Assembly (NCBI GenBank): GCA_910575705.1 | Contig: CAJTFG010000001.1 | Coordinates: 496,001-560,000, forward strand | Reading direction: 5' to 3' | DNA length: 64,000 nt | From: Erysipelotrichales bacterium | GTDB taxonomy: Bacteria; Bacillota_I; Bacilli_A; Erysipelotrichales; Erysipelotrichaceae | In this document: one piece after another, positions 1 through 64,000 of the stretch | Layout of the letters: every line of letters begins with the position of its first letter | How positions within the stretch are numbered: the stretch's first letter is position 1 | Notes under the pieces: model-generated | Database searches by the model: none | Told to the model about the DNA's origin: nothing | What the model saw: the letters and a program-made list of their open reading frames with translations, nothing else | Position numbers and translations under genes: made by a program

Positions 1-111
1 CTCTTCATTCCATTCGATCGTTTCATATGCATAGCGTTCCGCTGTTTTCAATCCTACTCCTGGAAGTTTGCGATAACTTTCGATCAGCTGTTCAAACTTT
101 TTCGGATACAT
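1..111 (-). CDS. recR: Recombination protein RecR, N-terminal part (runs off the window)
   Basis: The first 37 residues are visible on the minus strand, beginning MYPKKFEQLIES and including the helix-hairpin-helix segment LPGVGLKTAERYA typical of RecR. RecR works with RecF and RecO in loading RecA at gapped DNA. Its ATG overlaps the TAA of the upstream ebfC gene (TAATG), which implies translational coupling. The order dnaX-ebfC-recR is the conserved Firmicute arrangement, which supports the call although the zinc-finger and Toprim parts lie outside the window. Confidence 0.93.
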   Translation of the reverse strand, partial: MYPKKFEQLIESYRKLPGVGLKTAERYAYETIEWNEE

Positions 112-419
112 TAAAATCCACCAGGCATTTTAATACCGCCAGTCAATGCCTTCATCGTTTCCTCTTTATCCGTTACCGCCTTATCAAAGGCATCATTCAG
201 AGCAGTGATCAACATATCTTGTAAAACTTCTTTATTTTCTTTTTTCAATAATGTATCGCTGATATCAATATCCGCAACCGTCATATTCCCACTGACCGTC
301 GCTTTCACCAATCCGCCATTAAGCGTTGCCTCATATGTTCTCGTATGCAATTCATTTTCCGCTTGAGAAATTTCTTTTTGCATCTTCTGTGCCTGTTTTA
401 ATAGATTTTGCATATTCAT
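111..419 (-). CDS. ebfC: YbaB/EbfC family nucleoid-associated protein
   Basis: This 102-residue protein starts MNMQNLLKQAQKMQKEI and ends with the family-like glycine-rich tail GGIKMPGGF. YbaB/EbfC proteins are small dimeric DNA-binding proteins of about 100 residues, with an N-terminal coiled helix and a central beta sheet. The gene starts 4 nt after the dnaX stop and overlaps the recR start by one base, so dnaX-ebfC-recR should be one transcript. The precise cellular role is not settled for this family. Confidence 0.95.
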   Translation of the reverse strand: MNMQNLLKQAQKMQKEISQAENELHTRTYEATLNGGLVKATVSGNMTVADIDISDTLLKKENKEVLQDMLITALNDAFDKAVTDKEETMKALTGGIKMPGGF

Positions 420-423
420 GATC

Positions 424-2238
424 TCATTCCTCCGTTATGATAATATTTCCTTCACCAAATAGATCCATCACAAGTTCTGTTTCTGTCTTTTCTTTCTCTT
501 CCTTTACAACCCTTTTATGCTTTTCGAATACTAAAGGTTCCGGCAATGTGTTGCTTTTCATTCTTTCTTTAAAAACCGCAATTACTCTGTCCTTCTGTTC
601 GGAAGATACGGCGAATATCTTTTTATAACTATGCAGCAGCATATTGGTAAACTCGTCAAATTCATTATGTTCATTACGATCATTAATATCATTAGCTTCT
701 GCTTGATTGTCAACGGCAAGAACCAAATAATCAGAGGCACTTGCCATAATTTCCGTATTCTTTAATGTATTCGCAGGTTTTGCCCATTCTAATTCTACCG
801 TATATCGTTCAATATCCATGAAGCACTCGATATCCTTCTGCTTTTCCGGTTTATTCGCGCCAACCAAAAGACGCAAAACAAATTCATCATCCAAACCGGA
901 TATATTTCGTTCTGTTTTCTTTTCTTCCACAGATATCGGTTCCGATACTTGTACCGGATCTTCGAAAACATCGGTTGTTTCTTCAGAAAGATTCACTTCT
1001 TCCTTATCTTCTGTTATGATCGTTTCACGTGAAACATCGTCTTCCTCAATCACATGGCTACTTTCCGATACGGGACTATCCTTTTGTACCTCTGTTTCCG
1101 GTAAATCAAAGATTTCTTCAGTCGGCAGATCATCCATACCTTCAAAGCTTACAGAAACAGCTTCTGTATTATTCTCCAACATCTTCAAAAGACATACTTC
1201 AAAATACGCTCCTACATTTGCCGCAAATCGATATTTATCATAGGTATCCATCAAAGTATCGATCATAGACAATCGATCATCTATAGATTTATGATGTAAG
1301 ATACCGACTTCCTTCTCATTCAACAGCTTTAAAAGATCGGTATCCTTTGTATAATCGTATATAATGCTTTCTTTTAAGATCTCAATCATATCAAAGGTAA
1401 GACGCTTGATATCAATTCCCTTTTCAATCATTCTTTTTACCTTATCCAACAACAAATGAACATCCTTTTGATAAACGAAAGAAAACAATTCAAGTTTCTC
1501 TCTCATCGTCGTAATGCCATAAATTTCGTTGACATGATGGATTTTGATATTGTTTTGCGCATAAGCGATACATTGATCCAAAATACTCAATGCATCACGC
1601 ATACCGCCATCCGCAAGCTGAGAGATCATACGGATGACTTCATCATCACATGTGATGTTCTCCTGATGCAGTATCTTTTTAATATGACGTTCCATTTCCC
1701 AGACAGACAGCTTTGTGAAATCAAATCGCTGACAACGAGATATGATCGTCGGGATAACCTTATGAGGTTCCGTCGTAGCTAATATAAAAATAACATGTGC
1801 CGGCGGTTCTTCAATCGTTTTTAACAGCGCATTGAAAGCTCCGGTCGACATCATATGCACCTCATCTATGATATACACTTTATACTTTCCCTTAATAGGC
1901 GCATATTTTACCTTTTCGATTAAATTTCGGACTTCCTCTACACCGTTATTGCTGGCGGCATCGATTTCTACGATATCCGGATGATTATTCTCTGTGACCG
2001 CTTGACAGTTCGTACAATGCAAACAAGGTTTATTTTTCGGATCCTCGCAGTTTACTGCTTTTGCGAATATCTTCGCAATCGAAGTTTTTCCCGTACCGCG
2101 CGGGCCGCAAAATAAATATGCATGGGCGATCTTATTTTGATGCACTGCATTTTGAAGTGTCTTTACGATATACTGCTGACCGGCAACTTCATGAAAATCA
2201 TTTGGACGATATGTTCTATAAAGTGCTTTATATGCCAT
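424..2238 (-). CDS. dnaX: DNA polymerase III gamma/tau subunit
   Basis: This is the 604-residue clamp-loader ATPase of the replicative polymerase. The Walker A motif GPRGTGKT is at residues 45-52, followed by the cysteine cluster of the zinc module (C-E-D...C-L-H-C-T-N-C), the Walker B box DEVHMM and the SRC sensor motif ISRCQRF. The C-terminal third is acidic and low in complexity, as in tau linkers. A near-perfect parS site (1021-1036) is embedded in this linker and is read there as V-S-R-E-T. The start MAYKALYRTYRP matches the family. The gene heads the dnaX-ebfC-recR operon. Confidence 0.98.
   Translation of the reverse strand: MAYKALYRTYRPNDFHEVAGQQYIVKTLQNAVHQNKIAHAYLFCGPRGTGKTSIAKIFAKAVNCEDPKNKPCLHCTNCQAVTENNHPDIVEIDAASNNGVEEVRNLIEKVKYAPIKGKYKVYIIDEVHMMSTGAFNALLKTIEEPPAHVIFILATTEPHKVIPTIISRCQRFDFTKLSVWEMERHIKKILHQENITCDDEVIRMISQLADGGMRDALSILDQCIAYAQNNIKIHHVNEIYGITTMREKLELFSFVYQKDVHLLLDKVKRMIEKGIDIKRLTFDMIEILKESIIYDYTKDTDLLKLLNEKEVGILHHKSIDDRLSMIDTLMDTYDKYRFAANVGAYFEVCLLKMLENNTEAVSVSFEGMDDLPTEEIFDLPETEVQKDSPVSESSHVIEEDDVSRETIITEDKEEVNLSEETTDVFEDPVQVSEPISVEEKKTERNISGLDDEFVLRLLVGANKPEKQKDIECFMDIERYTVELEWAKPANTLKNTEIMASASDYLVLAVDNQAEANDINDRNEHNEFDEFTNMLLHSYKKIFAVSSEQKDRVIAVFKERMKSNTLPEPLVFEKHKRVVKEEKEKTETELVMDLFGEGNIIITEE
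1021..1036. promoter_or_regulatory. parS-like ParB-binding site inside dnaX
   Basis: The 16 bases CGTTTCACGTGAAACA match the Firmicute parS palindrome TGTTTCACGTGAAACA at 15 of 16 positions. It lies in the codons of the unstructured dnaX linker, where sequence constraint is low. A second, perfect copy sits at 3010. parS sites near oriC nucleate ParB spreading for chromosome segregation; no parB is in the window. Confidence 0.85.
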
Positions 2239-2325
2239 ATTACACCTGCTCTCTTTGTATAATATTATACCAAATTTATATTCTTATCTCTATGCAAAAA
2301 ACAAATAGTTACAAAGTAATCGTAG

Positions 2326-2793
2326 CTATTTGCTTTCCGATGATTTTTTATTTCTTTTTTTTCGAAAGAATTCACGAAGCAATTCTCCGCATTCCTCTTC
2401 ACATATTGAACCGACAAACTGTGGATAGTGATTAAATCCTTTATGTTCATACATATGCATGCAGCTTTCTATACAGCCGCCTTTGGGATCTTTGGCGCCG
2501 TATACAACCTTTTCAATCCGTGACTGTATCATAGCTCCCGAACACATCGGACATGGTTCTAACGTAACATATACTGTACAACCTTCCAAACGCCAGCTTC
2601 CTGTTACTTCACAAGCTTTCTGAATCGCCAGCATCTCCGCATGAGCGGCGGCCTGTTGGCAATGCTCTCTGAGGTTATGTGCCCTTGCGATGATCTTATC
2701 ACCCTTTACAATAACACATCCAATAGGAACTTCATCCATCAACTCTGCTTTTTTTGCTTCTTCGATCGCTTCCAGCATATATCGTTCATCCAT
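2326..2793 (-). CDS. tadA: tRNA-specific adenosine-34 deaminase
   Basis: This 155-residue cytidine/deoxycytidylate deaminase-fold enzyme converts A34 to inosine in the tRNA-Arg wobble position. The zinc and proton-shuttle motif H-A-E is at residues 51-53 and the P-C-P-M-C zinc ligands are Cys81 and Cys84. The C-terminus (LLREFFRKKRNKK) is the basic helix typical of TadA. An SD-like AGGAGGT lies just upstream of the ATG. It sits directly after the SRP RNA gene, ahead of dnaX, as in many Firmicutes. Confidence 0.96.
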   Translation of the reverse strand: MDERYMLEAIEEAKKAELMDEVPIGCVIVKGDKIIARAHNLREHCQQAAAHAEMLAIQKACEVTGSWRLEGCTVYVTLEPCPMCSGAMIQSRIEKVVYGAKDPKGGCIESCMHMYEHKGFNHYPQFVGSICEEECGELLREFFRKKRNKKSSESK

Positions 2794-2814
2794 CGGATAC
2801 CTCCTATAAAATAA

Positions 2815-2897
2815 AAGCCATCACACATGATAGAGCTCCCTTAAGGCTGCTTCGTTCCCGACCTGACCTGATTCGTAAGATACCATTGTGATAGCTT
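2815..2897 (-). ncRNA. ffs: Small signal recognition particle RNA (4.5S type)
   Basis: The minus strand carries the SRP core GGTCAGGTCGGGAAC followed by GAAGCAGCC, the conserved asymmetric and symmetric loops of domain IV with the GGAA-type tetraloop region. Flanking arms pair (GCTATCACA with TGTGATGGC), closing an about 80-nt hairpin. A T-rich tail follows. The RNA scaffolds Ffh in co-translational membrane targeting. The position between serS and tadA/dnaX is common in Firmicutes. Confidence 0.95.
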
Positions 2898-3009
2898 TTT
2901 TATTATAACATAATCCGTAAAATAAGCAATAGAAGTTTCGCATTCATAACCAAATACAAAATAATTGCATCAACATGATATCAAATGATTCTTATTCTAA
3001 AGGAAAAGA

Positions 3010-3025
3010 TGTTTCACGTGAAACA
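3010..3025. promoter_or_regulatory. parS, perfect ParB-binding site
   Basis: TGTTTCACGTGAAACA is identical to the canonical Bacillus-type parS. It is extended by three bases on each side into a 22-bp perfect palindrome (3007-3028). The palindrome starts at the serS stop codon and is followed on the minus strand by TTTT, so it may also form the serS terminator hairpin. Confidence 0.95.
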
Positions 3026-3026
3026 T

Positions 3027-4313
3027 CTATTTTTTAGGTATTAACTTTTCTTTTCCACCCATATACGGCTGCAACACCTTCGGTATATTTACAGAACCGT
3101 CTTCATTCAAATTATTTTCTAAAAATGCAATCAACATACGCGGCGGCGCAACAACCGTATTATTCAATGTATGTGCAAAATATTTTCCATTTTCTCCGTT
3201 TACGCGAATCTTTAATCTTCTCGCTTGAGCATCTGTCAGATTAGAACAGCTTCCTACTTCAAAATATTTCTTCTGACGAGGGCTCCATGCTTCTACATCG
3301 ACAGACTTATTTTTTAAATCTGCCAAATCGCCGGAACAACATTCTAACGTTCGTACCGGAATATCCAAGCTTCTAAATAAATCTACTGTATTCGTATATA
3401 GCTTCACAAACCAATCAGCACTTTCTTCCGGCTTGCATACAACGATCATTTCTTGCTTTTCAAATTGATGTATACGATAAACACCACGTTCTTCAATACC
3501 ATGGGCTCCTTTTTCCTTACGAAAACAAGGAGAATAGCTCGTATAGGTATACGGCAGATTCTTTTCCTCTAAAATGGTATCAATAAACTTTCCGATCATG
3601 GAATGTTCACTCGTTCCGATCAAATAGAGATCTTCTCCCTCGATCTTATACATCATGTTCTCCATCTCCGAAAAACTCATCACTCCTGTAACAACATCAC
3701 TGCGGATCATAAACGGCGGAACAACATATGTAAATCCGCGATCAATCATAAAATCACGCGCATAGGACACCACAGCAGAATGAAGTCTGGCAATATCACC
3801 CATCAAATAATAGAAGCCGTTGCCAGCTACTTTTCTCGCACTTTCCAAATCAATACCATCAAAGCGATTCATAATATCCGTATGATATGGTATTTCAAAA
3901 TCTGGTACGATCGGTTCTCCGTATTTTTGCAGTTCTACATTTTCACTGTCATCTTTTCCGATAGGAACAGAAGAATGGATGATATTCGGGATTTGCATCA
4001 TACGCTCGCGAATTTCTTCTAACAAAACGACTTCACGTTCTTCCGCGGCCTTCAAGTCCTCTGCCATCGCCTGTACTTTTTCTTTAATCTCATTTGCTTC
4101 CTCTTTTAAACCCTTGCTCATCAAAGTGCCGATCTGCTTGCTTAATGCATTTCTCTGTGCACGCATATCATCTGCTTTCTGCTTCAAAGCACGGTTTTCT
4201 TTATCTAAAGAAAGAACTTCATCAACAAATTTTACTTTGTGATCCTGAAATTTTTTCTTTATGTTCTCTTTTACCTGATCTGGATTCTCCCTTAAAAACT
4301 TCATATCTAACAT
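3027..4313 (-). CDS. serS: Seryl-tRNA synthetase
   Basis: This class II synthetase charges tRNA-Ser. It has 428 residues from the start MLDMKFLRENPDQ, with the N-terminal antiparallel coiled-coil arm (about residues 30-100) that grips the tRNA long arm. The motif 2 region FRKEKGAHG...HQFEKQEM and motif 3 residues near the C-terminus are visible. I chose the ATG at 4313 because AGGAGG lies 8 nt upstream; the nearer ATG at 4319 would sit on top of the ribosome site. A T-box leader precedes it, so expression should rise when tRNA-Ser is uncharged. Confidence 0.97.
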   Translation of the reverse strand: MLDMKFLRENPDQVKENIKKKFQDHKVKFVDEVLSLDKENRALKQKADDMRAQRNALSKQIGTLMSKGLKEEANEIKEKVQAMAEDLKAAEEREVVLLEEIRERMMQIPNIIHSSVPIGKDDSENVELQKYGEPIVPDFEIPYHTDIMNRFDGIDLESARKVAGNGFYYLMGDIARLHSAVVSYARDFMIDRGFTYVVPPFMIRSDVVTGVMSFSEMENMMYKIEGEDLYLIGTSEHSMIGKFIDTILEEKNLPYTYTSYSPCFRKEKGAHGIEERGVYRIHQFEKQEMIVVCKPEESADWFVKLYTNTVDLFRSLDIPVRTLECCSGDLADLKNKSVDVEAWSPRQKKYFEVGSCSNLTDAQARRLKIRVNGENGKYFAHTLNNTVVAPPRMLIAFLENNLNEDGSVNIPKVLQPYMGGKEKLIPKK

Positions 4314-4334
4314 CGTCATATCCTCCTTCTTATA

Positions 4335-4556
4335 AATAAAAAAGAGGTATCGCCATAAAGGGACGATACCTCGTGTTGCCACCCTTCTTAATTCAGTATA
4401 CACCGAATCATCTCTAGGTTATAACGGAACCGCCGTAACAGAATACTCAATTCATCTGTTCACTCCAAGGTTGATTTCATAAATCCTTATTAATAACTTC
4501 CACCATCCGTTATCTCTCTGTTCAATAATGAATTTATTACTTATCCTCATCAACAT
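4335..4556 (-). promoter_or_regulatory. T-box riboswitch controlling serS
   Basis: The leader contains the T-box core (AGGGTGGCAACACG on the minus strand, near 4371-4386) followed by a terminator hairpin with arms GAGGTATCGTCCC and GGCGATACCTC and a T run (about 4338-4373). Upstream are the AGAGAG motif of stem I and a typical specifier context, in which minus-strand TCA (4472-4474) precedes ACCTTGGAGT. TCA is a serine codon, which matches the serS gene downstream. Uncharged tRNA-Ser would pair with the specifier and stabilise the antiterminator. Confidence 0.93.
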
Positions 4557-4570
4557 TTTATTTATTTATA

Positions 4571-7042
4571 TCATTCTTCATTCGGCTTGTCAACATCCGC
4601 TTCATCCGTATTTTCATCACTTCTTTGAACGATAGCTACCTTTGCGACACTGCAGCCCTCATCCACATGAATCAGACGAACACCTTGGGTATTTCTTCCA
4701 TAAATACCGACATTTTCCAAAGAGATCCGTATGATGACCCCTTCATTCGTAATGATCATCACATCTTCATCACCGGTTACGGCACGAACAGAAACGAGTT
4801 CACCCGTTTTATCCGTAACATTGATCGTCTTAACTCCTTTTGCCCCGCGGTTCGTCAAACGATATTCTTCAATCGGGGTACGCTTTCCGTATCCGTTTTC
4901 GCTTACCGCAAGCAAATAGCTGCCTTCTTTATTCGTAGCGGCACCGACAACCACACTTCCATCTACATTGAAACCTTTCACACCGCTGGCAGTTCTGCCC
5001 ATTGCGCGTACTTCACTTTCATGGAAGCGCACTGCTTTTCCATTAGAACCGGCAATGATGATTTCATCATCACCCGTCGTTTCTTTCACACCGATCAGTT
5101 CATCCCCATCTTTCAATGTGATCGCGATCTTACCGTTTTGACGTATCGATGCAAATTCCTCTAAAGAAACACGCTTGATGATACCTAATTTTGTTACGAA
5201 GAATAAGAAACTTGATTCCGTATCCCGCTTGATCGGCACAAGTGCTCTTACCTTTTCTTCCTTATCCAAATTCAATAAATTGATAACCGGCAATCCTTTT
5301 GCGGTTCTGGAAGCGCTCGGTATATGGAAGCCTCGCATGCGGTACACCTTTCCTAAATTCGTAAATACCAGAAGGTCATCATGCGTAGACATGGTAATCA
5401 AAAGTTCCACAATATCATCTTCATTTACCGTCATACCTTTAATACCGCGTCCGCCGCGATGCTGCGTACGGTATGTATCAATCGGCATACGCTTAATATA
5501 ACCGTTCGTCGTCATACTGATTACAACGTCTTCCACAGGAATGAGATCTTCATCATTCATATCAATCTCCGCATCGCTGATCTCGGTACGTCGATCATCT
5601 CCATAACGGTCTCTCACTTCTGTCAATTCACTCTTTATGATATCCAATACACGGGAATGATTGCTTAAAATATCACGAAGATCCGTAATACGAGCAATCA
5701 ATTCCTGATACTCATTTTCGATCTTATCTCGTTCCAATCCGGTCAAACGGCGCAGACGCATTTCCAAGATCGCCTTTGCCTGTATTTCGGATAATTGAAA
5801 TTGTGTCGTTAATCCTTCCATCGCTTCCGCATCCGTTTTCGATCCGCGAATCAATTTGATGATCGCATCAATATGATCCAATGCAATACGAAGACCTTCC
5901 AAAATATGCGCTCTGTCTTCTGCCTTCTTCAAATCATATTTCGTTCGTCGTACAGTAACATCGATCTGATGATCGATATAATGCTGCAGCGCTTCCTTGA
6001 TTCCCATCTGTTTAGGAGCGCCATTTACCAAAGCCAGGAAGTTAACACCAAAGGATGTCTGTAAAGATGTCATACGATATAACTGATTCAAAATTACATC
6101 TGGCTGAACATCTTTGCGAAGTTCAATGACAATACGAATACCTTCACGGTTGCTTTCGTCACGAAGATCGGTAATTCCGTCGATAAGTTTTTCTCTGACT
6201 AGAGATGCGATCTTTTCTACCAGATTTGATTTATTTACCTGATAAGGAATTTCATAAACGATAATTCTCGTCTTACCGTTTGCCATTTCCTCAACATTGA
6301 CTTTCGATCTGGTAACGATAGCACCGCGTCCGGTTTCAAACGCCTGTTTAATACCGGATCTTCCTAAAATAATACCTCCTGTCGGAAAATCGGGACCTTT
6401 GATGTAATTATCCATCAATTCCATAGTTGTAATATTCTCATTTTCCATAATAGCAAGCGTCGCATCGATCGCTTCACGTAAATTATGAGGAGGTATATTG
6501 GTAGCCATACCGACTGCGATACCGACAGAACCATTGACGATCAGATTAGGAAATCTCGCCGGTAAAACCGTCGGTTCTTTTTCTTCACCATCATAGTTAA
6601 AATCAAAATCTACCGTATCTTTTTGAATATCCTTCATCATCTCCATGGCGATTTTCGACATACGTGCTTCCGTATATCGCATAGCCGCAGCACCATCTCC
6701 ATCCATAGATCCAAAATTTCCGTGACCTTGCACCAATTCATAACGGTAACTGAAGTCCTGTGCCATACGCACCATAGCGTCATAAACAGCCGTATCACCA
6801 TGCGGGTGATATTTACCGATTACTTCACCGACAATACGTGCCGACTTCTTATAAGGCTTGCTGGCAATGATCCCCAATTCATTCATCGCATGAAGGATAC
6901 GGCGATGAACCGGTTTCAATCCGTCTCTTACATCCGGAAGAGCACGAGAAACGATGACTGACATAGAATAATCCAAAAAGGATCTTCGCATCTCATCGGA
7001 TATATTTACTAATTCAATCTTATCCACATTTTGATCCATCAT
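4571..7042 (-). CDS. gyrA: DNA gyrase subunit A
   Basis: At 823 residues this is the breakage-reunion subunit of gyrase. The catalytic tyrosine is Tyr123 in AAMRYTEAR. The quinolone-determining region reads [10 protein letters not shown] at residues 79-88, with Thr84 in the place usually held by Ser and Asp88 as the acidic residue. The C-terminal half carries the repeated beta-pinwheel blades, with a GyrA box (QHRGGRG) that supports wrapping. It lies 10 nt after gyrB in the yaaA-recF-gyrB-gyrA operon. Confidence 0.98.
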
Positions 7043-7052
7043 CTCTCACCTC

Positions 7053-10064
<3,012 letters not shown>

Positions 10065-10068
<4 letters not shown>

Positions 10069-10268
10069 ATAAGCGTAAATTGCTTCCCTTCTATCACAAT
10101 AACATCACCGCAATACAATCGTTTTCCTCTTCGATTTTCCGGTTCTCCATTTACGGATATATGCAATTCCTTCACGGCATATTTCGCTTGTCCGCCGCTT
10201 TGAATAAAGTCCGTGATCTTTAAAAGCTGCCCTAATGTAATATGCTCTGCTGTTAATTTTATCTCCAT
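10065..10268 (-). CDS. yaaA: S4-domain RNA-binding protein YaaA
   Basis: This 67-residue protein is essentially a single S4 RNA-binding domain (ITLGQLLKITDFIQSGGQAK...VNGEPENRRGKRLYCGDVI). YaaA/RlbA normally sits between dnaN and recF in Bacilli. Here it still precedes recF, but about 0.7 kb holding a variable cassette and a small gene separates it from dnaN. The start is supported by AAAGAGG upstream. Function is presumed to be ribosome- or RNA-related. Confidence 0.92.
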
Positions 10269-10636
10269 CGCAAAACCTCTTTCAATCGCATATATTATAC
10301 CATATTTAACGATATAATTGTTGATTTCATCACATGTTTTTGTGGAAAAATAAAAGAATTTTCACATTTTAAAAACAAGTAAATAGACTTTATTAAATAT
10401 ATTATATTTTTATAATATTACAATGTAATAATTAATGATAGATCCTTATTATCAATACCCTATTTTCTCATTTACAAATCCTATGTTTCTATATAAATTA
10501 TCAAAAGTATTCTTCTTTATTTACTAGTTTTTTTTGCTATTCTATACATGCAGGTAGGTAAAAAAATAAAAATGAAAGTTCTTATGTAAGAGAGAGCATA
10601 TTTGAAAACATTGGATAATGGTTTCATTGTAATGAG
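10269..10636. other. AT-rich intergenic region ahead of yaaA and cassette A
   Basis: No gene is evident here. The stretch is markedly AT-rich (long A/T runs at 10370-10500). A minus-strand TATAAT-like hexamer near 10294-10299 could be the -10 of the yaaA-recF-gyrBA promoter, but no clear -35 is seen. Positions from about 10551 (GGTAGGTAAAAAAATAAAAATGA) resemble the purine-rich leader found upstream of other cassettes. Confidence 0.5.
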
Positions 10637-10931
10637 GGCACGATTTCTATTCACCATCAAATCATTCCCATTGTCGGATCCAGTAATTCGGGGACAAAGG
10701 ATTCCTTCTTTCAATGGGAGGAAGTTTCCAATGCAGAATATGAAGGAATTTACCTCTCATCTCCCGGAATCCGTCATGATAGCGTTATATATCAAACAGC
10801 AGGTGCAATCTATCAAGCAGGACACATAGACTGTGGATATACTGCTTTACATGGTACAAAATATCAGCGTCCGGCTCTGATGAAATTAAGAAACTATGAT
10901 AAGAATTATAGTTCTATATAACATACAGAGG
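10637..10931 (+). other. Silent variable cassette A
   Basis: An open frame of 94 residues runs from GTISIHHQIIPIVGSS to QRPALMKLRNYDKNYSSI and then TAA, with no start codon or ribosome site. The conserved 5' edge GCACGATTTCT is at 10638 and CAGCGTCCGGCTCTG at 10865-10879. The hairpin at 10892-10913 has arms AACTATGAT and ATTATAGTT (one G-U pair) and an AAGA loop, followed 10 nt later by TACAGAGG. The peptide resembles cassettes M and I (V-G-S...G-T-K-D-S-F-F, E-Y-E-G). It lies inside the classical dnaN-yaaA junction. It is probably a donor of a C-terminal domain rather than a gene. Confidence 0.85.
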
Positions 10932-10940
10932 ATCTATATA

Positions 10941-11207
10941 TTATTTATGACGCCACTGATAATATTCTTCATCTTTTTTCAAATCAATCCCCTCTTCTGT
11001 TTTTTGTTCATATAAATAGAAATCGTATCCTTCATAAAGTTCTTTAAATTCTTCTAAGCTTAATGTACAGCTCATTCCGTTACTACGAACAAAAATTCGT
11101 TCCTTTTGAAAAGAAAAAAAGAATGTTCGATGCGGTAAGGAGCAAAGAACGATTTCTTTTGATGTAAGATAATATAAAACTTCTTCCATGTTTTTAAGTT
11201 TTTCCAT
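10941..11207 (-). CDS. Small hypothetical protein downstream of dnaN
   Basis: This frame gives 88 residues from MEKLKNMEEVLYYL; an ATG at 11189 (MEEVLYYL) is equally possible because neither has a strong ribosome site. The protein is rich in Phe, Tyr, Glu and Lys (RTFFFSFQKERIFVRSNG, YEGYDFYLYEQK) and ends EYYQWRHK. I recognise no domain. It follows the dnaN terminator, so it needs its own promoter or read-through. Confidence 0.6.
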   Translation of the reverse strand: MEKLKNMEEVLYYLTSKEIVLCSLPHRTFFFSFQKERIFVRSNGMSCTLSLEEFKELYEGYDFYLYEQKTEEGIDLKKDEEYYQWRHK

Positions 11208-11253
11208 GAATCTTATTATAGAGAATATCTTTTTAAGAAACAACTCTTTTCGA

Positions 11254-11280
11254 TTAAAAAAGAGTCCTTTCGGACTCTCC
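11254..11280 (-). terminator. Rho-independent terminator of dnaN
   Basis: The minus strand shows GGAGAGTCC, loop GAAA, then GGACTCT followed by six T, immediately after the dnaN stop. Confidence 0.9.
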
Positions 11281-11282
11281 TA

Positions 11283-12404
11283 TCACGCATATGTTCTTAC
11301 CGGTAAAACAAGCTGCAAAACATTGTCATCATTTACAGATTGTATGATAAACGGCTTCATATCCCCGCAAAAAGAAAATTTAACAAGAGGCCCATTCAAC
11401 GCTTTGAGAGCATCAAATACATAACGGCCGTTACAGCTGATCTCTAAGTTCTTTCCGGTAAAGCTGGCACTGTTTAAGATCTCCGTAGAAGATCCTACTT
11501 CGGCAGATTTCGTGGAAAGAACGCATTCTGTTTCACTTAGATTAAATTTTATAACCGATACACCGTCATTTTTAATGAAGCTTGCACGATCGATGGCATT
11601 TAACAAATCGATCGCATCAATGGTAAGTTCATATTCAAAGGAAGTAGGTATCAGACGATCCGTTTCCGGATATACACCGTCGATCAATCTTGTCTGTAAG
11701 ATCGTACTACCTATGATAAACTGTGCTTTCTTATCATTTACGGCAATTTCAATTATTTCCGTATCATCGATCGTTTTGCTGACTTCAGCCAGTGATTTTG
11801 CAGGTACGGTAATATTAAAGTTCATCGCTTCCTGCAAATCGATATCTTTTTTTGCCAATCGATAAGAGTCAGTCGCAACACAGCTCAGCCGGCTTCCGTT
11901 TCCATGGAAGTTAACGCCTGTTAATACCGGTCTTGTTTCTTTATCGCTTGTCGCAAAGGATGTCTGTAAAATAATCGTACGCAGATAATCGCCTTGGATC
12001 GTGAAAGATGCGTTTGGCTTCGTAAAATCGATTGCCGGATATTCACTCGCTTTCATACCGTTGATTTTAAATTCCGCAGTATTTCCGCTAATCTTAGTAA
12101 GGCTGCCATCCATGACTTCAAATTCCAGTTCTTCCGCATCGATCTTTCGTACGATCTCCAATATGTATCGAGATTCGATAACGATAGATCCGTTATCAAG
12201 TATTTGTAATGTATAATTTTCTTGTCCTGTCTTTAGAGATGTCTGTATGGATATATCAGAATCGCTTCCCGTTAGTGTCAAAGAATCATTTTCGGCAACG
12301 ATCTTTATTCCGGAAAATGCAGGAAGAGGCGAATAAGCGGATATTGCTCGTGCGGTTACGGATAATACGTTATAGAATTGGCGTTTTGATACTTTGAAAT
12401 ACAT
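11283..12404 (-). CDS. dnaN: DNA polymerase III beta sliding clamp
   Basis: At 373 residues this is the full-length processivity clamp, made of three similar domains. It begins MYFKVSKRQFYNVL and ends QLVLPVRTYA, matching the conserved C-terminal hydrophobic-pocket strand (the family consensus is LPMR). It lies 145 nt downstream of dnaA on the same strand. Its spacer carries TGTGGATAT (12457-12465) and TGTGGATGT (12531-12539), possible DnaA boxes. Confidence 0.98.
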   Translation of the reverse strand: MYFKVSKRQFYNVLSVTARAISAYSPLPAFSGIKIVAENDSLTLTGSDSDISIQTSLKTGQENYTLQILDNGSIVIESRYILEIVRKIDAEELEFEVMDGSLTKISGNTAEFKINGMKASEYPAIDFTKPNASFTIQGDYLRTIILQTSFATSDKETRPVLTGVNFHGNGSRLSCVATDSYRLAKKDIDLQEAMNFNITVPAKSLAEVSKTIDDTEIIEIAVNDKKAQFIIGSTILQTRLIDGVYPETDRLIPTSFEYELTIDAIDLLNAIDRASFIKNDGVSVIKFNLSETECVLSTKSAEVGSSTEILNSASFTGKNLEISCNGRYVFDALKALNGPLVKFSFCGDMKPFIIQSVNDDNVLQLVLPVRTYA

Positions 12405-12549
12405 GATGGATGTCCCCTTTCTTCTTTTTTCTTTTTATAGGATATAATAATAAGCATGTGGATATTGTGGAAAATATAAAATATCCTTTATATTAAAAGT
12501 AAATAGATCACTTTTTCATCGTTGATGAATTGTGGATGTATGTGGGAAA
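12405..12549. promoter_or_regulatory. dnaA-dnaN spacer with possible DnaA boxes
   Basis: This AT-rich spacer holds two DnaA-box-like 9-mers, at 12457 (TGTGGATAT) and 12531 (TGTGGATGT), plus TTGTGG at 12465. In Bacillus the origin is bipartite around dnaA, and this spacer could be the second half here. Confidence 0.55.
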
Positions 12550-13905
12550 TTATTTGTGAACACCGAGCTGTTGTTCGATTTTTTTCAATGCCTGTCGAAA
12601 TGTCTCTTTTTCTTTCAGCATTTTCAGCATTTTATCATAAGAAGACATGACCGTGGAATGATCTCTGTTTCCGAATTCAGCTCCGATCTTCGCAAATGGC
12701 ATTTCCAGATGCTTGCGACAAAGGTAAATGGCGATATGCCGTGCATTGGCGATATTTGCCGTACGTGATTTGGATTCGATCTGCTGTTTTGTCAAACCGT
12801 AGAAATCACAGACGCATTTCTTGATTTTTTTGACTGTGATCTCTTCATCTTTTTTAATAAGCGGATCTTCTTTGAATATTTCGCTGGCGAAGGTCAGATC
12901 GATTCGTGCAGGATTGTACAAGATCGCTTTAAAGAATAATTCATTTAAAGCGCCTTCTAGTTTTCGCACATCGCTGGAAAATTTGGTAGCGATAAAATCA
13001 AGCACATCGTCATCAATTCGTATGGATTCTTCTCTTCCTTCCATTTTTTTATGGAGGATCGCTTTTGATGTTTCAAATTCCGGAGAACCGATGGATACCG
13101 ATAATCCGCTGCTAAATCTTGATATCAGACGATTTTCGATCCCTTTTAATTCGCGGGGATGAATGTCACTCGTGATGACGATTTGTTTATTGTTGCTGAC
13201 AAGACGATTGTAAAGATTAAAGAAGATCTCTTGGGAAGTGCTTTGCGTTAAACGCTGAATATCATCGATTAAGAGATAGTCTACTTCGCTGATGCGATCT
13301 TTTACTTCTTCTACCGTTTTATTTTTCATCGCTTCTATAAGCAGCGTTACGAAATCTTCGCTGTAGATATATAGTACTTTTTCTTCCGGCTTATTGTGTT
13401 TTACATAATTTCCGATCGCATGAAGGAGATGCGTTTTTCCTAAACCGGAATTTCCGAAGATAAACAGAGGATTATTGAATTTTCCTGGATAATAGCAGCA
13501 AGATAAGGCGGCCGCTTGGGCTTCTCGATTATTTTTTCCTACGATGAAATTATCAAAGGTATATTCCATTTTTATCTTATCATCCAGCAATGTATCATTG
13601 CGTTGTTTGACAACGCCGCTTGTCTGAATGCCTTCAATTTCATTTTTTAATAAGATCTGACATGATATGGGCTGTTCCAAAACCGCGGATAATTGTTGTT
13701 GGATAAATTCGATAGAATCCATCATGATCTGTTTATTTACTTTGTAAGGAACTTGAATTACAGCAAATTCATCGCTGATGTCGAATAATGTCGAATCTTT
13801 GATCCACGTGTTGAAAACGGCAGGATCAAAATGTCCGCTTGCTGAAATATTCTGCAGTGTTGTATTCCATAGTTCCTGTAAATGTGACTGTAGATAATTC
13901 GACAT
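12550..13905 (-). CDS. dnaA: Chromosomal replication initiator DnaA
   Basis: This 451-residue AAA+ initiator shows Walker A GNSGLGKTH, Walker B LLIDDIQRL, and the C-terminal DnaA signature around FGNRDHSTVMSSYDKM that binds DnaA boxes. The N-terminal domain I (about residues 1-85) and a short linker precede the ATPase. AAGGAGC sits upstream of the ATG. Transcription diverges from rpmH across the origin. Confidence 0.98.
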   Translation of the reverse strand: MSNYLQSHLQELWNTTLQNISASGHFDPAVFNTWIKDSTLFDISDEFAVIQVPYKVNKQIMMDSIEFIQQQLSAVLEQPISCQILLKNEIEGIQTSGVVKQRNDTLLDDKIKMEYTFDNFIVGKNNREAQAAALSCCYYPGKFNNPLFIFGNSGLGKTHLLHAIGNYVKHNKPEEKVLYIYSEDFVTLLIEAMKNKTVEEVKDRISEVDYLLIDDIQRLTQSTSQEIFFNLYNRLVSNNKQIVITSDIHPRELKGIENRLISRFSSGLSVSIGSPEFETSKAILHKKMEGREESIRIDDDVLDFIATKFSSDVRKLEGALNELFFKAILYNPARIDLTFASEIFKEDPLIKKDEEITVKKIKKCVCDFYGLTKQQIESKSRTANIANARHIAIYLCRKHLEMPFAKIGAEFGNRDHSTVMSSYDKMLKMLKEKETFRQALKKIEQQLGVHK

Positions 13906-14462
13906 AATAAGCTCCTTCGATAAACTAAGATAATTTTACTATAAATAAAAAGAAAATACTATGAATTTTATGAATAAAAAAGAAAAGAATGTGGGAAATA
14001 ATCGTTTTATAATATTTCTTAAAAATGATGAAAACATTTTAGTTTTCCACCAAAAAGAAAACGAATATTTGATAGGTATCGATAAAAATAGAATTATCCA
14101 CATATTTCTACATGGAAAACATGTGGATAATACGTGGTTGAAAACTCATATATGTGGAAAACTGGAAAACTCATGTTTTTAAAAGAGACTTATCAACGCT
14201 GAAATAAACCTTAAAATGCTTTTTATAAAGACATATATAATAAAATCCACATTTTCCACATTTGGTGGAAAACATAAAAAAATTTATGGTATAAAACTTG
14301 TGGATAATAACCGATAAGATAATTTTCCGCTTTCTATGAATGTTAAAAATATGTATTTCATTGAAATACGGGAATATTTTTTCTTTTATAAGAAGCGGAT
14401 TGTGTAAAAGTGATGAAATGGGAATATTTCCCATAGATATTAGATTTCTATACGATGTTTTA
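13906..14462. other. oriC: Chromosomal replication origin (oriC)
   Basis: This strongly AT-rich region between dnaA and rpmH has perfect DnaA boxes at 14094-14102 (TTATCCACA), 14122-14130 (TGTGGATAA) and 14299-14307 (TGTGGATAA). There are many near-matches, such as TATGTGGAAAA near 14150 and TTTTCCACA near 14250. Position next to dnaA and rpmH, box clustering and AT content all agree. No protein-coding frame here looks real. Confidence 0.9.
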
Positions 14463-14491
14463 TTGACTTATGAGTGCATTTTAGGTATAAT
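14463..14491 (+). promoter_or_regulatory. rpmH promoter
   Basis: A -35 hexamer TTGACT (14463-14468) and a -10 hexamer TATAAT (14486-14491) are separated by 17 bases, a near-consensus vegetative promoter. It would drive rpmH and rnpA. Confidence 0.88.
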
Positions 14492-14545
14492 TTACGAGCA
14501 ATGCTCAATTTGTAACAATTAAATAAGAAGTGGAGGTGGCTCATT

Positions 14546-14680
14546 ATGAAGAGAACGTATCAACCGAGCAAAAGAAAACACCAGAAAACTCATGGATTCA
14601 GAGCCAGAATGGCTACTGTAGGAGGACGCAGAGTATTAGCGCGTCGCCGCAGCAAAGGTAGAAAAGTGTTATCAGCTTAA
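14546..14680 (+). CDS. rpmH: 50S ribosomal protein L34
   Basis: The 44-residue frame begins [20 protein letters not shown] and contains the family pattern [20 protein letters not shown] lies upstream of the ATG. It is followed by a terminator and then rnpA, the universal rpmH-rnpA order next to oriC. Confidence 0.98.
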
Positions 14681-14709
14681 AAATCACCTTTTCGAGGTGA
14701 TTTTTTTCA
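14677..14709 (+). terminator. Rho-independent terminator or attenuator after rpmH
   Basis: AAATCACCT, loop TTTCG, AGGTGATTT and a T run follow the rpmH stop. It would lower rnpA transcription relative to rpmH. Confidence 0.88.
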
Positions 14710-14747
14710 TATGTATACAACTATATTATATATAGGAAAGGAAAATT

Positions 14748-15080
14748 ATGAAAAAGCAGTTTCGTATCAAGGATACTCGCGAATTTTCACAGATCATGAA
14801 TTGCAAGCAGTTCTATGTTTCTCCGTCGATGGTAATCTATGTTAAAAAAAGAAAAGAAGATTGGGCGCGGGTAGGCTTGTCAGTAGGAAAGCGCATGGGA
14901 AATGCGGTCGTGCGAAATAAGATCAAACGTCAGATCCGCGAAATGGTACATGAACTGTATACGTTTGATGAAGAATTTGATACAATAATTTTAGTTCGTG
15001 AACAATATTGTACAGAAAATTATATAAACAATAAAAAATGCTTGGAAAGATTGCTTAAAAAAGTTAAAATAGTAAAGTAA
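14748..15080 (+). CDS. rnpA: Ribonuclease P protein component
   Basis: At 110 residues this is the basic protein subunit that helps RNase P RNA cleave tRNA 5' leaders. The RNP-P signature is RVGLSVGKRMGNAVVRN followed by KIKRQIREM. AGGAAAGG lies upstream of the ATG. It is followed by yidC at 23 nt, as expected in this cluster. Confidence 0.97.
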   Translation: MKKQFRIKDTREFSQIMNCKQFYVSPSMVIYVKKRKEDWARVGLSVGKRMGNAVVRNKIKRQIREMVHELYTFDEEFDTIILVREQYCTENYINNKKCLERLLKKVKIVK

Positions 15081-15103
15081 GCGAATAAGCGAGGAGAGTA
15101 AAA

Positions 15104-15994
15104 ATGAAAACGTTTTTCAAAGATAAGAAAAAACTGATGATCCTCAGCGTTATGGTACTGTTAACATTAGTTGCATGTAAAACGGCGCGCAATGCCGACG
15201 GTACTATTAATCCTGAGATGATCATATCACTGGATACAGGATTTGGTGAAACGCTCAGTACCGGATGGTTTGACGGCTTGATTGTGTGGCCGATCGCCAC
15301 GTTGATTAATTTTATATCACAATATACCGATGCCGGTGTTGCGATCATCATCGTTACCGCATTAATTAATATCTTGATTTCTGCATGTACTTTAAAATCG
15401 CAGATCAGCGCTCAGCGCATTCAGATGCTGCAGCCGGAATTAAATAAGATCCAGCAAAAATATGCCGGTAAATCGGATCAAAGAAGTCAGATGATGCAGG
15501 CACAGGAAATGCAGGCTTTGTATAAGAAATATGATATTAATCCGTTTACGTCGATACTGGGACCGTTTTTACAGCTTCCGGTCATTATGGGAATGTATCT
15601 TGCTACACAGAGATCAGAAGCGGTTATTAACGGATCTTTTATGGGAATCAGTTTGGAAAAAACCGTACAAGGCGGTATCAGTGAAGGAATGTGGGTATAT
15701 CTTCTGATCTTTGCTTTGATGGTATTCTTCCAGTTTCTTGCTTTAAAGTTCCCGCAGTGGCTGCAAAAGTGGAAGAAAAAGAAAAATCATGTCAAAGAGA
15801 AAAAATATGCGGAACCTGAGAAAAAAGCAGGCGGTATGGCAGGCTCTATGAATATGATGATGTACATGTCTACCATTTTGATCGCATGGTTAGGATTTAC
15901 TTGGCCATTAGGAATGTCTTTCTACTGGTTGGTATCTTCTATTGTAAGAATTATTCAGAATATCGTGATCAGTCAATTCTTTATGAAGGATTAA
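15104..15994 (+). CDS. yidC: YidC/Oxa1 family membrane protein insertase (SpoIIIJ type)
   Basis: At 296 residues this is a Gram-positive-length YidC. It has a lipoprotein signal (MILSVMVLLTLVAC; lipid-modified Cys25) and five predicted membrane segments (near residues 62-82, 85-100, 145-165, 195-215 and 250-285). A cytoplasmic basic loop (QKWKKKKNHVKEKK) precedes the last ones. It inserts membrane proteins with or without SecYEG. The following jag gene belongs to the same transcript. Confidence 0.96.
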   Translation: MKTFFKDKKKLMILSVMVLLTLVACKTARNADGTINPEMIISLDTGFGETLSTGWFDGLIVWPIATLINFISQYTDAGVAIIIVTALINILISACTLKSQISAQRIQMLQPELNKIQQKYAGKSDQRSQMMQAQEMQALYKKYDINPFTSILGPFLQLPVIMGMYLATQRSEAVINGSFMGISLEKTVQGGISEGMWVYLLIFALMVFFQFLALKFPQWLQKWKKKKNHVKEKKYAEPEKKAGGMAGSMNMMMYMSTILIAWLGFTWPLGMSFYWLVSSIVRIIQNIVISQFFMKD

Positions 15995-16007
15995 GGAGGA
16001 ATTGTCA

Positions 16008-16628
16008 ATGAAAACATATACCGGGAAACATATCGATGATATATTGAAAGAAGCGGCTGCTGATAAAAATACGACAGTAGAAAATCTGACATACCATATC
16101 GTTGAAGAAGTATCCGGATTTCTTGGATTAGGTACGAAGGTAACGGCAGAAGTTTACAGCAACGGCGACATTGCGGAATTTATGAAAGATTATCTGCGTA
16201 CGTATTTTGATAACATTCATATGGGTGCGGAAATCGATATTCGAATGGATGATGATGATTTTTACCATGTAAATATCGATGCGGAAAATAATGCTATTTT
16301 GATTGGAAAAAACGGTCAGACGTTGCAGGCGCTTAACAATGTCTTAAAATCTGCTGTTTCTTCTGAATTTAAAAAGAGGATCGGAGTACTTATCGATATT
16401 AACGGATATAAAAAGGACAAATATCACAAGATATGTTCTCTTGCCCACCGCGTTGCTAAATCTGTACAGCGCACAAAAACAGATGCCGTATTAGATCCGA
16501 TGCCTGCGGATGAGCGTAAGGCCATTCACAACTATCTGGCAAATATGAAGTATGTTTCTACGGTCAGTGAAGGAGAAGGAAAAGAAAGACGACTGAAGAT
16601 CGTATATAACCCTAGTAAGGATGAGTAA
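16008..16628 (+). CDS. jag: RNA-binding protein Jag/KhpB
   Basis: This 206-residue protein has the Jag-N domain (MKTYTGKHIDDILKEAA), a KH domain (about residues 90-150, with the GKNGQTLQALNN loop) and a C-terminal R3H domain (RKAIHNYLAN). The family binds RNA together with KhpA and affects cell elongation and division. I chose ATG 16008 because GGAGG is 8 nt upstream; the in-frame TTG at 16002 is too close to it. Confidence 0.95.
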   Translation: MKTYTGKHIDDILKEAAADKNTTVENLTYHIVEEVSGFLGLGTKVTAEVYSNGDIAEFMKDYLRTYFDNIHMGAEIDIRMDDDDFYHVNIDAENNAILIGKNGQTLQALNNVLKSAVSSEFKKRIGVLIDINGYKKDKYHKICSLAHRVAKSVQRTKTDAVLDPMPADERKAIHNYLANMKYVSTVSEGEGKERRLKIVYNPSKDE

Positions 16629-16640
16629 ATCATCCTTTTT
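16614..16640 (+). terminator. Terminator after jag
   Basis: AAGGATGA, loop GTAA, ATCATCCTT and a T run overlap the jag stop codon and end the rpmH-rnpA-yidC-jag cluster. Confidence 0.85.
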
Positions 16641-16718
16641 TTGTCATTTTTTTCCATATATTTCTATATTATTTTTTTAATCGATAATGTTATAATACTT
16701 ATGGAAATGAGGAAATAA

Positions 16719-17804
16719 ATGAATCTTTTTTTGTCATACTGCCGTCAGCAATATAAAAAACAAAGAAATGTGATCGTCGTCATATATTTTTTCGTATGCT
16801 TTATTTTCTATTTGATATGCGGTCCTAAAGTTATCAACTATCTTTGTGGCGCGGAAAATTTCGATCGTATCGATCTGCAGGATGTAGCAAGCGATCGAAC
16901 CTTTTTCAGTTTACGAAACATGGATAATCGATATGTAAAGAAACATTTTACAATGATCAGTCCGGGAATTGCCGATCAGGTAAAAAATCATAGGACTATC
17001 GGTATTTACTATTTATATCCCATTGATGAAAGCAGATATATGATTGTCTTTGCCGATGCGGCCACCTGGCAGGATACAGAAGGATTATATTATGGAGATA
17101 TAGAGGAAATCGAACTGCAAGGAGGTTTTGCTGCGCTTGATGATGAGATAAAACAATATGCTTTTTCCTATTTGCATGCGGCAGATCCTCATATATTTTA
17201 TAATATGCAGCCGGTGGAAGAATCGTTGCTTCCATACATGTTTGTCAGTAATCAAATCGGAAAAACACCGGTATATCTTGTACAAACCGCTTCTTATGGC
17301 TTTTTGTTTCTTTTAGCATTGATCCCTTTATTTTTCTTTATAGACAGTCGTTTTTCCTCTTTGAAAAAAACAAAGGAAAGTATCGGAAAGCTATCAGAAA
17401 AGGAAAGAGAAGAGATCGATAAAGAATTTAAAGAAAGTAAGCGGTATCGTCACGTCCGTTTGGGGAAAAAATTATTATTTTATCGTTTTCTTTTACAGCA
17501 TGCGCTTATCCGCTATGAGGATATCGTATGGATGTACATTGAAAAGCATACGACGGATATTATCGGAACGTATAGTCTTTTTATGTATACAAAAGATGGA
17601 GAGCGCATCCGTGTGCTCTTAGGACGTGAGAAGAAAACGGCAATGAAATTGGCAGATGATATACATCATCATAACCCCGATATTCTTCTCGGTTATCAGG
17701 CGCAGCTGGAAAATAAATATCGTATATCCAAAGAAGAATTTTTGAAGATGATACAGGAATTAAAAGGTGATCCAAAAGAAGAAGATAAAACAGAAGAGAA
17801 GTAA
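16719..17804 (+). CDS. Two-pass membrane protein of unknown function
   Basis: This 361-residue protein has one membrane segment near the N-terminus (VIVVIYFFVCFIFYLICG, about 19-36) and another at about 190-210 (GFLFLLALIPLFFFI). An about 150-residue presumably extracytoplasmic domain lies between them. The cytoplasmic C-terminal part is basic and acidic, with a PH-like stretch (LIRYEDIVWMYIEKH...GTYSLFMYTKDGERIRVLLG). I do not recognise the family with certainty. AAATGAGGAAA precedes the ATG and a terminator follows, so it is probably monocistronic. Confidence 0.75.
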   Translation: MNLFLSYCRQQYKKQRNVIVVIYFFVCFIFYLICGPKVINYLCGAENFDRIDLQDVASDRTFFSLRNMDNRYVKKHFTMISPGIADQVKNHRTIGIYYLYPIDESRYMIVFADAATWQDTEGLYYGDIEEIELQGGFAALDDEIKQYAFSYLHAADPHIFYNMQPVEESLLPYMFVSNQIGKTPVYLVQTASYGFLFLLALIPLFFFIDSRFSSLKKTKESIGKLSEKEREEIDKEFKESKRYRHVRLGKKLLFYRFLLQHALIRYEDIVWMYIEKHTTDIIGTYSLFMYTKDGERIRVLLGREKKTAMKLADDIHHHNPDILLGYQAQLENKYRISKEEFLKMIQELKGDPKEEDKTEEK

Positions 17805-17806
17805 TA

Positions 17807-17836
17807 AACCGCTTTCGAAAAGAAAGCGATTTTTTG
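17807..17836 (+). terminator. Rho-independent terminator
   Basis: ACCGCTTTC, loop GAAAA, GAAAGCGATTTTTT follow the stop of the membrane protein. Confidence 0.85.
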
Positions 17837-17892
17837 TACTTACTTTTTTTCATAGTTAGGGTATAATAGAAAATACGAATCGAGGTGTATAT

Positions 17893-18453
17893 ATGAAGCT
17901 GATCGTCGGATTGGGGAATCCTGGTAAAGAATATGAAATGACTCGTCATAATGCGGGCTTTTGTGTTATGGATGCTCTGGAAAAAAAATTGGGAGCATCG
18001 ATTTCGAATAAAAAATTCAAAGCGCTGATCGATATGGTTACGATACATGGTGAAAAAGTATTGCTTATGAAACCGCAGACATATATGAATGCAAGCGGAG
18101 AAGCCGTTCAACAAGCCATGCATTTTTATCGGATCGAGCCTAAGGACATCATCATTATCTTTGATGATATGGACTTACCGGTCGGTATGATTCGGCTTCG
18201 TGAAAAAGGAAGTGCCGGTGGACAAAAAGGAATGAAAAACATCATCCAACTCGTCGGAACACAAGAGATACCACGTATTCGCATCGGTATAGGAAAACAT
18301 GATAATATTCCAACAGTTGATTATGTATTAGGAAAGATCGAAAAAGAAAACAAAGAAAAATTTTTACATGCGGTAGAAAAGGCAAGGGATGCTGTCATTT
18401 ATAGCATAGATCATACATTTACCGATACGATGACAGCTTTTAACAGAAAATGA
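17893..18453 (+). CDS. pth: Peptidyl-tRNA hydrolase
   Basis: At 186 residues it has the standard length. The active-site block GLGNPGKEYEMTRHNAGF carries catalytic His19, and FDDMDLP supplies the catalytic Asp. The enzyme recycles tRNA from prematurely released peptidyl-tRNA. The stop overlaps the mfd start (ATGA), giving the widespread pth-mfd pair. Confidence 0.97.
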   Translation: MKLIVGLGNPGKEYEMTRHNAGFCVMDALEKKLGASISNKKFKALIDMVTIHGEKVLLMKPQTYMNASGEAVQQAMHFYRIEPKDIIIIFDDMDLPVGMIRLREKGSAGGQKGMKNIIQLVGTQEIPRIRIGIGKHDNIPTVDYVLGKIEKENKEKFLHAVEKARDAVIYSIDHTFTDTMTAFNRK

Positions 18454-21400
18454 TCATGCGACAGTTATGCAGGGAGTTAGAAAATAATCCGGCGGTTCAA
18501 AGTATCCTTCATAAAGAAAGCGCACTTGGCAATCTGTCGCTGAGTGAAGAAGCATTATTGCTGGCAACTGCCTTTACACAATCTTCTCAATCGTTTTTCA
18601 TCGTGAAAAACAATGCTTATTCGGCACAGAAATTGCAAGAACGACTGCAATGTCTGTTAGAAGAACCGGTGCTGTTTTTTCATAAGGAAGATTCTTTTCG
18701 CGTAGAAGCGATCGCCGCTTCTCCGGAAACAAGAGCAGATCAGATGGAAGTTATGCACATGCTTCTGAAAACAAAAAAAGTCCTATGTGTTACGCACACA
18801 GGTGCCGTCATGCGCTATCTTCCTTCTCCGAAAGTATTTAAAGAACATACGCTGCAAATAGAAACAGATCAGGAGATCTCCTTTGAAGAGTTGAAAAAAC
18901 GGTTGTTTTCCGCCGGATATACACATGTTGATCGTGTTGATCAACCGCTTTGTTATGCCAGCCGCGGCGGTATCGTCGATGTGTATTCCATCAATCACGA
19001 ATATCCGATCCGCATTGAGTTTTTTGACAACATCATAGAATCCATACGTTATTTTGATATATCTACACAAAGAACAATAAAAGTTATCCGACAAGCCGAT
19101 ATCATTCCTGCGAGTGATCTTTTATTTACGGATCGTCAGATCGGTACGATCGTTGAAAAGGCAAATGCCGATATGCGAAAACATGAGCGTCTTTTGCAAG
19201 GCACAAGTAAAGAAGAGCTGCGTCTGCACGTTGATCATGATCTTGACGGTATATGCAATCATGCTAAAGATGCACATCTCTATAAATATTTTGCGTATGT
19301 ACATGATCCGTCAACCATCCTTGATTATGTGGAAGATCCGTTGGTCATAGTATCCAGTGAAGAAGAAATCCATGATAATGAAAGAAGAATAACGGAAGAG
19401 ACCGTTTCCTATATACAGGAACTCTACGAGGAAGGACAATCCCTTCCTGTTTATGATCTTTTCTCAGATATCTCCTCACTGATAGCTCCGTATCATCCGA
19501 TCCGTTTTCATCTGTTTGCGGATCATAAGAAATCCATACAAAGCGGTATCCTCATACAGACACAGATCAATTTGCTGTTTGAAAAAAATATGGAGGAAGT
19601 ATGTCGGCAAGGAAAAACCAAACGTGTCATTCTCCTTGTAAACCATAAAGAAAAAGAAACAATTTTGCGATATGCAAAGGATCACAATATTACCTTACGT
19701 GTATTGACGGATAAAGATGAGATTCAGGAAGGTATTCAGATCATGGAACATTCCTTTCCGGAAGGATTTCTATGTACGAAAGAAAATATCAGCGTCTTTA
19801 CCGGAAAAGAACTCTTTCAGGAAGCACCGAAATTATCGCGGTATTCCAATAAATTTAAAGAAGCGGAAGTACTTCATGATTACATGGAACTAGAACCCGG
19901 AGACTACATCGTGCATAACCTTCATGGTATTGGAAAATATTTGGGCATCGTGACAAAGACGATCAATGATGTAAAAAAAGATTTTTTAAATATCGCCTAT
20001 AAAGGTGACGATATCCTCTTAGTGCCGTTGGATCAATTCCGTCTTGTCAGAAAGTTCGTATCGAAGGAAGGTGCTTCTCCGAAACTGAATAAACTAGGCA
20101 GCGGTGATTGGGAAAAAACAAAATCACGTATTCATGAAAAAATCGCTGAACTGGCAGAGCGTTTGATGAAGCTGTATTCTGTTCGCGAAGGAAAGATCGG
20201 ATTTGCCTTTTCTAAGGATACACCTCTGCAAAAGCAGTTTGAGGATGATTTTGAATATGAATTGACGGATGATCAGAAAAAAGCGATTGAAGAGATCAAG
20301 TTGGATATGGAAAGCAGCCAGCCGATGGATCGCTTGTTATGCGGTGATGTGGGATTCGGGAAGACGGAAGTTGCCATACGTGCAGCGTTTAAAGCGGTAG
20401 TGGATGGTAAACAGGCAGCTTTTTTATGTCCTACGACGATCCTTTCTTTGCAGCACTATAAAACATTTAAAAAACGATTCCAGAATTATCCGGTTGAAAT
20501 TGAGATGATCAATCGCTTCGTTCCCCTGAAAGATCAAAAACAGATCTTACAGCGTTTAAAAAACGGACAGGTAGATATTCTGATCGGGACGCATCGGTTG
20601 TTATCCGGTGACGTCGTGTTTAAAGATCTCGGATTTCTGGTCATTGATGAAGAACAGCGATTCGGTGTAGAGCATAAAGAAAAGATCAAAGAATTGAAAA
20701 ACAGTATTGATGTGCTTTCTTTAAGTGCGACGCCTATACCGAGAACTTTGCAGATGTCTCTTATCGGCATACGTTCACTATCGCAGTTGGATACTCCTCC
20801 GCTGAATCGTATGCCGGTGCAGACTTATGTGATCGAGAAAAATTTTCAGACATCGGTAGAGATCATGCAGCGGGAGCTTTCCCGAGACGGGCAAGTGTTT
20901 TACCTTTATAATAATGTAAAAGATATTTATACATTGGCTAACCGTTTTAAAAAAGCACTTCCCGATGCGGCAATTGCCGTGGCGCACGGACAGATGCATC
21001 GTGATGATATCGAAGAAGTGATGATGAAGTTTACGGCGAATGAATATCAGATCCTTTTTTGTACGACGATCATAGAAACAGGAATCGATATACCGAATGC
21101 GAATACGATCATCATCGATCAGGCTGACCGGTTTGGATTGTCTCAGCTGTATCAGATCAAGGGAAGAGTCGGAAGAAGTGATCGTCTTGCGTATGCATAT
21201 TTGATGTATGATCCGCAAAAACAGCTAAGTGAAATCGCGATGAAGCGGTTGACATCGATAAAAGAATTCACGCAGCTAGGAAGCGGATATAAGATTGCGA
21301 TGCGCGATCTTACGATACGCGGTGCGGGTGATATGCTGGGACCTCAGCAAGCGGGTTTTATCGATACGGTCGGTATCGATATGTACATTGAGATGCTGAA

Positions 21401-21905
21401 CGAAGCTATTATGGAAAAGAAAGGTGTCCGCATGGAGAAAGCATCTTCGCTGCCGCAAACGAATGCGAGGGTCAATGCATATATTCCGGATAATTTCACA
21501 TCACAGGATTATGAAAAGCTTACGATATATCAACGCATTGACCGCATTCGTACGAAAAAAGAGCTGATGGATATGCTGGAAGAAATTCGTGATAATTATG
21601 GACGTTTGCCGAAATCGGTACAGATGCTGTTTGAGAAAAAGCGACTGGATATCTTGGTAAACGAAGAACAGGTGGAATCTTTTAAGGAAACGCCGAAACA
21701 AATTGAGATCATATTTACATCTGCATGGTCAAATCAGATCGATGGAGTAAAATTGTTTGAAATGATGACCGCAATTTCACGCGATATCATGATACGTTAT
21801 GCAGATAAAAAAATCATCATGCGGATTCCAAAAGTAAAAGACTGGCTATTGATTGTCATTGAAATTTTGGAACAGAGTGCAAATATGAAGAAATGCGATG
21901 TATAG
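18450..21905 (+). CDS. mfd: Transcription-repair coupling factor
   Basis: This 1151-residue SF2 ATPase removes RNA polymerase stalled at lesions and recruits UvrA. It has an N-terminal UvrB-like module, the CarD/RID domain (GDYIVHNLHGIGKYLGI, about residues 490-560), Walker A GDVGFGKTE and the DEEQ box (VIDEEQRFG). The TRG-like and helicase C regions include IIETGIDIPNANT and GRVGRS, and a TRCF domain closes the protein. A second in-frame ATG (18456) is possible. In Bacillus mfd is followed directly by spoVT; here four variable cassettes and a regulator are interposed. Confidence 0.97.
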   Translation: MIMRQLCRELENNPAVQSILHKESALGNLSLSEEALLLATAFTQSSQSFFIVKNNAYSAQKLQERLQCLLEEPVLFFHKEDSFRVEAIAASPETRADQMEVMHMLLKTKKVLCVTHTGAVMRYLPSPKVFKEHTLQIETDQEISFEELKKRLFSAGYTHVDRVDQPLCYASRGGIVDVYSINHEYPIRIEFFDNIIESIRYFDISTQRTIKVIRQADIIPASDLLFTDRQIGTIVEKANADMRKHERLLQGTSKEELRLHVDHDLDGICNHAKDAHLYKYFAYVHDPSTILDYVEDPLVIVSSEEEIHDNERRITEETVSYIQELYEEGQSLPVYDLFSDISSLIAPYHPIRFHLFADHKKSIQSGILIQTQINLLFEKNMEEVCRQGKTKRVILLVNHKEKETILRYAKDHNITLRVLTDKDEIQEGIQIMEHSFPEGFLCTKENISVFTGKELFQEAPKLSRYSNKFKEAEVLHDYMELEPGDYIVHNLHGIGKYLGIVTKTINDVKKDFLNIAYKGDDILLVPLDQFRLVRKFVSKEGASPKLNKLGSGDWEKTKSRIHEKIAELAERLMKLYSVREGKIGFAFSKDTPLQKQFEDDFEYELTDDQKKAIEEIKLDMESSQPMDRLLCGDVGFGKTEVAIRAAFKAVVDGKQAAFLCPTTILSLQHYKTFKKRFQNYPVEIEMINRFVPLKDQKQILQRLKNGQVDILIGTHRLLSGDVVFKDLGFLVIDEEQRFGVEHKEKIKELKNSIDVLSLSATPIPRTLQMSLIGIRSLSQLDTPPLNRMPVQTYVIEKNFQTSVEIMQRELSRDGQVFYLYNNVKDIYTLANRFKKALPDAAIAVAHGQMHRDDIEEVMMKFTANEYQILFCTTIIETGIDIPNANTIIIDQADRFGLSQLYQIKGRVGRSDRLAYAYLMYDPQKQLSEIAMKRLTSIKEFTQLGSGYKIAMRDLTIRGAGDMLGPQQAGFIDTVGIDMYIEMLNEAIMEKKGVRMEKASSLPQTNARVNAYIPDNFTSQDYEKLTIYQRIDRIRTKKELMDMLEEIRDNYGRLPKSVQMLFEKKRLDILVNEEQVESFKETPKQIEIIFTSAWSNQIDGVKLFEMMTAISRDIMIRYADKKIIMRIPKVKDWLLIVIEILEQSANMKKCDV

Positions 21906-22023
21906 AAATATTTAAAATTCTTTATATCGCTTTTTCTTTTATGCTACGATAATTACAAAGGTAAAAAGTGAGAAAAGAGGTTAGAAAAAATGATAATGAG
22001 GAGCGGAGCTCCATCATAATGAG

Positions 22024-22323
22024 AGCACGATTTCTACTTTTCGTAGCATTATTTACAAGCCACTGGAGCATTGCTATCAAGGACGATGCAACAATATTAA
22101 TGATCTATACTTCCAACATGCAGAAACAAAGTATACCTTTGGTGCTGTTTGGGAGTCATCATCATATTCATCAGGCTCCTTTGTTTGGGATATTACGGGT
22201 ACTCCGGGGCATGATTATACGAATCTAAGTTCAGATAGAGGTTTCCATCAGCGTCCGGCTCTATGGAGGATAGATAATTATGGTGGGTATCATGATTCTA
22301 TGCATGCTATAGAGGTTGTATAA
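22024..22323 (+). other. Silent variable cassette B
   Basis: The open frame of 99 codons has no start. It reads STISTFRSIIYKPLEHCYQG at first, includes VWESSSYSSGSFVWDITG, reaches QRPALWRIDNYGGYHDSM and ends at TAA 22321. The 5' edge GCACGATTTCT starts at 22025. The hairpin 22276-22297 has arms AATTATGGT and ATCATGATT (two G-U pairs) and a GGGT loop. The outer arms are CTCTAT and ATAGAG instead of CTCTGT and ACAGAG, a compensatory change. A purine-rich leader (about 21960-22023, ...AATGAGGAGCGGAGCTCC) precedes it. Confidence 0.85.
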
Positions 22324-22360
22324 TGATAAAAAGGCAGGTCGGTATCTCTTTTCTTTTTTG

Positions 22361-22652
22361 CGCACGATTTCTGTCTCATTCGGTAGTATCATAACCGAAG
22401 AATTGTGTGCTGATTTATATGGAAAACTGGAGACCTTACATACAACGGGAGCCATCCGTATTTGGTCATCAACCATTCCACGTAATAGCGGATTGATTCA
22501 TGTTCTTGGCTATGGAACTAACGGTGGTGTAGACATCATGCTGGCTAAGGGAGAACCAGATAAATATTCACATACCATGGGACATCAGCGTCCGGCTTTG
22601 TACAGATGAAATAGCTATGGTAAGTATCATAGTCGCGTATAACATACAGAGG
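22361..22652 (+). other. Silent variable cassette C
   Basis: The frame begins RTISVSFGSIITEELCADLY, has the lectin-like W-S-S-T block (AIRIWSSTIPRNSG) and ends GHQRPALYR with TGA at 22607. The QRPAL codons are at 22586-22600 and the hairpin at 22613-22634 (arms AGCTATGGT and ATCATAGTC, loop AAGT). TACAGAGG is at 22645-22652. It starts only 37 bases after the stop of cassette B. Its closest relative here is the decayed cassette J, on the other strand 13 kb away. Confidence 0.85.
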
Positions 22653-22804
22653 AAAAAAGGACAGAAACAGTCTGGTAGTTTATGATAGGGATATTTTTGT
22701 TATGATGGATAAGAAAGGTAGGATAGATGTATATGAAGGTATAACATATACAAAAGAAAGAAACCTATGGATCCTATCAATACCCAAGTACTTGGATCAG
22801 CTAT

Positions 22805-23149
22805 AGCACGATTTCTGTCGGAAGCAGCATACTTCCCCGCCCCACTACCAAAGCCTGCATATCCGAAGGCAATTATGACCCTTATGCATGTAATGGCAGC
22901 TATCTGTCTCAAGTCTTTCATTTTAATACAACAAATTTCATATACCAGGAAAGTTGGATGGCTACTCCACACCAAGGAACTGTGTTTGAACCAGAAGGCA
23001 GTGGGGCATGGGTAGTCGGCAACACCGGTTACTTTCTTACATATTCCGGAAACAGCTTAACACATGGCCGCATATTTCGTTCCCAGCGTCCGGCTCTGAT
23101 GATCTAAGATAACTATGATAGGTATCATAGTTCAAACAACATACAGAGG
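22805..23149 (+). other. Silent variable cassette D
   Basis: This 100-codon frame begins STISVGSSILPRP, contains ACNGSYL, ESWMATPHQG and GSGAWVVGNTGYFLTYSGNS, and ends SQRPALMI with TAA at 23105. The hairpin 23111-23132 is a perfect 9-bp stem (AACTATGAT and ATCATAGTT, loop AGGT), and TACAGAGG is at 23142-23149. It is clearly homologous at the protein level to cassette L (opposite strand, 21 kb away) in spite of strong DNA divergence. Confidence 0.86.
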
Positions 23150-23237
23150 ATTGGTGTTCGGTCAAAATGGTGAGGGAAAGGTAAAAGAAAAATGAGGCTA
23201 GGGGTTCCATTGTAAGGTGGGATTCGTTCGTTATGGA

Positions 23238-23514
23238 GGCACGATTTCTGCTTTTCAAGGAAGTTTTCCGCAAATGCCCGATGACACTGTCATATCATCA
23301 CTTTCGTGGAGTCTTATCGAGTTTACTCCTGGGTTTGATTGGAGCTTTTGGTCATCACCAAGTCCTCTCGATATAAAGACAGTACTCGGTTTACGAGATT
23401 CCGGAGGTTGGTGTCCAGCTGTTTATGAACTATTGACATTACATTATCAGCGTCCGGCTCTGTACAGATTGGATAACTATGGTAAGTATCATAGTTGTAT
23501 ATAAGATACAGAGG
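23238..23514 (+). other. Silent variable cassette E
   Basis: The frame starts GTISAFQGSFPQMP, includes FDWSFWSSPSPLD and ends HYQRPALYRLDNYGKYHSCI with TAA at 23502. The QRPAL codons are at 23448-23462. The hairpin at 23475-23496 has arms AACTATGGT and ATCATAGTT and loop AAGT; TACAGAGG is at 23507-23514. The leader 23150-23237 (GTAAAAGAAAAATGAGGCTAGGGGTTCC) has in-frame stops, so the reading frame cannot start much upstream of the TIS codons. Confidence 0.87.
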
Positions 23515-23527
23515 AAAAAAAGATAAT

Positions 23528-23552
23528 AAAAAAAACGCTTATCAAAGCGTAA
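23528..23552 (-). terminator. Terminator of the XRE regulator
   Basis: On the minus strand ACGCTTTGATAAGCGT is followed by eight T. It lies between cassette E and the regulator gene. Confidence 0.8.
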
Positions 23553-23560
23553 AGGAATCC

Positions 23561-23809
23561 TTATTTGATCTCAGGCTCCGCTTCATCAAAGTCCTTGGTA
23601 TCAAAGAAAATAGATAAAGGGATCTCCAAACCATCACAGATCTTCTTAACGGTAGAGATGGTAGGGTTTCTGCTGACACCGGAAGTGATATTATTCAAAG
23701 TAGATTGTGTAATACCACACATGATGCTGAGTTTATTAAGAGAAATGTTATGTTCTTTGCATAAGTCTAAGATACGTTTGCTGCAGGCTTCGCCAAGAGT
23801 CACAGACAT
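23561..23809 (-). CDS. XRE-family helix-turn-helix regulator
   Basis: This 82-residue protein is essentially one Cro/CI-type HTH domain: RILDLCKEHNISLNKLSIMCGITQSTLNNITSG, then NPTISTVKKICDGLEIPLSIFF. The acidic tail FDEAEPEIK follows. It is encoded between cassette array B-E and spoVT and is transcribed away from spoVT. An inverted repeat (AACTATA at 23839-23845, TATAGTT at 23861-23867) in its promoter region is a candidate operator. Whether it controls anything connected with the cassettes is unknown. Confidence 0.88.
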   Translation of the reverse strand: MSVTLGEACSKRILDLCKEHNISLNKLSIMCGITQSTLNNITSGVSRNPTISTVKKICDGLEIPLSIFFDTKDFDEAEPEIK

Positions 23810-23838
23810 CCCTCCTTTGCGAAAATGATACGACTTTT

Positions 23839-23867
23839 AACTATAGAAAGTTTACCTTAGTATAGTT
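23839..23867. promoter_or_regulatory. Candidate operator between XRE gene and spoVT
   Basis: AACTATA and TATAGTT form an inverted repeat with a 15-bp spacer, about 30-58 bases upstream of the XRE start. Spacing and placement fit dimeric HTH autoregulation; direct evidence is lacking. Confidence 0.4.
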
Positions 23868-23964
23868 AATTTTCGTTTATTTTATTCAGGATTCGGGTTA
23901 TAATTTAACTGTATATTTGCGTTTGATTTGTGCATACTATCTACTAGCAAAGGAGTGTTGAATT

Positions 23965-24462
23965 ATGAAGGCAACCGGAGTTGTTAGAAGACTGGATGAT
24001 TTAGGACGTCTTGTGATTCCGAAAGAGATAAGAAAACAGTATCGTTTACGAGAAGGAGACAATATTGAAATATTCACAGATGAAGAAAGAATCATCATTC
24101 AGAAATTTGATGCTTTATCAAAATATACAGAAGAGATCATCGTTATGTGCGATGTGTTAAAGGACATGCTTCATAATACGGTGCTGTTTATTCAAGATGA
24201 AAAAACTTGTTTGCAGCCGAGGAAGTTGAAACCGATTTTTTTCCGTTCTGTCCGTCAGGTGCGTAAAGCGATCGATTTTGATTCTGAATATATTTTTGAA
24301 GATGACAGCCGTGCTTATGGGGGAAGGATATTTCCTGTAGTAGCAGACAGTGATTGGTACGGTGCTTTTGTCGTTGTTTACGATAATCGCTCTGTTTCAA
24401 AGTCGGAATTGAATATCGCGGAAGCATTTGCACAGCTTTTGACTCGTCAGCAGCAACAATAA
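23965..24462 (+). CDS. spoVT: Stage V sporulation protein T
   Basis: At 165 residues it has an N-terminal SpoVT-AbrB swapped-hairpin DNA-binding domain (MKATGVVRRLDDLGRLVIPKE...LREGDNIEIF) and a C-terminal GAF-like domain (about residues 55-165). SpoVT adjusts SigG-dependent forespore gene expression. AAGGAGTG precedes the ATG. The gene normally follows mfd and does so here after the cassette insertion. Confidence 0.93.
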   Translation: MKATGVVRRLDDLGRLVIPKEIRKQYRLREGDNIEIFTDEERIIIQKFDALSKYTEEIIVMCDVLKDMLHNTVLFIQDEKTCLQPRKLKPIFFRSVRQVRKAIDFDSEYIFEDDSRAYGGRIFPVVADSDWYGAFVVVYDNRSVSKSELNIAEAFAQLLTRQQQQ

Positions 24463-24489
24463 ATGGTACACTTATCTAGAGGTGAAGTT

Positions 24490-24765
24490 ATGCGTTTAGA
24501 TAAGTATTTAAAAACAGCCCGTATCTTAAAAAGAAGGACTGTTTCCAAAGAATTGGCTGATCAGCAGCGGGTATATGTCAATGGCAGAATCGCTAAACCG
24601 TCTACAGATGTAAAAGAAGGAGATCTTATCAAGGTCATATTCGGACATCGCGAATTGACGGTACGAGTGCTGATGATACAGAAACAAGTCAGTAAACACG
24701 ATGCGGCGTCTATGTTTGAAGTGGTAGAAGAAACATTTATAAAAAAAGAAAATGAGATCTTATAA
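24490..24765 (+). CDS. rqcP: Ribosome-associated quality control protein RqcP (YabO)
   Basis: This 91-residue S4-domain protein begins MRLDKYLKTARILKRRTVSKELAD. The family binds stalled 50S subunits with RqcH and assists C-terminal alanine tailing. I chose ATG 24490 because AGAGGTGA lies just upstream; the frame stays open back to 24463 but has no ribosome site there. It sits in the spoVT-rqcP-yabP-yabQ-divIC neighbourhood, as in Bacilli. Confidence 0.93.
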   Translation: MRLDKYLKTARILKRRTVSKELADQQRVYVNGRIAKPSTDVKEGDLIKVIFGHRELTVRVLMIQKQVSKHDAASMFEVVEETFIKKENEIL

Positions 24766-24800
24766 TGAAAAACTGAACCTTTGCAGATTCAGCTTTTTAT
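24766..24800. terminator. Likely bidirectional terminator between rqcP and the DUF805 gene
   Basis: AAAACTGAA, a spacer, then TTCAGCTTTTT give a hairpin with A/T tracts on both sides, between convergent genes. Confidence 0.6.
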
Positions 24801-26021
24801 TTCTTTTTTTGTCCGTTTGATCGGTTTTTTATTTATAGTAGCGGTAACGACCGGCGCATCTTTTGTCTCTTTGTTCATATTTTGTTCTACAAGTTTCGCA
24901 ATGGAATCAAGAGAATGCGTACGTATCGTTTCCACGTTGACATTAGGAACTTCCACCGGCTGGATCATCTTTCGTTTGATCGGGTGATGGACTGTCGTCT
25001 TTCTTTCCGCAGGTTTTCTCTGTGTGGTTTCCGTTTTACGAATTTCCTCTTTTAATGCAGATTTTGAAAGACTCATAGTTTGTTGGAGCTCTGTTCGCTT
25101 CTGTGCTACCGTTTTGACTTTTGCGGCTTCTTTTTTTATCGGAACCTTTGTGAACGGCTTTGAAGTCTGTACAGGAGAAGACGGAGCCTGTTTTGCGGTT
25201 TTTACCACAGGACGTGCTTTAGATGGCTTTAATTGCGCCATGACGATCTTCTCTACTCTTACATTTTCTTTTTGTGCCGTCTTGATTTGAACTGCCGGTG
25301 TTTCCTCTCTCGGTTTGCGGACGACCGGTTTGTTTTCTGTCGGTTTCGATAATGCTTTCAGCTGTACAGGAACCGTCTTTTTTTCTGCTGTTGCTGTTTG
25401 CGCAGTATCTTGCGGCTGTACTTCCTGCTTTGCTTCCGTTATCGGTGTATTCGCAGGATCTTGTTGTTTCCGATGCATAGCTTTTTCCAAAAAAGCCTTT
25501 GTTTTGAAAGATAATGTCTTTTCCGGATCGGCATTTTCCGAAGATGATAACCGTACTTCTTCTCTTGTTGTTTCCGCATAAGGAACATCACCGTAATGAT
25601 TTTTTTGCGGATATGTAAAATGAGTAAGCAAGTAGATGGAGTATACGAGAAAAACGACATAACTAACCATCATTGCCATAAAGAACTTTAAAAACATATC
25701 TACCACATCCGGTGTTTGTGTATAATAGAGGATCGCTCCTGCGTACACTAGGAGGATGACGGTAGGAATGTAAAGCCATAAGATATTCCAACCGCTTTTA
25801 TTGGCGTCGTGCATTCGCCGTATTGCTAAAGATACACATGGAAGGGCGATTGCGACGTTATATCCCAAAACGATTTCCGGCATAGGCATGATATATAGAA
25901 AGAATACGGTAATCAGCATATTGATACATATCGGCCACCAGTATTCGCTGACATTGGATCTTCCCTTATAGTCAGCTGCTTTGATCCACATATCTTTATA
26001 AGCGGAAAAGATGTTATTCAT
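24789..26021 (-). CDS. DUF805 membrane protein with long Lys/Pro/Thr-rich tail
   Basis: The first about 150 residues form a DUF805 domain (NNIFSAYKDMWIKAADYKGR, four membrane helices, family motif RMHDANKSGWN). About 260 residues of low-complexity, basic, Lys/Pro/Thr/Val-rich sequence follow, ending KPIKRTKKEIKS. The tail is far longer than in typical DUF805 proteins (about 110-150 residues) and is probably cytoplasmic. The start overlaps the end of the upstream NSS transporter gene by 8 nt, suggesting co-expression. Function is unknown. Confidence 0.85.
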   Translation of the reverse strand: MNNIFSAYKDMWIKAADYKGRSNVSEYWWPICINMLITVFFLYIMPMPEIVLGYNVAIALPCVSLAIRRMHDANKSGWNILWLYIPTVILLVYAGAILYYTQTPDVVDMFLKFFMAMMVSYVVFLVYSIYLLTHFTYPQKNHYGDVPYAETTREEVRLSSSENADPEKTLSFKTKAFLEKAMHRKQQDPANTPITEAKQEVQPQDTAQTATAEKKTVPVQLKALSKPTENKPVVRKPREETPAVQIKTAQKENVRVEKIVMAQLKPSKARPVVKTAKQAPSSPVQTSKPFTKVPIKKEAAKVKTVAQKRTELQQTMSLSKSALKEEIRKTETTQRKPAERKTTVHHPIKRKMIQPVEVPNVNVETIRTHSLDSIAKLVEQNMNKETKDAPVVTATINKKPIKRTKKEIKS

Positions 26022-27480
26022 GCAATGCGCCTTCTTTCTTCGCCTTTTGTTTGGAAATAACGGGAATACTGAGCACCGCGCCGAGGATTATCGTAGGAAG
26101 AATGATGTTCCATGGTTGCGGGAACTTCGTATAATATCCCTGATAAAAGATGAAACATACGATCAGAGGAAGAATATAGCTGACATAGAATCGAATGGCA
26201 TCGGGTACCTTCCATCCTTTTCCGGTATTGGCTTCTTCCTTAAAGTTATTCCAACCCCATCCGTAACGGCGGGTACAAAATAACAGATAGATCACGGAAC
26301 CTAGCGGAAGAAGGTTGTTGCTTACGATGAAGTCTTCCAGATCCTGAATGGTAGAACCTGCGCCGAGCGGCTGTATAAAGCTCCATATATTAAATCCCAA
26401 AGCACACGGTAAGGATAATATCATAATAAGGAGGAAGTTGATGATCACCGCCTTTTTTCTGGAACACCCGCTTAGATCCATCGTAATGGATAAGATGTTT
26501 TCGAATACAGCGATGATCGTAGTGAGTGCCGCAAAAGACATAAAGACGAAGAATAAGGATCCCCATAATCTTCCCATAGCCATCTCATTGAAGATATTCG
26601 GCAAGGTGACGAAAACAAGACCCGGACCGTCACCGGGATTTACACCGAAAGAGAAGCATGCCGGAAAGATGATAAGTCCGGCAACGAGAGCGACAGTTGT
26701 ATCTAACAAGGTAACATTTACGCTCTCCTGTAAAAGGCTGCGTTCCTTTCCCAGATAAGAACCGAAGATAGCCAAGGATCCGATCCCGATGGATAAGGTA
26801 AAGAATGCTTGTCCCAAGGCCGCAAATACGGCATTCCAAATTCCGTTTTCCGCCATTTTAGCAAAATCCGGGACCAGATAAAACGATAAACCGTCAATAG
26901 CGCCGTCCAAGGTAACAGAACGGATAACGAGGATGATCATGACGATAAACAGACATGACATCATATATTTTGAAACTTTTTCTACTCCGTTTTGTAGACC
27001 GCGGGAGCAAACGAGAAAACCGATAACAATAACAACGATCATCCAAAAAACTTGCTGGGCAGGATCTGCCAGCATGGATGTAAAGGCATCCCCGATCTGT
27101 TGTGCAGAAGCATTGGCCAGTTCCCCTTTGACGATCTTATAAAAATATGCCAGCATCCATCCTCCGACAGTTGTATAAAACATCATCAATATGTAATTGC
27201 CGGCAATTGCCACATATCCTGCCCGGTGCCACTTGGTACCGTTTGGCTGCAAGATGCGAAACGATGATGCTACCGATTTTTGGGAAGCTCTTCCTACGGA
27301 AAATTCCATGACCATGATCGGAAGACCCAACAACAGAAGAAACAGCAGATAGATCAATACAAAGGCGGCGCCTCCATAGACACCGGTAATATAAGGAAAC
27401 CGCCATACGTTCCCTAATCCGACCGCACAGCCTGCGGAAATCAGCAGGAAGCCCAAACGGGATGAAAATTTCTCTCGCAT
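26014..27480 (-). CDS. Neurotransmitter:sodium symporter family transporter
   Basis: This 488-residue protein has about 12 membrane helices. The family hallmark GCAVGLGNVWRFPY lies in helix 1 (residues about 17-30), as in LeuT and MhsT, where it frames the sodium and amino-acid site. The substrate is most likely an amino acid; the sequence does not reveal which. The pair with DUF805 interrupts, on the opposite strand, the usual rqcP-yabP adjacency, which suggests a later insertion. Confidence 0.92.
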   Translation of the reverse strand: MREKFSSRLGFLLISAGCAVGLGNVWRFPYITGVYGGAAFVLIYLLFLLLLGLPIMVMEFSVGRASQKSVASSFRILQPNGTKWHRAGYVAIAGNYILMMFYTTVGGWMLAYFYKIVKGELANASAQQIGDAFTSMLADPAQQVFWMIVVIVIGFLVCSRGLQNGVEKVSKYMMSCLFIVMIILVIRSVTLDGAIDGLSFYLVPDFAKMAENGIWNAVFAALGQAFFTLSIGIGSLAIFGSYLGKERSLLQESVNVTLLDTTVALVAGLIIFPACFSFGVNPGDGPGLVFVTLPNIFNEMAMGRLWGSLFFVFMSFAALTTIIAVFENILSITMDLSGCSRKKAVIINFLLIMILSLPCALGFNIWSFIQPLGAGSTIQDLEDFIVSNNLLPLGSVIYLLFCTRRYGWGWNNFKEEANTGKGWKVPDAIRFYVSYILPLIVCFIFYQGYYTKFPQPWNIILPTIILGAVLSIPVISKQKAKKEGALHE

Positions 27481-27637
27481 AATATGACCCCTTTATTATC
27501 AATATGTTAAATTCTAATATGAATAACCACGATTGTCAAATACTCCATATATTCTATCTTTATAATATGAATAAGAAGATCGGAAAAAGCATAAAGTCTA
27601 GTGATACATCATAATCTGTACTGTAAGGAGGAATACG

Positions 27638-27943
27638 ATGATCGATGAAACAAATATGACAAATCCGCTTCGCTTTGAAACGAATCCCTATCATAATGTT
27701 ATTTTAAAGGACCGCAAGGTATTGGAATTAACAGGTGTGAAGCAGATCGACAGCTTTGATTCCAACGAATTTCTGATGGAAACGGCACAAGGTTGGATGA
27801 TCGTACAGGGGAAAGAGCTTGTTCTCGGTAAGCTGGATACAGAGCGCGGGGATGTGGTTATCCGCGGGCTGATCGAGTCTTTGGCATATGTATCCAATAA
27901 AAAAAGCAGTAAAGATTCTATGATGTCCAAGCTGTTTAAATGA
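27638..27943 (+). CDS. yabP: Sporulation protein YabP
   Basis: The 101-residue protein carries the YabP/YqfC pattern (NVILKDRKVLELTGVKQIDSFDSNEFLMET...GKELVLGKLD). It is needed for spore formation in Bacillus. AAGGAGGAATACG precedes the ATG. The end overlaps the yabQ start by 4 nt. Confidence 0.92.
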   Translation: MIDETNMTNPLRFETNPYHNVILKDRKVLELTGVKQIDSFDSNEFLMETAQGWMIVQGKELVLGKLDTERGDVVIRGLIESLAYVSNKKSSKDSMMSKLFK

Positions 27944-28410
27944 TGCTGCTACCTCAGCAGATACAAGCAATCATATTCCACTTTTTGATGGGGTGGCTAT
28001 ACGGTTGCTTATTCTTTATCCTGTTGAGCTTTATGATGTATCTTCGCTCAGCTATCTTGAAAGGGATCATAGAAATTGCTTTTCATATTGCCTTTGTGCT
28101 GGGCATGTTTTACGGATTGTATCAGATCAACGGTGGTATTACCAATGGTTACCTAGTGGCGTTTTTCTTGGCAGGAACATATGTGTTTTTTCGTTTATAT
28201 ATAAATGTAATCATACAATTTGTGAATGCGGTAAAAAATTGGATGCGGCCTTTTGTGAAGAAAATTAAACTTGTCAAATCAAAAATCCTTGGTATAATGA
28301 AACTAAGCAGTAGCGCATTAAAAAGGAGGAAGATGAATGGCAAGAAGCGCAAAAAGCAAAAAAGACGCGCGAAAGACGAAGAAATCACTTTCCTGGAAGA
28401 AGATCTTTAG
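27940..28410 (+). CDS. yabQ: Sporulation membrane protein YabQ
   Basis: This 156-residue protein has three to four membrane segments in the first 100 residues (FHFLMGWLYGCLFFILLSF, IAFHIAFVLGMFYGLY, YLVAFFLAGTYVFFRLY) and a very basic tail (RRKMNGKKRKKQKRRAK). YabQ is required for spore cortex formation. The last 74 bases overlap the start of divIC in another frame. Confidence 0.9.
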   Translation: MMLLPQQIQAIIFHFLMGWLYGCLFFILLSFMMYLRSAILKGIIEIAFHIAFVLGMFYGLYQINGGITNGYLVAFFLAGTYVFFRLYINVIIQFVNAVKNWMRPFVKKIKLVKSKILGIMKLSSSALKRRKMNGKKRKKQKRRAKDEEITFLEEDL

Positions 28411-28663
28411 TCTGTGTCTGATCGCTGTTGCCTGTTATCTCACCTATAATGCTGCACAGGAATTCTTGACAACACTGCAATTGAAAAGAGATATTGCAGA
28501 CGCACAAGCCGTAATTGAATCGTTAAAAAATGAACATGCAGAACTGGAAGAAGAAAAGGCTAAGATGGAAGATCCGGAATATGTGAAGCGTTATGTTCGA
28601 GGTAAGATGATGTTATCGAAAGAGGGAGAACAAGTATTGATTCTGCCTTCAATTGATGAATAA
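28337..28663 (+). CDS. divIC: Cell-division septum protein DivIC/FtsB family
   Basis: This 108-residue bitopic protein has a basic cytoplasmic N-terminus (RSAKSKKDARKTKKS), one membrane helix (IFSLCLIAVACYLTYNAA) and an extracellular coiled coil (LKRDIADAQAVIESLKNEHAELEEEKAKM). It then has the family stretch YVKRYVRGKMMLSKEGE. It forms the septal FtsL-DivIB complex. AAAGGAGGAAG precedes the ATG inside the yabQ tail. Confidence 0.93.
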   Translation: MARSAKSKKDARKTKKSLSWKKIFSLCLIAVACYLTYNAAQEFLTTLQLKRDIADAQAVIESLKNEHAELEEEKAKMEDPEYVKRYVRGKMMLSKEGEQVLILPSIDE

Positions 28664-28710
28664 GGCAGTACGATCGTATAGTGCCACATGAATTGGCAGC
28701 GCAATGAATA

Positions 28711-28740
28711 AACAGACATCGAAAGTAGATGTCTGTTTTT
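28711..28740 (+). terminator. Terminator of the yabP-yabQ-divIC operon
   Basis: AACAGACATC, loop GAAAGTA, GATGTCTG and five T follow divIC. Confidence 0.9.
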
Positions 28741-28794
28741 GTATTTTTTAGGATTCCTCTGAAAAAAGGAGTAAAGAGAAGTAGGAGGTTTCAT

Positions 28795-28902
28795 ATGAAA
28801 AGAAGATGTATGAGAATACGGGAGGAAAAGAATGACTTACTTAGTCATGCTATATCTGATCCTTTGGATTTCCATAATAGGACTTCAGATGCGGAAGCAT
28901 AA
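28795..28902 (+). CDS. Candidate 35-residue small protein
   Basis: This frame starts ATG at 28795 behind a strong AGGAGG (28783-28788), reads MKRRCMRIREEKNDLLSHA, and ends DAEA at a TAA (28900-28902). It is basic at first, then acidic. It overlaps in another frame the hydrophobic mini-protein that starts at 28832, so the first frame might be a leader for it. Confidence 0.4.
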   Translation: MKRRCMRIREEKNDLLSHAISDPLDFHNRTSDAEA

Positions 28903-28906
28903 ATAG
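28832..28906 (+). CDS. Candidate 24-residue membrane mini-protein
   Basis: MTYLVMLYLILWISIIGLQM plus RKHK is a single hydrophobic helix with a basic end. It has its own ribosome site (GGGAGGAAAAG) a few bases upstream and a strong terminator about 40 bases after the stop. The shape resembles type I toxins and regulatory transmembrane peptides, but no antisense RNA promoter was identified. Confidence 0.45.
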   Translation: MTYLVMLYLILWISIIGLQMRKHK

Positions 28907-28945
28907 AATCAGATAACGTTATCGTGAAACCTTCTGTATGAAAAA

Positions 28946-28974
28946 AGGCAAGTGCTACAGACACTTGCCTTTTC
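28946..28974 (+). terminator. Rho-independent terminator
   Basis: GGCAAGTG, loop CTACAGA, CACTTGCC and TTTT follow the mini-protein frames. Confidence 0.88.
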
Positions 28975-29049
28975 GATACAGGAGATATGACTTATCTCAT
29001 GTATAGTATATAAATATTCGTATAAAAATACAACGATGGAAATCGAAAC

Positions 29050-30036
29050 TTAATGGCTTTGAAAGATATGTTTTCGATGATATGTTAAAAATAATGTGCG
29101 GTTTTTCGTAAGGAAAGATTTCGGAAGACATTGCTTGGGATGCAGCTGATAAGAAGTTCGGATATTTTTTTTCGTTTGTAAGAGCTTGCTGATATGCATG
29201 CATCCGTCGTCATCGAAGGTAATGTATCCCTGATCAAACAGATAATCGTGGTTGCGGCAAAGCAAAAGACCGTTATTATGATCCAATGCTTCCATGATAT
29301 GTGCACAGTCGCGAAAAGGCTTGATATGCGAAGCGATCAAAAGATGAGGCATGTCGATGCCGCATATGGGACAGCTATGTCGGAATTCATACATCAAGGT
29401 ATCTTTGTAAAACGCATGAATCGGTTTGGTCATATTGCGATCTTCCGGTATGCCGCGGCGCGGGATGATCGTCAGTATGTCTTGCAGATTATCATACGGT
29501 ATGATGTCGGATTCTTCGTTGCGGTATGTTGTAGTTTCATCGATCGAAAGCAGCTGATTCGCATAAATGGCGGATAAGGTGGAAGATATGATCGGAGATG
29601 TTGTCTCATATTCCTTTTGGATGGCGTATACATCATCCTGCAAAAGCTCGTTTATCACAAAGCCGTTGTTTTCTTTTTTTAAAAGGATCGTCTGACACAG
29701 GAGGTCACATGCGATCGGATCCGCATATATTTCCGTATATTGCATTTGATTACAGATGATGAAACATTCATATAAAGCGAGTGCTTCACTAATCGTCTGT
29801 TCCTCTGCTTTAGCGAATACATTCGCACTGGGAAGCAGATCGCAGATCATATCATCTCTTTGTAAGAATCCTTTGTCTTGTATATATGACATGATATCCG
29901 TCAAAGCATCAAACGAGACAGAACTGCCGTCTTCCTGCAGCTGTTGCCGTATCACATCGGTTATATCCTCACTATGGACGCTTTGTGCGATATAACTGAT
30001 GATGCATAGTATTTTTTTAAATATGATTATGTTCAT
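29050..30036 (-). CDS. HNH endonuclease domain protein
   Basis: The C-terminal third of this 328-residue protein carries an HNH nuclease module: HSCPICGIDMPHLLIASHIKP, then HNNGLLLCRNHDYLFDQGYITF. This is the HNH_2 type, with C-x2-C zinc ligands, ASHIKP and NGLLL...H..LFD...I.F. The N-terminal about 200 residues are helical and of unknown specificity. Such proteins are often solitary restriction-like or defence nucleases. No methylase is adjacent. It lies alone between two terminators. Confidence 0.85.
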   Translation of the reverse strand: MNIIIFKKILCIISYIAQSVHSEDITDVIRQQLQEDGSSVSFDALTDIMSYIQDKGFLQRDDMICDLLPSANVFAKAEEQTISEALALYECFIICNQMQYTEIYADPIACDLLCQTILLKKENNGFVINELLQDDVYAIQKEYETTSPIISSTLSAIYANQLLSIDETTTYRNEESDIIPYDNLQDILTIIPRRGIPEDRNMTKPIHAFYKDTLMYEFRHSCPICGIDMPHLLIASHIKPFRDCAHIMEALDHNNGLLLCRNHDYLFDQGYITFDDDGCMHISKLLQTKKNIRTSYQLHPKQCLPKSFLTKNRTLFLTYHRKHIFQSH

Positions 30037-30288
30037 ATGAGATTCCCCTTTTCCTTATTATGAAATCAAAACGGAATGTTATTCATATCATATCATCTTT
30101 GTGTTCTTTCGGGATTCGTCCGATATGCTGCATATTTCTTATATTTCACTTTTCTATCAGACAGCGGCATATTAAAAATAAGAATTTCCAACATTTTTAC
30201 AAAAAAATCCAAGACAGTGACATTTTTTGCGGGCATTCGACAAAAGAGAACATCTACAATGTAACCATAAAAGGAAGAGGTGTCATAG

Positions 30289-30972
30289 ATGAAAGGACCA
30301 GGGATTAAAGATTACCTGCAAATATTGCAGACAAAGAAACAAGAAGCTCATGACAAGGGGCTGAAATTTATTGAGATAAATTCTAAGGAGCTACATGGGG
30401 AAGTGTCTCCGAATCATGCTACGATGCCGACATGCTGTCAGGCGATCTATAAGCTGCTGTTGAACGGAGATGTGATTTTACAGCGTCCGAAAGGGACGAC
30501 CGGTTTCGGTTCCCATTTGACGGTGCGTTATTATGTGGATTGCCTGGAACGCAATGTCATGTTTCCAAGTAAGAAAAGGGGAAGACCGGCGAAATCTGCA
30601 GAGGAAAAATTAGCAGCGAAGAAAGCGAAGATGAAGAGAAATACGGAAGATCTTTGCAATCTGATCAAATCGTGGCTGAGTGAGCATGGCTGGGAATATG
30701 TAGAAAATAAAGATTACATTGAAGCACACAACGATAAGGGAAGATGGATCATCAATGTACAAGGTATTAAACGAGGAAGGAAACAGACGCTTCCCGTGAA
30801 ACTGAGTGAAGTGATGAAACATATGGATGATACGGATGCCCGTTACAGCATCGCATTCAATGATTCTATTACATATCGCCGTCAATGGAATGAAATACCG
30901 GTAACGGTAAAGGAAAAGCTTAATATGAGTGTGATTCTGGCAGATAAAAAAGGAAATATCGTAGAACTATAA
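30289..30972 (+). CDS. Protein with conserved N-terminal module and AT-hook-like motif
   Basis: The first about 90 residues of this 227-residue protein match the small protein encoded at 51201: D-Y-L-Q-I-L-Q-T-K-K-Q-E-A-H...F-I-E-I-N-S-K-E-L...LTVRYYVD. A basic K-K-R-G-R-P-A-K-S motif follows, like an AT-hook, then a lysine-rich helix and a C-terminal about 110-residue domain (WLSEHGWEYVENKDYI...GRWIINVQGIKRGRK). I do not recognise the family; the AT-hook suggests DNA binding. GGAAGAGGTG precedes the ATG. Confidence 0.8.
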   Translation: MKGPGIKDYLQILQTKKQEAHDKGLKFIEINSKELHGEVSPNHATMPTCCQAIYKLLLNGDVILQRPKGTTGFGSHLTVRYYVDCLERNVMFPSKKRGRPAKSAEEKLAAKKAKMKRNTEDLCNLIKSWLSEHGWEYVENKDYIEAHNDKGRWIINVQGIKRGRKQTLPVKLSEVMKHMDDTDARYSIAFNDSITYRRQWNEIPVTVKEKLNMSVILADKKGNIVEL

Positions 30973-30994
30973 AATCCGGATAACGGATTTTTTT
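30971..30994 (+). terminator. Rho-independent terminator
   Basis: AAAATCCG, loop GATAA, CGGATTTTTTT follow the AT-hook protein gene. Confidence 0.85.
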
Positions 30995-31062
30995 CTGTTT
31001 TATAATTTTGAACCATTCTTTCCGCTTCTAATAGAATAATAGTGAATGTTAGGGGTGGAGCT

Positions 31063-31680
31063 ATGGCGGATGCGATTCTGCTTGTTTTGGCAGTGTGTAT
31101 CGATGCGTTTGCCGTCAGTGTGGCATACGGTGCGCAGTCGATTCGAATTCCTTTGAAATCCGTATGCATCATTGCCGGTTTCGGTACTTTTTTTCTAGGG
31201 ATATCTTTGTATTTAGCCGTACTTTTGCAGCAGTTTTTTCCTCTGTATGTATGCCGCTATATCAGCTTTGCCGTTTTATTGGCACTTGGTATCATCTCTT
31301 TGTTTCAAACACAGATGAAACGCTATGTAAAAAAGCACAAAGAAGGAAAGCTGGTATTTTCGTGGCAGGAGATCTCCTTTGTCATTGATGTGTATATCGA
31401 TGAAACAAAGGCGGATATTGACCATTCTAAGGAATTAAATGCCAAAGAAGCGGTATATCTTGCCGTAGCCTTGTCGATTGATTCTTTGGCGACGGGGATT
31501 GCTTTCGGTATGGCCGTGCAGAATCCATTGGATGTGCTGCTCATTTCTTTGCTGATGGGAATTTTGATTATCGTGATCGGGCAATGGATCGGTAAAAGGA
31601 TATCGAAGGCTGTTCATATGGACTTATCATGGATATCCGGATTGATTTTGATCATTCTTGCGTTTTCTCGGCTATGGTAG
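31063..31680 (+). CDS. ytaF: Sporulation membrane protein YtaF (MntP-like)
   Basis: This 205-residue protein has six membrane segments in two repeats, each with the MntP/YtaF pattern (VCIDAFAVSVAYG and ALSIDSLATGIAFG). The conserved acidic residues resemble those of manganese exporters. YtaF is expressed in sporulating Bacillus; its substrate is uncertain. I start at ATG 31063 because AGGGG lies 7 nt upstream. Confidence 0.85.
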   Translation: MADAILLVLAVCIDAFAVSVAYGAQSIRIPLKSVCIIAGFGTFFLGISLYLAVLLQQFFPLYVCRYISFAVLLALGIISLFQTQMKRYVKKHKEGKLVFSWQEISFVIDVYIDETKADIDHSKELNAKEAVYLAVALSIDSLATGIAFGMAVQNPLDVLLISLLMGILIIVIGQWIGKRISKAVHMDLSWISGLILIILAFSRLW

Positions 31681-31744
31681 TAGTAAACCTATATTTCTTA
31701 TGATAAAATGTTTACTAAGGGGTTGCTATAGGAGGTATGAACAT

Positions 31745-32374
31745 ATGTACTGCTGGAATTGCGGCGGTCAGATCAGCCGTGATATGCAGTATTGTGAATT
31801 GTGCGGTGCGGAACTGGAGAAGACGCAAAGCTATTCGCAATCGGAATTCAACAAAGAGCTGCATGAGGAAGCAAAGAAAGAAAAAGAATTACCCAGAGAA
31901 TATAAACGTATGAGTAAGAACCGCGTAAATTTGGAATATGAGAAGAAAGCGGAACATACGATCAAAGAAAAACGGAAAAATATAAACCATGCGATTATTC
32001 ATGAGAGAAAGATCAAAAAGCCATCGCATGATTTTTTCCTGTTGGTTTGTGCTTCTGTCAGCATGATATATCTGATCATCCTGCTGCTGAATCACGGCGA
32101 TATATTGGAAGATGGTTTAACGAATAATATGTTATTGTCGCATATCTTCGGTATGCTTGCAGCAAATGTCATCCTCGGCTGCGGTATGTACGTCCGTCAG
32201 GAAGGGCTTTTTCTGGCAAGTGCATTGATGTTTATGACGGCTTCTCTTTTCTATATACCGGGATTGTGGATCGGCTGGATCTGCGGTGCATTATGCTTTT
32301 GGGAGTATCATATGCGCTGGGTAAAGAACCGAAAGATCTTAAAAAAGAAAAGAGTCGATTCCCGTATAAAATAG
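31745..32374 (+). CDS. Zinc-ribbon membrane protein of unknown function
   Basis: The start MYCWNCGGQISRDMQYCELCG gives an N-terminal zinc ribbon with two C-x2-C pairs. A charged coiled linker follows (about residues 25-95), then three or four membrane helices (DFFLLVCASVSMIYLIILLL, LLSHIFGMLAANVILGCGM, ASALMFMTASLFYIPG, LWIGWICGALCFWEYH). The total is 209 residues. GGAGGT lies 8 nt before ATG 31745. Function is not known. Confidence 0.8.
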   Translation: MYCWNCGGQISRDMQYCELCGAELEKTQSYSQSEFNKELHEEAKKEKELPREYKRMSKNRVNLEYEKKAEHTIKEKRKNINHAIIHERKIKKPSHDFFLLVCASVSMIYLIILLLNHGDILEDGLTNNMLLSHIFGMLAANVILGCGMYVRQEGLFLASALMFMTASLFYIPGLWIGWICGALCFWEYHMRWVKNRKILKKKRVDSRIK

Positions 32375-32429
32375 TTTCTAAAAAACAGAAAAAGTGGTAT
32401 ATTATCATGTGTAAATAGGAGGAGACAAT

Positions 32430-34004
32430 ATGAGTAAGAGACCTGTTGTTTTAGTAGTGATGGATGGTATCGGTATTTCCGATAATACGTTGGGAAATGC
32501 TGTTAAGAACGCATACAAGCCGACGCTGGATGAGCTTTGGGAAACATGCCCTCATACACAGTTAAGAGCCCATGGCTTAGCGGTCGGATTGCCTACGGAT
32601 GGCGATATGGGCAACAGTGAGGTTGGACATAATGCACTTGGATGCGGACAGATCTATTCGCAGGGTGCAAAACTTGTAAATGAAAGCATTGAATCCGGTG
32701 ATATGTTTGAAACGGAAACATGGCATGCATTGGTAGATAACTGCAAGAACGGTGTGATGCATTTTTTGGGATTGTTATCCGATGGAAACGTACATTCCCA
32801 TATCGATCATCTGAAGGCTTTGTTGAAGGAAGCAAAGAAAGACGGCGTAAAGGAAGTGCGTATACATGCATTGCTGGACGGAAGAGATGTGCCGGAGACG
32901 AGCGCTTTGCTTTATGTAGAAGATATTGAACATTATATGGCAGAATTAAATGACGATACGTTCCATGCCTGCATTGCCAGCGGCGGCGGACGTATGAATA
33001 TCACGATGGACCGCTATGAAGCGAATTGGCCGATGGTGGAAAAAGGATGGCATACCCACGTACTCGGGGAAGGAAGAACCTTTGCCAGTGCTGCGGAAGC
33101 GATTGAAACATATCGCAAGGAATCCGGTGTTGTCGATCAAGATCTTCCTCCGTTTGTTATTGCGAAGGATGGGAAACCGGTAGGAACGATCAACGATGGT
33201 GACAGTGTTATCTTGTTTAATTTCCGCGGTGATCGTGCACAGGAAATTTCTCTGGCATTTGATCGTGATGATTTTGATAAATTTGATCGTGTGCGTCGTC
33301 CGAAAGTTATGTATGCCGGCATGCTGCAATATGATGCCGACCTGAATATTCCGAATAACTTTTTGACATATCCTCCAAAGATCAAATATACGCTTTCTGA
33401 ACAGCTTGTGAAGCATCATATTCGTCAGTATGCGATCAGTGAAACGCAGAAATACGGGCATGTGACATATTTCTGGAACGGAAACAGAAGTGAAAAGTTT
33501 GATGAGAAGCTGGAAGATTTCGTTGAGATCAAGTCCGATGTCGTACCGTTTGAACAGCGTCCATGGATGAAGGCTGCGGAAATTACCGATATTCTTACGG
33601 CAGCGATCGAATCCGGGAATTATGATTTCTTGAGAACGAACTTCCCGAATGGCGATATGGTAGGTCATACCGGTGATTATGAAGCGACTAAGATCGGTGT
33701 GGAAGCTGTCGATCTCGTTTTGAAGAGAATTAAAAAGTCCGTTGATGCCGTAAACGGTATCATGCTTGTGACAGCCGATCATGGAAATGCGGATGAAATG
33801 TATGAAAAACCGAAAAAAGAGGGAGCTCCTTTAAAGGCGAAGACATCTCATACGTTAAATAAAGTGCCGTTTATCGTTTATGGTGCCGATGTGGAATTGA
33901 AAGATGATGAAAACCTCGGTTTGTCTAATGTAGCAGCGACCGTAGCGGATCTTCTGGAAATCGAACCGGATGAACATTGGAATGAGAGCATCATTAAAAA
34001 ATAA
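32430..34004 (+). CDS. gpmI: 2,3-bisphosphoglycerate-independent phosphoglycerate mutase
   Basis: This 524-residue metalloenzyme interconverts 3- and 2-phosphoglycerate. The metal-binding Asp12 (VVMDGIG), the phosphorylated Ser63 (MGNSEVGHNALG) and the late metal site (TADHGNADEM, KTSHTLNKVPF) are present. Length and domain order (phosphatase/phosphotransferase) are normal. AGGAGGAG precedes the ATG. It appears monocistronic, with a terminator directly after. Confidence 0.97.
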   Translation: MSKRPVVLVVMDGIGISDNTLGNAVKNAYKPTLDELWETCPHTQLRAHGLAVGLPTDGDMGNSEVGHNALGCGQIYSQGAKLVNESIESGDMFETETWHALVDNCKNGVMHFLGLLSDGNVHSHIDHLKALLKEAKKDGVKEVRIHALLDGRDVPETSALLYVEDIEHYMAELNDDTFHACIASGGGRMNITMDRYEANWPMVEKGWHTHVLGEGRTFASAAEAIETYRKESGVVDQDLPPFVIAKDGKPVGTINDGDSVILFNFRGDRAQEISLAFDRDDFDKFDRVRRPKVMYAGMLQYDADLNIPNNFLTYPPKIKYTLSEQLVKHHIRQYAISETQKYGHVTYFWNGNRSEKFDEKLEDFVEIKSDVVPFEQRPWMKAAEITDILTAAIESGNYDFLRTNFPNGDMVGHTGDYEATKIGVEAVDLVLKRIKKSVDAVNGIMLVTADHGNADEMYEKPKKEGAPLKAKTSHTLNKVPFIVYGADVELKDDENLGLSNVAATVADLLEIEPDEHWNESIIKK

Positions 34005-34013
34005 AACTATAAG

Positions 34014-34047
34014 AAAACTCTATGTGGAATTGCATAGAGTTTTTTTG
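34014..34047 (+). terminator. Terminator of gpmI
   Basis: AAAACTCTATG, loop TGGAATTG, CATAGAGTTTTTTT. Cassette array F-J, on the opposite strand, begins about 40 bases further. Confidence 0.9.
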
Positions 34048-34086
34048 TGAAGATAATATTCATGAAATTTTGTCTATATAAGAATA

Positions 34087-34350
34087 TTATCGGCTAAATA
34101 CATACAGAGTCGGACGCTGATATCGGCAGTTTTCTCTTGATTCCCCTGCTATGGTAGTGCCGCCAGTATATGCAATCATATAGACAGCATATTCCGTATT
34201 TGGTCTTCGTGGATATGGTGTTGCCTGAAATATCCAGTCTGTTATGTTAGGGATTGGAAGTGTACTTCTCCATTGTAGTAACAAGTCTTTTGAACCGTAA
34301 TCTGCTCCGTCAGTATTCACCAAAATACGATGATGAACAGAAATCGTGCA
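34087..34350 (-). other. Silent variable cassette F (3' structure missing)
   Basis: The 87-codon frame reads TISVHHRILVNTDGADYGSK early, has ITDWIFQATPYPRR, and ends YQRPTLYVFSR with TAA at 34087. CAGCGTCCGACTCTG is at 34105-34119. Unlike the others it lacks the hairpin and outer arm: the sequence after TCTGTATGTATT is unrelated and abuts the gpmI terminator. This is probably the truncated end of array F-J. Confidence 0.8.
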
Positions 34351-34382
34351 AAAATAAAAGAGAGAGAATGTTCTTCCTTACC

Positions 34383-34684
34383 CTTTGTATCCTATATACA
34401 ATCATAATCCTTATCATGATTCCCTAATAGTTTTCTTACAAAGCCGGACGCTGATAAACAACATCAGGAGCACTGTCACCGTTACTATAAACACCGTCTG
34501 CCTGTCCTAATGCTCCAATTACACTGGCAGATAACAGGGGGTTTACATTCGGACGGTAACTGGATACCCAATAACTTTCATATGGATGGGAAGTTAACGG
34601 TTCCCAACGAAGAGACAAGATCTGGCTTCCGTTAAAACCTGCCCCGGAAATTACAACTGTTCGATAATGCACAGAAATCGTGCC
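34383..34684 (-). other. Silent variable cassette G
   Basis: The 82-codon frame reads GTISVHYRTVVISGAGFNG at first, includes ESYWVSSYRPNVN and ends VVYQRPAL with TAA. The frame stays open into the leader (M-R-L-G-C-S-F-L-W before GTIS). The hairpin is at 34400-34421 (arms AATCATGAT and ATTATGATT, loop AAGG). The outer arms are CTTTGTA and TACAAAG instead of CTCTGTA and TACAGAG, a clean compensatory pair. Confidence 0.86.
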
Positions 34685-34783
34685 CCATAGAAACGAACAT
34701 CCTAACCTCATTATCATTTTTAGCCTACCTATAGGAAAAGAACAACGGATAATGTACAAAAAAATTAGTAAATACTGGAAATC

Positions 34784-35066
34784 CCTCTGTATCTTATATA
34801 CAACTATGATATATATCATAGTTTCCCAACATTCACAGAGCCGGACGCTGATATGGATAAAGAATATTTTGTGTAGCAGATTGATCGATATTTCCATATT
34901 CTGCAAGTACTACCGTTTCCTGTTTACTTCGATAATCCAGCGAAGACAGCCATGTCCATTCATGTTCTAAGGAGCTGACTTTCTTCCAATTCATTGGTGC
35001 AAAATAGGGGCCTTCCCATTTATCATATATAGTTGCAAGTTTTTGATATTTTGCAGAAATCGTGCC
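34784..35066 (-). other. Silent variable cassette H
   Basis: The 77-codon frame reads GTISAKYQKLATIYDKWEG, includes HEWTWLSSLDYRS and ends YQRPAL with TGA. The hairpin at 34802-34823 is a perfect palindrome (AACTATGAT and ATCATAGTT, loop ATAT). The outer arm CCTCTGTA (plus strand) is at 34784. A long leader (35067-35189) separates it from cassette I. Confidence 0.86.
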
Positions 35067-35189
35067 CCTCTTACAACGGAACCCCGCTCCTCATTATCTT
35101 CTTCTTACCTTAGTGAACGAATCCCAGATCAATCATTTTAAAAAAGGTTTCCCTTATACATAAAATCTCATCCTCTTTTTTCTACCATT
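35067..35189 (-). repeat. Conserved cassette leader (example: upstream of H)
   Basis: Reading the minus strand, this spacer shows modules recurring before other cassettes. One is a GAxATTTTATGyATAAGxGxAACC-like block (plus coordinates 35146-35170; relatives at 44896-44921, 45292-45316 and 51856-51880). A GGGATTCGTT block follows, then AATGAGGAGCGGGGTTCCGTTGTAAG immediately before GGGGCACG. It is purine-rich and has stops in the cassette frame, so it is probably not coding. Lengths vary from about 70 to 190 bases by gain or loss of modules. Confidence 0.65.
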
Positions 35190-35463
35190 CCTCTGTATTC
35201 CGTATACGATCATAATGCTTATCATGATTATCTTACATCTACAGAGCCGGACGCTGATCATATGGATCCGATGGCGAGCATCCGTCAATTATGCCCCCTT
35301 TATATATGGCAGTCGTGTGGTCTTTAAATTGAGGGTACACATTGCTGTCCGGACGTAAGGAAGATAAAATAGACGTAGTTTGTGCAAAAAAAGCGCTGTC
35401 CTTACTTCCTTGCAAGGCGACGTTAATGGATACCGGTATGTGGTGATAAACAGAAATCGTGCT
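35190..35463 (-). other. Silent variable cassette I
   Basis: The 74-codon frame reads STISVYHHIPVSINVALQG, has GSKDSAFFAQ and TTAIYKGGIIDGCS, and ends DQRPAL with TAG. It resembles cassette A with an internal deletion. The hairpin at 35208-35229 has arms AATCATGAT and ATTATGATC and loop AAGC. The outer arm CCTCTGTA is at 35190-35197. Confidence 0.85.
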
Positions 35464-35497
35464 GAAAAGAAGAAAGGCATCCTTATCCTATGGATAA

Positions 35498-35740
35498 AAT
35501 CATGATATCTGCCATGACTATCTTTCCTTTAGAGAGCCGACGGTGCGTGCACTGTCATTTGGTTCTTCTATTGCCCTCATAACATCCTGAACGCCAATAT
35601 TTCCGTAAGCAAAGGCAGTCGTATCTCAAGTACCCTTTTATAAAATACGGTTGATGACCATATACGAGTATTACCGGCTGTATGTAATGTTGTTAATTGT
35701 CCTAAAAGGAGATATGTTTTGAATGAGACAGAAATCGCAT
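35498..35740 (-). pseudogene. Decayed variable cassette J
   Basis: The 5' edge is altered (GCGATTTCTGTCTCATTC) and the first half reads AISVSFKTYLLLGQLTTLHTA, then NTRIWSSTVF, closely matching cassette C (LETLHTTGAIRIWSSTIP). A frameshift follows. The alternate frame continues as AYGNIGVQDVMRAIEEPN, matching C's GYGTNGGVDIMLAKGEPD. QRPAL is lost (GTCGGCTCTCTAAAG). A hairpin is still recognisable at 35498-35519 with mismatches. Confidence 0.75.
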
Positions 35741-35880
35741 GATAAGAAATATTTCGTAATTTTATACCTTTGCTACTCTATTATAACAGATCTGGGTTAT
35801 TTTTTTATGCGGAAAATTCACCTGTTTATCACATTGTGGTATAGCATTTATATTATAATAGTGCTGTAGGCGGCGATACT

Positions 35881-36555
35881 ATGCGTACCATTTTGGTAGT
35901 AGATGATGAGATGAGAATTCGTGATATGATACGAAAATATGCGGAATTTGAAGGGTTTTCGGTTGCGGAAGCGAGAGATGGTATGGAAGCGATTCAAATG
36001 TGCCGGGAACATACGTATGATTTTATTATCATGGATGTCATGATACCGCAGCTGGATGGATTTTCCGCCTGCAGTGAGATCCGCAAATCATGTGATACTC
36101 CGGTGCTTATGCTGTCCGCACGGGGAGAGGAATACGATAAGATTCACGGTTTTGAGATCGGTGTTGATGATTATGTTGTAAAGCCGTTTTCTCCTAAGGA
36201 ATTAATGATGCGCGTACATGCGATTTTAAAAAGAACGGAAACTACAGGCAATATAAAAGAACTATATGAAGATGAAGGATTGAAAGTCGATATGACAGCC
36301 CGTAAGGTATATATTGATGAGCGGGAAGTGATTATGTCCCCCAAAGAATATGCACTGTTGTTTTATCTGGTAAGGAATGCCGGTATTGCGTTAACCAGAG
36401 AACAGCTGATACGTGATGTGTGGAACTATGATTTTTATGGGGATGACCGTACATTGGATACGCATATCAAACTCTTGCGCAGGAGCTTGGGGATATACAG
36501 TTCACGCATTGTGACACTCAGAGGGGTAGGTTATCGTTTTGAAGCGGCAAAGTAA
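35881..36555 (+). CDS. OmpR/PhoB-family response regulator
   Basis: This 224-residue protein has a receiver domain with acidic pocket D8/D9, phospho-acceptor Asp52 (IIMDVMIPQLDG) and the conserved Lys in VVKPFSPKEL. A C-terminal winged helix follows (VWNYDFYGDDRTLDTHIKLLRRSL). It overlaps the histidine kinase gene by 17 nt, so the two are translated together. A TATAAT-like -10 near 35855 may be its promoter. The signal is not evident from the sequence. Confidence 0.94.
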   Translation: MRTILVVDDEMRIRDMIRKYAEFEGFSVAEARDGMEAIQMCREHTYDFIIMDVMIPQLDGFSACSEIRKSCDTPVLMLSARGEEYDKIHGFEIGVDDYVVKPFSPKELMMRVHAILKRTETTGNIKELYEDEGLKVDMTARKVYIDEREVIMSPKEYALLFYLVRNAGIALTREQLIRDVWNYDFYGDDRTLDTHIKLLRRSLGIYSSRIVTLRGVGYRFEAAK

Positions 36556-38026
36556 CAGCATAAGACGGAAGATCTTATGCTATCTGTTTTTCTTCGGAGC
36601 GCTGATGCTTTCTTTATTATGGATCTTTCAAGTCGTCTTTTTGGATGATTTCTATCAGGCAATTCGTAAGCAAACGGTTATTTCTAGTACGGATGCCGCA
36701 GTTTCCGCATTATCGGAAAGTGATTTTTCAGAGCGCATTGCGGATATTGCGTTACGCAATGATGTTTGTATCACATTGTATGATGCGGATATGAAGCAGC
36801 TTCTGAATTCGGATGAGGCCAACCCTCAGTGTCGGGGTATTTCTCACCTTCCCCCTCAGGAAGCGGCGGCGTATGTTGCGGAAGCTCAACGGCAGGATGG
36901 AAAAACCTTTTCTTTTCAAGATGTATTAGAAAAGCAGAATGATCCTCAGCCAGCTTTGGAAGATCCGTATCCCTTTTTCCTGCCGAAAGGAAGATTTATG
37001 CAGGGAATGACACAAGTTACGATGGTATCTATGAAAGACGGGAGTACAGGAGCCTTATTTGTATTTTCACAGATAACACCGGTCGATGCAACGGTAGGAA
37101 CCATTCGATCCCAGCTGCTTATCATCACTGCCATATTGTTTTTATTTGGAATATTGATCGCTTTCCTTATGGCGAGAAAGATTGCGGAACCGATCATAGC
37201 GATCAACGAAAGTGCCAAACAGCTGGCTATGGGAAATTATGACGTGCAGTTTCATGGAAAAGGGTATTTGGAAATTGCGGAATTGAATCATACGTTGAAT
37301 TATGCGGCAAAGGAACTGGCAAAAGTAGAAAAATTGCGTCAGGACCTGATCGCGAATATGAGTCATGATCTGCGGACACCATTGACGATGATCAGTGGTT
37401 ACGGAGAGATGATGCGGGATATTCCCAATGAAAACAATGCGGAGAATTTGCAGGTCATCATCGATGAGGCGAAGCGTTTGGCGGATATGGTCAATGATGT
37501 GTTGGATTTAAGCAAGATTCAGTCCGGCACACAGAAACTCACGATGTCTTCTTTCAATATTACCGATATGCTGCGCCATGATATCCGCCGTTATCAAAAG
37601 ATGCTGGAACATGAAGGCTACACGTTTATTTTCTCTTATGATAAAGAAGCTTTCGCATACGGGGATGAAAACAAGCTGAATCAGGCTGTATATAATCTTA
37701 TCAGCAATGCCGTTCGATATTGCGGAGAAGATAAACAGATCCTCGTGAAGCAAACTGTATGGGATCATAGTGTGAAAGTCGAAGTGAGTGATCACGGAGA
37801 AGGGATCTTGCCGGAGGATCTTCCTTATGTATGGGATCGGTATTATAAAGCAGATAAAACGCATGAAGGTTATACGATCGGCAGCGGCTTGGGGCTGAGC
37901 ATCGTAAAAGGCATATTGGAGCTGCATGGCTGTACGTACGGGGTACATTCCTGTCAAGAGGAAGGAACGACCTTTTGGTTCCTTTTAGATGCGTATCAGA
38001 ATCATGAAATTATGGATAAAAAATAG
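36539..38026 (+). CDS. Membrane sensor histidine kinase
   Basis: This 495-residue kinase has membrane helices near residues 12-32 and 190-212, framing an about 155-residue extracellular sensor domain. HAMP, HisKA (NMSHDLRTPLTMISGYGEMM, phospho-acceptor His) and HATPase_c (NLISNAVRYC, DHGEGI, GSGLGLSIVKGI) follow. It starts at a TTG inside the regulator gene, with GAGGGG upstream. It is the partner of the preceding response regulator. The target genes are unknown. Confidence 0.93.
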   Translation: MKRQSNSIRRKILCYLFFFGALMLSLLWIFQVVFLDDFYQAIRKQTVISSTDAAVSALSESDFSERIADIALRNDVCITLYDADMKQLLNSDEANPQCRGISHLPPQEAAAYVAEAQRQDGKTFSFQDVLEKQNDPQPALEDPYPFFLPKGRFMQGMTQVTMVSMKDGSTGALFVFSQITPVDATVGTIRSQLLIITAILFLFGILIAFLMARKIAEPIIAINESAKQLAMGNYDVQFHGKGYLEIAELNHTLNYAAKELAKVEKLRQDLIANMSHDLRTPLTMISGYGEMMRDIPNENNAENLQVIIDEAKRLADMVNDVLDLSKIQSGTQKLTMSSFNITDMLRHDIRRYQKMLEHEGYTFIFSYDKEAFAYGDENKLNQAVYNLISNAVRYCGEDKQILVKQTVWDHSVKVEVSDHGEGILPEDLPYVWDRYYKADKTHEGYTIGSGLGLSIVKGILELHGCTYGVHSCQEEGTTFWFLLDAYQNHEIMDKK

Positions 38027-38515
38027 CATATTTCGATAAAAAAGAACCATATGCTAATGACGGAAGATGAATATGCAATATATGCATCAGAAAAAAAGTT
38101 TTCTATATGAATAGAGAATAAGACGAAATACTGGAAGAAATTGTAAATGATAAAAAATTTTTATTTTTGTTTCTAAAAGTTTTATATTTCTATTTTAGAT
38201 TATCTGTATATCTTTAAAAGTCGATGAATAAAGGGGTTGATCAAATCCCTTTTGTGCGTTAAAAAAAATGTGAAAAAAGTTCTTAAAAAATGTAAGTATT
38301 TTCAACTATACTTTCCTGAATTTTGATGTATAATGAGAGGTACAATGAAGTTGATGCTTATCAAAGCTATTAGCTCACTTGTTCACAACAGCAGATAGAA
38401 GTCGTTATCTGTTTCTACAAATATCATATCGTCAAATAAAAGCTATAAATGAATGTGCTATCTGCATTCATGGTTTTTATCTGCGATAAAATCGTACAGA
38501 AAGGAACTATTGCAT
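38027..38515. other. Intergenic region upstream of nrdD
   Basis: No gene is evident in this 489-base AT-rich stretch. AAAGGGGTTGATCAAATCCCTTTT (about 38234-38257) could terminate the two-component operon. A TATAAT is at 38329-38334 without a good -35. The leader holds small inverted repeats (CAGATA...TATCTG near 38393-38412, GAATG...CATTC near 38451-38469). I find no convincing NrdR box pair. Confidence 0.5.
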
Positions 38516-40861
38516 ATGATCACGAGCATTCAGAAACGAGATGGAAGAGAAATTCATTTTTCACCCGAAAAGATTACCAGAGCCATTTTTCTTGCGGCTT
38601 CTAAAGTAGCACAGGAAGAGAACACTAAAGCCGATTATGCGATTGCGGAAGAATTGACCGAGCAGGTCGTCGGCTATTTGAATACGTTATATCACGATAT
38701 AACACCGACCGTGGAACAGGTACAGGATGCCGTTGTTAAAGTATTGATTGAAAACGGACATGCAAAGACAAGTGAGGCATACATCTTGTATCGTGCGGAG
38801 CGAAGCAGAATTCGCAGTATGAAGACACGTTTGATGCAGAATATCGAGGAAATCACATTTGCGGATAGCAAAGATGCGGATGTAAAGCGTGAAAATGCGA
38901 ATATCGATGGAAATACAGCTATGGGAACGATGCTGCAGTATGGAAGTGCCGTATCTCGTGAATTTTGTAAATCGGTATTGATGACACCGCAGTTTGCGCA
39001 TTTGCATGATAATGGAGATATTCATATTCACGATATGGATTTTATGAATATGGGTACGCTGACATGCTGTCAGATCGATCTGGATCATTTATTTACCGGT
39101 GGGTTTTCCACAGGACATGGATTTTTAAGAGAACCGCAGGATATTACGAGCTATGCCGCATTGGCTGCGATCGCCATTCAAAGCAATCAGAATGATCAGC
39201 ATGGAGGACAGAGTATCCCGGCGTTTGATTTTTATCTTGCGAAAGGTGTCGCAAAGACATTCCGCAAAGAATATAGAAACAACATTAACCGTGCGTTGGA
39301 ATTGGAATTGGATACCGTATTGGATATAAAGGAAAAATTTGATGCGATAGAAAAGGAAACCGGTTTGATTGCTAAGATCGAAATCGAAGATGCGTTTGTA
39401 AAAGCGGTTCAGAAGATGTTGAAAGAAGACTATGGGATTTCTGAAGAAAAAGTACAGCGCATGACGAGCTTTGCATATCAAGAAGCGCTGAAGGACACGA
39501 AGAAAAAGACATTCCAAGCGATGGAAGGCTTTGTGCACAATCTGAATACGATGCATTCCCGCGCGGGAGCACAGGTGCCGTTTTCCAGCATCAACTTCGG
39601 TACGGATATGAGTCCGGAAGGAAGAATGATTTCCGAAAACCTGATGCTTGCACAGGAAGCCGGTTTAGGAAACGGAGAAACGCCGATCTTTCCGATTTTG
39701 ATCTTTAAGGTAAAGGAAGGCATCAACTACAATCCGGAAGATCCGAATTATGATTTATTTAAACTTGCGATGCGGGTATCCGCAAAACGGTTATTCCCGA
39801 ATTTTTCATTCTTGGATGCACCGTTTAACTTCCAATATTATAAGGAAGGACACCCGGAAACGGAAACGACTTATATGGGATGCCGTACACGTGTAATGGG
39901 CAATATCAACGGTCCGGAAATCGCGACAGGAAGAGGAAATAATTCCTTTACGTCTATAAATCTGCCTCGTTTGGGTATCAAACACGGTATGATTACCAAT
40001 GGTGAATTTAATGAATCGGCATTTTTCAATGAATTGGATGAAAAGATCGATTTAGTGATCCGTCAGCTTTTGGAACGTTTGGAGATTCAGGCGAAGAAGA
40101 AAGTGAAAAATTTCCCGTTCTTAATGGGACAAGGCGTATGGATGGGCAGCGATGGTATGGATTATGAGGAAACGTTGGAAGAACTCGTAAAACAAGGAAC
40201 GCTGACGATGGGCTTTATCGGTTTGGCAGAGTGCTTGAAGGCATTGATCGGAGAGCATCACGGAGAAAGCAAGCGTGCGCAGGAATTGGGTTTAAAGATC
40301 GTAAAACATATGCGTGATCGCATGGATGAAGCTACTAAGGAATATCGTCTGAACTTCTCTTTGATCGCGACACCGGCAGAAGGGTTGAGCGGAAGATTTA
40401 CCCGCATCGATCAGAAGCTGTATGGAAAGATCCCAGGCGTTACGGATCGCGAATATTATACGAATTCTTTCCATGTCCCTGTGTACTATCACATCACGGC
40501 ATTTAAGAAAATAGAAAAAGAAGCACCGTACCATGAATTTACCAACGGCGGACATATTTCTTATGTAGAAGTAGATGGTGATCCTAGCGATAACTTGGAA
40601 GCATTTGAATCCATCGTTCGCTGTATGAAAGAGCATGGTATCGGATATGGAAGCATCAATCATCCGGTTGACCGTGATCCGTGTTGCGGATACAGTGGCG
40701 TGATCGAAGGTCATGTATGTCCGAAATGCGGACGCGATGAGTCCAAGAGCGAATATAAGTTTGAAAAGATCCGCCGGATAACCGGTTATCTGGTAGGAAC
40801 GGTTGATCGTTTCAATAACGGCAAAGCTGCCGAAGAACGCGATCGTGTAAAGCATGGATAA
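38516..40861 (+). CDS. nrdD: Anaerobic ribonucleoside-triphosphate reductase
   Basis: From MITSIQKRDGREIHF this 781-residue class III reductase has an N-terminal ATP-cone (about 1-95) and the glycyl-radical enzyme barrel. Near the C-terminus is a zinc site (CCGYSGVIEGHVCPKCG), followed by the glycyl-radical motif RRITGYLVGTVDRFN. It makes dNTPs without oxygen. I chose ATG 38516 over an upstream in-frame codon because AAAGGAAC is suitably spaced. The end overlaps nrdG by 8 nt. Confidence 0.97.
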   Translation: MITSIQKRDGREIHFSPEKITRAIFLAASKVAQEENTKADYAIAEELTEQVVGYLNTLYHDITPTVEQVQDAVVKVLIENGHAKTSEAYILYRAERSRIRSMKTRLMQNIEEITFADSKDADVKRENANIDGNTAMGTMLQYGSAVSREFCKSVLMTPQFAHLHDNGDIHIHDMDFMNMGTLTCCQIDLDHLFTGGFSTGHGFLREPQDITSYAALAAIAIQSNQNDQHGGQSIPAFDFYLAKGVAKTFRKEYRNNINRALELELDTVLDIKEKFDAIEKETGLIAKIEIEDAFVKAVQKMLKEDYGISEEKVQRMTSFAYQEALKDTKKKTFQAMEGFVHNLNTMHSRAGAQVPFSSINFGTDMSPEGRMISENLMLAQEAGLGNGETPIFPILIFKVKEGINYNPEDPNYDLFKLAMRVSAKRLFPNFSFLDAPFNFQYYKEGHPETETTYMGCRTRVMGNINGPEIATGRGNNSFTSINLPRLGIKHGMITNGEFNESAFFNELDEKIDLVIRQLLERLEIQAKKKVKNFPFLMGQGVWMGSDGMDYEETLEELVKQGTLTMGFIGLAECLKALIGEHHGESKRAQELGLKIVKHMRDRMDEATKEYRLNFSLIATPAEGLSGRFTRIDQKLYGKIPGVTDREYYTNSFHVPVYYHITAFKKIEKEAPYHEFTNGGHISYVEVDGDPSDNLEAFESIVRCMKEHGIGYGSINHPVDRDPCCGYSGVIEGHVCPKCGRDESKSEYKFEKIRRITGYLVGTVDRFNNGKAAEERDRVKHG

Positions 40862-41378
40862 CATGATCCGGTTGGCATCTGCATTGCAGCAGGATTCTAT
40901 CGTCGACGGTCCCGGTATGCGCTGTGTCTTATGGACACAGGGCTGTCCGCATCACTGTCCCGGTTGTCATAATCCGCAGACACATGCGTTGGATGGCGGT
41001 ATGACGGTTTCCGTCGATGAGATCATCGCTCAAATGAAGAATATGAAACTGCAAAGCGGAATCACGTTTTCCGGAGGAGAACCGTTTCTGCAGGCTAAGG
41101 CGCTGGTTCATGTCGCAAAGGCTGCAAAACAGCTCCATTGGACATTATGGGCATATAGCGGATTTACGTTTGAAGAGATTTTAGAACATGAAGATATGCG
41201 AGAATTCCTCTCTTATCTTGATATTTTGGTAGACGGTAAGTTTCGAGAAGAGGAAAAGGATTATCGTCTGCGTTTTAAAGGGAGCCGCAATCAGAGGATC
41301 ATTGATGTTCCTTCTTCATTAGCACAACATAAGATCATTTTATCTGCCTATGATGACGGCAATCAGAATTTAGATTAA
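40854..41378 (+). CDS. nrdG: Anaerobic ribonucleotide reductase activating protein
   Basis: This 174-residue radical-SAM activase has the C-x3-C-x2-C cluster motif in GCPHHCPGCHNP and the SAM-binding GGE motif (FSGGEPFLQ). It installs the glycyl radical on NrdD. Overlap with nrdD implies coupled translation. The pair suggests an anaerobe or facultative anaerobe. Confidence 0.97.
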   Translation: MDNMIRLASALQQDSIVDGPGMRCVLWTQGCPHHCPGCHNPQTHALDGGMTVSVDEIIAQMKNMKLQSGITFSGGEPFLQAKALVHVAKAAKQLHWTLWAYSGFTFEEILEHEDMREFLSYLDILVDGKFREEEKDYRLRFKGSRNQRIIDVPSSLAQHKIILSAYDDGNQNLD

Positions 41379-41402
41379 AAGGGAACGAAAGTTCCTTTTA
41401 TA
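41378..41402 (+). terminator. Terminator of nrdDG
   Basis: AAAGGGAAC, loop GAAA, GTTCCTTTTAT directly follow the nrdG stop. Confidence 0.85.
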
Positions 41403-41403
41403 A

Positions 41404-41801
41404 TAAGCATATATAAAATTTTAAAGCAAATAGATCCTAATACAAAGTTTTATGAAGAGTTACAATCAATTTTTATAAAATATAATATAGTATTAACAAA
41501 AACAAGCTATACAATAAATGATGTAAAAGATTATTTGGAATTAACAAAACAAATAAATAAATTGAATGATTTTGATATGGAAATAAAGGACATTTTAGAT
41601 AGAATAGGGGAAAAACGATCTTATATTCGTAAATTAAAAAGTAAAGAAATAGAATTAAGAAAATTGGTTAAAGAAATTAATCAAGCAACTAAAAATATAA
41701 AAATAAATGAGACTAAATCTAAGTATAAGGTTTTTCCAGCAATAAAAAAATATAGTGAATTTACTGGAATTGATATGGCTTTTTTTCACGACATTAAGTA
41801 A
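41404..41801 (+). pseudogene. AT-rich gene remnant, possibly the 3' end of a relaxase gene
   Basis: An open frame without a start or ribosome site reads ISIYKILKQIDPNTKFYEE, continues as a lysine-rich coiled coil (LDRIGEKRSYIRKLKSKEIEL), and ends EFTGIDMAFFHDIK. Its codons are nearly all A/T-ending, unlike the neighbours. Such C-terminal coiled coils occur in mobilisation relaxases, but the assignment is a guess. It follows the nrdG terminator directly, so it looks like the stranded tail of an inserted element. Confidence 0.5.
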
Positions 41802-42203
41802 AAAGTGAATAGAAATTGGAAAGCCGCATATAAATATAATGTTACATGTTTACTTTGCTTTTTAAATATGGTAATATTGACATGTAATTAAATTCCGTTA
41901 AACGGGGGAAAGAGGAACTGAGGTTCCTTTTTTCTTTTATAGCTTTCAATATCACATGCAATGGACGTGGTAAGAAAAAGATTAAGGGTCATGAATTAAA
42001 AAGATTAAAAAATTATTATAATTTTAAATTATCATGTCTTTATTTCTTTATAAAACACATGAGTTTTTAATTAAAAAACCTATATTCTATCATTACTTAA
42101 AACTTGGTAAAAGAAGTAAATTCCTAATATTATTACTATGGAAAAAGAAATCTTTTACATGTGATTATTCTCACATATATGTAGGAATTACCGTCTGATT
42201 ACA
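41802..42203. other. AT-rich gene-free stretch
   Basis: This region is low in GC and contains no convincing gene. AAAGAGGAACTGAGGTTCC followed by six T (about 41908-41935) forms a terminator similar in sequence to the one after nrdG. A short fragment near 41950-42070 (C-N-G-R-G-K-K-K-I-K-G-H-E-L-K) may be another piece of the decayed element. Confidence 0.5.
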
Positions 42204-42232
42204 TTGACAAAAAGATATGGAAATACTATCAT
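42204..42232 (+). promoter_or_regulatory. Promoter of the NifU-like/GGGtGRT operon
   Basis: TTGACA (42204-42209), a 17-base spacer and TATCAT (42227-42232) form a strong vegetative promoter about 180 bases before the first gene. Confidence 0.75.
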
Positions 42233-42270
42233 ATATTTGTAGATAAAAGGGAGGAATCTGTTCTGTAATG

Positions 42271-42302
42271 CTGATAGTTCATGTATGGATATCAGTTTTT
42301 TT
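42271..42302 (+). promoter_or_regulatory. Possible transcription attenuator in the leader
   Basis: CTGATA, a 13-base loop and TATCAG followed by seven T lie between the promoter and the NifU-like start. Downstream, TATGGAA (about 42332) and TTCCATA (about 42370) could form an alternative long hairpin. This suggests leader-based control; I recognise no known riboswitch class. Confidence 0.45.
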
Positions 42303-42410
42303 AAGGAATGGGAAAGTCTTACATCTATAGCTTATGGAAGAAAGAATTCTTTAGTATCGCAGCATGCTTTTTCCATAAGGGTCGGAAGCAGTAATGAAAG
42401 GAGAAAACAA

Positions 42411-43103
42411 ATGATTTATTCAAAAGAAGTTGAAAACATGTGCACAGTGAAATGCGGTGCCAGTCATGGTTGTGCGCCTATTCCTGAAGAAGGAAAATGG
42501 GTGTATTCAAGAGAAATCAAAGATATTTCCGGTCTGACACATGGTATTGGTTGGTGTGCACCTCAGCAGGGGGCATGCAAGCTTACGCTGAATGTAAAGG
42601 AAGGAATTATCGAGGAAGCGCTGATTGAAACGATCGGATGCTCCGGTATGACACACTCTGCCGCTATGGCATCAGAAGCAATCGTCGGAAAAACGCTTCT
42701 GGAAGCAGTGAACACAGACCTTGTATGTGATGCTATCAATACGGCAATGCGTGAGTTGTTCTTACAGATCGTTTACGGACGTACGCAGTCTGCATTCTCT
42801 GAAGGAGGATTACCGGTGGGAGCCGGTTTGGAAGATCTGGGAAAAGGTACGCGTTCTCAGGTAGGTACCGTTTATTCAACAAAGGTAAAAGGTCCTCGTT
42901 ATCTTGATCTTGCGGAAGGATATATCCTGCAGATGGGTCTTGATGAAAATAATGAAATCATCGGTTATGAATATGTAAATATGGGTGTTTTCATGGATGC
43001 GGTAAAAAAAGGAACAAATCCGGAAGAAGCATTGAACAATGCTAAGAAAACATATGGTCGTTATGCGGATGCAGTGAAATATATCGACCCAAGACACGAA
43101 TAG
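42411..43103 (+). CDS. NifU-like iron-sulfur scaffold family protein
   Basis: At 230 residues from MIYSKEVENMCTVKCG this protein has a cysteine-bearing N-terminus (CTVKCGASHGC), WCAPQQGACK and IGCSGMTHSAAMASEAIVGK, the last matching the IscU/NifU fold around its cluster-binding Cys. It precedes the GGGtGRT gene by 11 nt, a pairing known from many anaerobes and of unknown function. AAAGGAG lies 7 nt before ATG 42411. The frame is open further upstream, without a ribosome site. Confidence 0.85.
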   Translation: MIYSKEVENMCTVKCGASHGCAPIPEEGKWVYSREIKDISGLTHGIGWCAPQQGACKLTLNVKEGIIEEALIETIGCSGMTHSAAMASEAIVGKTLLEAVNTDLVCDAINTAMRELFLQIVYGRTQSAFSEGGLPVGAGLEDLGKGTRSQVGTVYSTKVKGPRYLDLAEGYILQMGLDENNEIIGYEYVNMGVFMDAVKKGTNPEEALNNAKKTYGRYADAVKYIDPRHE

Positions 43104-43114
43104 GAGGAAAGATC

Positions 43115-44116
43115 ATGGCATTATTTGAAAGTTACGAAAGACGTATCGATACGATCAACAAAGTTTTGAATTCATATGGTATTTCTTCCTTAGAAGAAGC
43201 TAAAAAACTATGTGATGATTTAGGAGTAGATGTTGCTGGAATCGTCAAAGGAATTCAGCCGATCTGCTTTGAAAATGCCGGCTGGGCTTATACAGTCGGT
43301 GCTGCTATCGCAATTAAAAAAGGCGAAAAGACAGCGTATGAAGTTGCGAAATCTCTGGGAGAAGGATTGCAGAGCTTCTGTATCCCGGGATCTGTTGCCG
43401 ATGACCGCAAGGTAGGATTGGGTCACGGAAATCTTGCCGCAATGCTTTTATCTGATGAAACGAAATGTTTTGCGTTCCTTGCCGGACATGAAAGCTTTGC
43501 TGCTGCCGAAGGTGCTATCGGTATTGCACGTAATGCCAACAAAGCACGTAAAGAACCGTTGAGAGTTATCCTGAATGGTTTGGGAAAAGATGCTGCAAAG
43601 ATCATTTCTCGTATCAACGGTTTTACATATGTTGAAACACAGTTTGATTACTTTACAGGAGAATTGAAAGTATTATCTACGACGCCGTATTCTAATGGAG
43701 AGAGAGCTGCCGTTAACTGTTATGGTGTAGATGATGTTCGTGAAGGTGTAGCGGTTATGCATCATGAGGGTGTCGATGTTTCTATTACCGGAAACTCTAC
43801 GAACCCGACTCGTTTCCAGCATCCGGTTGCCGGAACTTATAAGAAAGAATGCATTGAACAGGGTAAGAAATACTTCTCTGTAGCATCCGGAGGCGGTACC
43901 GGACGTACTTTGCATCCGGATAATATGGCTGCGGGCCCTGCTTCTTATGGTATGACGGATACGATGGGACGTATGCATTCTGATGCACAGTTTGCCGGTT
44001 CTTCTTCAGTTCCTGCACATGTTGAGATGATGGGACTTATCGGTATGGGAAATAACCCGATGGTAGGTGCCAGTGTAGCGGTAGCAGTTGCTGTTGCGGA
44101 AGCAATGAATAAATAA
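43115..44116 (+). CDS. GGGtGRT protein
   Basis: The 333-residue protein contains the eponymous G-G-G-T-G-R-T (SVASGGGTGRTLHPDNMAAGP) about 265 residues in. Other glycine-rich stretches are VADDRKVGLGHGNLAAMLL and a C-terminal VGASVAVAVAVAEA. The family has no established activity; association with a NifU-like partner suggests an Fe-S or sulfur-related role. AGGAGGAAAGATC precedes the ATG. Confidence 0.88.
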   Translation: MALFESYERRIDTINKVLNSYGISSLEEAKKLCDDLGVDVAGIVKGIQPICFENAGWAYTVGAAIAIKKGEKTAYEVAKSLGEGLQSFCIPGSVADDRKVGLGHGNLAAMLLSDETKCFAFLAGHESFAAAEGAIGIARNANKARKEPLRVILNGLGKDAAKIISRINGFTYVETQFDYFTGELKVLSTTPYSNGERAAVNCYGVDDVREGVAVMHHEGVDVSITGNSTNPTRFQHPVAGTYKKECIEQGKKYFSVASGGGTGRTLHPDNMAAGPASYGMTDTMGRMHSDAQFAGSSSVPAHVEMMGLIGMGNNPMVGASVAVAVAVAEAMNK

Positions 44117-44131
44117 TACATAAAGTATAAG

Positions 44132-44164
44132 TAAAAAAAGACCATCTGATAATGGTCTTTTTCA
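44132..44164 (+). terminator. Terminator of the GGGtGRT operon
   Basis: AAAAAGACCAT, loop CTGATA, ATGGTCTTTTT. Cassette K begins four bases later on the other strand. Confidence 0.9.
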
Positions 44165-44167
44165 TTT

Positions 44168-44474
44168 CCTCTGTATGTTATATAGAACTGTGATGCTTAT
44201 CACAGTTATCTTAGATTATCAGAGCCGGACGCTGCGTATTTTGTTGTGTACTCGGGCCATCTTCCCAAGCTTCACCTATCGCATTGCCTCCCCGATGAAA
44301 TTTTGTTGTAGCAGGGGTGCTTCCTTGGTAAAAATGTGGCTTCATAAAATATGAAATACCGATCAAAGAATAATGAAAAGATGTATCACTGGAAGCACCT
44401 TTACATTCTCCAATGGAACCGGTACATGAGATTCCTGCCTTAGTGAGAATATGATGGCTGTAAGAAATCGTGCG
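44168..44474 (-). other. Silent variable cassette K
   Basis: The 87-codon frame reads RTISYSHHILTKAGISCTGS and ends NTQRPALII with TAA; upstream the frame is open through V-R-L-G-C-S-L-L-W. The hairpin at 44186-44207 has arms AACTGTGAT and ATCACAGTT (loop AAGC): relative to the common AACTATGAT/ATCATAGTT, an A-T pair is replaced by G-C, a true covariation. The outer arm CCTCTGTA is at 44168-44175. Confidence 0.87.
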
Positions 44475-44543
44475 CCATAGAAGCGAGCACCCTAACCTCA
44501 CCGCTTTAAACGGATCCCTGCCCTCATTTTTCTTTACCTTTTT

Positions 44544-44886
44544 CCTTTGTATCTTATATCGAATCATAATACTTATTATGATCTCTTAACATATACAGAG
44601 CCGGACGCTGATGTCGTGTTAAATCTGGTCGGTTTACACTGTTGCTGGGATAAGAAAGAATATAACCTGAACTACCGATATTCCATGCACCACTTCCGAC
44701 TTTTGGCACTGATGCAGGGTATATTGGAGTAGCTGTCCATATCTCTTCATATGGAACATTAGTCGTGATAATCCAAGAAAAAACAGGAAGAAGTGAACCG
44801 TTGCATTCAAGCGGTCCTGTTATACCAGACGATGAGCACTTATTATTTATAATGGGGATCTTGTGATTATAAACAGAAATCGTGCT
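44544..44886 (-). other. Silent variable cassette L
   Basis: This is the longest frame (110 codons): STISVYNHKIPIINNKC, then LECNGSLLPVFSW, EEIWTATPIYPA, GSGAWNIGSSGYILSYPSNS, and HQRPALYMLRDHNKYYDSI with TAA. It is homologous to cassette D. The hairpin at 44562-44583 has arms GATCATAAT and ATTATGATT (loop AAGT). The outer arms CTCTGTA and TACAAAG have one mismatch. Confidence 0.87.
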
Positions 44887-44967
44887 AACCTAACAGGTTT
44901 CCTCTTATGCATAAAATTCTACCTTCTTTCTTCTACTCTTCTCCTCACCATTTGAACGAATCCCTTT

Positions 44968-45253
44968 CCTCTGTATCTTATGTAGAATTATAATCCCTAT
45001 TATAATTACCTCATATATACAGAACCGGACGCTGCCATTTTTCTGTTCCGTATGCCATTCTGGCATCATAGGAGCCAATATAGGAAACAAAATCAACGGC
45101 TTGTCTTACTGCTATACTACGTGATGGAGATGCAGAAAAAGTGCCTTCGTATTCATCCGTAGTAAATTTATGAAATGCAAATGCGTGATCTACGGTACCG
45201 TTTAAAAGTTGCCCTACCACCGGGATCAGCTCGTTATGAACAGAAATCGTGCT
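44968..45253 (-). other. Silent variable cassette M
   Basis: The 80-codon frame reads STISVHNELIPVVGQLLNG, includes TDEYEGTFSASPSRS, and ends WQRPVLYI with TGA. It resembles cassette A. The hairpin at 44986-45007 is a perfect stem with changed bases on both sides (AATTATAAT and ATTATAATT, loop AGGG). The leader beyond 45253 contains the TTTTATGTGTAAGAGAAACC module (45292-45316). Confidence 0.87.
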
Positions 45254-45460
45254 TCCCATATAATGGGCCCCAATTCAATTCATTTAAACAAGGTTTCTCT
45301 TACACATAAAATTTCATCTTCATTTTCTTTCTCTTCCTTTTAAAAATTTTAACAGAAGAAAAGATAAAAGAACAGACTTGCTTCTTGATGTAGCGGAAGT
45401 TATCCTGTTATTAAAATGTATTTTGCGTTATAATCTAAAATAAGGAAAAGAGGGATATAT

Positions 45461-47371
45461 ATGAGTACAAAAGATATCATTTCCATTATACGAAAAGAGG
45501 TCAGCGCTAAGCGATTAATGCAAAGTGTAAAAGAAGTTTCCTGTTATCATCGCGTACAGGCAAGTCAGGGATATCGGGATGCTGCCATGCATTGTCGGGA
45601 ATATTTAAGATCTCTGGGTATACAGGCTGATATATTATCTTATGATGCCAACGGAAAAGACTTTGTCGGTCCTTATAAGCTATTTCAAGAGTGGAATATT
45701 GAAAAAGCATATTGCGATGTACTATATCCTATAGAAAAAAGGATTGCGGATTTTTCTTTGGAGCCGATTTCCGTTATTCAGAAAAGCTATCCATGTGATG
45801 TGGAAGCAGAAGTCGTATTGATGGATAAAGGAAGCGATCCGAAAGGATATGACGATATTGATTTTCATGGCAAGATCATTTTTATACATGAACATTTTAA
45901 AGAATATGCATGGGTTGTGCAGGAAAGAGGAGCGATCGGTTACATCAGTGACTTTTATCAGGAAGTACCGTTCATAAGAAATCGTGAAGAAATGCAGGAT
46001 TCTTTAAGTTATACCTCTTTTTGGTGGAAGCATACGGAAGAAGAAGTGAAGGCTTTTGGTTTTGTTTTATCACCGAGAGACGGCAAAGAATTATCTCTTC
46101 TTTGTGAACAGGTACGTAAGGATTATGCCGACCATCGCTGTGAATCCCCGTATATTCGTGTACATGCTGTTGTCAGATCAAAATTATTTGACGGACATTA
46201 TGATGTTGTGGAAGCAACGCTTCCGGGAAAGAGTGAAGATACGATTTTGATCATTGCTCATCTTTGTCATCCATGTGCCAGTGCGAATGACAACGCATCC
46301 GGTGTAAGCGGGGGAATGGAAATACTGCGATCTCTTCACACGCTTATCGAAAAGGGAAAGCTGGCTCCTTTGCAGCAGACGGTTAAATTGATTTTAGTGC
46401 CGGAGTTTACCGGAACATACGGTTATCTTTCCGATCATGATATCCGCAAGCTGAAAGCAGGCATCAATTTGGATATGATCGGCGGAAGGCAGACAGAAGG
46501 TTATGGACCGATTACCGTTACCCATCTTCCGCATGCCCTTCCTTCGTTTGTGGATCATGTAGCTTCCATGATCATGAAACAGGTTCAGATGGAAGATCAA
46601 AGCGTAGAGGATATGAAAATGAGCATGATACGTACAAGTGATCATTTATTTCAGTTAGGCAGTGATCATTCTGTATTGTGTGATCCTATGGTGGATATTC
46701 CTTGTATCATGCTGGGACAATGGCCGGATAAGAACTATCATACGAGTACGGATACATTAGATAAGATCGATCCTATCGTATTAAAGCTTTCGGCAGTGAC
46801 CGCGGCGGCATATGCATACGCTCTTGCTAATCATGCGATCGTAAAAGAACAGCTCCTTTTAGAAATGCGCATGCAGTATGTTCAGGAGATGAATCATATC
46901 GCAGATGGATATGTCAAACAGGATAGAAAAAATGCTTTTACAAGACTTTGCACATATTATCGGGAATCTTTAAAATCTTTTTATGACTATGAACAGCTTC
47001 CTGCAGAACCGACAGAGTTGGATCATTTCTCTGTGCTTTGTTCCATGTATCCTTGTGAGGAGCATCCTGTTTCTTATCCGTCTGCTTATGAACAAGTTCC
47101 CGTGCGTATGTTCTGTTTTCCGATATCGGATCTGGAAGATCATATGCTGCATGATAACGAGATGCAAACGGCATATCGTCAATTTCATAAGGAACATCCG
47201 ATCATGGCGGAAGACCATTGTACGATGCAGGCATTGTGTGATTACTATGTCGATGGGAAACGCACGATAGCGGAAATATATGAATGTGTAAAAGCGGAGA
47301 CCGGACATGGTATGCCGGAAGATATCCTTGCGTATATAACGATAATGCAAAAGATGAAACTGATGAGATAG
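45461..47371 (+). CDS. M28-family zinc aminopeptidase-like protein (DUF4910 type)
   Basis: This 636-residue protein carries the M28 co-catalytic zinc pattern: AHLCHPCASANDNASGV (His and bridging Asp), PEFTGTYGY (Glu), NLDMIGG (Asp) and YHTSTDTLDKI (His). The N-terminal region (CREYLRSLGIQADIL) and an inserted PA-like domain are typical of DUF4910 peptidases. No signal peptide is seen, so it acts in the cytoplasm. The last about 150 residues contain a winged-helix-like end (DYYVDGKRTIAEIYECVKAE). It is followed by methionine aminopeptidase at 11 nt. Confidence 0.87.
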   Translation: MSTKDIISIIRKEVSAKRLMQSVKEVSCYHRVQASQGYRDAAMHCREYLRSLGIQADILSYDANGKDFVGPYKLFQEWNIEKAYCDVLYPIEKRIADFSLEPISVIQKSYPCDVEAEVVLMDKGSDPKGYDDIDFHGKIIFIHEHFKEYAWVVQERGAIGYISDFYQEVPFIRNREEMQDSLSYTSFWWKHTEEEVKAFGFVLSPRDGKELSLLCEQVRKDYADHRCESPYIRVHAVVRSKLFDGHYDVVEATLPGKSEDTILIIAHLCHPCASANDNASGVSGGMEILRSLHTLIEKGKLAPLQQTVKLILVPEFTGTYGYLSDHDIRKLKAGINLDMIGGRQTEGYGPITVTHLPHALPSFVDHVASMIMKQVQMEDQSVEDMKMSMIRTSDHLFQLGSDHSVLCDPMVDIPCIMLGQWPDKNYHTSTDTLDKIDPIVLKLSAVTAAAYAYALANHAIVKEQLLLEMRMQYVQEMNHIADGYVKQDRKNAFTRLCTYYRESLKSFYDYEQLPAEPTELDHFSVLCSMYPCEEHPVSYPSAYEQVPVRMFCFPISDLEDHMLHDNEMQTAYRQFHKEHPIMAEDHCTMQALCDYYVDGKRTIAEIYECVKAETGHGMPEDILAYITIMQKMKLMR

Positions 47372-47382
47372 CGGAGGTTCTT

Positions 47383-48252
47383 ATGGAGATAAAACGAAAT
47401 TCGAAATGCTGGTGTGGCAGCGGAAAAAAATATAAGCAGTGTCATGAGGAATTCGATCAAAAACTGTTTGCGCTAGCCAGACAGGGAAAGATCGTGCCGG
47501 AAAGAAAGCTTATCAAAAATGAAAAAGACATTTTGGGAATCAAGAAAAGTGCGGCGATCAATGACGGAGTTCTGGATCGGATCGAAAAGGAGATCCATGT
47601 GGGTATGAGTACAGAAGAAATCGATCAGCTCGTATATCAATACACGGTACAGCATGGGGCTATTCCCGCTCCGCTGAACTATGAGGGTTTTCCTAAGAGC
47701 GTATGTACATCGATAAATCATGAGGTATGTCATGGTATACCTTCGAAAGATGTCATTTTAAAAGACGGTGATATCGTGAATGTGGATGTATCTACGATTT
47801 TTCACGGATATTATTCTGATGCATCCCGTATGTTTATGATCGGCAACGTATCCGAGGAAGCAAGGAAACTCGTTCAGGTAACGAAAGAATGCTTACAGAT
47901 TGGAATAGAAGCTGTCGTGCCTTGGGGGCATGTCGGGGATATCGGGGCGGCGATCATGGAACATGCTCATAAAAACGGCTACAGCGTTGTTCGTGTATTT
48001 GCCGGACATGGGGTAGGCAATGCCTTTCATGAAGATCCGATCGTGTCGCATGTCGGTGTGAAAGGAACTGGGATGGTGCTTGCTCCGGGAATGATGATCA
48101 CAATCGAGCCGATGATCAATGCCGGAGAATATCCGGTATATGTTGATAAGGAGAACGGATGGACGAGTTATACGAAGGACGGCTCTTTAAGTGCTCAATG
48201 GGAACATACGATATTGATTACTGAAAAAGGTGTTGAAATTATTGCGAAATAA
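47383..48252 (+). CDS. map: Methionine aminopeptidase type I with SEC-C zinc motif
   Basis: From MEIKRNSKCWCGSGKKYKQCH this 289-residue enzyme has an N-terminal SEC-C type zinc motif (C-x-C-x8-C-H), then the pita-bread peptidase domain. The metal ligands are visible in VNVDVS, YYSDASRMF, GHGVGNAFHEDP, IEPM and WEHTI. It removes initiator Met. I chose ATG 47383 because GCGGAGG precedes it; the longer frame upstream only overlaps the peptidase gene. Confidence 0.94.
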   Translation: MEIKRNSKCWCGSGKKYKQCHEEFDQKLFALARQGKIVPERKLIKNEKDILGIKKSAAINDGVLDRIEKEIHVGMSTEEIDQLVYQYTVQHGAIPAPLNYEGFPKSVCTSINHEVCHGIPSKDVILKDGDIVNVDVSTIFHGYYSDASRMFMIGNVSEEARKLVQVTKECLQIGIEAVVPWGHVGDIGAAIMEHAHKNGYSVVRVFAGHGVGNAFHEDPIVSHVGVKGTGMVLAPGMMITIEPMINAGEYPVYVDKENGWTSYTKDGSLSAQWEHTILITEKGVEIIAK

Positions 48253-48285
48253 GCATACGGTTATCATGGCTGAGAGGTGATTTAC

Positions 48286-49152
48286 ATGGAACTTCGCGTT
48301 TTGCGTTATTTTTTGGTGATTGCAAGGGAAGAGAATATTACTCGGGCAGCGCAGATTCTTCATGTTACACAGCCGACGCTTTCTCGGCAGATGATGGCAT
48401 TGGAAGAAGAACTGGGCATCCAGCTTTTTCATCGAGGGAAGTACCATGTTACACTGACGGAAGAGGGCATGCTTCTGCGACAGCGGGCAAAGGAACTCGT
48501 GGATCTGTCAGATAAGACAATGCGGGAACTGTCACATCATGAGGAAGCTCTTATAGGGGAAATTGCCATTGGCTGCGGGGAAACAAAGAGCATGTCTTTT
48601 TTAAGCGAACGTATGATGTGCTTTCAAAAAGAGAACCCCGGTATTGCGTTCAATGTTTATAGTGCTATTGCGGATGATGTCAAAGAGCGTTTGGATAAAG
48701 GACTTTTGGATATCGGATTGCTTATGGAACCGGTAGATATCGGAACATATGAATTTTTACGTCTACCTTTTCGGGAGCGTTGGGGCATCTATGTAAAAGC
48801 AGATTGTGCATTAGCAAAGAAAGAAGCCGTTACCCCGAAAGATTTGGCAGAAGTTCCTCTTCTGATGGTAAAAAGAGAGTTTACCCGTAAGGAGCTTGCC
48901 GGATGGTTCAAAGAATACAATTCTCAGCTGAAAATCGCGGCTACGTATAATCTGATTCTCAATGCGGCGTTTATGGTTACAAGCGGTATGGGAGCGGCAG
49001 TCAGTTTTGATTTGGGCAAGGTCAGTGAGGATTTGGTTTTTGTTCCTTTAAAACCGGCTTTGGAAACCGGGGCTGTGCTTGTATGGAAAAAACATCAGCT
49101 TTTATCCCATGCAGCAGTTCAATTCATACAACATATAAAAAATGCCATTTAG
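48286..49152 (+). CDS. LysR-family transcriptional regulator
   Basis: This 288-residue protein has the N-terminal HTH (MELRVLRYFLVIAREENITR, QPTLSRQMMALEEELGIQLF) and a periplasmic-binding-like effector domain. It is encoded 133 bases upstream of, and in line with, an aldo/keto reductase and a CMD/cupin gene, which are its probable targets. GAGAGGTG precedes ATG 48286. Confidence 0.93.
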   Translation: MELRVLRYFLVIAREENITRAAQILHVTQPTLSRQMMALEEELGIQLFHRGKYHVTLTEEGMLLRQRAKELVDLSDKTMRELSHHEEALIGEIAIGCGETKSMSFLSERMMCFQKENPGIAFNVYSAIADDVKERLDKGLLDIGLLMEPVDIGTYEFLRLPFRERWGIYVKADCALAKKEAVTPKDLAEVPLLMVKREFTRKELAGWFKEYNSQLKIAATYNLILNAAFMVTSGMGAAVSFDLGKVSEDLVFVPLKPALETGAVLVWKKHQLLSHAAVQFIQHIKNAI

Positions 49153-49162
49153 GCATTTTTTA
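49138..49162 (+). terminator. Terminator of the LysR gene
   Basis: AAAATGCC, loop ATTTA, GGCATTTTTTAAT overlap the stop codon. Confidence 0.82.
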
Positions 49163-49285
49163 ATATACACGATAAGTATTCGACATAGTTAAGATTTATT
49201 TTTATAATGAAGACGATATGAAATTCTTTCATCGATGTACTTATTGCCGTCATGTTTCTACTGAGGAAAAGAAAGGAAAAATATC

Positions 49286-50296
49286 ATGGAGTATAGAAAA
49301 CTTGGAAGCAGTGAATTAGAAGTATCGCGTATTTGTCTTGGCTGCATGGGATTTGGCGATGCGCAAAGCGGACAGCATAGCTGGACCGTAGATGAAAAGC
49401 AAACACGTTCGATCGTGCAAGAAGCGCTTGCGGCAGGCATTAATTTTTTTGATACGGCGCTTGCTTATCAAAACGGAACGAGTGAGCAGTATGTTGGAAA
49501 AGCGCTACGAGATCTCGCGAAGCGTGATGATTATGTAATTGCGACAAAGTTTACGCCGAGAACGCAAGAGGAGATCGACAAAGGTATTTCCGGACAGGAG
49601 CATATTGAGAACTGCCTGCATCAAAGTTTAAAAAATCTTCATATGGATCATGTGGACTTATATATTTATCACATGTGGGATCATCATACGCCGATGGAAG
49701 AGATCATGGAAGGACTTCATCGTGTGATAAAAGCGGGAAAGGTGCGCTATATCGGTATTTCAAACTGTTTTGCATGGCAGCTTGCGAAAGCTAATGCATA
49801 TGCGCGGATGAACGGTCTCAGTGAATTTGTATCTATGCAGGGGCATTATAATTTGATCGCCAGAGAGGAAGAACGAGAGATGCTGCCATTTTGTGCATCG
49901 GAGAATATCGCTTACACACCGTATAGTGCATTAGCCGGTGGCAGGCTGGCAAAACGAAGAGGAGAGACTTCCAAGCGGCTCGAAGAAGATGCATATGCAA
50001 AATTTAAGTATGATCGCACCGCTGAGATGGATCAACATAGCATCGATCGCGTGGCGGAATTGGCAGACAGATACGGTGTTTCCATGACGGAGATCTCTCT
50101 TGCGTGGCTGCTTAGCAAAACGAGTGCTCCCATTGTCGGTGCGACAAGCTGTGCGCAGGTCCACACGATGATAAAAGCGCCGGATCTACAGCTTTCGGAA
50201 TGTGATATCGCTTATTTGGAGGAGCTGTATTTGCCTCATCCGCTCGTAGGCGTCATGGCGCAGAACGGTAAGCAGAAAGCGGGAAACGTAGTTTAA
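49286..50296 (+). CDS. Aldo/keto reductase
   Basis: This 336-residue NADPH-dependent TIM-barrel reductase shows catalytic Asp56 and Tyr61 (FFDTALAYQNGTSE), Lys (IATKFTP) and His (DLYIYHMWDHH), and the cofactor region GATSCAQV near the C-terminus. AAGAAAGGAAA precedes the ATG. The next gene, a CMD/cupin protein, starts 18 nt later, so the two form an operon under the LysR regulator. Confidence 0.93.
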   Translation: MEYRKLGSSELEVSRICLGCMGFGDAQSGQHSWTVDEKQTRSIVQEALAAGINFFDTALAYQNGTSEQYVGKALRDLAKRDDYVIATKFTPRTQEEIDKGISGQEHIENCLHQSLKNLHMDHVDLYIYHMWDHHTPMEEIMEGLHRVIKAGKVRYIGISNCFAWQLAKANAYARMNGLSEFVSMQGHYNLIAREEEREMLPFCASENIAYTPYSALAGGRLAKRRGETSKRLEEDAYAKFKYDRTAEMDQHSIDRVAELADRYGVSMTEISLAWLLSKTSAPIVGATSCAQVHTMIKAPDLQLSECDIAYLEELYLPHPLVGVMAQNGKQKAGNVV

Positions 50297-50314
50297 AAAA
50301 GGAGGAATACGTTT

Positions 50315-51049
50315 ATGGTAAAACAAACGGCAGGACGAGATTCTTTAGGTGAATTCGCACCTGAATTTGCACAGTTGAACGATGATGTCTTATTTGGGGA
50401 AGTATGGTCTAGGGAAGATATATTGTCTCTTAAAATGCGCTCAATGATTACGGTAACCGCATTGGTAAGTAAGGGAATGATCGATTCTTCCTTCCGGTTT
50501 CATTTGCAGTCAGCCAAAAATAACGGCGTCACAAGAAAAGAAATAGCGGGGCTTTTAACGCATACGGCATTTTATGCCGGATGGCCGAATGCATGGGCAG
50601 CGTTTCATATGGCAAAAGAAGTATATGCAGATGATATCAAGGAAGAGCATGGCGGTATTTTTGGACAGGGAGAAGAGAATACCGCATATGCTCCGTATTT
50701 CAGCGGAACCAGTTATATAAAGCCGCTTACGGATCCGCAGAAAACCATATTGATTGCGAATGTGACCTTTGAACCTAGCTGCCGCAATAACTGGCATATT
50801 CATCATGCGGCAAAAGGCGGAGGACAGATCCTTTTATGCGTTGATGGTGAAGGATGGTATCAGGAAGCGGGAGAAAAGGCGATCTCATTAACTCCGGGAA
50901 CCGTTATTACGATCCCGGCGAAGGTAAAGCATTGGCATGGAGCGAAAAAGGATTCCTGGTTCAGTCATCTGGCGATAGAAGTACCGGGAGCGGATGTAGA
51001 AAATGAATGGCTGGAGCCGGTCAGTGATGAGGATTATGCTCAGCTGTAG
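50315..51049 (+). CDS. Carboxymuconolactone decarboxylase-like/cupin fusion protein
   Basis: Residues about 1-105 resemble the CMD/AhpD family (KMRSMITVTALVSKGMIDSSF, LTHTAFYAGWPNAWAAF), though the AhpD C-x2-C redox pair is absent. Residues about 125-244 are a cupin (NNWHIHHAAKGGGQILLCVDGEG, PGTVITIPAKVKHWHGAK), with the metal-binding histidines in place. It probably acts on small carbonyl or quinone compounds together with the aldo/keto reductase. AAAAGGAGGAAT precedes it. Confidence 0.9.
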   Translation: MVKQTAGRDSLGEFAPEFAQLNDDVLFGEVWSREDILSLKMRSMITVTALVSKGMIDSSFRFHLQSAKNNGVTRKEIAGLLTHTAFYAGWPNAWAAFHMAKEVYADDIKEEHGGIFGQGEENTAYAPYFSGTSYIKPLTDPQKTILIANVTFEPSCRNNWHIHHAAKGGGQILLCVDGEGWYQEAGEKAISLTPGTVITIPAKVKHWHGAKKDSWFSHLAIEVPGADVENEWLEPVSDEDYAQL

Positions 51050-51200
51050 GAATTACATATCCTGATAACAATACTTTTCATGCGGGAATTTATATGAAAT
51101 CTTTTCTGAAAGCGTGTCTGCACCTTTACATTGCGCTTCCCATTCGTATCGTTTAGTGTTATACTTTAAATGTCAAAGAACAAAAAGGAGATGTTGTACG

Positions 51201-51494
51201 ATGGCTAAATTAGAGATGAATGATTATGTAGGGGCAATTCAAGGTAAAAAACAGGAAGCACATGAGAAGCAGTGGTTATATATTGAAGTTAATGCGAAAG
51301 AACTTATGGAAGAGTTAGAGCCGGGTGTTAAGAACTTGACGACGGCTTGTAAGGCAATGTTGGATATGATGCTGGAAGGGGATGGATTTATCGTTGAACC
51401 GAAAAGCAAATCCAAAGTTGCCGGTGCTTTAACGGTTCGTTATTATGTAGATAACCTGAGTCCTGAGCGCAGAAAATATTCTGAAGTTAATTAG
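51201..51494 (+). CDS. Small protein, paralog of the N-terminal module encoded at 30289
   Basis: This 97-residue protein reads MAKLEMNDYVGAIQGKKQEA, then IEVNAKELMEEL and LTVRYYVDNLSPERRKYSEVN. It shares the pattern D-Y-x5-Q-x-K-K-Q-E-A-H, I-E-x-N-x-K-E-L and LTVRYYVD with the longer protein at 30289. AAAAAGGAG lies about 10 nt before ATG 51201. It looks like a stand-alone, conserved, basic/acidic alpha-beta domain. Function unknown; it ends at a terminator just before cassette N. Confidence 0.85.
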   Translation: MAKLEMNDYVGAIQGKKQEAHEKQWLYIEVNAKELMEELEPGVKNLTTACKAMLDMMLEGDGFIVEPKSKSKVAGALTVRYYVDNLSPERRKYSEVN

Positions 51495-51521
51495 AAAAGA
51501 GATCCTGGCGGATCTTTTTTT
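51495..51521 (+). terminator. Rho-independent terminator
   Basis: AAAAGAGATCC, loop TGGC, GGATCTTTTTTT follow the small paralog gene. Confidence 0.88.
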
Positions 51522-51526
51522 GTATG

Positions 51527-51819
51527 CCTCTGTATGTCGTATGGAACCATAACATCTGTTATCGTTTATCTATCTTATGCAGTTACAGAGCCGGACGCTG
51601 CGAGCCCATAGTACAAGAACTGACATGTGGTTCCCCTGTCGCCCGTAATGCATCGCATCCTCCTTCATCGGTAACGGATATCGGCCATTGCGGGTATAAT
51701 ACAGATGTAGAAGTCCAAAACCTTATATCCGTTGTAAAACGTAAAGCTGAAAGAGAACCATATGGAACATCGATCTGTTCAGGTTGTAAAATAAAGCCGT
51801 TATGCACAGAAATCGTGCC
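51527..51819 (-). other. Silent variable cassette N
   Basis: The 78-codon frame reads GTISVHNGFILQPEQIDVPYG, has DIRFWTSTSVLYPQW and ends GSQRPAL with TAA. The hairpin at 51545-51566 has arms AACGATAAC and GTTATGGTT with one mismatch (loop AGAT). Its spacing from QRPAL is 19 rather than 12 nt. The 152-base leader (51820-51971) is the longest and contains several repeated GGGATTC-CGTT-type modules. Confidence 0.85.
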
Positions 51820-51971
51820 CCCTTATAACGGAACCCCAGTTCGAGTTTTAAACACAGTTCCTCTTATGCATAAAATTCTATCCCGCCATTTTAAACGAAT
51901 CCCACCTTACAACGGAATCCCGCTCCTCACCATATTAACAGAATCCCTGCCCTCATTTTTCTTTCACCTTC

Positions 51972-52272
51972 CCTCTGTATCTTATATAGAACTACAATAC
52001 TTATTATAGCTTTCCAATCGATACAGAGCCGGACGCTGTGTTGCCATGGATTGCGCATATTGTAACCAGGATTCTCCTTGAAAACCAATAATGTGAGAAA
52101 CGGTCGGTTTTCCACGGAACTCATCCGCACTGCTTAAGCGGAAATGGCTTGTTACGGTTAACGTGGGATCACTAGGCATCAAGAAAGAAAAAGTCCTATC
52201 TTGTGAGTACTTATCTGTGTTATTGTCACCGGAAGAAAAAACGCAAATACTATGAAACACAGAAATCGTGCT
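51972..52272 (-). other. Silent variable cassette O
   Basis: The 96-codon frame reads STISVFHSICVFSSGDNN, contains TSHFRLSSADEFRG and ends ATQRPALYRLESYNKYCSSI with TAA. The hairpin at 51990-52011 has arms AGCTATAAT and ATTGTAGTT (G-U pairs, loop AAGT). The outer arm CCTCTGTA is at 51972. Its 5' edge abuts the truncated AlbA_2 gene. Confidence 0.86.
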
Positions 52273-52315
52273 ACCAAAGTAACCAACCCTCTGTCCTTTT
52301 TTAAATTCTTATCTA

Positions 52316-52678
52316 TTACATTAATTGCCCAATCGTAAGGTTTTTGCAAAAATAATAAGGCGCGATCCAGAGCAGTTGCATCAATTCCGAATCTCTTTTT
52401 CCATCAGCAAATTTTTTATCCCGCAGGAATGTAACTATATCCTGTGTTTTTCTTCTGTTGGGGTCATTGGTAACATCGCAAATAGAATAATCCGTTTCTT
52501 CATTAACCCCAATAATAATAAGTCCATCGTGATTTGATAGATTATTTGCCATACATATAATATCATGCAGTAAATCAGACTTATTCTTGTGCCATTCCTT
52601 TTTGAAATCCCAATATTCGCCCTCTTGCTGAAATGCAATTAGTCGTAACACTTCTTCTTTAAATGAAATCATATCCAT
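52316..52678 (-). pseudogene. Truncated AlbA_2/Schlafen-type ATP-binding protein
   Basis: The 120-residue frame starts MDMISFKEEVLRLIAFQQEG and shows the AlbA_2 core (YWDFKKEWHKNKSDLLHDII, ANNLSNHDGLIIIGVNEE, PNRRKTQDIVTFLRDKKFADG). Family members usually continue for 200 or more residues. Here the sequence stops soon after the domain, next to cassette O, so the 3' part seems to have been lost at this junction. AAGGTG precedes the ATG and the gene starts 15 nt after the Fic gene. Confidence 0.7.
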
Positions 52679-52693
52679 TGAAGTCACCTTATA

Positions 52694-53740
52694 CTATGCC
52701 TTAATATAACGCGTAGATCTTGCCGACCCGATCCGTTTTATTGCACCGCTCTTTACCATTGCACCGAGGACTGCTTCAACTGTTGTCGGACTGACATCGG
52801 GGAGAATCTTACATATTTCGGCTTTGGAAAGAGGGGTCAGACTGTTTAATACCGTTGCTTCTATGCGGGCTTTCTTTGTAATCTTTTTCCCATGTACGAC
52901 TGCAAAACGCTTGTCCAGCTCTTTATAGCACATATAAAGCATAGACAGGAAATTTTCAATAAATGGGAAATAACTATTTTCATTTGATTCCCAACCGTCA
53001 GAAGATTGACGAAGAGATTCGTAATAATAGGCTTTGTAGTTATTGATTTGCTCTTCAAAGGACACATATTTTCCGGCATCAAAGCCATTCTTGTATAGGA
53101 GCAGCAACGATAACAGGCGCGACATTCTGCCGTTACCATCTCTGAATGGATGTATGCAGAGAAAATCCAAAATAACGCAAGGAATCAATAGCAGTTGGTT
53201 TATATTGGCGTCACTACGTGCTTCCATATAGGCAAGCTCTAACTGTTCCATAGCCTTTGGCGTTTCATTTGCAGGGGTGGGACGAAAACGAACACGCCTG
53301 TTTCCGTCTGTATCGATTTCCAAAATCACATTATCGTCTGTTTTATATTGACCGCCATATTCATAACCTGCAAATGCCATCATTATTTCGTGCAAATGCA
53401 AAATATCACGCTCATAAAAATCAATACGCTCATAGCCCAAATGAATTTCATTTAATGCATCCCTATATCCGGCAATTTCCGCTTCATTATGATTCAACGG
53501 AGCGCTGTTCTGATTGACGATAGCGGCAATACGCTCGTCACTTGTAACAATACCCTCAATAGCATTAGAACTCTTAATCGACTGTACCTTTGCAACTGCC
53601 TCTAACTCCGTAAAAATTTGGATATATTCCTCTTTTCGCACTCCCGCCATTGTTTTCAATGCCGAAATATTTGAAGTAAGATTCACCAAATTTGCAGGTA
53701 GTAAGCCGTTGTTTAAAAAAGAGTAATCGAATTTCCTCAT
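52694..53740 (-). CDS. Fic-family protein with C-terminal winged helix
   Basis: This 348-residue protein has the Fic motif HPFRDGNGRMSR (HPFx[D/E]GN[G/K]R). It has an N-terminal inhibitory-type segment (SSNAIEGI, matching the S/T-x3-E-G inhibition motif) and a C-terminal winged helix (ATVLNSLTPLSKAEICKILPDV). Fic enzymes typically transfer AMP to protein hydroxyls, and this class is self-inhibited. I start at ATG 53740, with AAGGA about 9 nt upstream. Repeated TATGCAGA motifs upstream may be its operator. Confidence 0.92.
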   Translation of the reverse strand: MRKFDYSFLNNGLLPANLVNLTSNISALKTMAGVRKEEYIQIFTELEAVAKVQSIKSSNAIEGIVTSDERIAAIVNQNSAPLNHNEAEIAGYRDALNEIHLGYERIDFYERDILHLHEIMMAFAGYEYGGQYKTDDNVILEIDTDGNRRVRFRPTPANETPKAMEQLELAYMEARSDANINQLLLIPCVILDFLCIHPFRDGNGRMSRLLSLLLLYKNGFDAGKYVSFEEQINNYKAYYYESLRQSSDGWESNENSYFPFIENFLSMLYMCYKELDKRFAVVHGKKITKKARIEATVLNSLTPLSKAEICKILPDVSPTTVEAVLGAMVKSGAIKRIGSARSTRYIKA

Positions 53741-53778
53741 ATTACAGCATCCTTTCTGCACATTGTTTTAACATATTA

Positions 53779-53839
53779 TATGCAGAAAATCAAGTTATAT
53801 CTATTTTATCTGCATATAAAATGGAATAAATTATGCAGA
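53779..53839. promoter_or_regulatory. TATGCAGA repeats upstream of the Fic gene
   Basis: TATGCAGA at 53779-53786, TCTGCATA at 53809-53816 and TATGCAGA at 53832-53839 are two direct and one inverted copy within 61 bases of AT-rich DNA ahead of the Fic start. They look like an operator for the winged helix of the Fic protein. Confidence 0.45.
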
Positions 53840-54411
53840 TATGAGGAAACGATGTGCAGAAACTTATAAAAAGCAGTACAGAATGATTACATACTGCCTT
53901 CATCAAATGCTCATTTTACAGCATGCCGGTCTTTTTCAGATATGTAATGCCGTCACTATATTCTCTGAGATAAAATCTCTGCCGTTCCATACTGTCGCAC
54001 CGAATCTGCATGAAAAAAGGCATCCATCTGATAAGATGAAACGCCACGGCAACCAGCGGTCAGGCAATACACCGGACCGCTGACGCTATTAAATTTTGTC
54101 GTTAATGAAACAGTCTCTTTTTTCGATATTTTTCTCGTCAGATTTCAACTTGGAAAAGGAATTGAATAAATGACGGCAAATGCGTGGACTCCTTGAAAAT
54201 CAAGGCTTTTTCCGTTTGTCGTTATTATACCGTAACGGCACACCCATAAAGATACAATATCAGATAATGCGGAGAAATATTAAAAAAATTGCGGAAATTT
54301 CTGTTTAAAAAATGATAATATAAGTATAAGATCGTTAAGATCTCATATTGTATGTGGGAGTTTACATAGTTCTAATTAAAAATGAAGGATCATTTAAAAG
54401 GAGATGAACGT
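53840..54411. other. Gene-free stretch, possible mobile-element debris
   Basis: No convincing gene is seen. An inverted repeat AGCGGTC...GACCGCT lies near 54055-54080, and the higher GC of 53990-54080 differs from the flanks. A minus-strand fragment near 53930-54030 (Y-S-D-G-I-T-Y-L-K-K-T-G-M-L before a stop) may be the tail of a lost gene. The zinc-ribbon gene promoter probably lies in 54300-54380. Confidence 0.4.
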
Positions 54412-54768
54412 ATGGCAAGGACATTAAAAAGCAAAGAGTTGGTAAATACCAGATTAGCAACGAATTACGGCGGATGGATGTATTGTGATGAGTGCAATGA
54501 AAATATAGGGTATTTATGTTATTCGACTTATGACCGGCTGGAATTGAACTATAAATGTAATTGCGGCAGTATCGGCAGTGTGTTACTGGATTTTGAAGAC
54601 AGTAAAACGGGTCGGGATTGTGAAGATGAATTAACTCTTATAAAAAACAGATGGTGCTGTCCGAAAGACCATGAGCCTTTGATTACGATATTGGATAAAA
54701 AAGTATCCGCTTATGAGATGAAAATCACTTGCAAAGCCTGCGATAATATTTATAAAAAGAATAAATGA
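54412..54768 (+). CDS. Zinc-ribbon protein of unknown function
   Basis: This 118-residue protein has several cysteine pairs (YCDECNENIGYLC, KCNCG, WCCPKD, ITCKACDN), consistent with two zinc ribbons. It is soluble, with no membrane segment. AAAGGAG lies 8 nt before ATG 54412. The frame extends upstream without better signals. Function not recognised; cassette P lies immediately downstream on the other strand. Confidence 0.75.
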   Translation: MARTLKSKELVNTRLATNYGGWMYCDECNENIGYLCYSTYDRLELNYKCNCGSIGSVLLDFEDSKTGRDCEDELTLIKNRWCCPKDHEPLITILDKKVSAYEMKITCKACDNIYKKNK

Positions 54769-54802
54769 CCGTTTAAAGGCAGAATAAAAATAAAGAAGAC
54801 TT

Positions 54803-55110
54803 CCTTTGTATATTGTATAGAACCATAATCCTCATTATGATTTTCTAACTGTATCCAAAGCCGGACGCTGAAATGTGAGTACAGCGTCAGCTGAAAAACG
54901 GTTGGGAGCATGTCCCCATTTTGTTCCTCCACATCGCTTCCGCGAAGAAAAAGAAGAAGATGAGGAGAGGATATAAAAGTGAGTATGTGCAGATTTGTCC
55001 ATATTGGAATCATCATAGGCTAGAGAAGGGTCTTGAGTGCCATAGCATGTCGTACCTTCACAATCGGGGGACATATCCACCTTAATATAATGAACATGAG
55101 AAATCGTGCT
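54803..55110 (-). other. Silent variable cassette P
   Basis: The 91-codon frame reads STISHVHYIKVDMSPDCEGT, contains HTHFYILSSSSSFSSRKR, and ends FQRPALDTVRKS with TAA. The hairpin at 54821-54842 has arms AATCATAAT and ATTATGGTT (loop GAGG). The outer arms are CTTTG and CAAAG, again a compensated change from CTCTG and CAGAG. It is the outermost copy in the window. Confidence 0.86.
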
Positions 55111-55150
55111 GTTTAGGAACGATTTTTATCTTGCTACCTCGTATCGTATA

Positions 55151-55189
55151 AAAAAGGATTGATTTATATAAAATCAAATCCTCTTTTTT
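55151..55189 (-). terminator. Terminator of the Gfo/Idh/MocA gene
   Basis: AGGATTTGATTT, loop, AAATCAATCCT with T runs on both strands follow the oxidoreductase stop. Confidence 0.8.
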
Positions 55190-56171
55190 ATTTGTCGCAT
55201 GCAAAGAGAATACCCGCACCCTTGCGTAGTTTTTCATACACGCTTACAACTTTGCGAGAATGCTCCAGCAATGCATCGCATGCGGCATGATCGTTTTCTT
55301 CAAATATCTTTTTAAAATCCTGCAACTCATAATATAATGTGATATCCCGCTGTTTGGTATTCAGATCCTCCGCCTTGTCTTTTCCGATATACAAGTCGAA
55401 TTGAGCGCAGTTGCTCGGTTCTGCATGAACGGTAATATATCCCTTTTCTCCTTGAATTTGTGAGATGCACTCGCTTCTTGTGTCTTTGCATCCGACACAT
55501 ACTGCCTGAAAGCCGTCGTATTCCAAAATTGCCACACCGCTCGTATCAATACCGTTAAATCCTATATTCGGGTAATAATGTGCATCTTTTGGTTCTCCAA
55601 ACAGACCGATGGTAAAATGCAGGCAATAGATGTTGATGTCAGATAAAGCCCCGCCGCTGAATTCCGGAGAGAATGCATTCGTTACCTCATGTTCGAGATA
55701 TCGGTCATATCGGGAAGAATACTGCGAGTAATTGCACTGTACCATACGTACTTGTCCGATGCGATCCAGCTGTTGTTTTATCGTTTTATAATTTGGATTG
55801 TGCTGATTGACAATCGCCTCAAACAAAAACAGATTTCGCTCTCTGGCTGTTTCGATCAGATGATCCAACTGTGCTAGTGTTGGTGTAAACGGCTTTTCGC
55901 AGATGACATTTTTTCCTGCCTGCAAAGCTTTCAGTGATTGTTCGTAATGCAGGGAATTCGGAGAGGCAACATAGATGAAATCGATATCATCGACAGCGAG
56001 CATCTCATCCAGATCGGTATAGACCTTTTCCACTCCGTAAGCATCCGCTAATTTTCTTCCGCTTTCTTCCTTGCGGGAATATATACCTATACATTCGATT
56101 CCTTCGCTGTCTTTTACAGCATCCAAGAACCATCCCACGATAAACCCTGTTCCTATGGTTGCTACATTCAT
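55188..56171 (-). CDS. Gfo/Idh/MocA-family NAD(P)-dependent oxidoreductase
   Basis: This 327-residue protein has the N-terminal Rossmann fold (MNVATIGTGFIVGWFLDAV, G-T-G-F-I), the family motif EKPFTPT around the catalytic Lys, and the C-terminal alpha/beta domain. The substrate is probably a sugar or cyclitol, or a trans-1,2-dihydrodiol-like compound. AGGAGGAAG precedes the ATG. It is monocistronic and divergent from the Nudix gene. Confidence 0.92.
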   Translation of the reverse strand: MNVATIGTGFIVGWFLDAVKDSEGIECIGIYSRKEESGRKLADAYGVEKVYTDLDEMLAVDDIDFIYVASPNSLHYEQSLKALQAGKNVICEKPFTPTLAQLDHLIETARERNLFLFEAIVNQHNPNYKTIKQQLDRIGQVRMVQCNYSQYSSRYDRYLEHEVTNAFSPEFSGGALSDINIYCLHFTIGLFGEPKDAHYYPNIGFNGIDTSGVAILEYDGFQAVCVGCKDTRSECISQIQGEKGYITVHAEPSNCAQFDLYIGKDKAEDLNTKQRDITLYYELQDFKKIFEENDHAACDALLEHSRKVVSVYEKLRKGAGILFACDK

Positions 56172-56277
56172 AAACTTCCTCCTTTACCGTCATATATGTA
56201 TAATATATCATATTTCTTTCGGTAATGATTGTAGAAAATACGTTTTGTATTATAATGAAACAAAGGAGATTTATCAT

Positions 56278-56661
56278 ATGCAGGTGGTATGTGGGATCAT
56301 TGTACAAGAAGATCGATATTTGATAGCGAAACGAGGGAATGGCGTTGATGCGGGTTTTTGGGAGTTTCCCGGTGGTAAAGTAGAAGCGGATGAAACGAAA
56401 GAAGAAGCTGTCATACGGGAACTGAAAGAAGAACTTGCGCTTGATGTAGAAGTGCTGTATCATCTTGCGGATGTTTTGGATACGCATCATAAAGAAGATA
56501 TTTATGTTTCTGCTTATGTATGCAGGATCAAAGCAGGAGAATTGATATTGCATGTTCATGATGAGGCGTTATGGGTATGTGCGGAAGATTTATTCCGATA
56601 TGCATTTCAAGAGGCGGATATGCCTATATTAGAAAAATTGAATCATACATATAAAAAATAG
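56278..56661 (+). CDS. MutT-like Nudix hydrolase
   Basis: This 127-residue protein has the Nudix box GGKVEADETKEEAVIRELKE followed by EL, matching G-x5-E-x7-R-E-x2-E-E. Length and the start MQVVCGIIVQEDRYLIAKRG resemble 8-oxo-dGTP diphosphatases. I chose ATG 56278 because AAAGGAG is upstream; the longer frame would overlap the promoter. It is followed by the HD hydrolase at 14 nt. Confidence 0.93.
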   Translation: MQVVCGIIVQEDRYLIAKRGNGVDAGFWEFPGGKVEADETKEEAVIRELKEELALDVEVLYHLADVLDTHHKEDIYVSAYVCRIKAGELILHVHDEALWVCAEDLFRYAFQEADMPILEKLNHTYKK

Positions 56662-56674
56662 GAAGGGGGATTTC

Positions 56675-57910
56675 ATGCTGCGAAAAACAGATGAGGTCAA
56701 AGTCATGCGTGATCCGATACATGGCTATATTCATGTGGAATATCAGATCCTTTGGGATTGTATCAATGCCCGTGAATTCCAGCGGCTTCGCCGGATCCAT
56801 CAGCTGGGCGGAGATTTTCAGGTTTATCATACCGCGGAGCATACGCGCTTTTCGCATTCGCTCGGTGTATATGAGATCGTCCGCCGTATGGTGGAGGAAG
56901 TGGACGGATTAAAAAATGATCTGAATGAGCATGAAAAAGTAACGGTCATGCTAGCCGGACTTTTGCATGATATCGGTCATGGACCGTTTTCTCATGCTTT
57001 TGAAGCGATCAGCGGTTTTTCCCATGAAGTGTATACTAAGCGTATTCTATTAGAAGACAGCGAAATCCATCGAATTTTATGCAGAGCGGATGAACAGCTG
57101 CCGTATGCAGTCGCTTCTATCATATCTTATGAGCATCCGAATGAATTATTGAATCAGATCGTTTCGGGACAGCTGGATGCGGACCGCATGGATTATCTGT
57201 TACGTGATGCATATGCGACGGGAACGAGTTACGGAGAGTTTGATCTGGAGCGTATTTTACGTACGATCCGTATACGGGATCATCAGATCTTGGTAAAAGA
57301 AAGCGGTATTCATAGTGTGCAGGATTATCTGATGGCACGCTATCACATGTATTGGCAGGTGTATCTGCATCCGGTTGCCAGAAGTTTTGAAGGGATGCTG
57401 GTGCAGCTGTTTAAACGTCTTCGCGATCTGTATCCAAGTGATACGATCGCTATGGCTCCGATGTTTTTTCCGTTTCTGAAGGAAGGAGAGGCTTCGATAG
57501 AAGAACATTTTGCTTTGGATGAAGCAGCAGCCTTTTACGGGTTTGCACAGCTTATGCATAGCGAGGATCGGCTTGTTTGCGATCTTGCCCGCCGTCTTTT
57601 AAACCGCGATCTTTTCGAATATGTGAATATAGAGGATCCGCAAAAGATCCAACAGATTCGTGAGAATATCGAAAAGGCGGGTTATGACAGCCGTTATTAT
57701 ATGTTTACGGATACCGTGAAGCAAAAGGCATTTTCTCCGTATACCATAGGGGATAAAAAACACAATATATGGGTATTGTGTGAAGATCGTCAAATACGGG
57801 AAATCACGCAAGTTTCCGATATTGTAAAAGCGATTGCGGAAGTAAAAGGAAAAGTGCAGACAAAGGTGTATTACCCCGCAGAGATCACACAGGCGGAAGT
57901 TTGCGGATAA
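56675..57910 (+). CDS. HD-domain phosphohydrolase (dGTPase/YwfO-like)
   Basis: This 411-residue protein carries HTRFSHSLGVYEI (first His), LAGLLHDIGHGPFSHAFE (His-Asp pair), and LDADRMDYLLRDA, the pattern of dNTP triphosphohydrolases of the YwfO/EF1143 group. It probably hydrolyses dNTPs. GGAAGGGGG precedes the ATG. Pairing with a Nudix enzyme suggests nucleotide-pool sanitation. Confidence 0.92.
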   Translation: MLRKTDEVKVMRDPIHGYIHVEYQILWDCINAREFQRLRRIHQLGGDFQVYHTAEHTRFSHSLGVYEIVRRMVEEVDGLKNDLNEHEKVTVMLAGLLHDIGHGPFSHAFEAISGFSHEVYTKRILLEDSEIHRILCRADEQLPYAVASIISYEHPNELLNQIVSGQLDADRMDYLLRDAYATGTSYGEFDLERILRTIRIRDHQILVKESGIHSVQDYLMARYHMYWQVYLHPVARSFEGMLVQLFKRLRDLYPSDTIAMAPMFFPFLKEGEASIEEHFALDEAAAFYGFAQLMHSEDRLVCDLARRLLNRDLFEYVNIEDPQKIQQIRENIEKAGYDSRYYMFTDTVKQKAFSPYTIGDKKHNIWVLCEDRQIREITQVSDIVKAIAEVKGKVQTKVYYPAEITQAEVCG

Positions 57911-57918
57911 GGATATGA

Positions 57919-57952
57919 AAAAGACGCTTATCATATGACAGCGTCTTTTTTG
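57919..57952. terminator. Bidirectional terminator
   Basis: AAAAAGACGCT, loop, AGCGTCTTTTTT lie between convergent genes. Confidence 0.88.
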
Positions 57953-57956
57953 GTAA

Positions 57957-59258
57957 TTATAAATATAGATCCGTATATACGTATAAAGTATCACGTTGCA
58001 GCTCCAGATGTAGCTGCCCGCGATAGGATGCGCATAATTCACGTACACTGCGCAGATTGAAATTCTTTTCTGCTTTGCGCATATCTTCATGGCTTCCGAT
58101 ATAGCTGCTGGAGCATGTGATCTGTATTTTGTTTCCATGCATCTTACATTCGAGGAAAGCATTGCCGTGTTTGATCTTACATTCATACAGCAGATCGTAT
58201 GCATTTTGCAAAAGACCGCCGAACAGAATACAAAGATCCAGATCACGCATCCTGCTGATTGGAAGGCGAACATCGAAGTCCAGCTTCATCTCATCTTTGG
58301 CAAACATATAGTGATAATAGGATAAAAGCGTATCGACGATATTGTTCCCGGTAATTTCCAGCAGTTGGATATCATGGATATGATAGCGTATCTGATCCAG
58401 ATAGCGCATCGCTTCTTCTGAATTTCGTTCGTGTATCAGCTGTTGTGCAGTATGTACATTCTTATCGATGGCATAAGCACGATCCAGCGTATCGTTATAA
58501 GAGTTGATGATGCCTTCAAAGTATTGTTTTTCAAATAATACGAGATCTTCGTTCGTATTTGTCTGAAGCTGCGGTTTCGGACGGTCTAAGCGAACCGGAG
58601 CGGCTGCTACCCGTTTGATCTTGATCGGCGCTGTCAGCATCATATAGAACATGACATAGGAAACCATGATCAAGCTGAGAAGCGTAGACATATAACGTGC
58701 GACGATCGTTGTATAAATCGTATTTTGATAATCGTTAAAGACAAGCACGACTAAGCAGATGATCGGAAAGAGCCAAGTCAGCCACATCGCCCGCTCGGTT
58801 GCTCTTTTCGCGATTTTTACAAATGCGAATTGTAAAAAAGCAGGAACACAGATCAGATACAAGGCCATAGCGATCATGACGACCATCGCTTTATCCAATT
58901 GGATATAAAGCTTTGGATATTCCATGTAGATGACGAATAAGGCGATCTTTTGTACGGCGATATAGATCATGAAATTAAACAATAAAGAGGATGCATATGT
59001 ATAGATGATCGTCGTCAGCTGATTTTTATAGAACAGCGGAAGAACGAAGATCGGGAATAAAGCAAACAGAAACCAGATGTAAGGCATGCTGGAAAACGAT
59101 GTGAAATAATATAGAGCACAATCGACCAGATAGATGCCGATGATGACAAGATAAATATATAAACCGGAACTGGTTCGTTTCAAGCTGAGGTCGCATAGCA
59201 TGAAACAACTCCAGAAGACCAGGCTTGCTATTAGTAAATTAAAAATGGTATCGTTCAT
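57957..59258 (-). CDS. AgrC-like membrane GHKL protein, probable pseudokinase
   Basis: About seven membrane helices fill residues 1-210, followed by a dimerisation helix and a GHKL-like domain (433 residues in all). The layout is that of AgrC/ComD quorum kinases. The usual H-D-x-K-N-H box reads AIDKNVH, the N box LLDNA reads LLQNAYDLL, and the G-x-G-L motif reads NFNLRSV, so phospho-acceptor and ATP-binding residues seem lost. No response regulator or peptide gene is adjacent. It may be a receptor without kinase activity. Confidence 0.8.
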   Translation of the reverse strand: MNDTIFNLLIASLVFWSCFMLCDLSLKRTSSGLYIYLVIIGIYLVDCALYYFTSFSSMPYIWFLFALFPIFVLPLFYKNQLTTIIYTYASSLLFNFMIYIAVQKIALFVIYMEYPKLYIQLDKAMVVMIAMALYLICVPAFLQFAFVKIAKRATERAMWLTWLFPIICLVVLVFNDYQNTIYTTIVARYMSTLLSLIMVSYVMFYMMLTAPIKIKRVAAAPVRLDRPKPQLQTNTNEDLVLFEKQYFEGIINSYNDTLDRAYAIDKNVHTAQQLIHERNSEEAMRYLDQIRYHIHDIQLLEITGNNIVDTLLSYYHYMFAKDEMKLDFDVRLPISRMRDLDLCILFGGLLQNAYDLLYECKIKHGNAFLECKMHGNKIQITCSSSYIGSHEDMRKAEKNFNLRSVRELCASYRGQLHLELQRDTLYVYTDLYL

Positions 59259-59408
59259 TCCAATACCCCCCTTTTATGGTATTATATAATAATTTATTTG
59301 ATTTTAGTAGAACTTTTCTGAAAGAAATGATATAGTATTCATCTTTTTGTTTATTCTGATGATATCTCATGTCACGATTTGTATGAAACGGATAAAAAAA
59401 AGAAGAAG

Positions 59409-61565
59409 TTAAGCTTCTTCTTTTTTCGGTGTTTCTTCTATGGATCCTTCCGTTTTCTTAGGAAAACGCAGGAATACTTTGAACAGATCGCCGTCTGTTT
59501 GAATGTTCAATGTTCCGCCTTGCAGTTCGGTAAAGCTTTTTACGATTGCCAGGCCGAGACCGGATCCTTCCGTATTCCGTGATTTATCTCCGCGCATGAA
59601 GCGTTCGGTAATATCCTTTGCATCGAAGTTTAACTCTTGGGCGGATATGTTTTTCATGGATATTTCGACAAAGCTTTCATAGTCTTTTATATCAATGTAT
59701 ACACGAGTGCCGCGAAGTGCATATTTACCTATATTGGAAATGAGATTTTCAAAGATGCGGTAAGTTTTCTGTGAGTCCATCAGCAAGATGATCTTATCAT
59801 CGGAGAACGTATTGCGAAGCGACAGCTTGCGTTTTTTGAGAGCATCTTCGCATTCTACCTGTACTTGTTTCATCAGCGATATGATATCCACTTTCATCAG
59901 ATCAAGGGAGATATTGCCGCTGTTGGCTTTGGATATCTCAAACAGATCTTCGATCAGATGCTTTAAGCGCAGAGAGTTCCTATCCAAGATTTCCATGTAT
60001 TTCTTTTGTTCTTCCTTGCCGAGATCTTCATTTTTCAATAAATCAATATAGGAGATCAAAGAAGTTAATGGCGTTTTCAGATCATGTGATACGTTTGTGA
60101 TCAGCTCTGTCTTCATCTGCTGGGAATGCACTTCTTCGGCGATGGATGTTTCAATATTTGTTTGGATATCTTTCAATTCCGGCTTAAACGGATTGAAGAT
60201 GCCCAAGTCTTCATCGATGTGTTCTTTGGTCCTGCCTACCGCAATTCCACGCAAAACATCTAAAAGACGGTGATAGTCTTTATTAATACTGCCGATATAG
60301 CGGTTTAGGATGATATAAAGGAATGTCGAATAGATGATCAGCAACAACCATTGGGTCGTGGTTTGGTAAGGGATCGTCGTGATCATCCATAAGACGGTGA
60401 AGTTCAAGAATATGATGATAAAGATACGGCGGGTATCCTGATTGCTCATATCCAGATGCAGCGCATACGCATATAGCCGCCGGCAAGGTTTTTCGCAGTG
60501 CTTCCATATATACAAAGATAAACAATGTTGTTTCCAGTCCTTTTTCTGTAATAAAAGCATGAAATATTGTACGTTGTATACGAGACATGCGTATATGAAG
60601 AAACAGAATAGGAAAGCCGGTACGGTATCGGCTGTGATAGAACCGGAATTGGATGCCAATCCGAGTAGGAAGAGGTCTGCGATAAGAAGTGCTTCGATAG
60701 GAAGATCTCTCAACGTCAAGCGGTGCTCTTCTTTGGACGAACTGCAAAAACCGGCGAGAAGCGCATGCTTTCGATGAAGCAGGAGCGTGCTGAAAGAAGC
60801 GAGCAGCAGTCCTATCATGAAGAAGCAGTTCATCATTTTGTCATCCGGATAATAGGTATAAGAATACCCGTAATATCCGCTAATAAAGCTTGGATATACG
60901 GCAAAGCGGAATGTCGCATTGTGGATCGGGATGTATTCATATGATTTTTCATCAATACGGATAACGGTGTTGAACGAATTGGTTTCCACTTCAAAATTAC
61001 CTTGGAAGACCGCATTGAACGCATTGTAATAATTTTGGATAGAGATCATGTCGGCCGAAGAGGAATATGCGGGATTGATGGTCGGTATGCCGTTTTTGTC
61101 GAAACTCACTTCCATGAACCAGGCGTAGTTGTGTTCTAGGCTCTGGTAGTCCGGTTCCTTTAAACTGAGCGGAGATCCGACATTCGTGATCATATTACCG
61201 GTATCGTTGTCAATGGCATAGTATAACAGTTCATGGTTTTGTCCCAGAGTTTGAATGTTCTCGGATATATTGTTATTGAAAGCAGATGCGGTGTTCGCTT
61301 CCAGGGAATCGCCGCCTTTGAGATATAGCTTTGCCAGCGTCATATCTGCATCGTCTTGCTTTTTCAGCTGATAAAATAATTCAAATGTATCGATAAACGT
61401 ATAATCCGCAAGATCATTGCTGAGGGATTTTGCATTTTCCGTCTCTCTTTGCTCATTGATCGTTATCGCGTAATTTTGGATATCGGGAAGGAGCGCCGTA
61501 TGGATACAAGCAGCGAGCAGTACCATAAGAAGTATAAGGGCAGTCGTATGTCTGTTTTCGTTCAT
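59409..61565 (-). CDS. Large membrane sensor histidine kinase
   Basis: At 718 residues it starts MNENRHTTALILLMVLLAAC behind AGGTG. It has one N-terminal membrane helix, an about 215-residue extracellular domain, then about six membrane helices (about residues 240-400). HisKA (NVSHDLKTPLTSLISYIDLL) and HATPase_c (NLISNIGKYALRG, GSGLGLAIVKSF) follow. The gene starts 4 nt after its response regulator. The multi-helix sensor is like those of cell-envelope stress kinases, but the ligand is not evident. Confidence 0.92.
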   Translation of the reverse strand: MNENRHTTALILLMVLLAACIHTALLPDIQNYAITINEQRETENAKSLSNDLADYTFIDTFELFYQLKKQDDADMTLAKLYLKGGDSLEANTASAFNNNISENIQTLGQNHELLYYAIDNDTGNMITNVGSPLSLKEPDYQSLEHNYAWFMEVSFDKNGIPTINPAYSSSADMISIQNYYNAFNAVFQGNFEVETNSFNTVIRIDEKSYEYIPIHNATFRFAVYPSFISGYYGYSYTYYPDDKMMNCFFMIGLLLASFSTLLLHRKHALLAGFCSSSKEEHRLTLRDLPIEALLIADLFLLGLASNSGSITADTVPAFLFCFFIYACLVYNVQYFMLLLQKKDWKQHCLSLYIWKHCEKPCRRLYAYALHLDMSNQDTRRIFIIIFLNFTVLWMITTIPYQTTTQWLLLIIYSTFLYIILNRYIGSINKDYHRLLDVLRGIAVGRTKEHIDEDLGIFNPFKPELKDIQTNIETSIAEEVHSQQMKTELITNVSHDLKTPLTSLISYIDLLKNEDLGKEEQKKYMEILDRNSLRLKHLIEDLFEISKANSGNISLDLMKVDIISLMKQVQVECEDALKKRKLSLRNTFSDDKIILLMDSQKTYRIFENLISNIGKYALRGTRVYIDIKDYESFVEISMKNISAQELNFDAKDITERFMRGDKSRNTEGSGLGLAIVKSFTELQGGTLNIQTDGDLFKVFLRFPKKTEGSIEETPKKEEA

Positions 61566-61569
61566 ATTA

Positions 61570-62277
61570 TCACCTCTCTTGTCGTTCGATTTTATAACCA
61601 ACACCCCAGACTACTTTGATATATCTGGGTTTTTTAGGATTTACTTCGATTTTTTCTCGCAGATTGCGGATGTGTACCATTACTGTTTCGGTATTGACCG
61701 CTTGTTCCTTCCATACGATCTCATAGATCTCATCACTTGAATAAACACGTCCGGGATGCTCCATAAAAAGCTGCAGGATCTTGAATTCCAACGGCGTCAA
61801 ACGGATCAGACGATCATCCAAATGAACTTCCTTCGTATCTTTATTTAACTCCAACCCGCCGATCGTCAATATGTGATCCGCTTCCGTCTGCTTGTTCATA
61901 GACGCAAAATGCGTGTAGCGGCGCAGCTGTGAGCGCACTCTTGCCAATAATTCCATAGGAACGAATGGTTTTGTGACATAGTCATCGGCACCGATATTCA
62001 AACCGGTAATCTTGTCGATGTCCTCGGATTTGGCAGACAGCATGATGATCGGAAAATCATAAGTTTCTCTCAGTTTCATCGTCATGGCGATGCCATCCAT
62101 GACCGGCATCATGATATCAACGATCGCCAGATGGATACTGTGCTGTTTTGCCATGTCCAGTCCTTCTGCACCGTTATATGCCTTGAATGTCTGATATCCC
62201 TGACTTTTTAAATATATTTCGATAGCATCGGCAATTTCGACTTCATCCTCAACGATTAATATGTTGTGCGTATTCAT
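61570..62277 (-). CDS. OmpR/VanR-family response regulator
   Basis: This 235-residue protein has a receiver domain with Asp54 (LAIVDIMMPVMDG) and a Lys in YVTKPFVPMEL, and a C-terminal winged helix (EIVWKEQAVNTETVMVHIRNLREKI). It ends with the basic tail VGYKIERQER. It forms an operon with the histidine kinase just downstream. The two mini-proteins upstream on the same strand may be part of its regulon, by proximity only. Confidence 0.95.
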   Translation of the reverse strand: MNTHNILIVEDEVEIADAIEIYLKSQGYQTFKAYNGAEGLDMAKQHSIHLAIVDIMMPVMDGIAMTMKLRETYDFPIIMLSAKSEDIDKITGLNIGADDYVTKPFVPMELLARVRSQLRRYTHFASMNKQTEADHILTIGGLELNKDTKEVHLDDRLIRLTPLEFKILQLFMEHPGRVYSSDEIYEIVWKEQAVNTETVMVHIRNLREKIEVNPKKPRYIKVVWGVGYKIERQER

Positions 62278-62324
62278 ACATCTTCCTCATTTCTATCCCT
62301 TATTATATAACAGCTATCTGAAAA

Positions 62325-62399
62325 TCACGAATCCCCATGCAGAAGAAAGCCCATAAAGCTGCAGCTCCCTAATACAAACAGCAGAATATACACATTCAT
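62325..62399 (-). CDS. 24-residue membrane mini-protein
   Basis: MNVYILLFVLGSCSFMGFLL followed by HGDS is a single hydrophobic helix. AAGGA lies 6 nt upstream of the ATG, and the ATG overlaps the TGA of the preceding 37-residue gene (ATGA), a classical coupling. The next gene on this strand is the response regulator at 62277. Confidence 0.55.
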   Translation of the reverse strand: MNVYILLFVLGSCSFMGFLLHGDS

Positions 62400-62509
62400 A
62401 AGCGTTCCTTCTTTCGTGATGATTTTCGCTGTATACTGGAAAACAGTGTTATCCCGCTACATATGGAAAGCACGATGATAAAAACCATATAAATCAGATA
62501 TGACAACAT
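62396..62509 (-). CDS. 37-residue membrane mini-protein
   Basis: MLSYLIYMVFIIVLSICSGI then TLFSSIQRKSSRKKERL is one membrane helix with a strongly basic tail. AGGGGTGATATC precedes ATG 62509. It is translationally coupled to a second mini-protein. Such pairs resemble small regulatory or KdpF-like transmembrane peptides; no homology is recognised. Confidence 0.6.
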   Translation of the reverse strand: MLSYLIYMVFIIVLSICSGITLFSSIQRKSSRKKERL

Positions 62510-62676
62510 GATATCACCCCTTTGTAACATCAGTATAAAAAACGAAATTAAAATCCTTCCTGTGATAAAACGAAAGAATTTCAAAAGATTGTGGGAAATG
62601 CCGTTATTTGTGTGTTCCAAGGGATTGTAAAAAGAAAAGGACTATTCTACAATATTTTATATAGGAGGATGTCGCT

Positions 62677-63786
62677 ATGAGAAAGATAATCGAAGATGTA
62701 AGATTTATTCAGGATGGGACGATGGTGTTTGGTGATATCCATCTAGAAGATGGTTTTGTAGAACGGATCGACTATAAGTCGCTGAAAATGAATTCCGATT
62801 ATGCGATCAGTGGTTTTGTCGATATACATACGCATGGATTTTGCGGGATCTGCTGTGATAATACGGATGTGGATGAACTGCATAAACTGGCGGAGGAATA
62901 TGCACGAAGGGGAACCGTGGGTTTTTGTCCTACACTTTCCGTAAGGTCTTTGAAAGAGTATGAAGCGATCATCAATGCTTATCGGGAAGCTTTTCAGGGG
63001 GAATATAAAGGCGCGCGGTTTTTAGGGTTTCATTTGGAAGGGCCTTATGTGAATCCGGCGATGGTCTGCGATGAAAATAAAAAGCGTGTACCGTCGATCG
63101 ATCTGGGAGAATTGGAAGCATTCATGAAAAAGCATCATGATATGATCGCGATCATGACGATCGCTCCGGAGTTGGATCATGCGATGGAAGCGATACGTAT
63201 TTTGCATCGTTATGGCATTATCATCTCACTGGGATATTCTTGTGCGGATTACGAAACGGCTCTTCAGGCGATCCGGGAAGGGGCTTCCCATATTACGCAT
63301 GTATGCAATCACATGAATGAGATCGATTATCGCCGTCCCGGTTTAATCGATGCGGCATTGGTGCAGGATGTCATGTGTGAGCTTGATATGGATGGCGTTC
63401 ATGTGAATGAAGTCATGCTGCGGTGGCTCATGAGACTGCTGGGTCCTAAACGGGTGATGGCGATTTCCAATGGCGGAAAATACTGCGGATTTGAGTATCC
63501 GGATGGTTTTGAACTGGAAGACGGCGGTATCGTAAAAAACAGGGTCGTCTATCGGGAAGAAGCGGAGACGGAAAGTACGAAGGATTTGTTAGAAACATTT
63601 CAGTTCCTTTTCCATACAAACGATTATGATCTCTATGAATGTATTCGGATGACATCGTTAAACGCATTGCAGCGTCTGCGGATATTTACCGGAGAGATCA
63701 GCTTAGGGAAAAAAGTGAATTTGGCGGTTATGACGCATGACATGGAAATAAAGGATGTTGTCATTAACGGAAAAAGCATTTATTAA
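62677..63786 (+). CDS. NagA-like amidohydrolase with altered active site
   Basis: This 369-residue protein has the layout of N-acetylglucosamine-6-phosphate deacetylase: FVDIHTHGFCG, GFHLEGPYVNP with the metal-binding Glu, SLGYSCADY, ITHVCNHMNEI and CELDMDGVHV. In known NagA enzymes SLGYS is T-L-G-H-S with a metal-ligand His, and the catalytic Asp sits in T-D-A; here these are Tyr and Asn (AISNGGKYCG). The protein may therefore have another activity or none. TAGGAGGATG precedes the ATG. No nagB is adjacent. Confidence 0.85.
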   Translation: MRKIIEDVRFIQDGTMVFGDIHLEDGFVERIDYKSLKMNSDYAISGFVDIHTHGFCGICCDNTDVDELHKLAEEYARRGTVGFCPTLSVRSLKEYEAIINAYREAFQGEYKGARFLGFHLEGPYVNPAMVCDENKKRVPSIDLGELEAFMKKHHDMIAIMTIAPELDHAMEAIRILHRYGIIISLGYSCADYETALQAIREGASHITHVCNHMNEIDYRRPGLIDAALVQDVMCELDMDGVHVNEVMLRWLMRLLGPKRVMAISNGGKYCGFEYPDGFELEDGGIVKNRVVYREEAETESTKDLLETFQFLFHTNDYDLYECIRMTSLNALQRLRIFTGEISLGKKVNLAVMTHDMEIKDVVINGKSIY

Positions 63787-63812
63787 AGACGGCGTATGCT
63801 GTCTTTTTTAGA
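63785..63812 (+). terminator. Terminator of the NagA-like gene
   Basis: AAAGACGGC, loop GTAT, GCTGTCTTTTTT follow the stop. Confidence 0.85.
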
Positions 63813-63983
63813 GGAAGAACGTCGAAAAACCATATATATTGTAAAATTATAGTATAATAATAAGATAATATAATGCTGCGGATCCCTGCTCTTATGAGAA
63901 GTCATGCGATGCATATGCGGTAGGCGAATAATTGCGTGAAATATGACGGTGTTTACGTGGTAGCATATCCTCACGATACGGAA

Positions 63984-64000
63984 AGAAGGATATGCGATGA
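63984..64000 (+). other. Possible start of a further gene at the window edge
   Basis: AAGAAGGA at 63984-63991 is followed by ATG codons at 63992 (ATG CGA TGA, closed at once) and 63997. The second could start a gene beyond the window; this cannot be decided here. Confidence 0.25.

Follow-up and report, generated by a model that had tools for sequence, protein, structure and literature searches.

The short, similar sequences that stand head to tail in several arrays of this locus raise the question of what they are and what they are for. The window analysed here, a 64-kb stretch (bases 496,001–560,000 of contig C1) of a 1.845-Mb genome in 11 contigs, contains 15 near-complete cassettes and a decayed one, arranged in head-to-tail, same-strand arrays (Table 1). 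Each cassette is bounded by GCACGATTTCT(G) at its 5' end and CAGCGTCCGGCT(CTG) at its 3' end, and most are followed by a stem-loop ending in TACAGAGG or a close variant. The TACAGAGG sequence occurs 11 times against 0.76 expected, a count reached in none of 100 shuffles, and a model of the 3' element (R1) recovers 14 copies in the window at E <= 2.1e-6. Start-to-start spacing within arrays is 334–444 nt in the window and 305–541 nt genome-wide, with a single exceptional gap of 872 nt. The decayed cassette J shows that array slots can die. No Rfam family matched the window units or the region beside the reverse transcriptase (RT) gene described below; the T-box leader and small SRP RNA found in the window, at 4356–4562 and 2807–2902 (-), are ordinary.

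Table 1. Silent cassettes and their 3' elements in the window (positions are those of the window; E values are from model R1)
Feature	Position	Strand	Remark
Silent cassette A (TISIHHQ...YQRPA)	10640-10876	+	open frame, conserved ends
3' stem-loop element of A	10875-10931	+	E 1.7e-11
Silent cassette B	22027-22260	+	open frame, conserved ends
3' element of B	22259-22315	+	E 4.8e-9
Silent cassette C	22364-22597	+	open frame, conserved ends
3' element of C	22596-22652	+	E 2.3e-8
Silent cassette D	22808-23095	+	class-A 5' flank, common to expression site
3' element of D	23094-23149	+	E 2.7e-10
Silent cassette E	23241-23459	+	open frame, conserved ends
3' element of E	23458-23514	+	E 2.2e-12; surrounding 163 nt identical to C1:286463
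Silent cassette F	34108-34347	-	3' element lost; last before terminator-like hairpin
Silent cassette G	34442-34681	-	open frame, conserved ends
3' element of G	34382-34443	-	E 2.1e-9
Silent cassette H	34839-35063	-	open frame, conserved ends
3' element of H	34784-34840	-	E 2.7e-11
Silent cassette I	35245-35460	-	open frame, conserved ends
3' element of I	35190-35246	-	E 1.7e-10
Cassette J, decayed, frame-shifted	~35527-35740	-	from translation
Weak 3' element of J	35481-35536	-	E 0.12
Silent cassette, K-M array, lowest coordinates	44223-44471	-	open frame, conserved ends
3' element, K-M lowest	44168-44224	-	E 3.4e-11
Silent cassette, K-M array, middle	44599-44883	-	open frame, conserved ends
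3' element, K-M middle	44544-44600	-	E 4.1e-10
Silent cassette, K-M array, highest coordinates	45023-45250	-	open frame, conserved ends
3' element, K-M highest	44968-45024	-	E 1.9e-9
Silent cassette, O-N array, lower	51589-51816	-	open frame, conserved ends
3' element, O-N lower	51527-51590	-	E 2.1e-6
Silent cassette, O-N array, upper	52027-52269	-	open frame, conserved ends
3' element, O-N upper	51972-52028	-	E 1.1e-10
Silent cassette, single	54859-55107	-	open frame, conserved ends
3' element, single	54803-54860	-	E 1.1e-9

An earlier note on this DNA described the arrays as head-to-tail and same-strand, which is true of the window and extends to the whole genome, where 36 of 36 multi-unit clusters are single-strand. 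Its placing of the arrays just beyond terminators agrees with terminator-like hairpins at three array edges (34014–34043, 44135–44162 and 51500–51515), but such hairpins are no commoner in the scan than in shuffles (14 against 13.4). The strand rule proposed there, plus to the left of 24 kb and minus to the right of 34 kb, holds within the window. Along contig C1, 78 of 108 cassettes are oriented toward the presumed origin, whose position was deduced from ORF sizes (p = 3e-6 by cassette); counted by independent clusters the figures are 29 versus 18 (p = 0.14), which amounts to a tendency only.

The cassettes belong to a much larger set. Searched at no more than one mismatch, the 3' core has 136 copies in the genome, and a reversed control has none. 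The counts of 133 used below refer to cassettes with both ends in the stretches of genome fetched, rather than to the whole genome; one more cassette with both ends, the 134th (L193, on C1 at about 723.7 kb), lies outside them. A cassette is an open frame without a start codon, TIS...QRPAL, of 58–96 aa, and every cassette in the window begins with TIS and ends with QRPA(L) or a one-letter variant (frame CAG CGT CCG GCT). The frame set by the ends is open in 130 of 133 cassettes. In contrast, the other forward frames are open in 8 and 1 and the reverse frames in 8, 1 and 3, with stops in 125–132 of the 133. The cassettes encode 130 distinct proteins that fall into 59 families at 40% identity. 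Changes between close pairs concentrate at the third codon position (376 versus 187 and 151 at the other two), and pN/pS is 0.31 across 26 close cassette pairs. Most of the 133 have no in-frame upstream start codon, and no silent cassette is embedded in a long gene that shares its frame; the largest open frame enclosing any of them measures 254 aa and overlaps a neighbouring gene in another frame. Among 60 genomes, cassettes are present in this one alone. Viral contigs contain no relative of the expressed domain described below; the 61 exact matches of the 15-base 3' core in them, all single, were taken as chance.

A single cassette is found in frame within a long gene, at C3:176531-197065 on the minus strand, which has 6,844 codons. 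In its product the cassette occupies approximately residues 308–383 and is followed by MBG_2 and bacterial Ig-like domains; by eye, the N-terminus carries a signal-peptide-like segment and the C-terminus an Asn/Gly-rich stretch, a hydrophobic segment and a charged tail. Together with its edges, 247 nt in all, the expressed cassette is 100% identical to the silent copy C1:632808-633032; the identity breaks abruptly on both sides, and the flanks are unrelated. With one in-frame copy that matches a silent cassette exactly, the arrays very probably serve one expression site as a library of silent donors. At the level of sequence, then, the library is silent, the expression site is single and the copy is exact; the direction of copying, from library to expression site, and a resulting change of ligand or antigen at the surface protein are what we infer from this arrangement. 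An ORF immediately upstream of the gene for this protein (L210:5681-6757, -) resembles by eye an ECF-type sigma factor fused to a membrane segment and may control the surface protein.

The variable segment itself has no match in Pfam or NCBIfam. It may be lectin-like, given the resemblance of its W.SS....RPAL pattern to C-type-lectin-like domains; predicted structures are of low confidence (pLDDT 47.6 and 37). The full expressed domain occurs in this genome alone among 195 genomes of the family. A weak relative in another genome (G109; 39% over 105 residues) shares the pattern ...TWI.Y.TI...RPALY, and no conserved cassette ends were seen by eye in the stretch of it that was viewed. The contig ends, considered as possible locations of a target gene, carry no cassette ends.

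Traces of copying were sought as HSPs of at least 60 nt and at least 95% identity, leaving out units less than 900 nt apart, and 148 such blocks were found between non-neighbouring units. Whole-cassette copies within the genome account for nine blocks, the expressed one included. Eight of these start 2–19 nt before the cassette, and their ends fall between 1 nt before and 5 nt past the last base of CAGCGTCCGGCT; the remaining one extends into the 3' element. The 3' flanks contain 61 of the 148 blocks, that is, flanks recombine between arrays. Together with the cassette-edged copies, this suggests that cassettes can move between slots whose own flanks stay in place. Among the partial copies, the 5' edge is the anchor in three and the 3' edge in one, and one is internal; since they are not only 3'-anchored, ordinary recombination fits them too. 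Expression-site sequence precedes the cassette in 20 of 133 silent units, in a few of them over tens of nucleotides; C1:518808, C1:347104, C1:395745 and C2:118665 have expression-like upstream flanks, as though the expressed gene had been copied back into them.

Outside the coding segment, the silent units have features of RNA genes. Base pairing between the outer arms of the 3' element is seen in 128 of 133 units and is exact in 116 of them (125 distinct rows), and the arm types compensate each other (CTCTG/CAGAG, CTTTG/CAAAG, CTCTA/TAGAG and CTCAA/TTGAG). In an alignment of 39 of 51 diverse sequences, from which the longest and oddest were omitted so that the percentages lean to typical members, 95.3% of cells pair against 82.0% in shuffles. 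The covariation score is 0.476 against 0.205, the inner 9-bp stem covaries, and all five pairing and covariation measures lie above all shuffles (0/500). The covariation is of the RNA type. G-U cells outnumber A-C cells 121 to 28, an excess which implies that one strand folds, namely the coding strand, as RNA or as single-stranded DNA. On the 5' side, the hexamer AGGTAG is present within 200 nt upstream of 69 of 133 silent units. An extended -10 box (TGnTAWnnT), by sequence match rather than a mapped start, lies 4–16 nt before it in 46 of the 69, compared with 1 of 71 AGGTAG sites in twenty other genome stretches. Folded as RNA, the whole silent unit is no more stable than shuffles (z = 1.06). 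By their look, the silent units are quite probably RNA genes, and they are presumably transcribed. In many silent units, short repeated modules such as GGRTTCGTTTAAAATGGTGAGGA and GGGTTCCATTATAAGG stand after AGGTAG and before the cassette.

The genome encodes one RVT_1 protein, a 412-aa RT (C2:179012-180247) with the motifs YMDD and QGNLVSQ, the latter of which we take to be the SQ motif. It is of the type found in diversity-generating retroelements (DGRs), with up to 45–46% identity to RTs of canonical DGRs. An Avd-like gene lies just upstream, scoring 46.4 bits against PF22296 (cut-off 40) and 42.1 bits against the NCBIfam Avd model, under its cut-off of 80. The gap between the two genes is approximately 12 nt, whereas the relatives have 334–422 nt there. 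No template repeat was found between or beside Avd and RT, and the surrounding 19 kb contain no cassette. A close RT is present in one of 195 family genomes, and four others have distant RTs of no more than 35% identity. Since both the cassettes (one of 60 genomes) and the close RT are confined to a single genome, a correlation between them across genomes is impossible.

The nearest RT relatives in named genomes (about 45%) belong to metagenome-assembled genomes labelled Tenericutes, Clostridium and similar. They are canonical DGRs with the template within the Avd-RT gap, and their target genes differ from it mostly at template adenines. Template repeats were sought in 13 of 80 RT loci. Directly after the template, the relatives carry an outer stem of 8 bp, an inner stem of 9 bp with an AAGN loop, and GG following the outer arm; the parts come in the same order in the silent units. 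Under a strict rule (outer arm, stem of at least 7 bp with an ARGN loop, arm, G), this layout was found in five of five close DGR relatives and in 63 of 133 silent units, but in none of eight more distant DGRs. Its random occurrence is 2 in 12,000 positions of this genome and 55 in 19,500 in DGR loci, some of the latter perhaps near true sites. A covariance model built from the silent 3' elements missed the template-repeat ends of the relatives; against 43 loci of RT relatives it gave four matches (best E 1.2), none at a located template end, which leaves homology unproven. The variable part of the relatives' targets also ends in ...RPAL, and the W..S..RPAL positions of the cassette protein align with their target domain, but the profile probability is only 4% and 2%. 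Searches of this genome with a relative's full target gene and for the FGE-sulfatase family returned nothing. A hairpin following the DGR target repeat is reported in one study (PMC3240598); here, no hairpin of at least 5 bp with a 4-nt loop was found within 200 nt of the expressed cassette, nor, in three close relatives, any of at least 6 bp at four target sites. Three canonical DGRs in uncultured Bacillota-type metagenome-assembled genomes (L104, L098 and L099) have a fused variable domain, joined in L104 to an AAA-type ATPase (Pfam); these fusions are possible conflict or defence sensors.

Adenine mutagenesis is the hallmark of DGRs. Between the expressed cassette and its donor, 0 of 66 adenines differ, and change among silent pairs is strand-symmetric (AG 192, CT 238, AC 72, GT 74). 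Adenine mutagenesis is rejected on 29 close pairs and on the donor versus the expressed copy. Unchanged adenines and symmetric silent pairs imply either that the RT copies faithfully in this system or that the copying is done by RecA-type conversion.

The best explanation overall, to which we give a rough probability of 0.6, is switching in which silent RNA units are copied into the surface-protein gene. A unit would be a small RNA gene made up of the extended -10 box, the AGGTAG box, the start-less segment, the CAGCGTCCGGCT core and the stem-loop. Once the silent RNAs are made, RT-Avd would begin at the 3' element and read on across the G+C-rich core into the cassette. The cDNA would then replace the cassette of the expression site, one-way and between the short conserved ends, as DGR cDNA does. 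The tip of the surface protein would change, the silent segments being interchangeable variants of one exposed segment. Copying would thus be the work of a stand-alone DGR-type RT with Avd, acting without the usual adenine mutagenesis. One study of DGRs describes a spacer 3' of the template that recruits RT-Avd and primes the cDNA, and reports that retrohoming in E. coli does not depend on RecA (PMC12875486). The chances are about even that RT-Avd does the copying, from RNA templates and faithfully. That one RT-Avd pair can read any of more than 130 dispersed template RNAs and write the segment unmutated into a single gene is a tentative proposal, a little short of even odds.

A RecA-type gene conversion, as in vlsE, tprK and pilE, with RT-Avd as an unrelated remnant, is a serious alternative with a substantial minority chance of being correct. 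It would account for the exact copy free of adenine change, for the partial mosaic copies and for the share of HSPs in the 3' flanks, and known silent-cassette systems act in this way (PMC10063172, PMC11499132). Under such conversion the 3' stem-loop could be a DNA hairpin that initiates recombination, or could mark where a transcript ends. Gene conversion leaves unexplained, however, why silent units are preceded by a promoter-like box and AGGTAG, why the covariation is strand-specific and why the layout is shared with DGR template ends. In addition, class-B donors have only about a dozen nucleotides in common with the expression site at the 5' end.

A conventional mutagenic DGR with many remote variable regions would fit the presence of RT and Avd and the canonical behaviour of the relatives, but it is highly improbable given that adenines are not preferentially changed among cassettes or from donor to expressed copy, that the RT has no template repeat beside it and that the cassettes are without start codons. 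The earlier note had also suggested integron-like growth by site-specific insertion at the 3' structure. What stands of this is that the cassettes are discrete and that copies respect their ends; the integron likeness itself falls. The head-to-tail, same-strand arrays and the conserved 3' structure recall integrons, yet start codons are absent and copies break at both cassette edges. The genome has three tyrosine recombinases, two best matched as XerC/XerD and the third a general recombinase, which score 130, 130 and 50 bits against an integron integrase cut-off of 265 and were rejected as such, and attC-type R boxes occur at 0 of 133 3' ends (shuffled mean 1.4). Integron-like growth can therefore be set aside as extremely improbable. 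Selfish mobile repeats that keep an open frame by chance would explain many dispersed copies but hardly the low pN/pS, the almost universally open frame or the exact copy in a surface-protein gene, and deserve equally little credence.

The arrangement that emerges looks like a machine for swapping the tip of a surface protein. As in vlsE/vls of Borrelia, tprK of Treponema pallidum and pilE/pilS, one surface gene is expressed, partial copies are silent, the conserved ends are short and copying would be one-way. In contrast to these systems, the donors here are dispersed and more numerous, at least 133, there is little identity between most donor families, and the silent units resemble RNA genes, in that they have a promoter-like box and their 3' stem-loop covaries. 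Likeness to DGRs lies in RT and Avd, in a G+C-rich repeat end followed by a structured, possibly comparable 3' element and in a variable segment ending ...RPAL; the differences are the lack of adenine mutagenesis and of a template repeat at the RT, the more than 130 dispersed template-like units and the ordinary purifying selection on cassettes. Integrons also have head-to-tail cassettes with a 3' structure, whereas the cassettes here are donors rather than expressed, with no integrase, attC or start codons. Shufflons and invertible C-terminal segments likewise offer alternative segments for one gene, although by inversion, whereas here the segment is internal, near the N-terminus, and would be copied from dispersed loci. 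The open-licence PMC literature searched contained no comparable system. Silent libraries with one expression site are already known; the new part is the combination of RNA-like donors with a lone DGR RT.

This low-GC bacterium would possess a silent donor library larger than that of tprK, for which 53 donor cassettes are reported (PMC10063172), and the switching of a surface protein would be linked to a retroelement enzyme. Should the copying be done by RT-Avd, this would be a DGR working without mutagenesis, separating retrohoming from error-prone synthesis. If the proposed switching is true, reverse transcription would switch the antigen or ligand, drawing on stored variants instead of random mutation.
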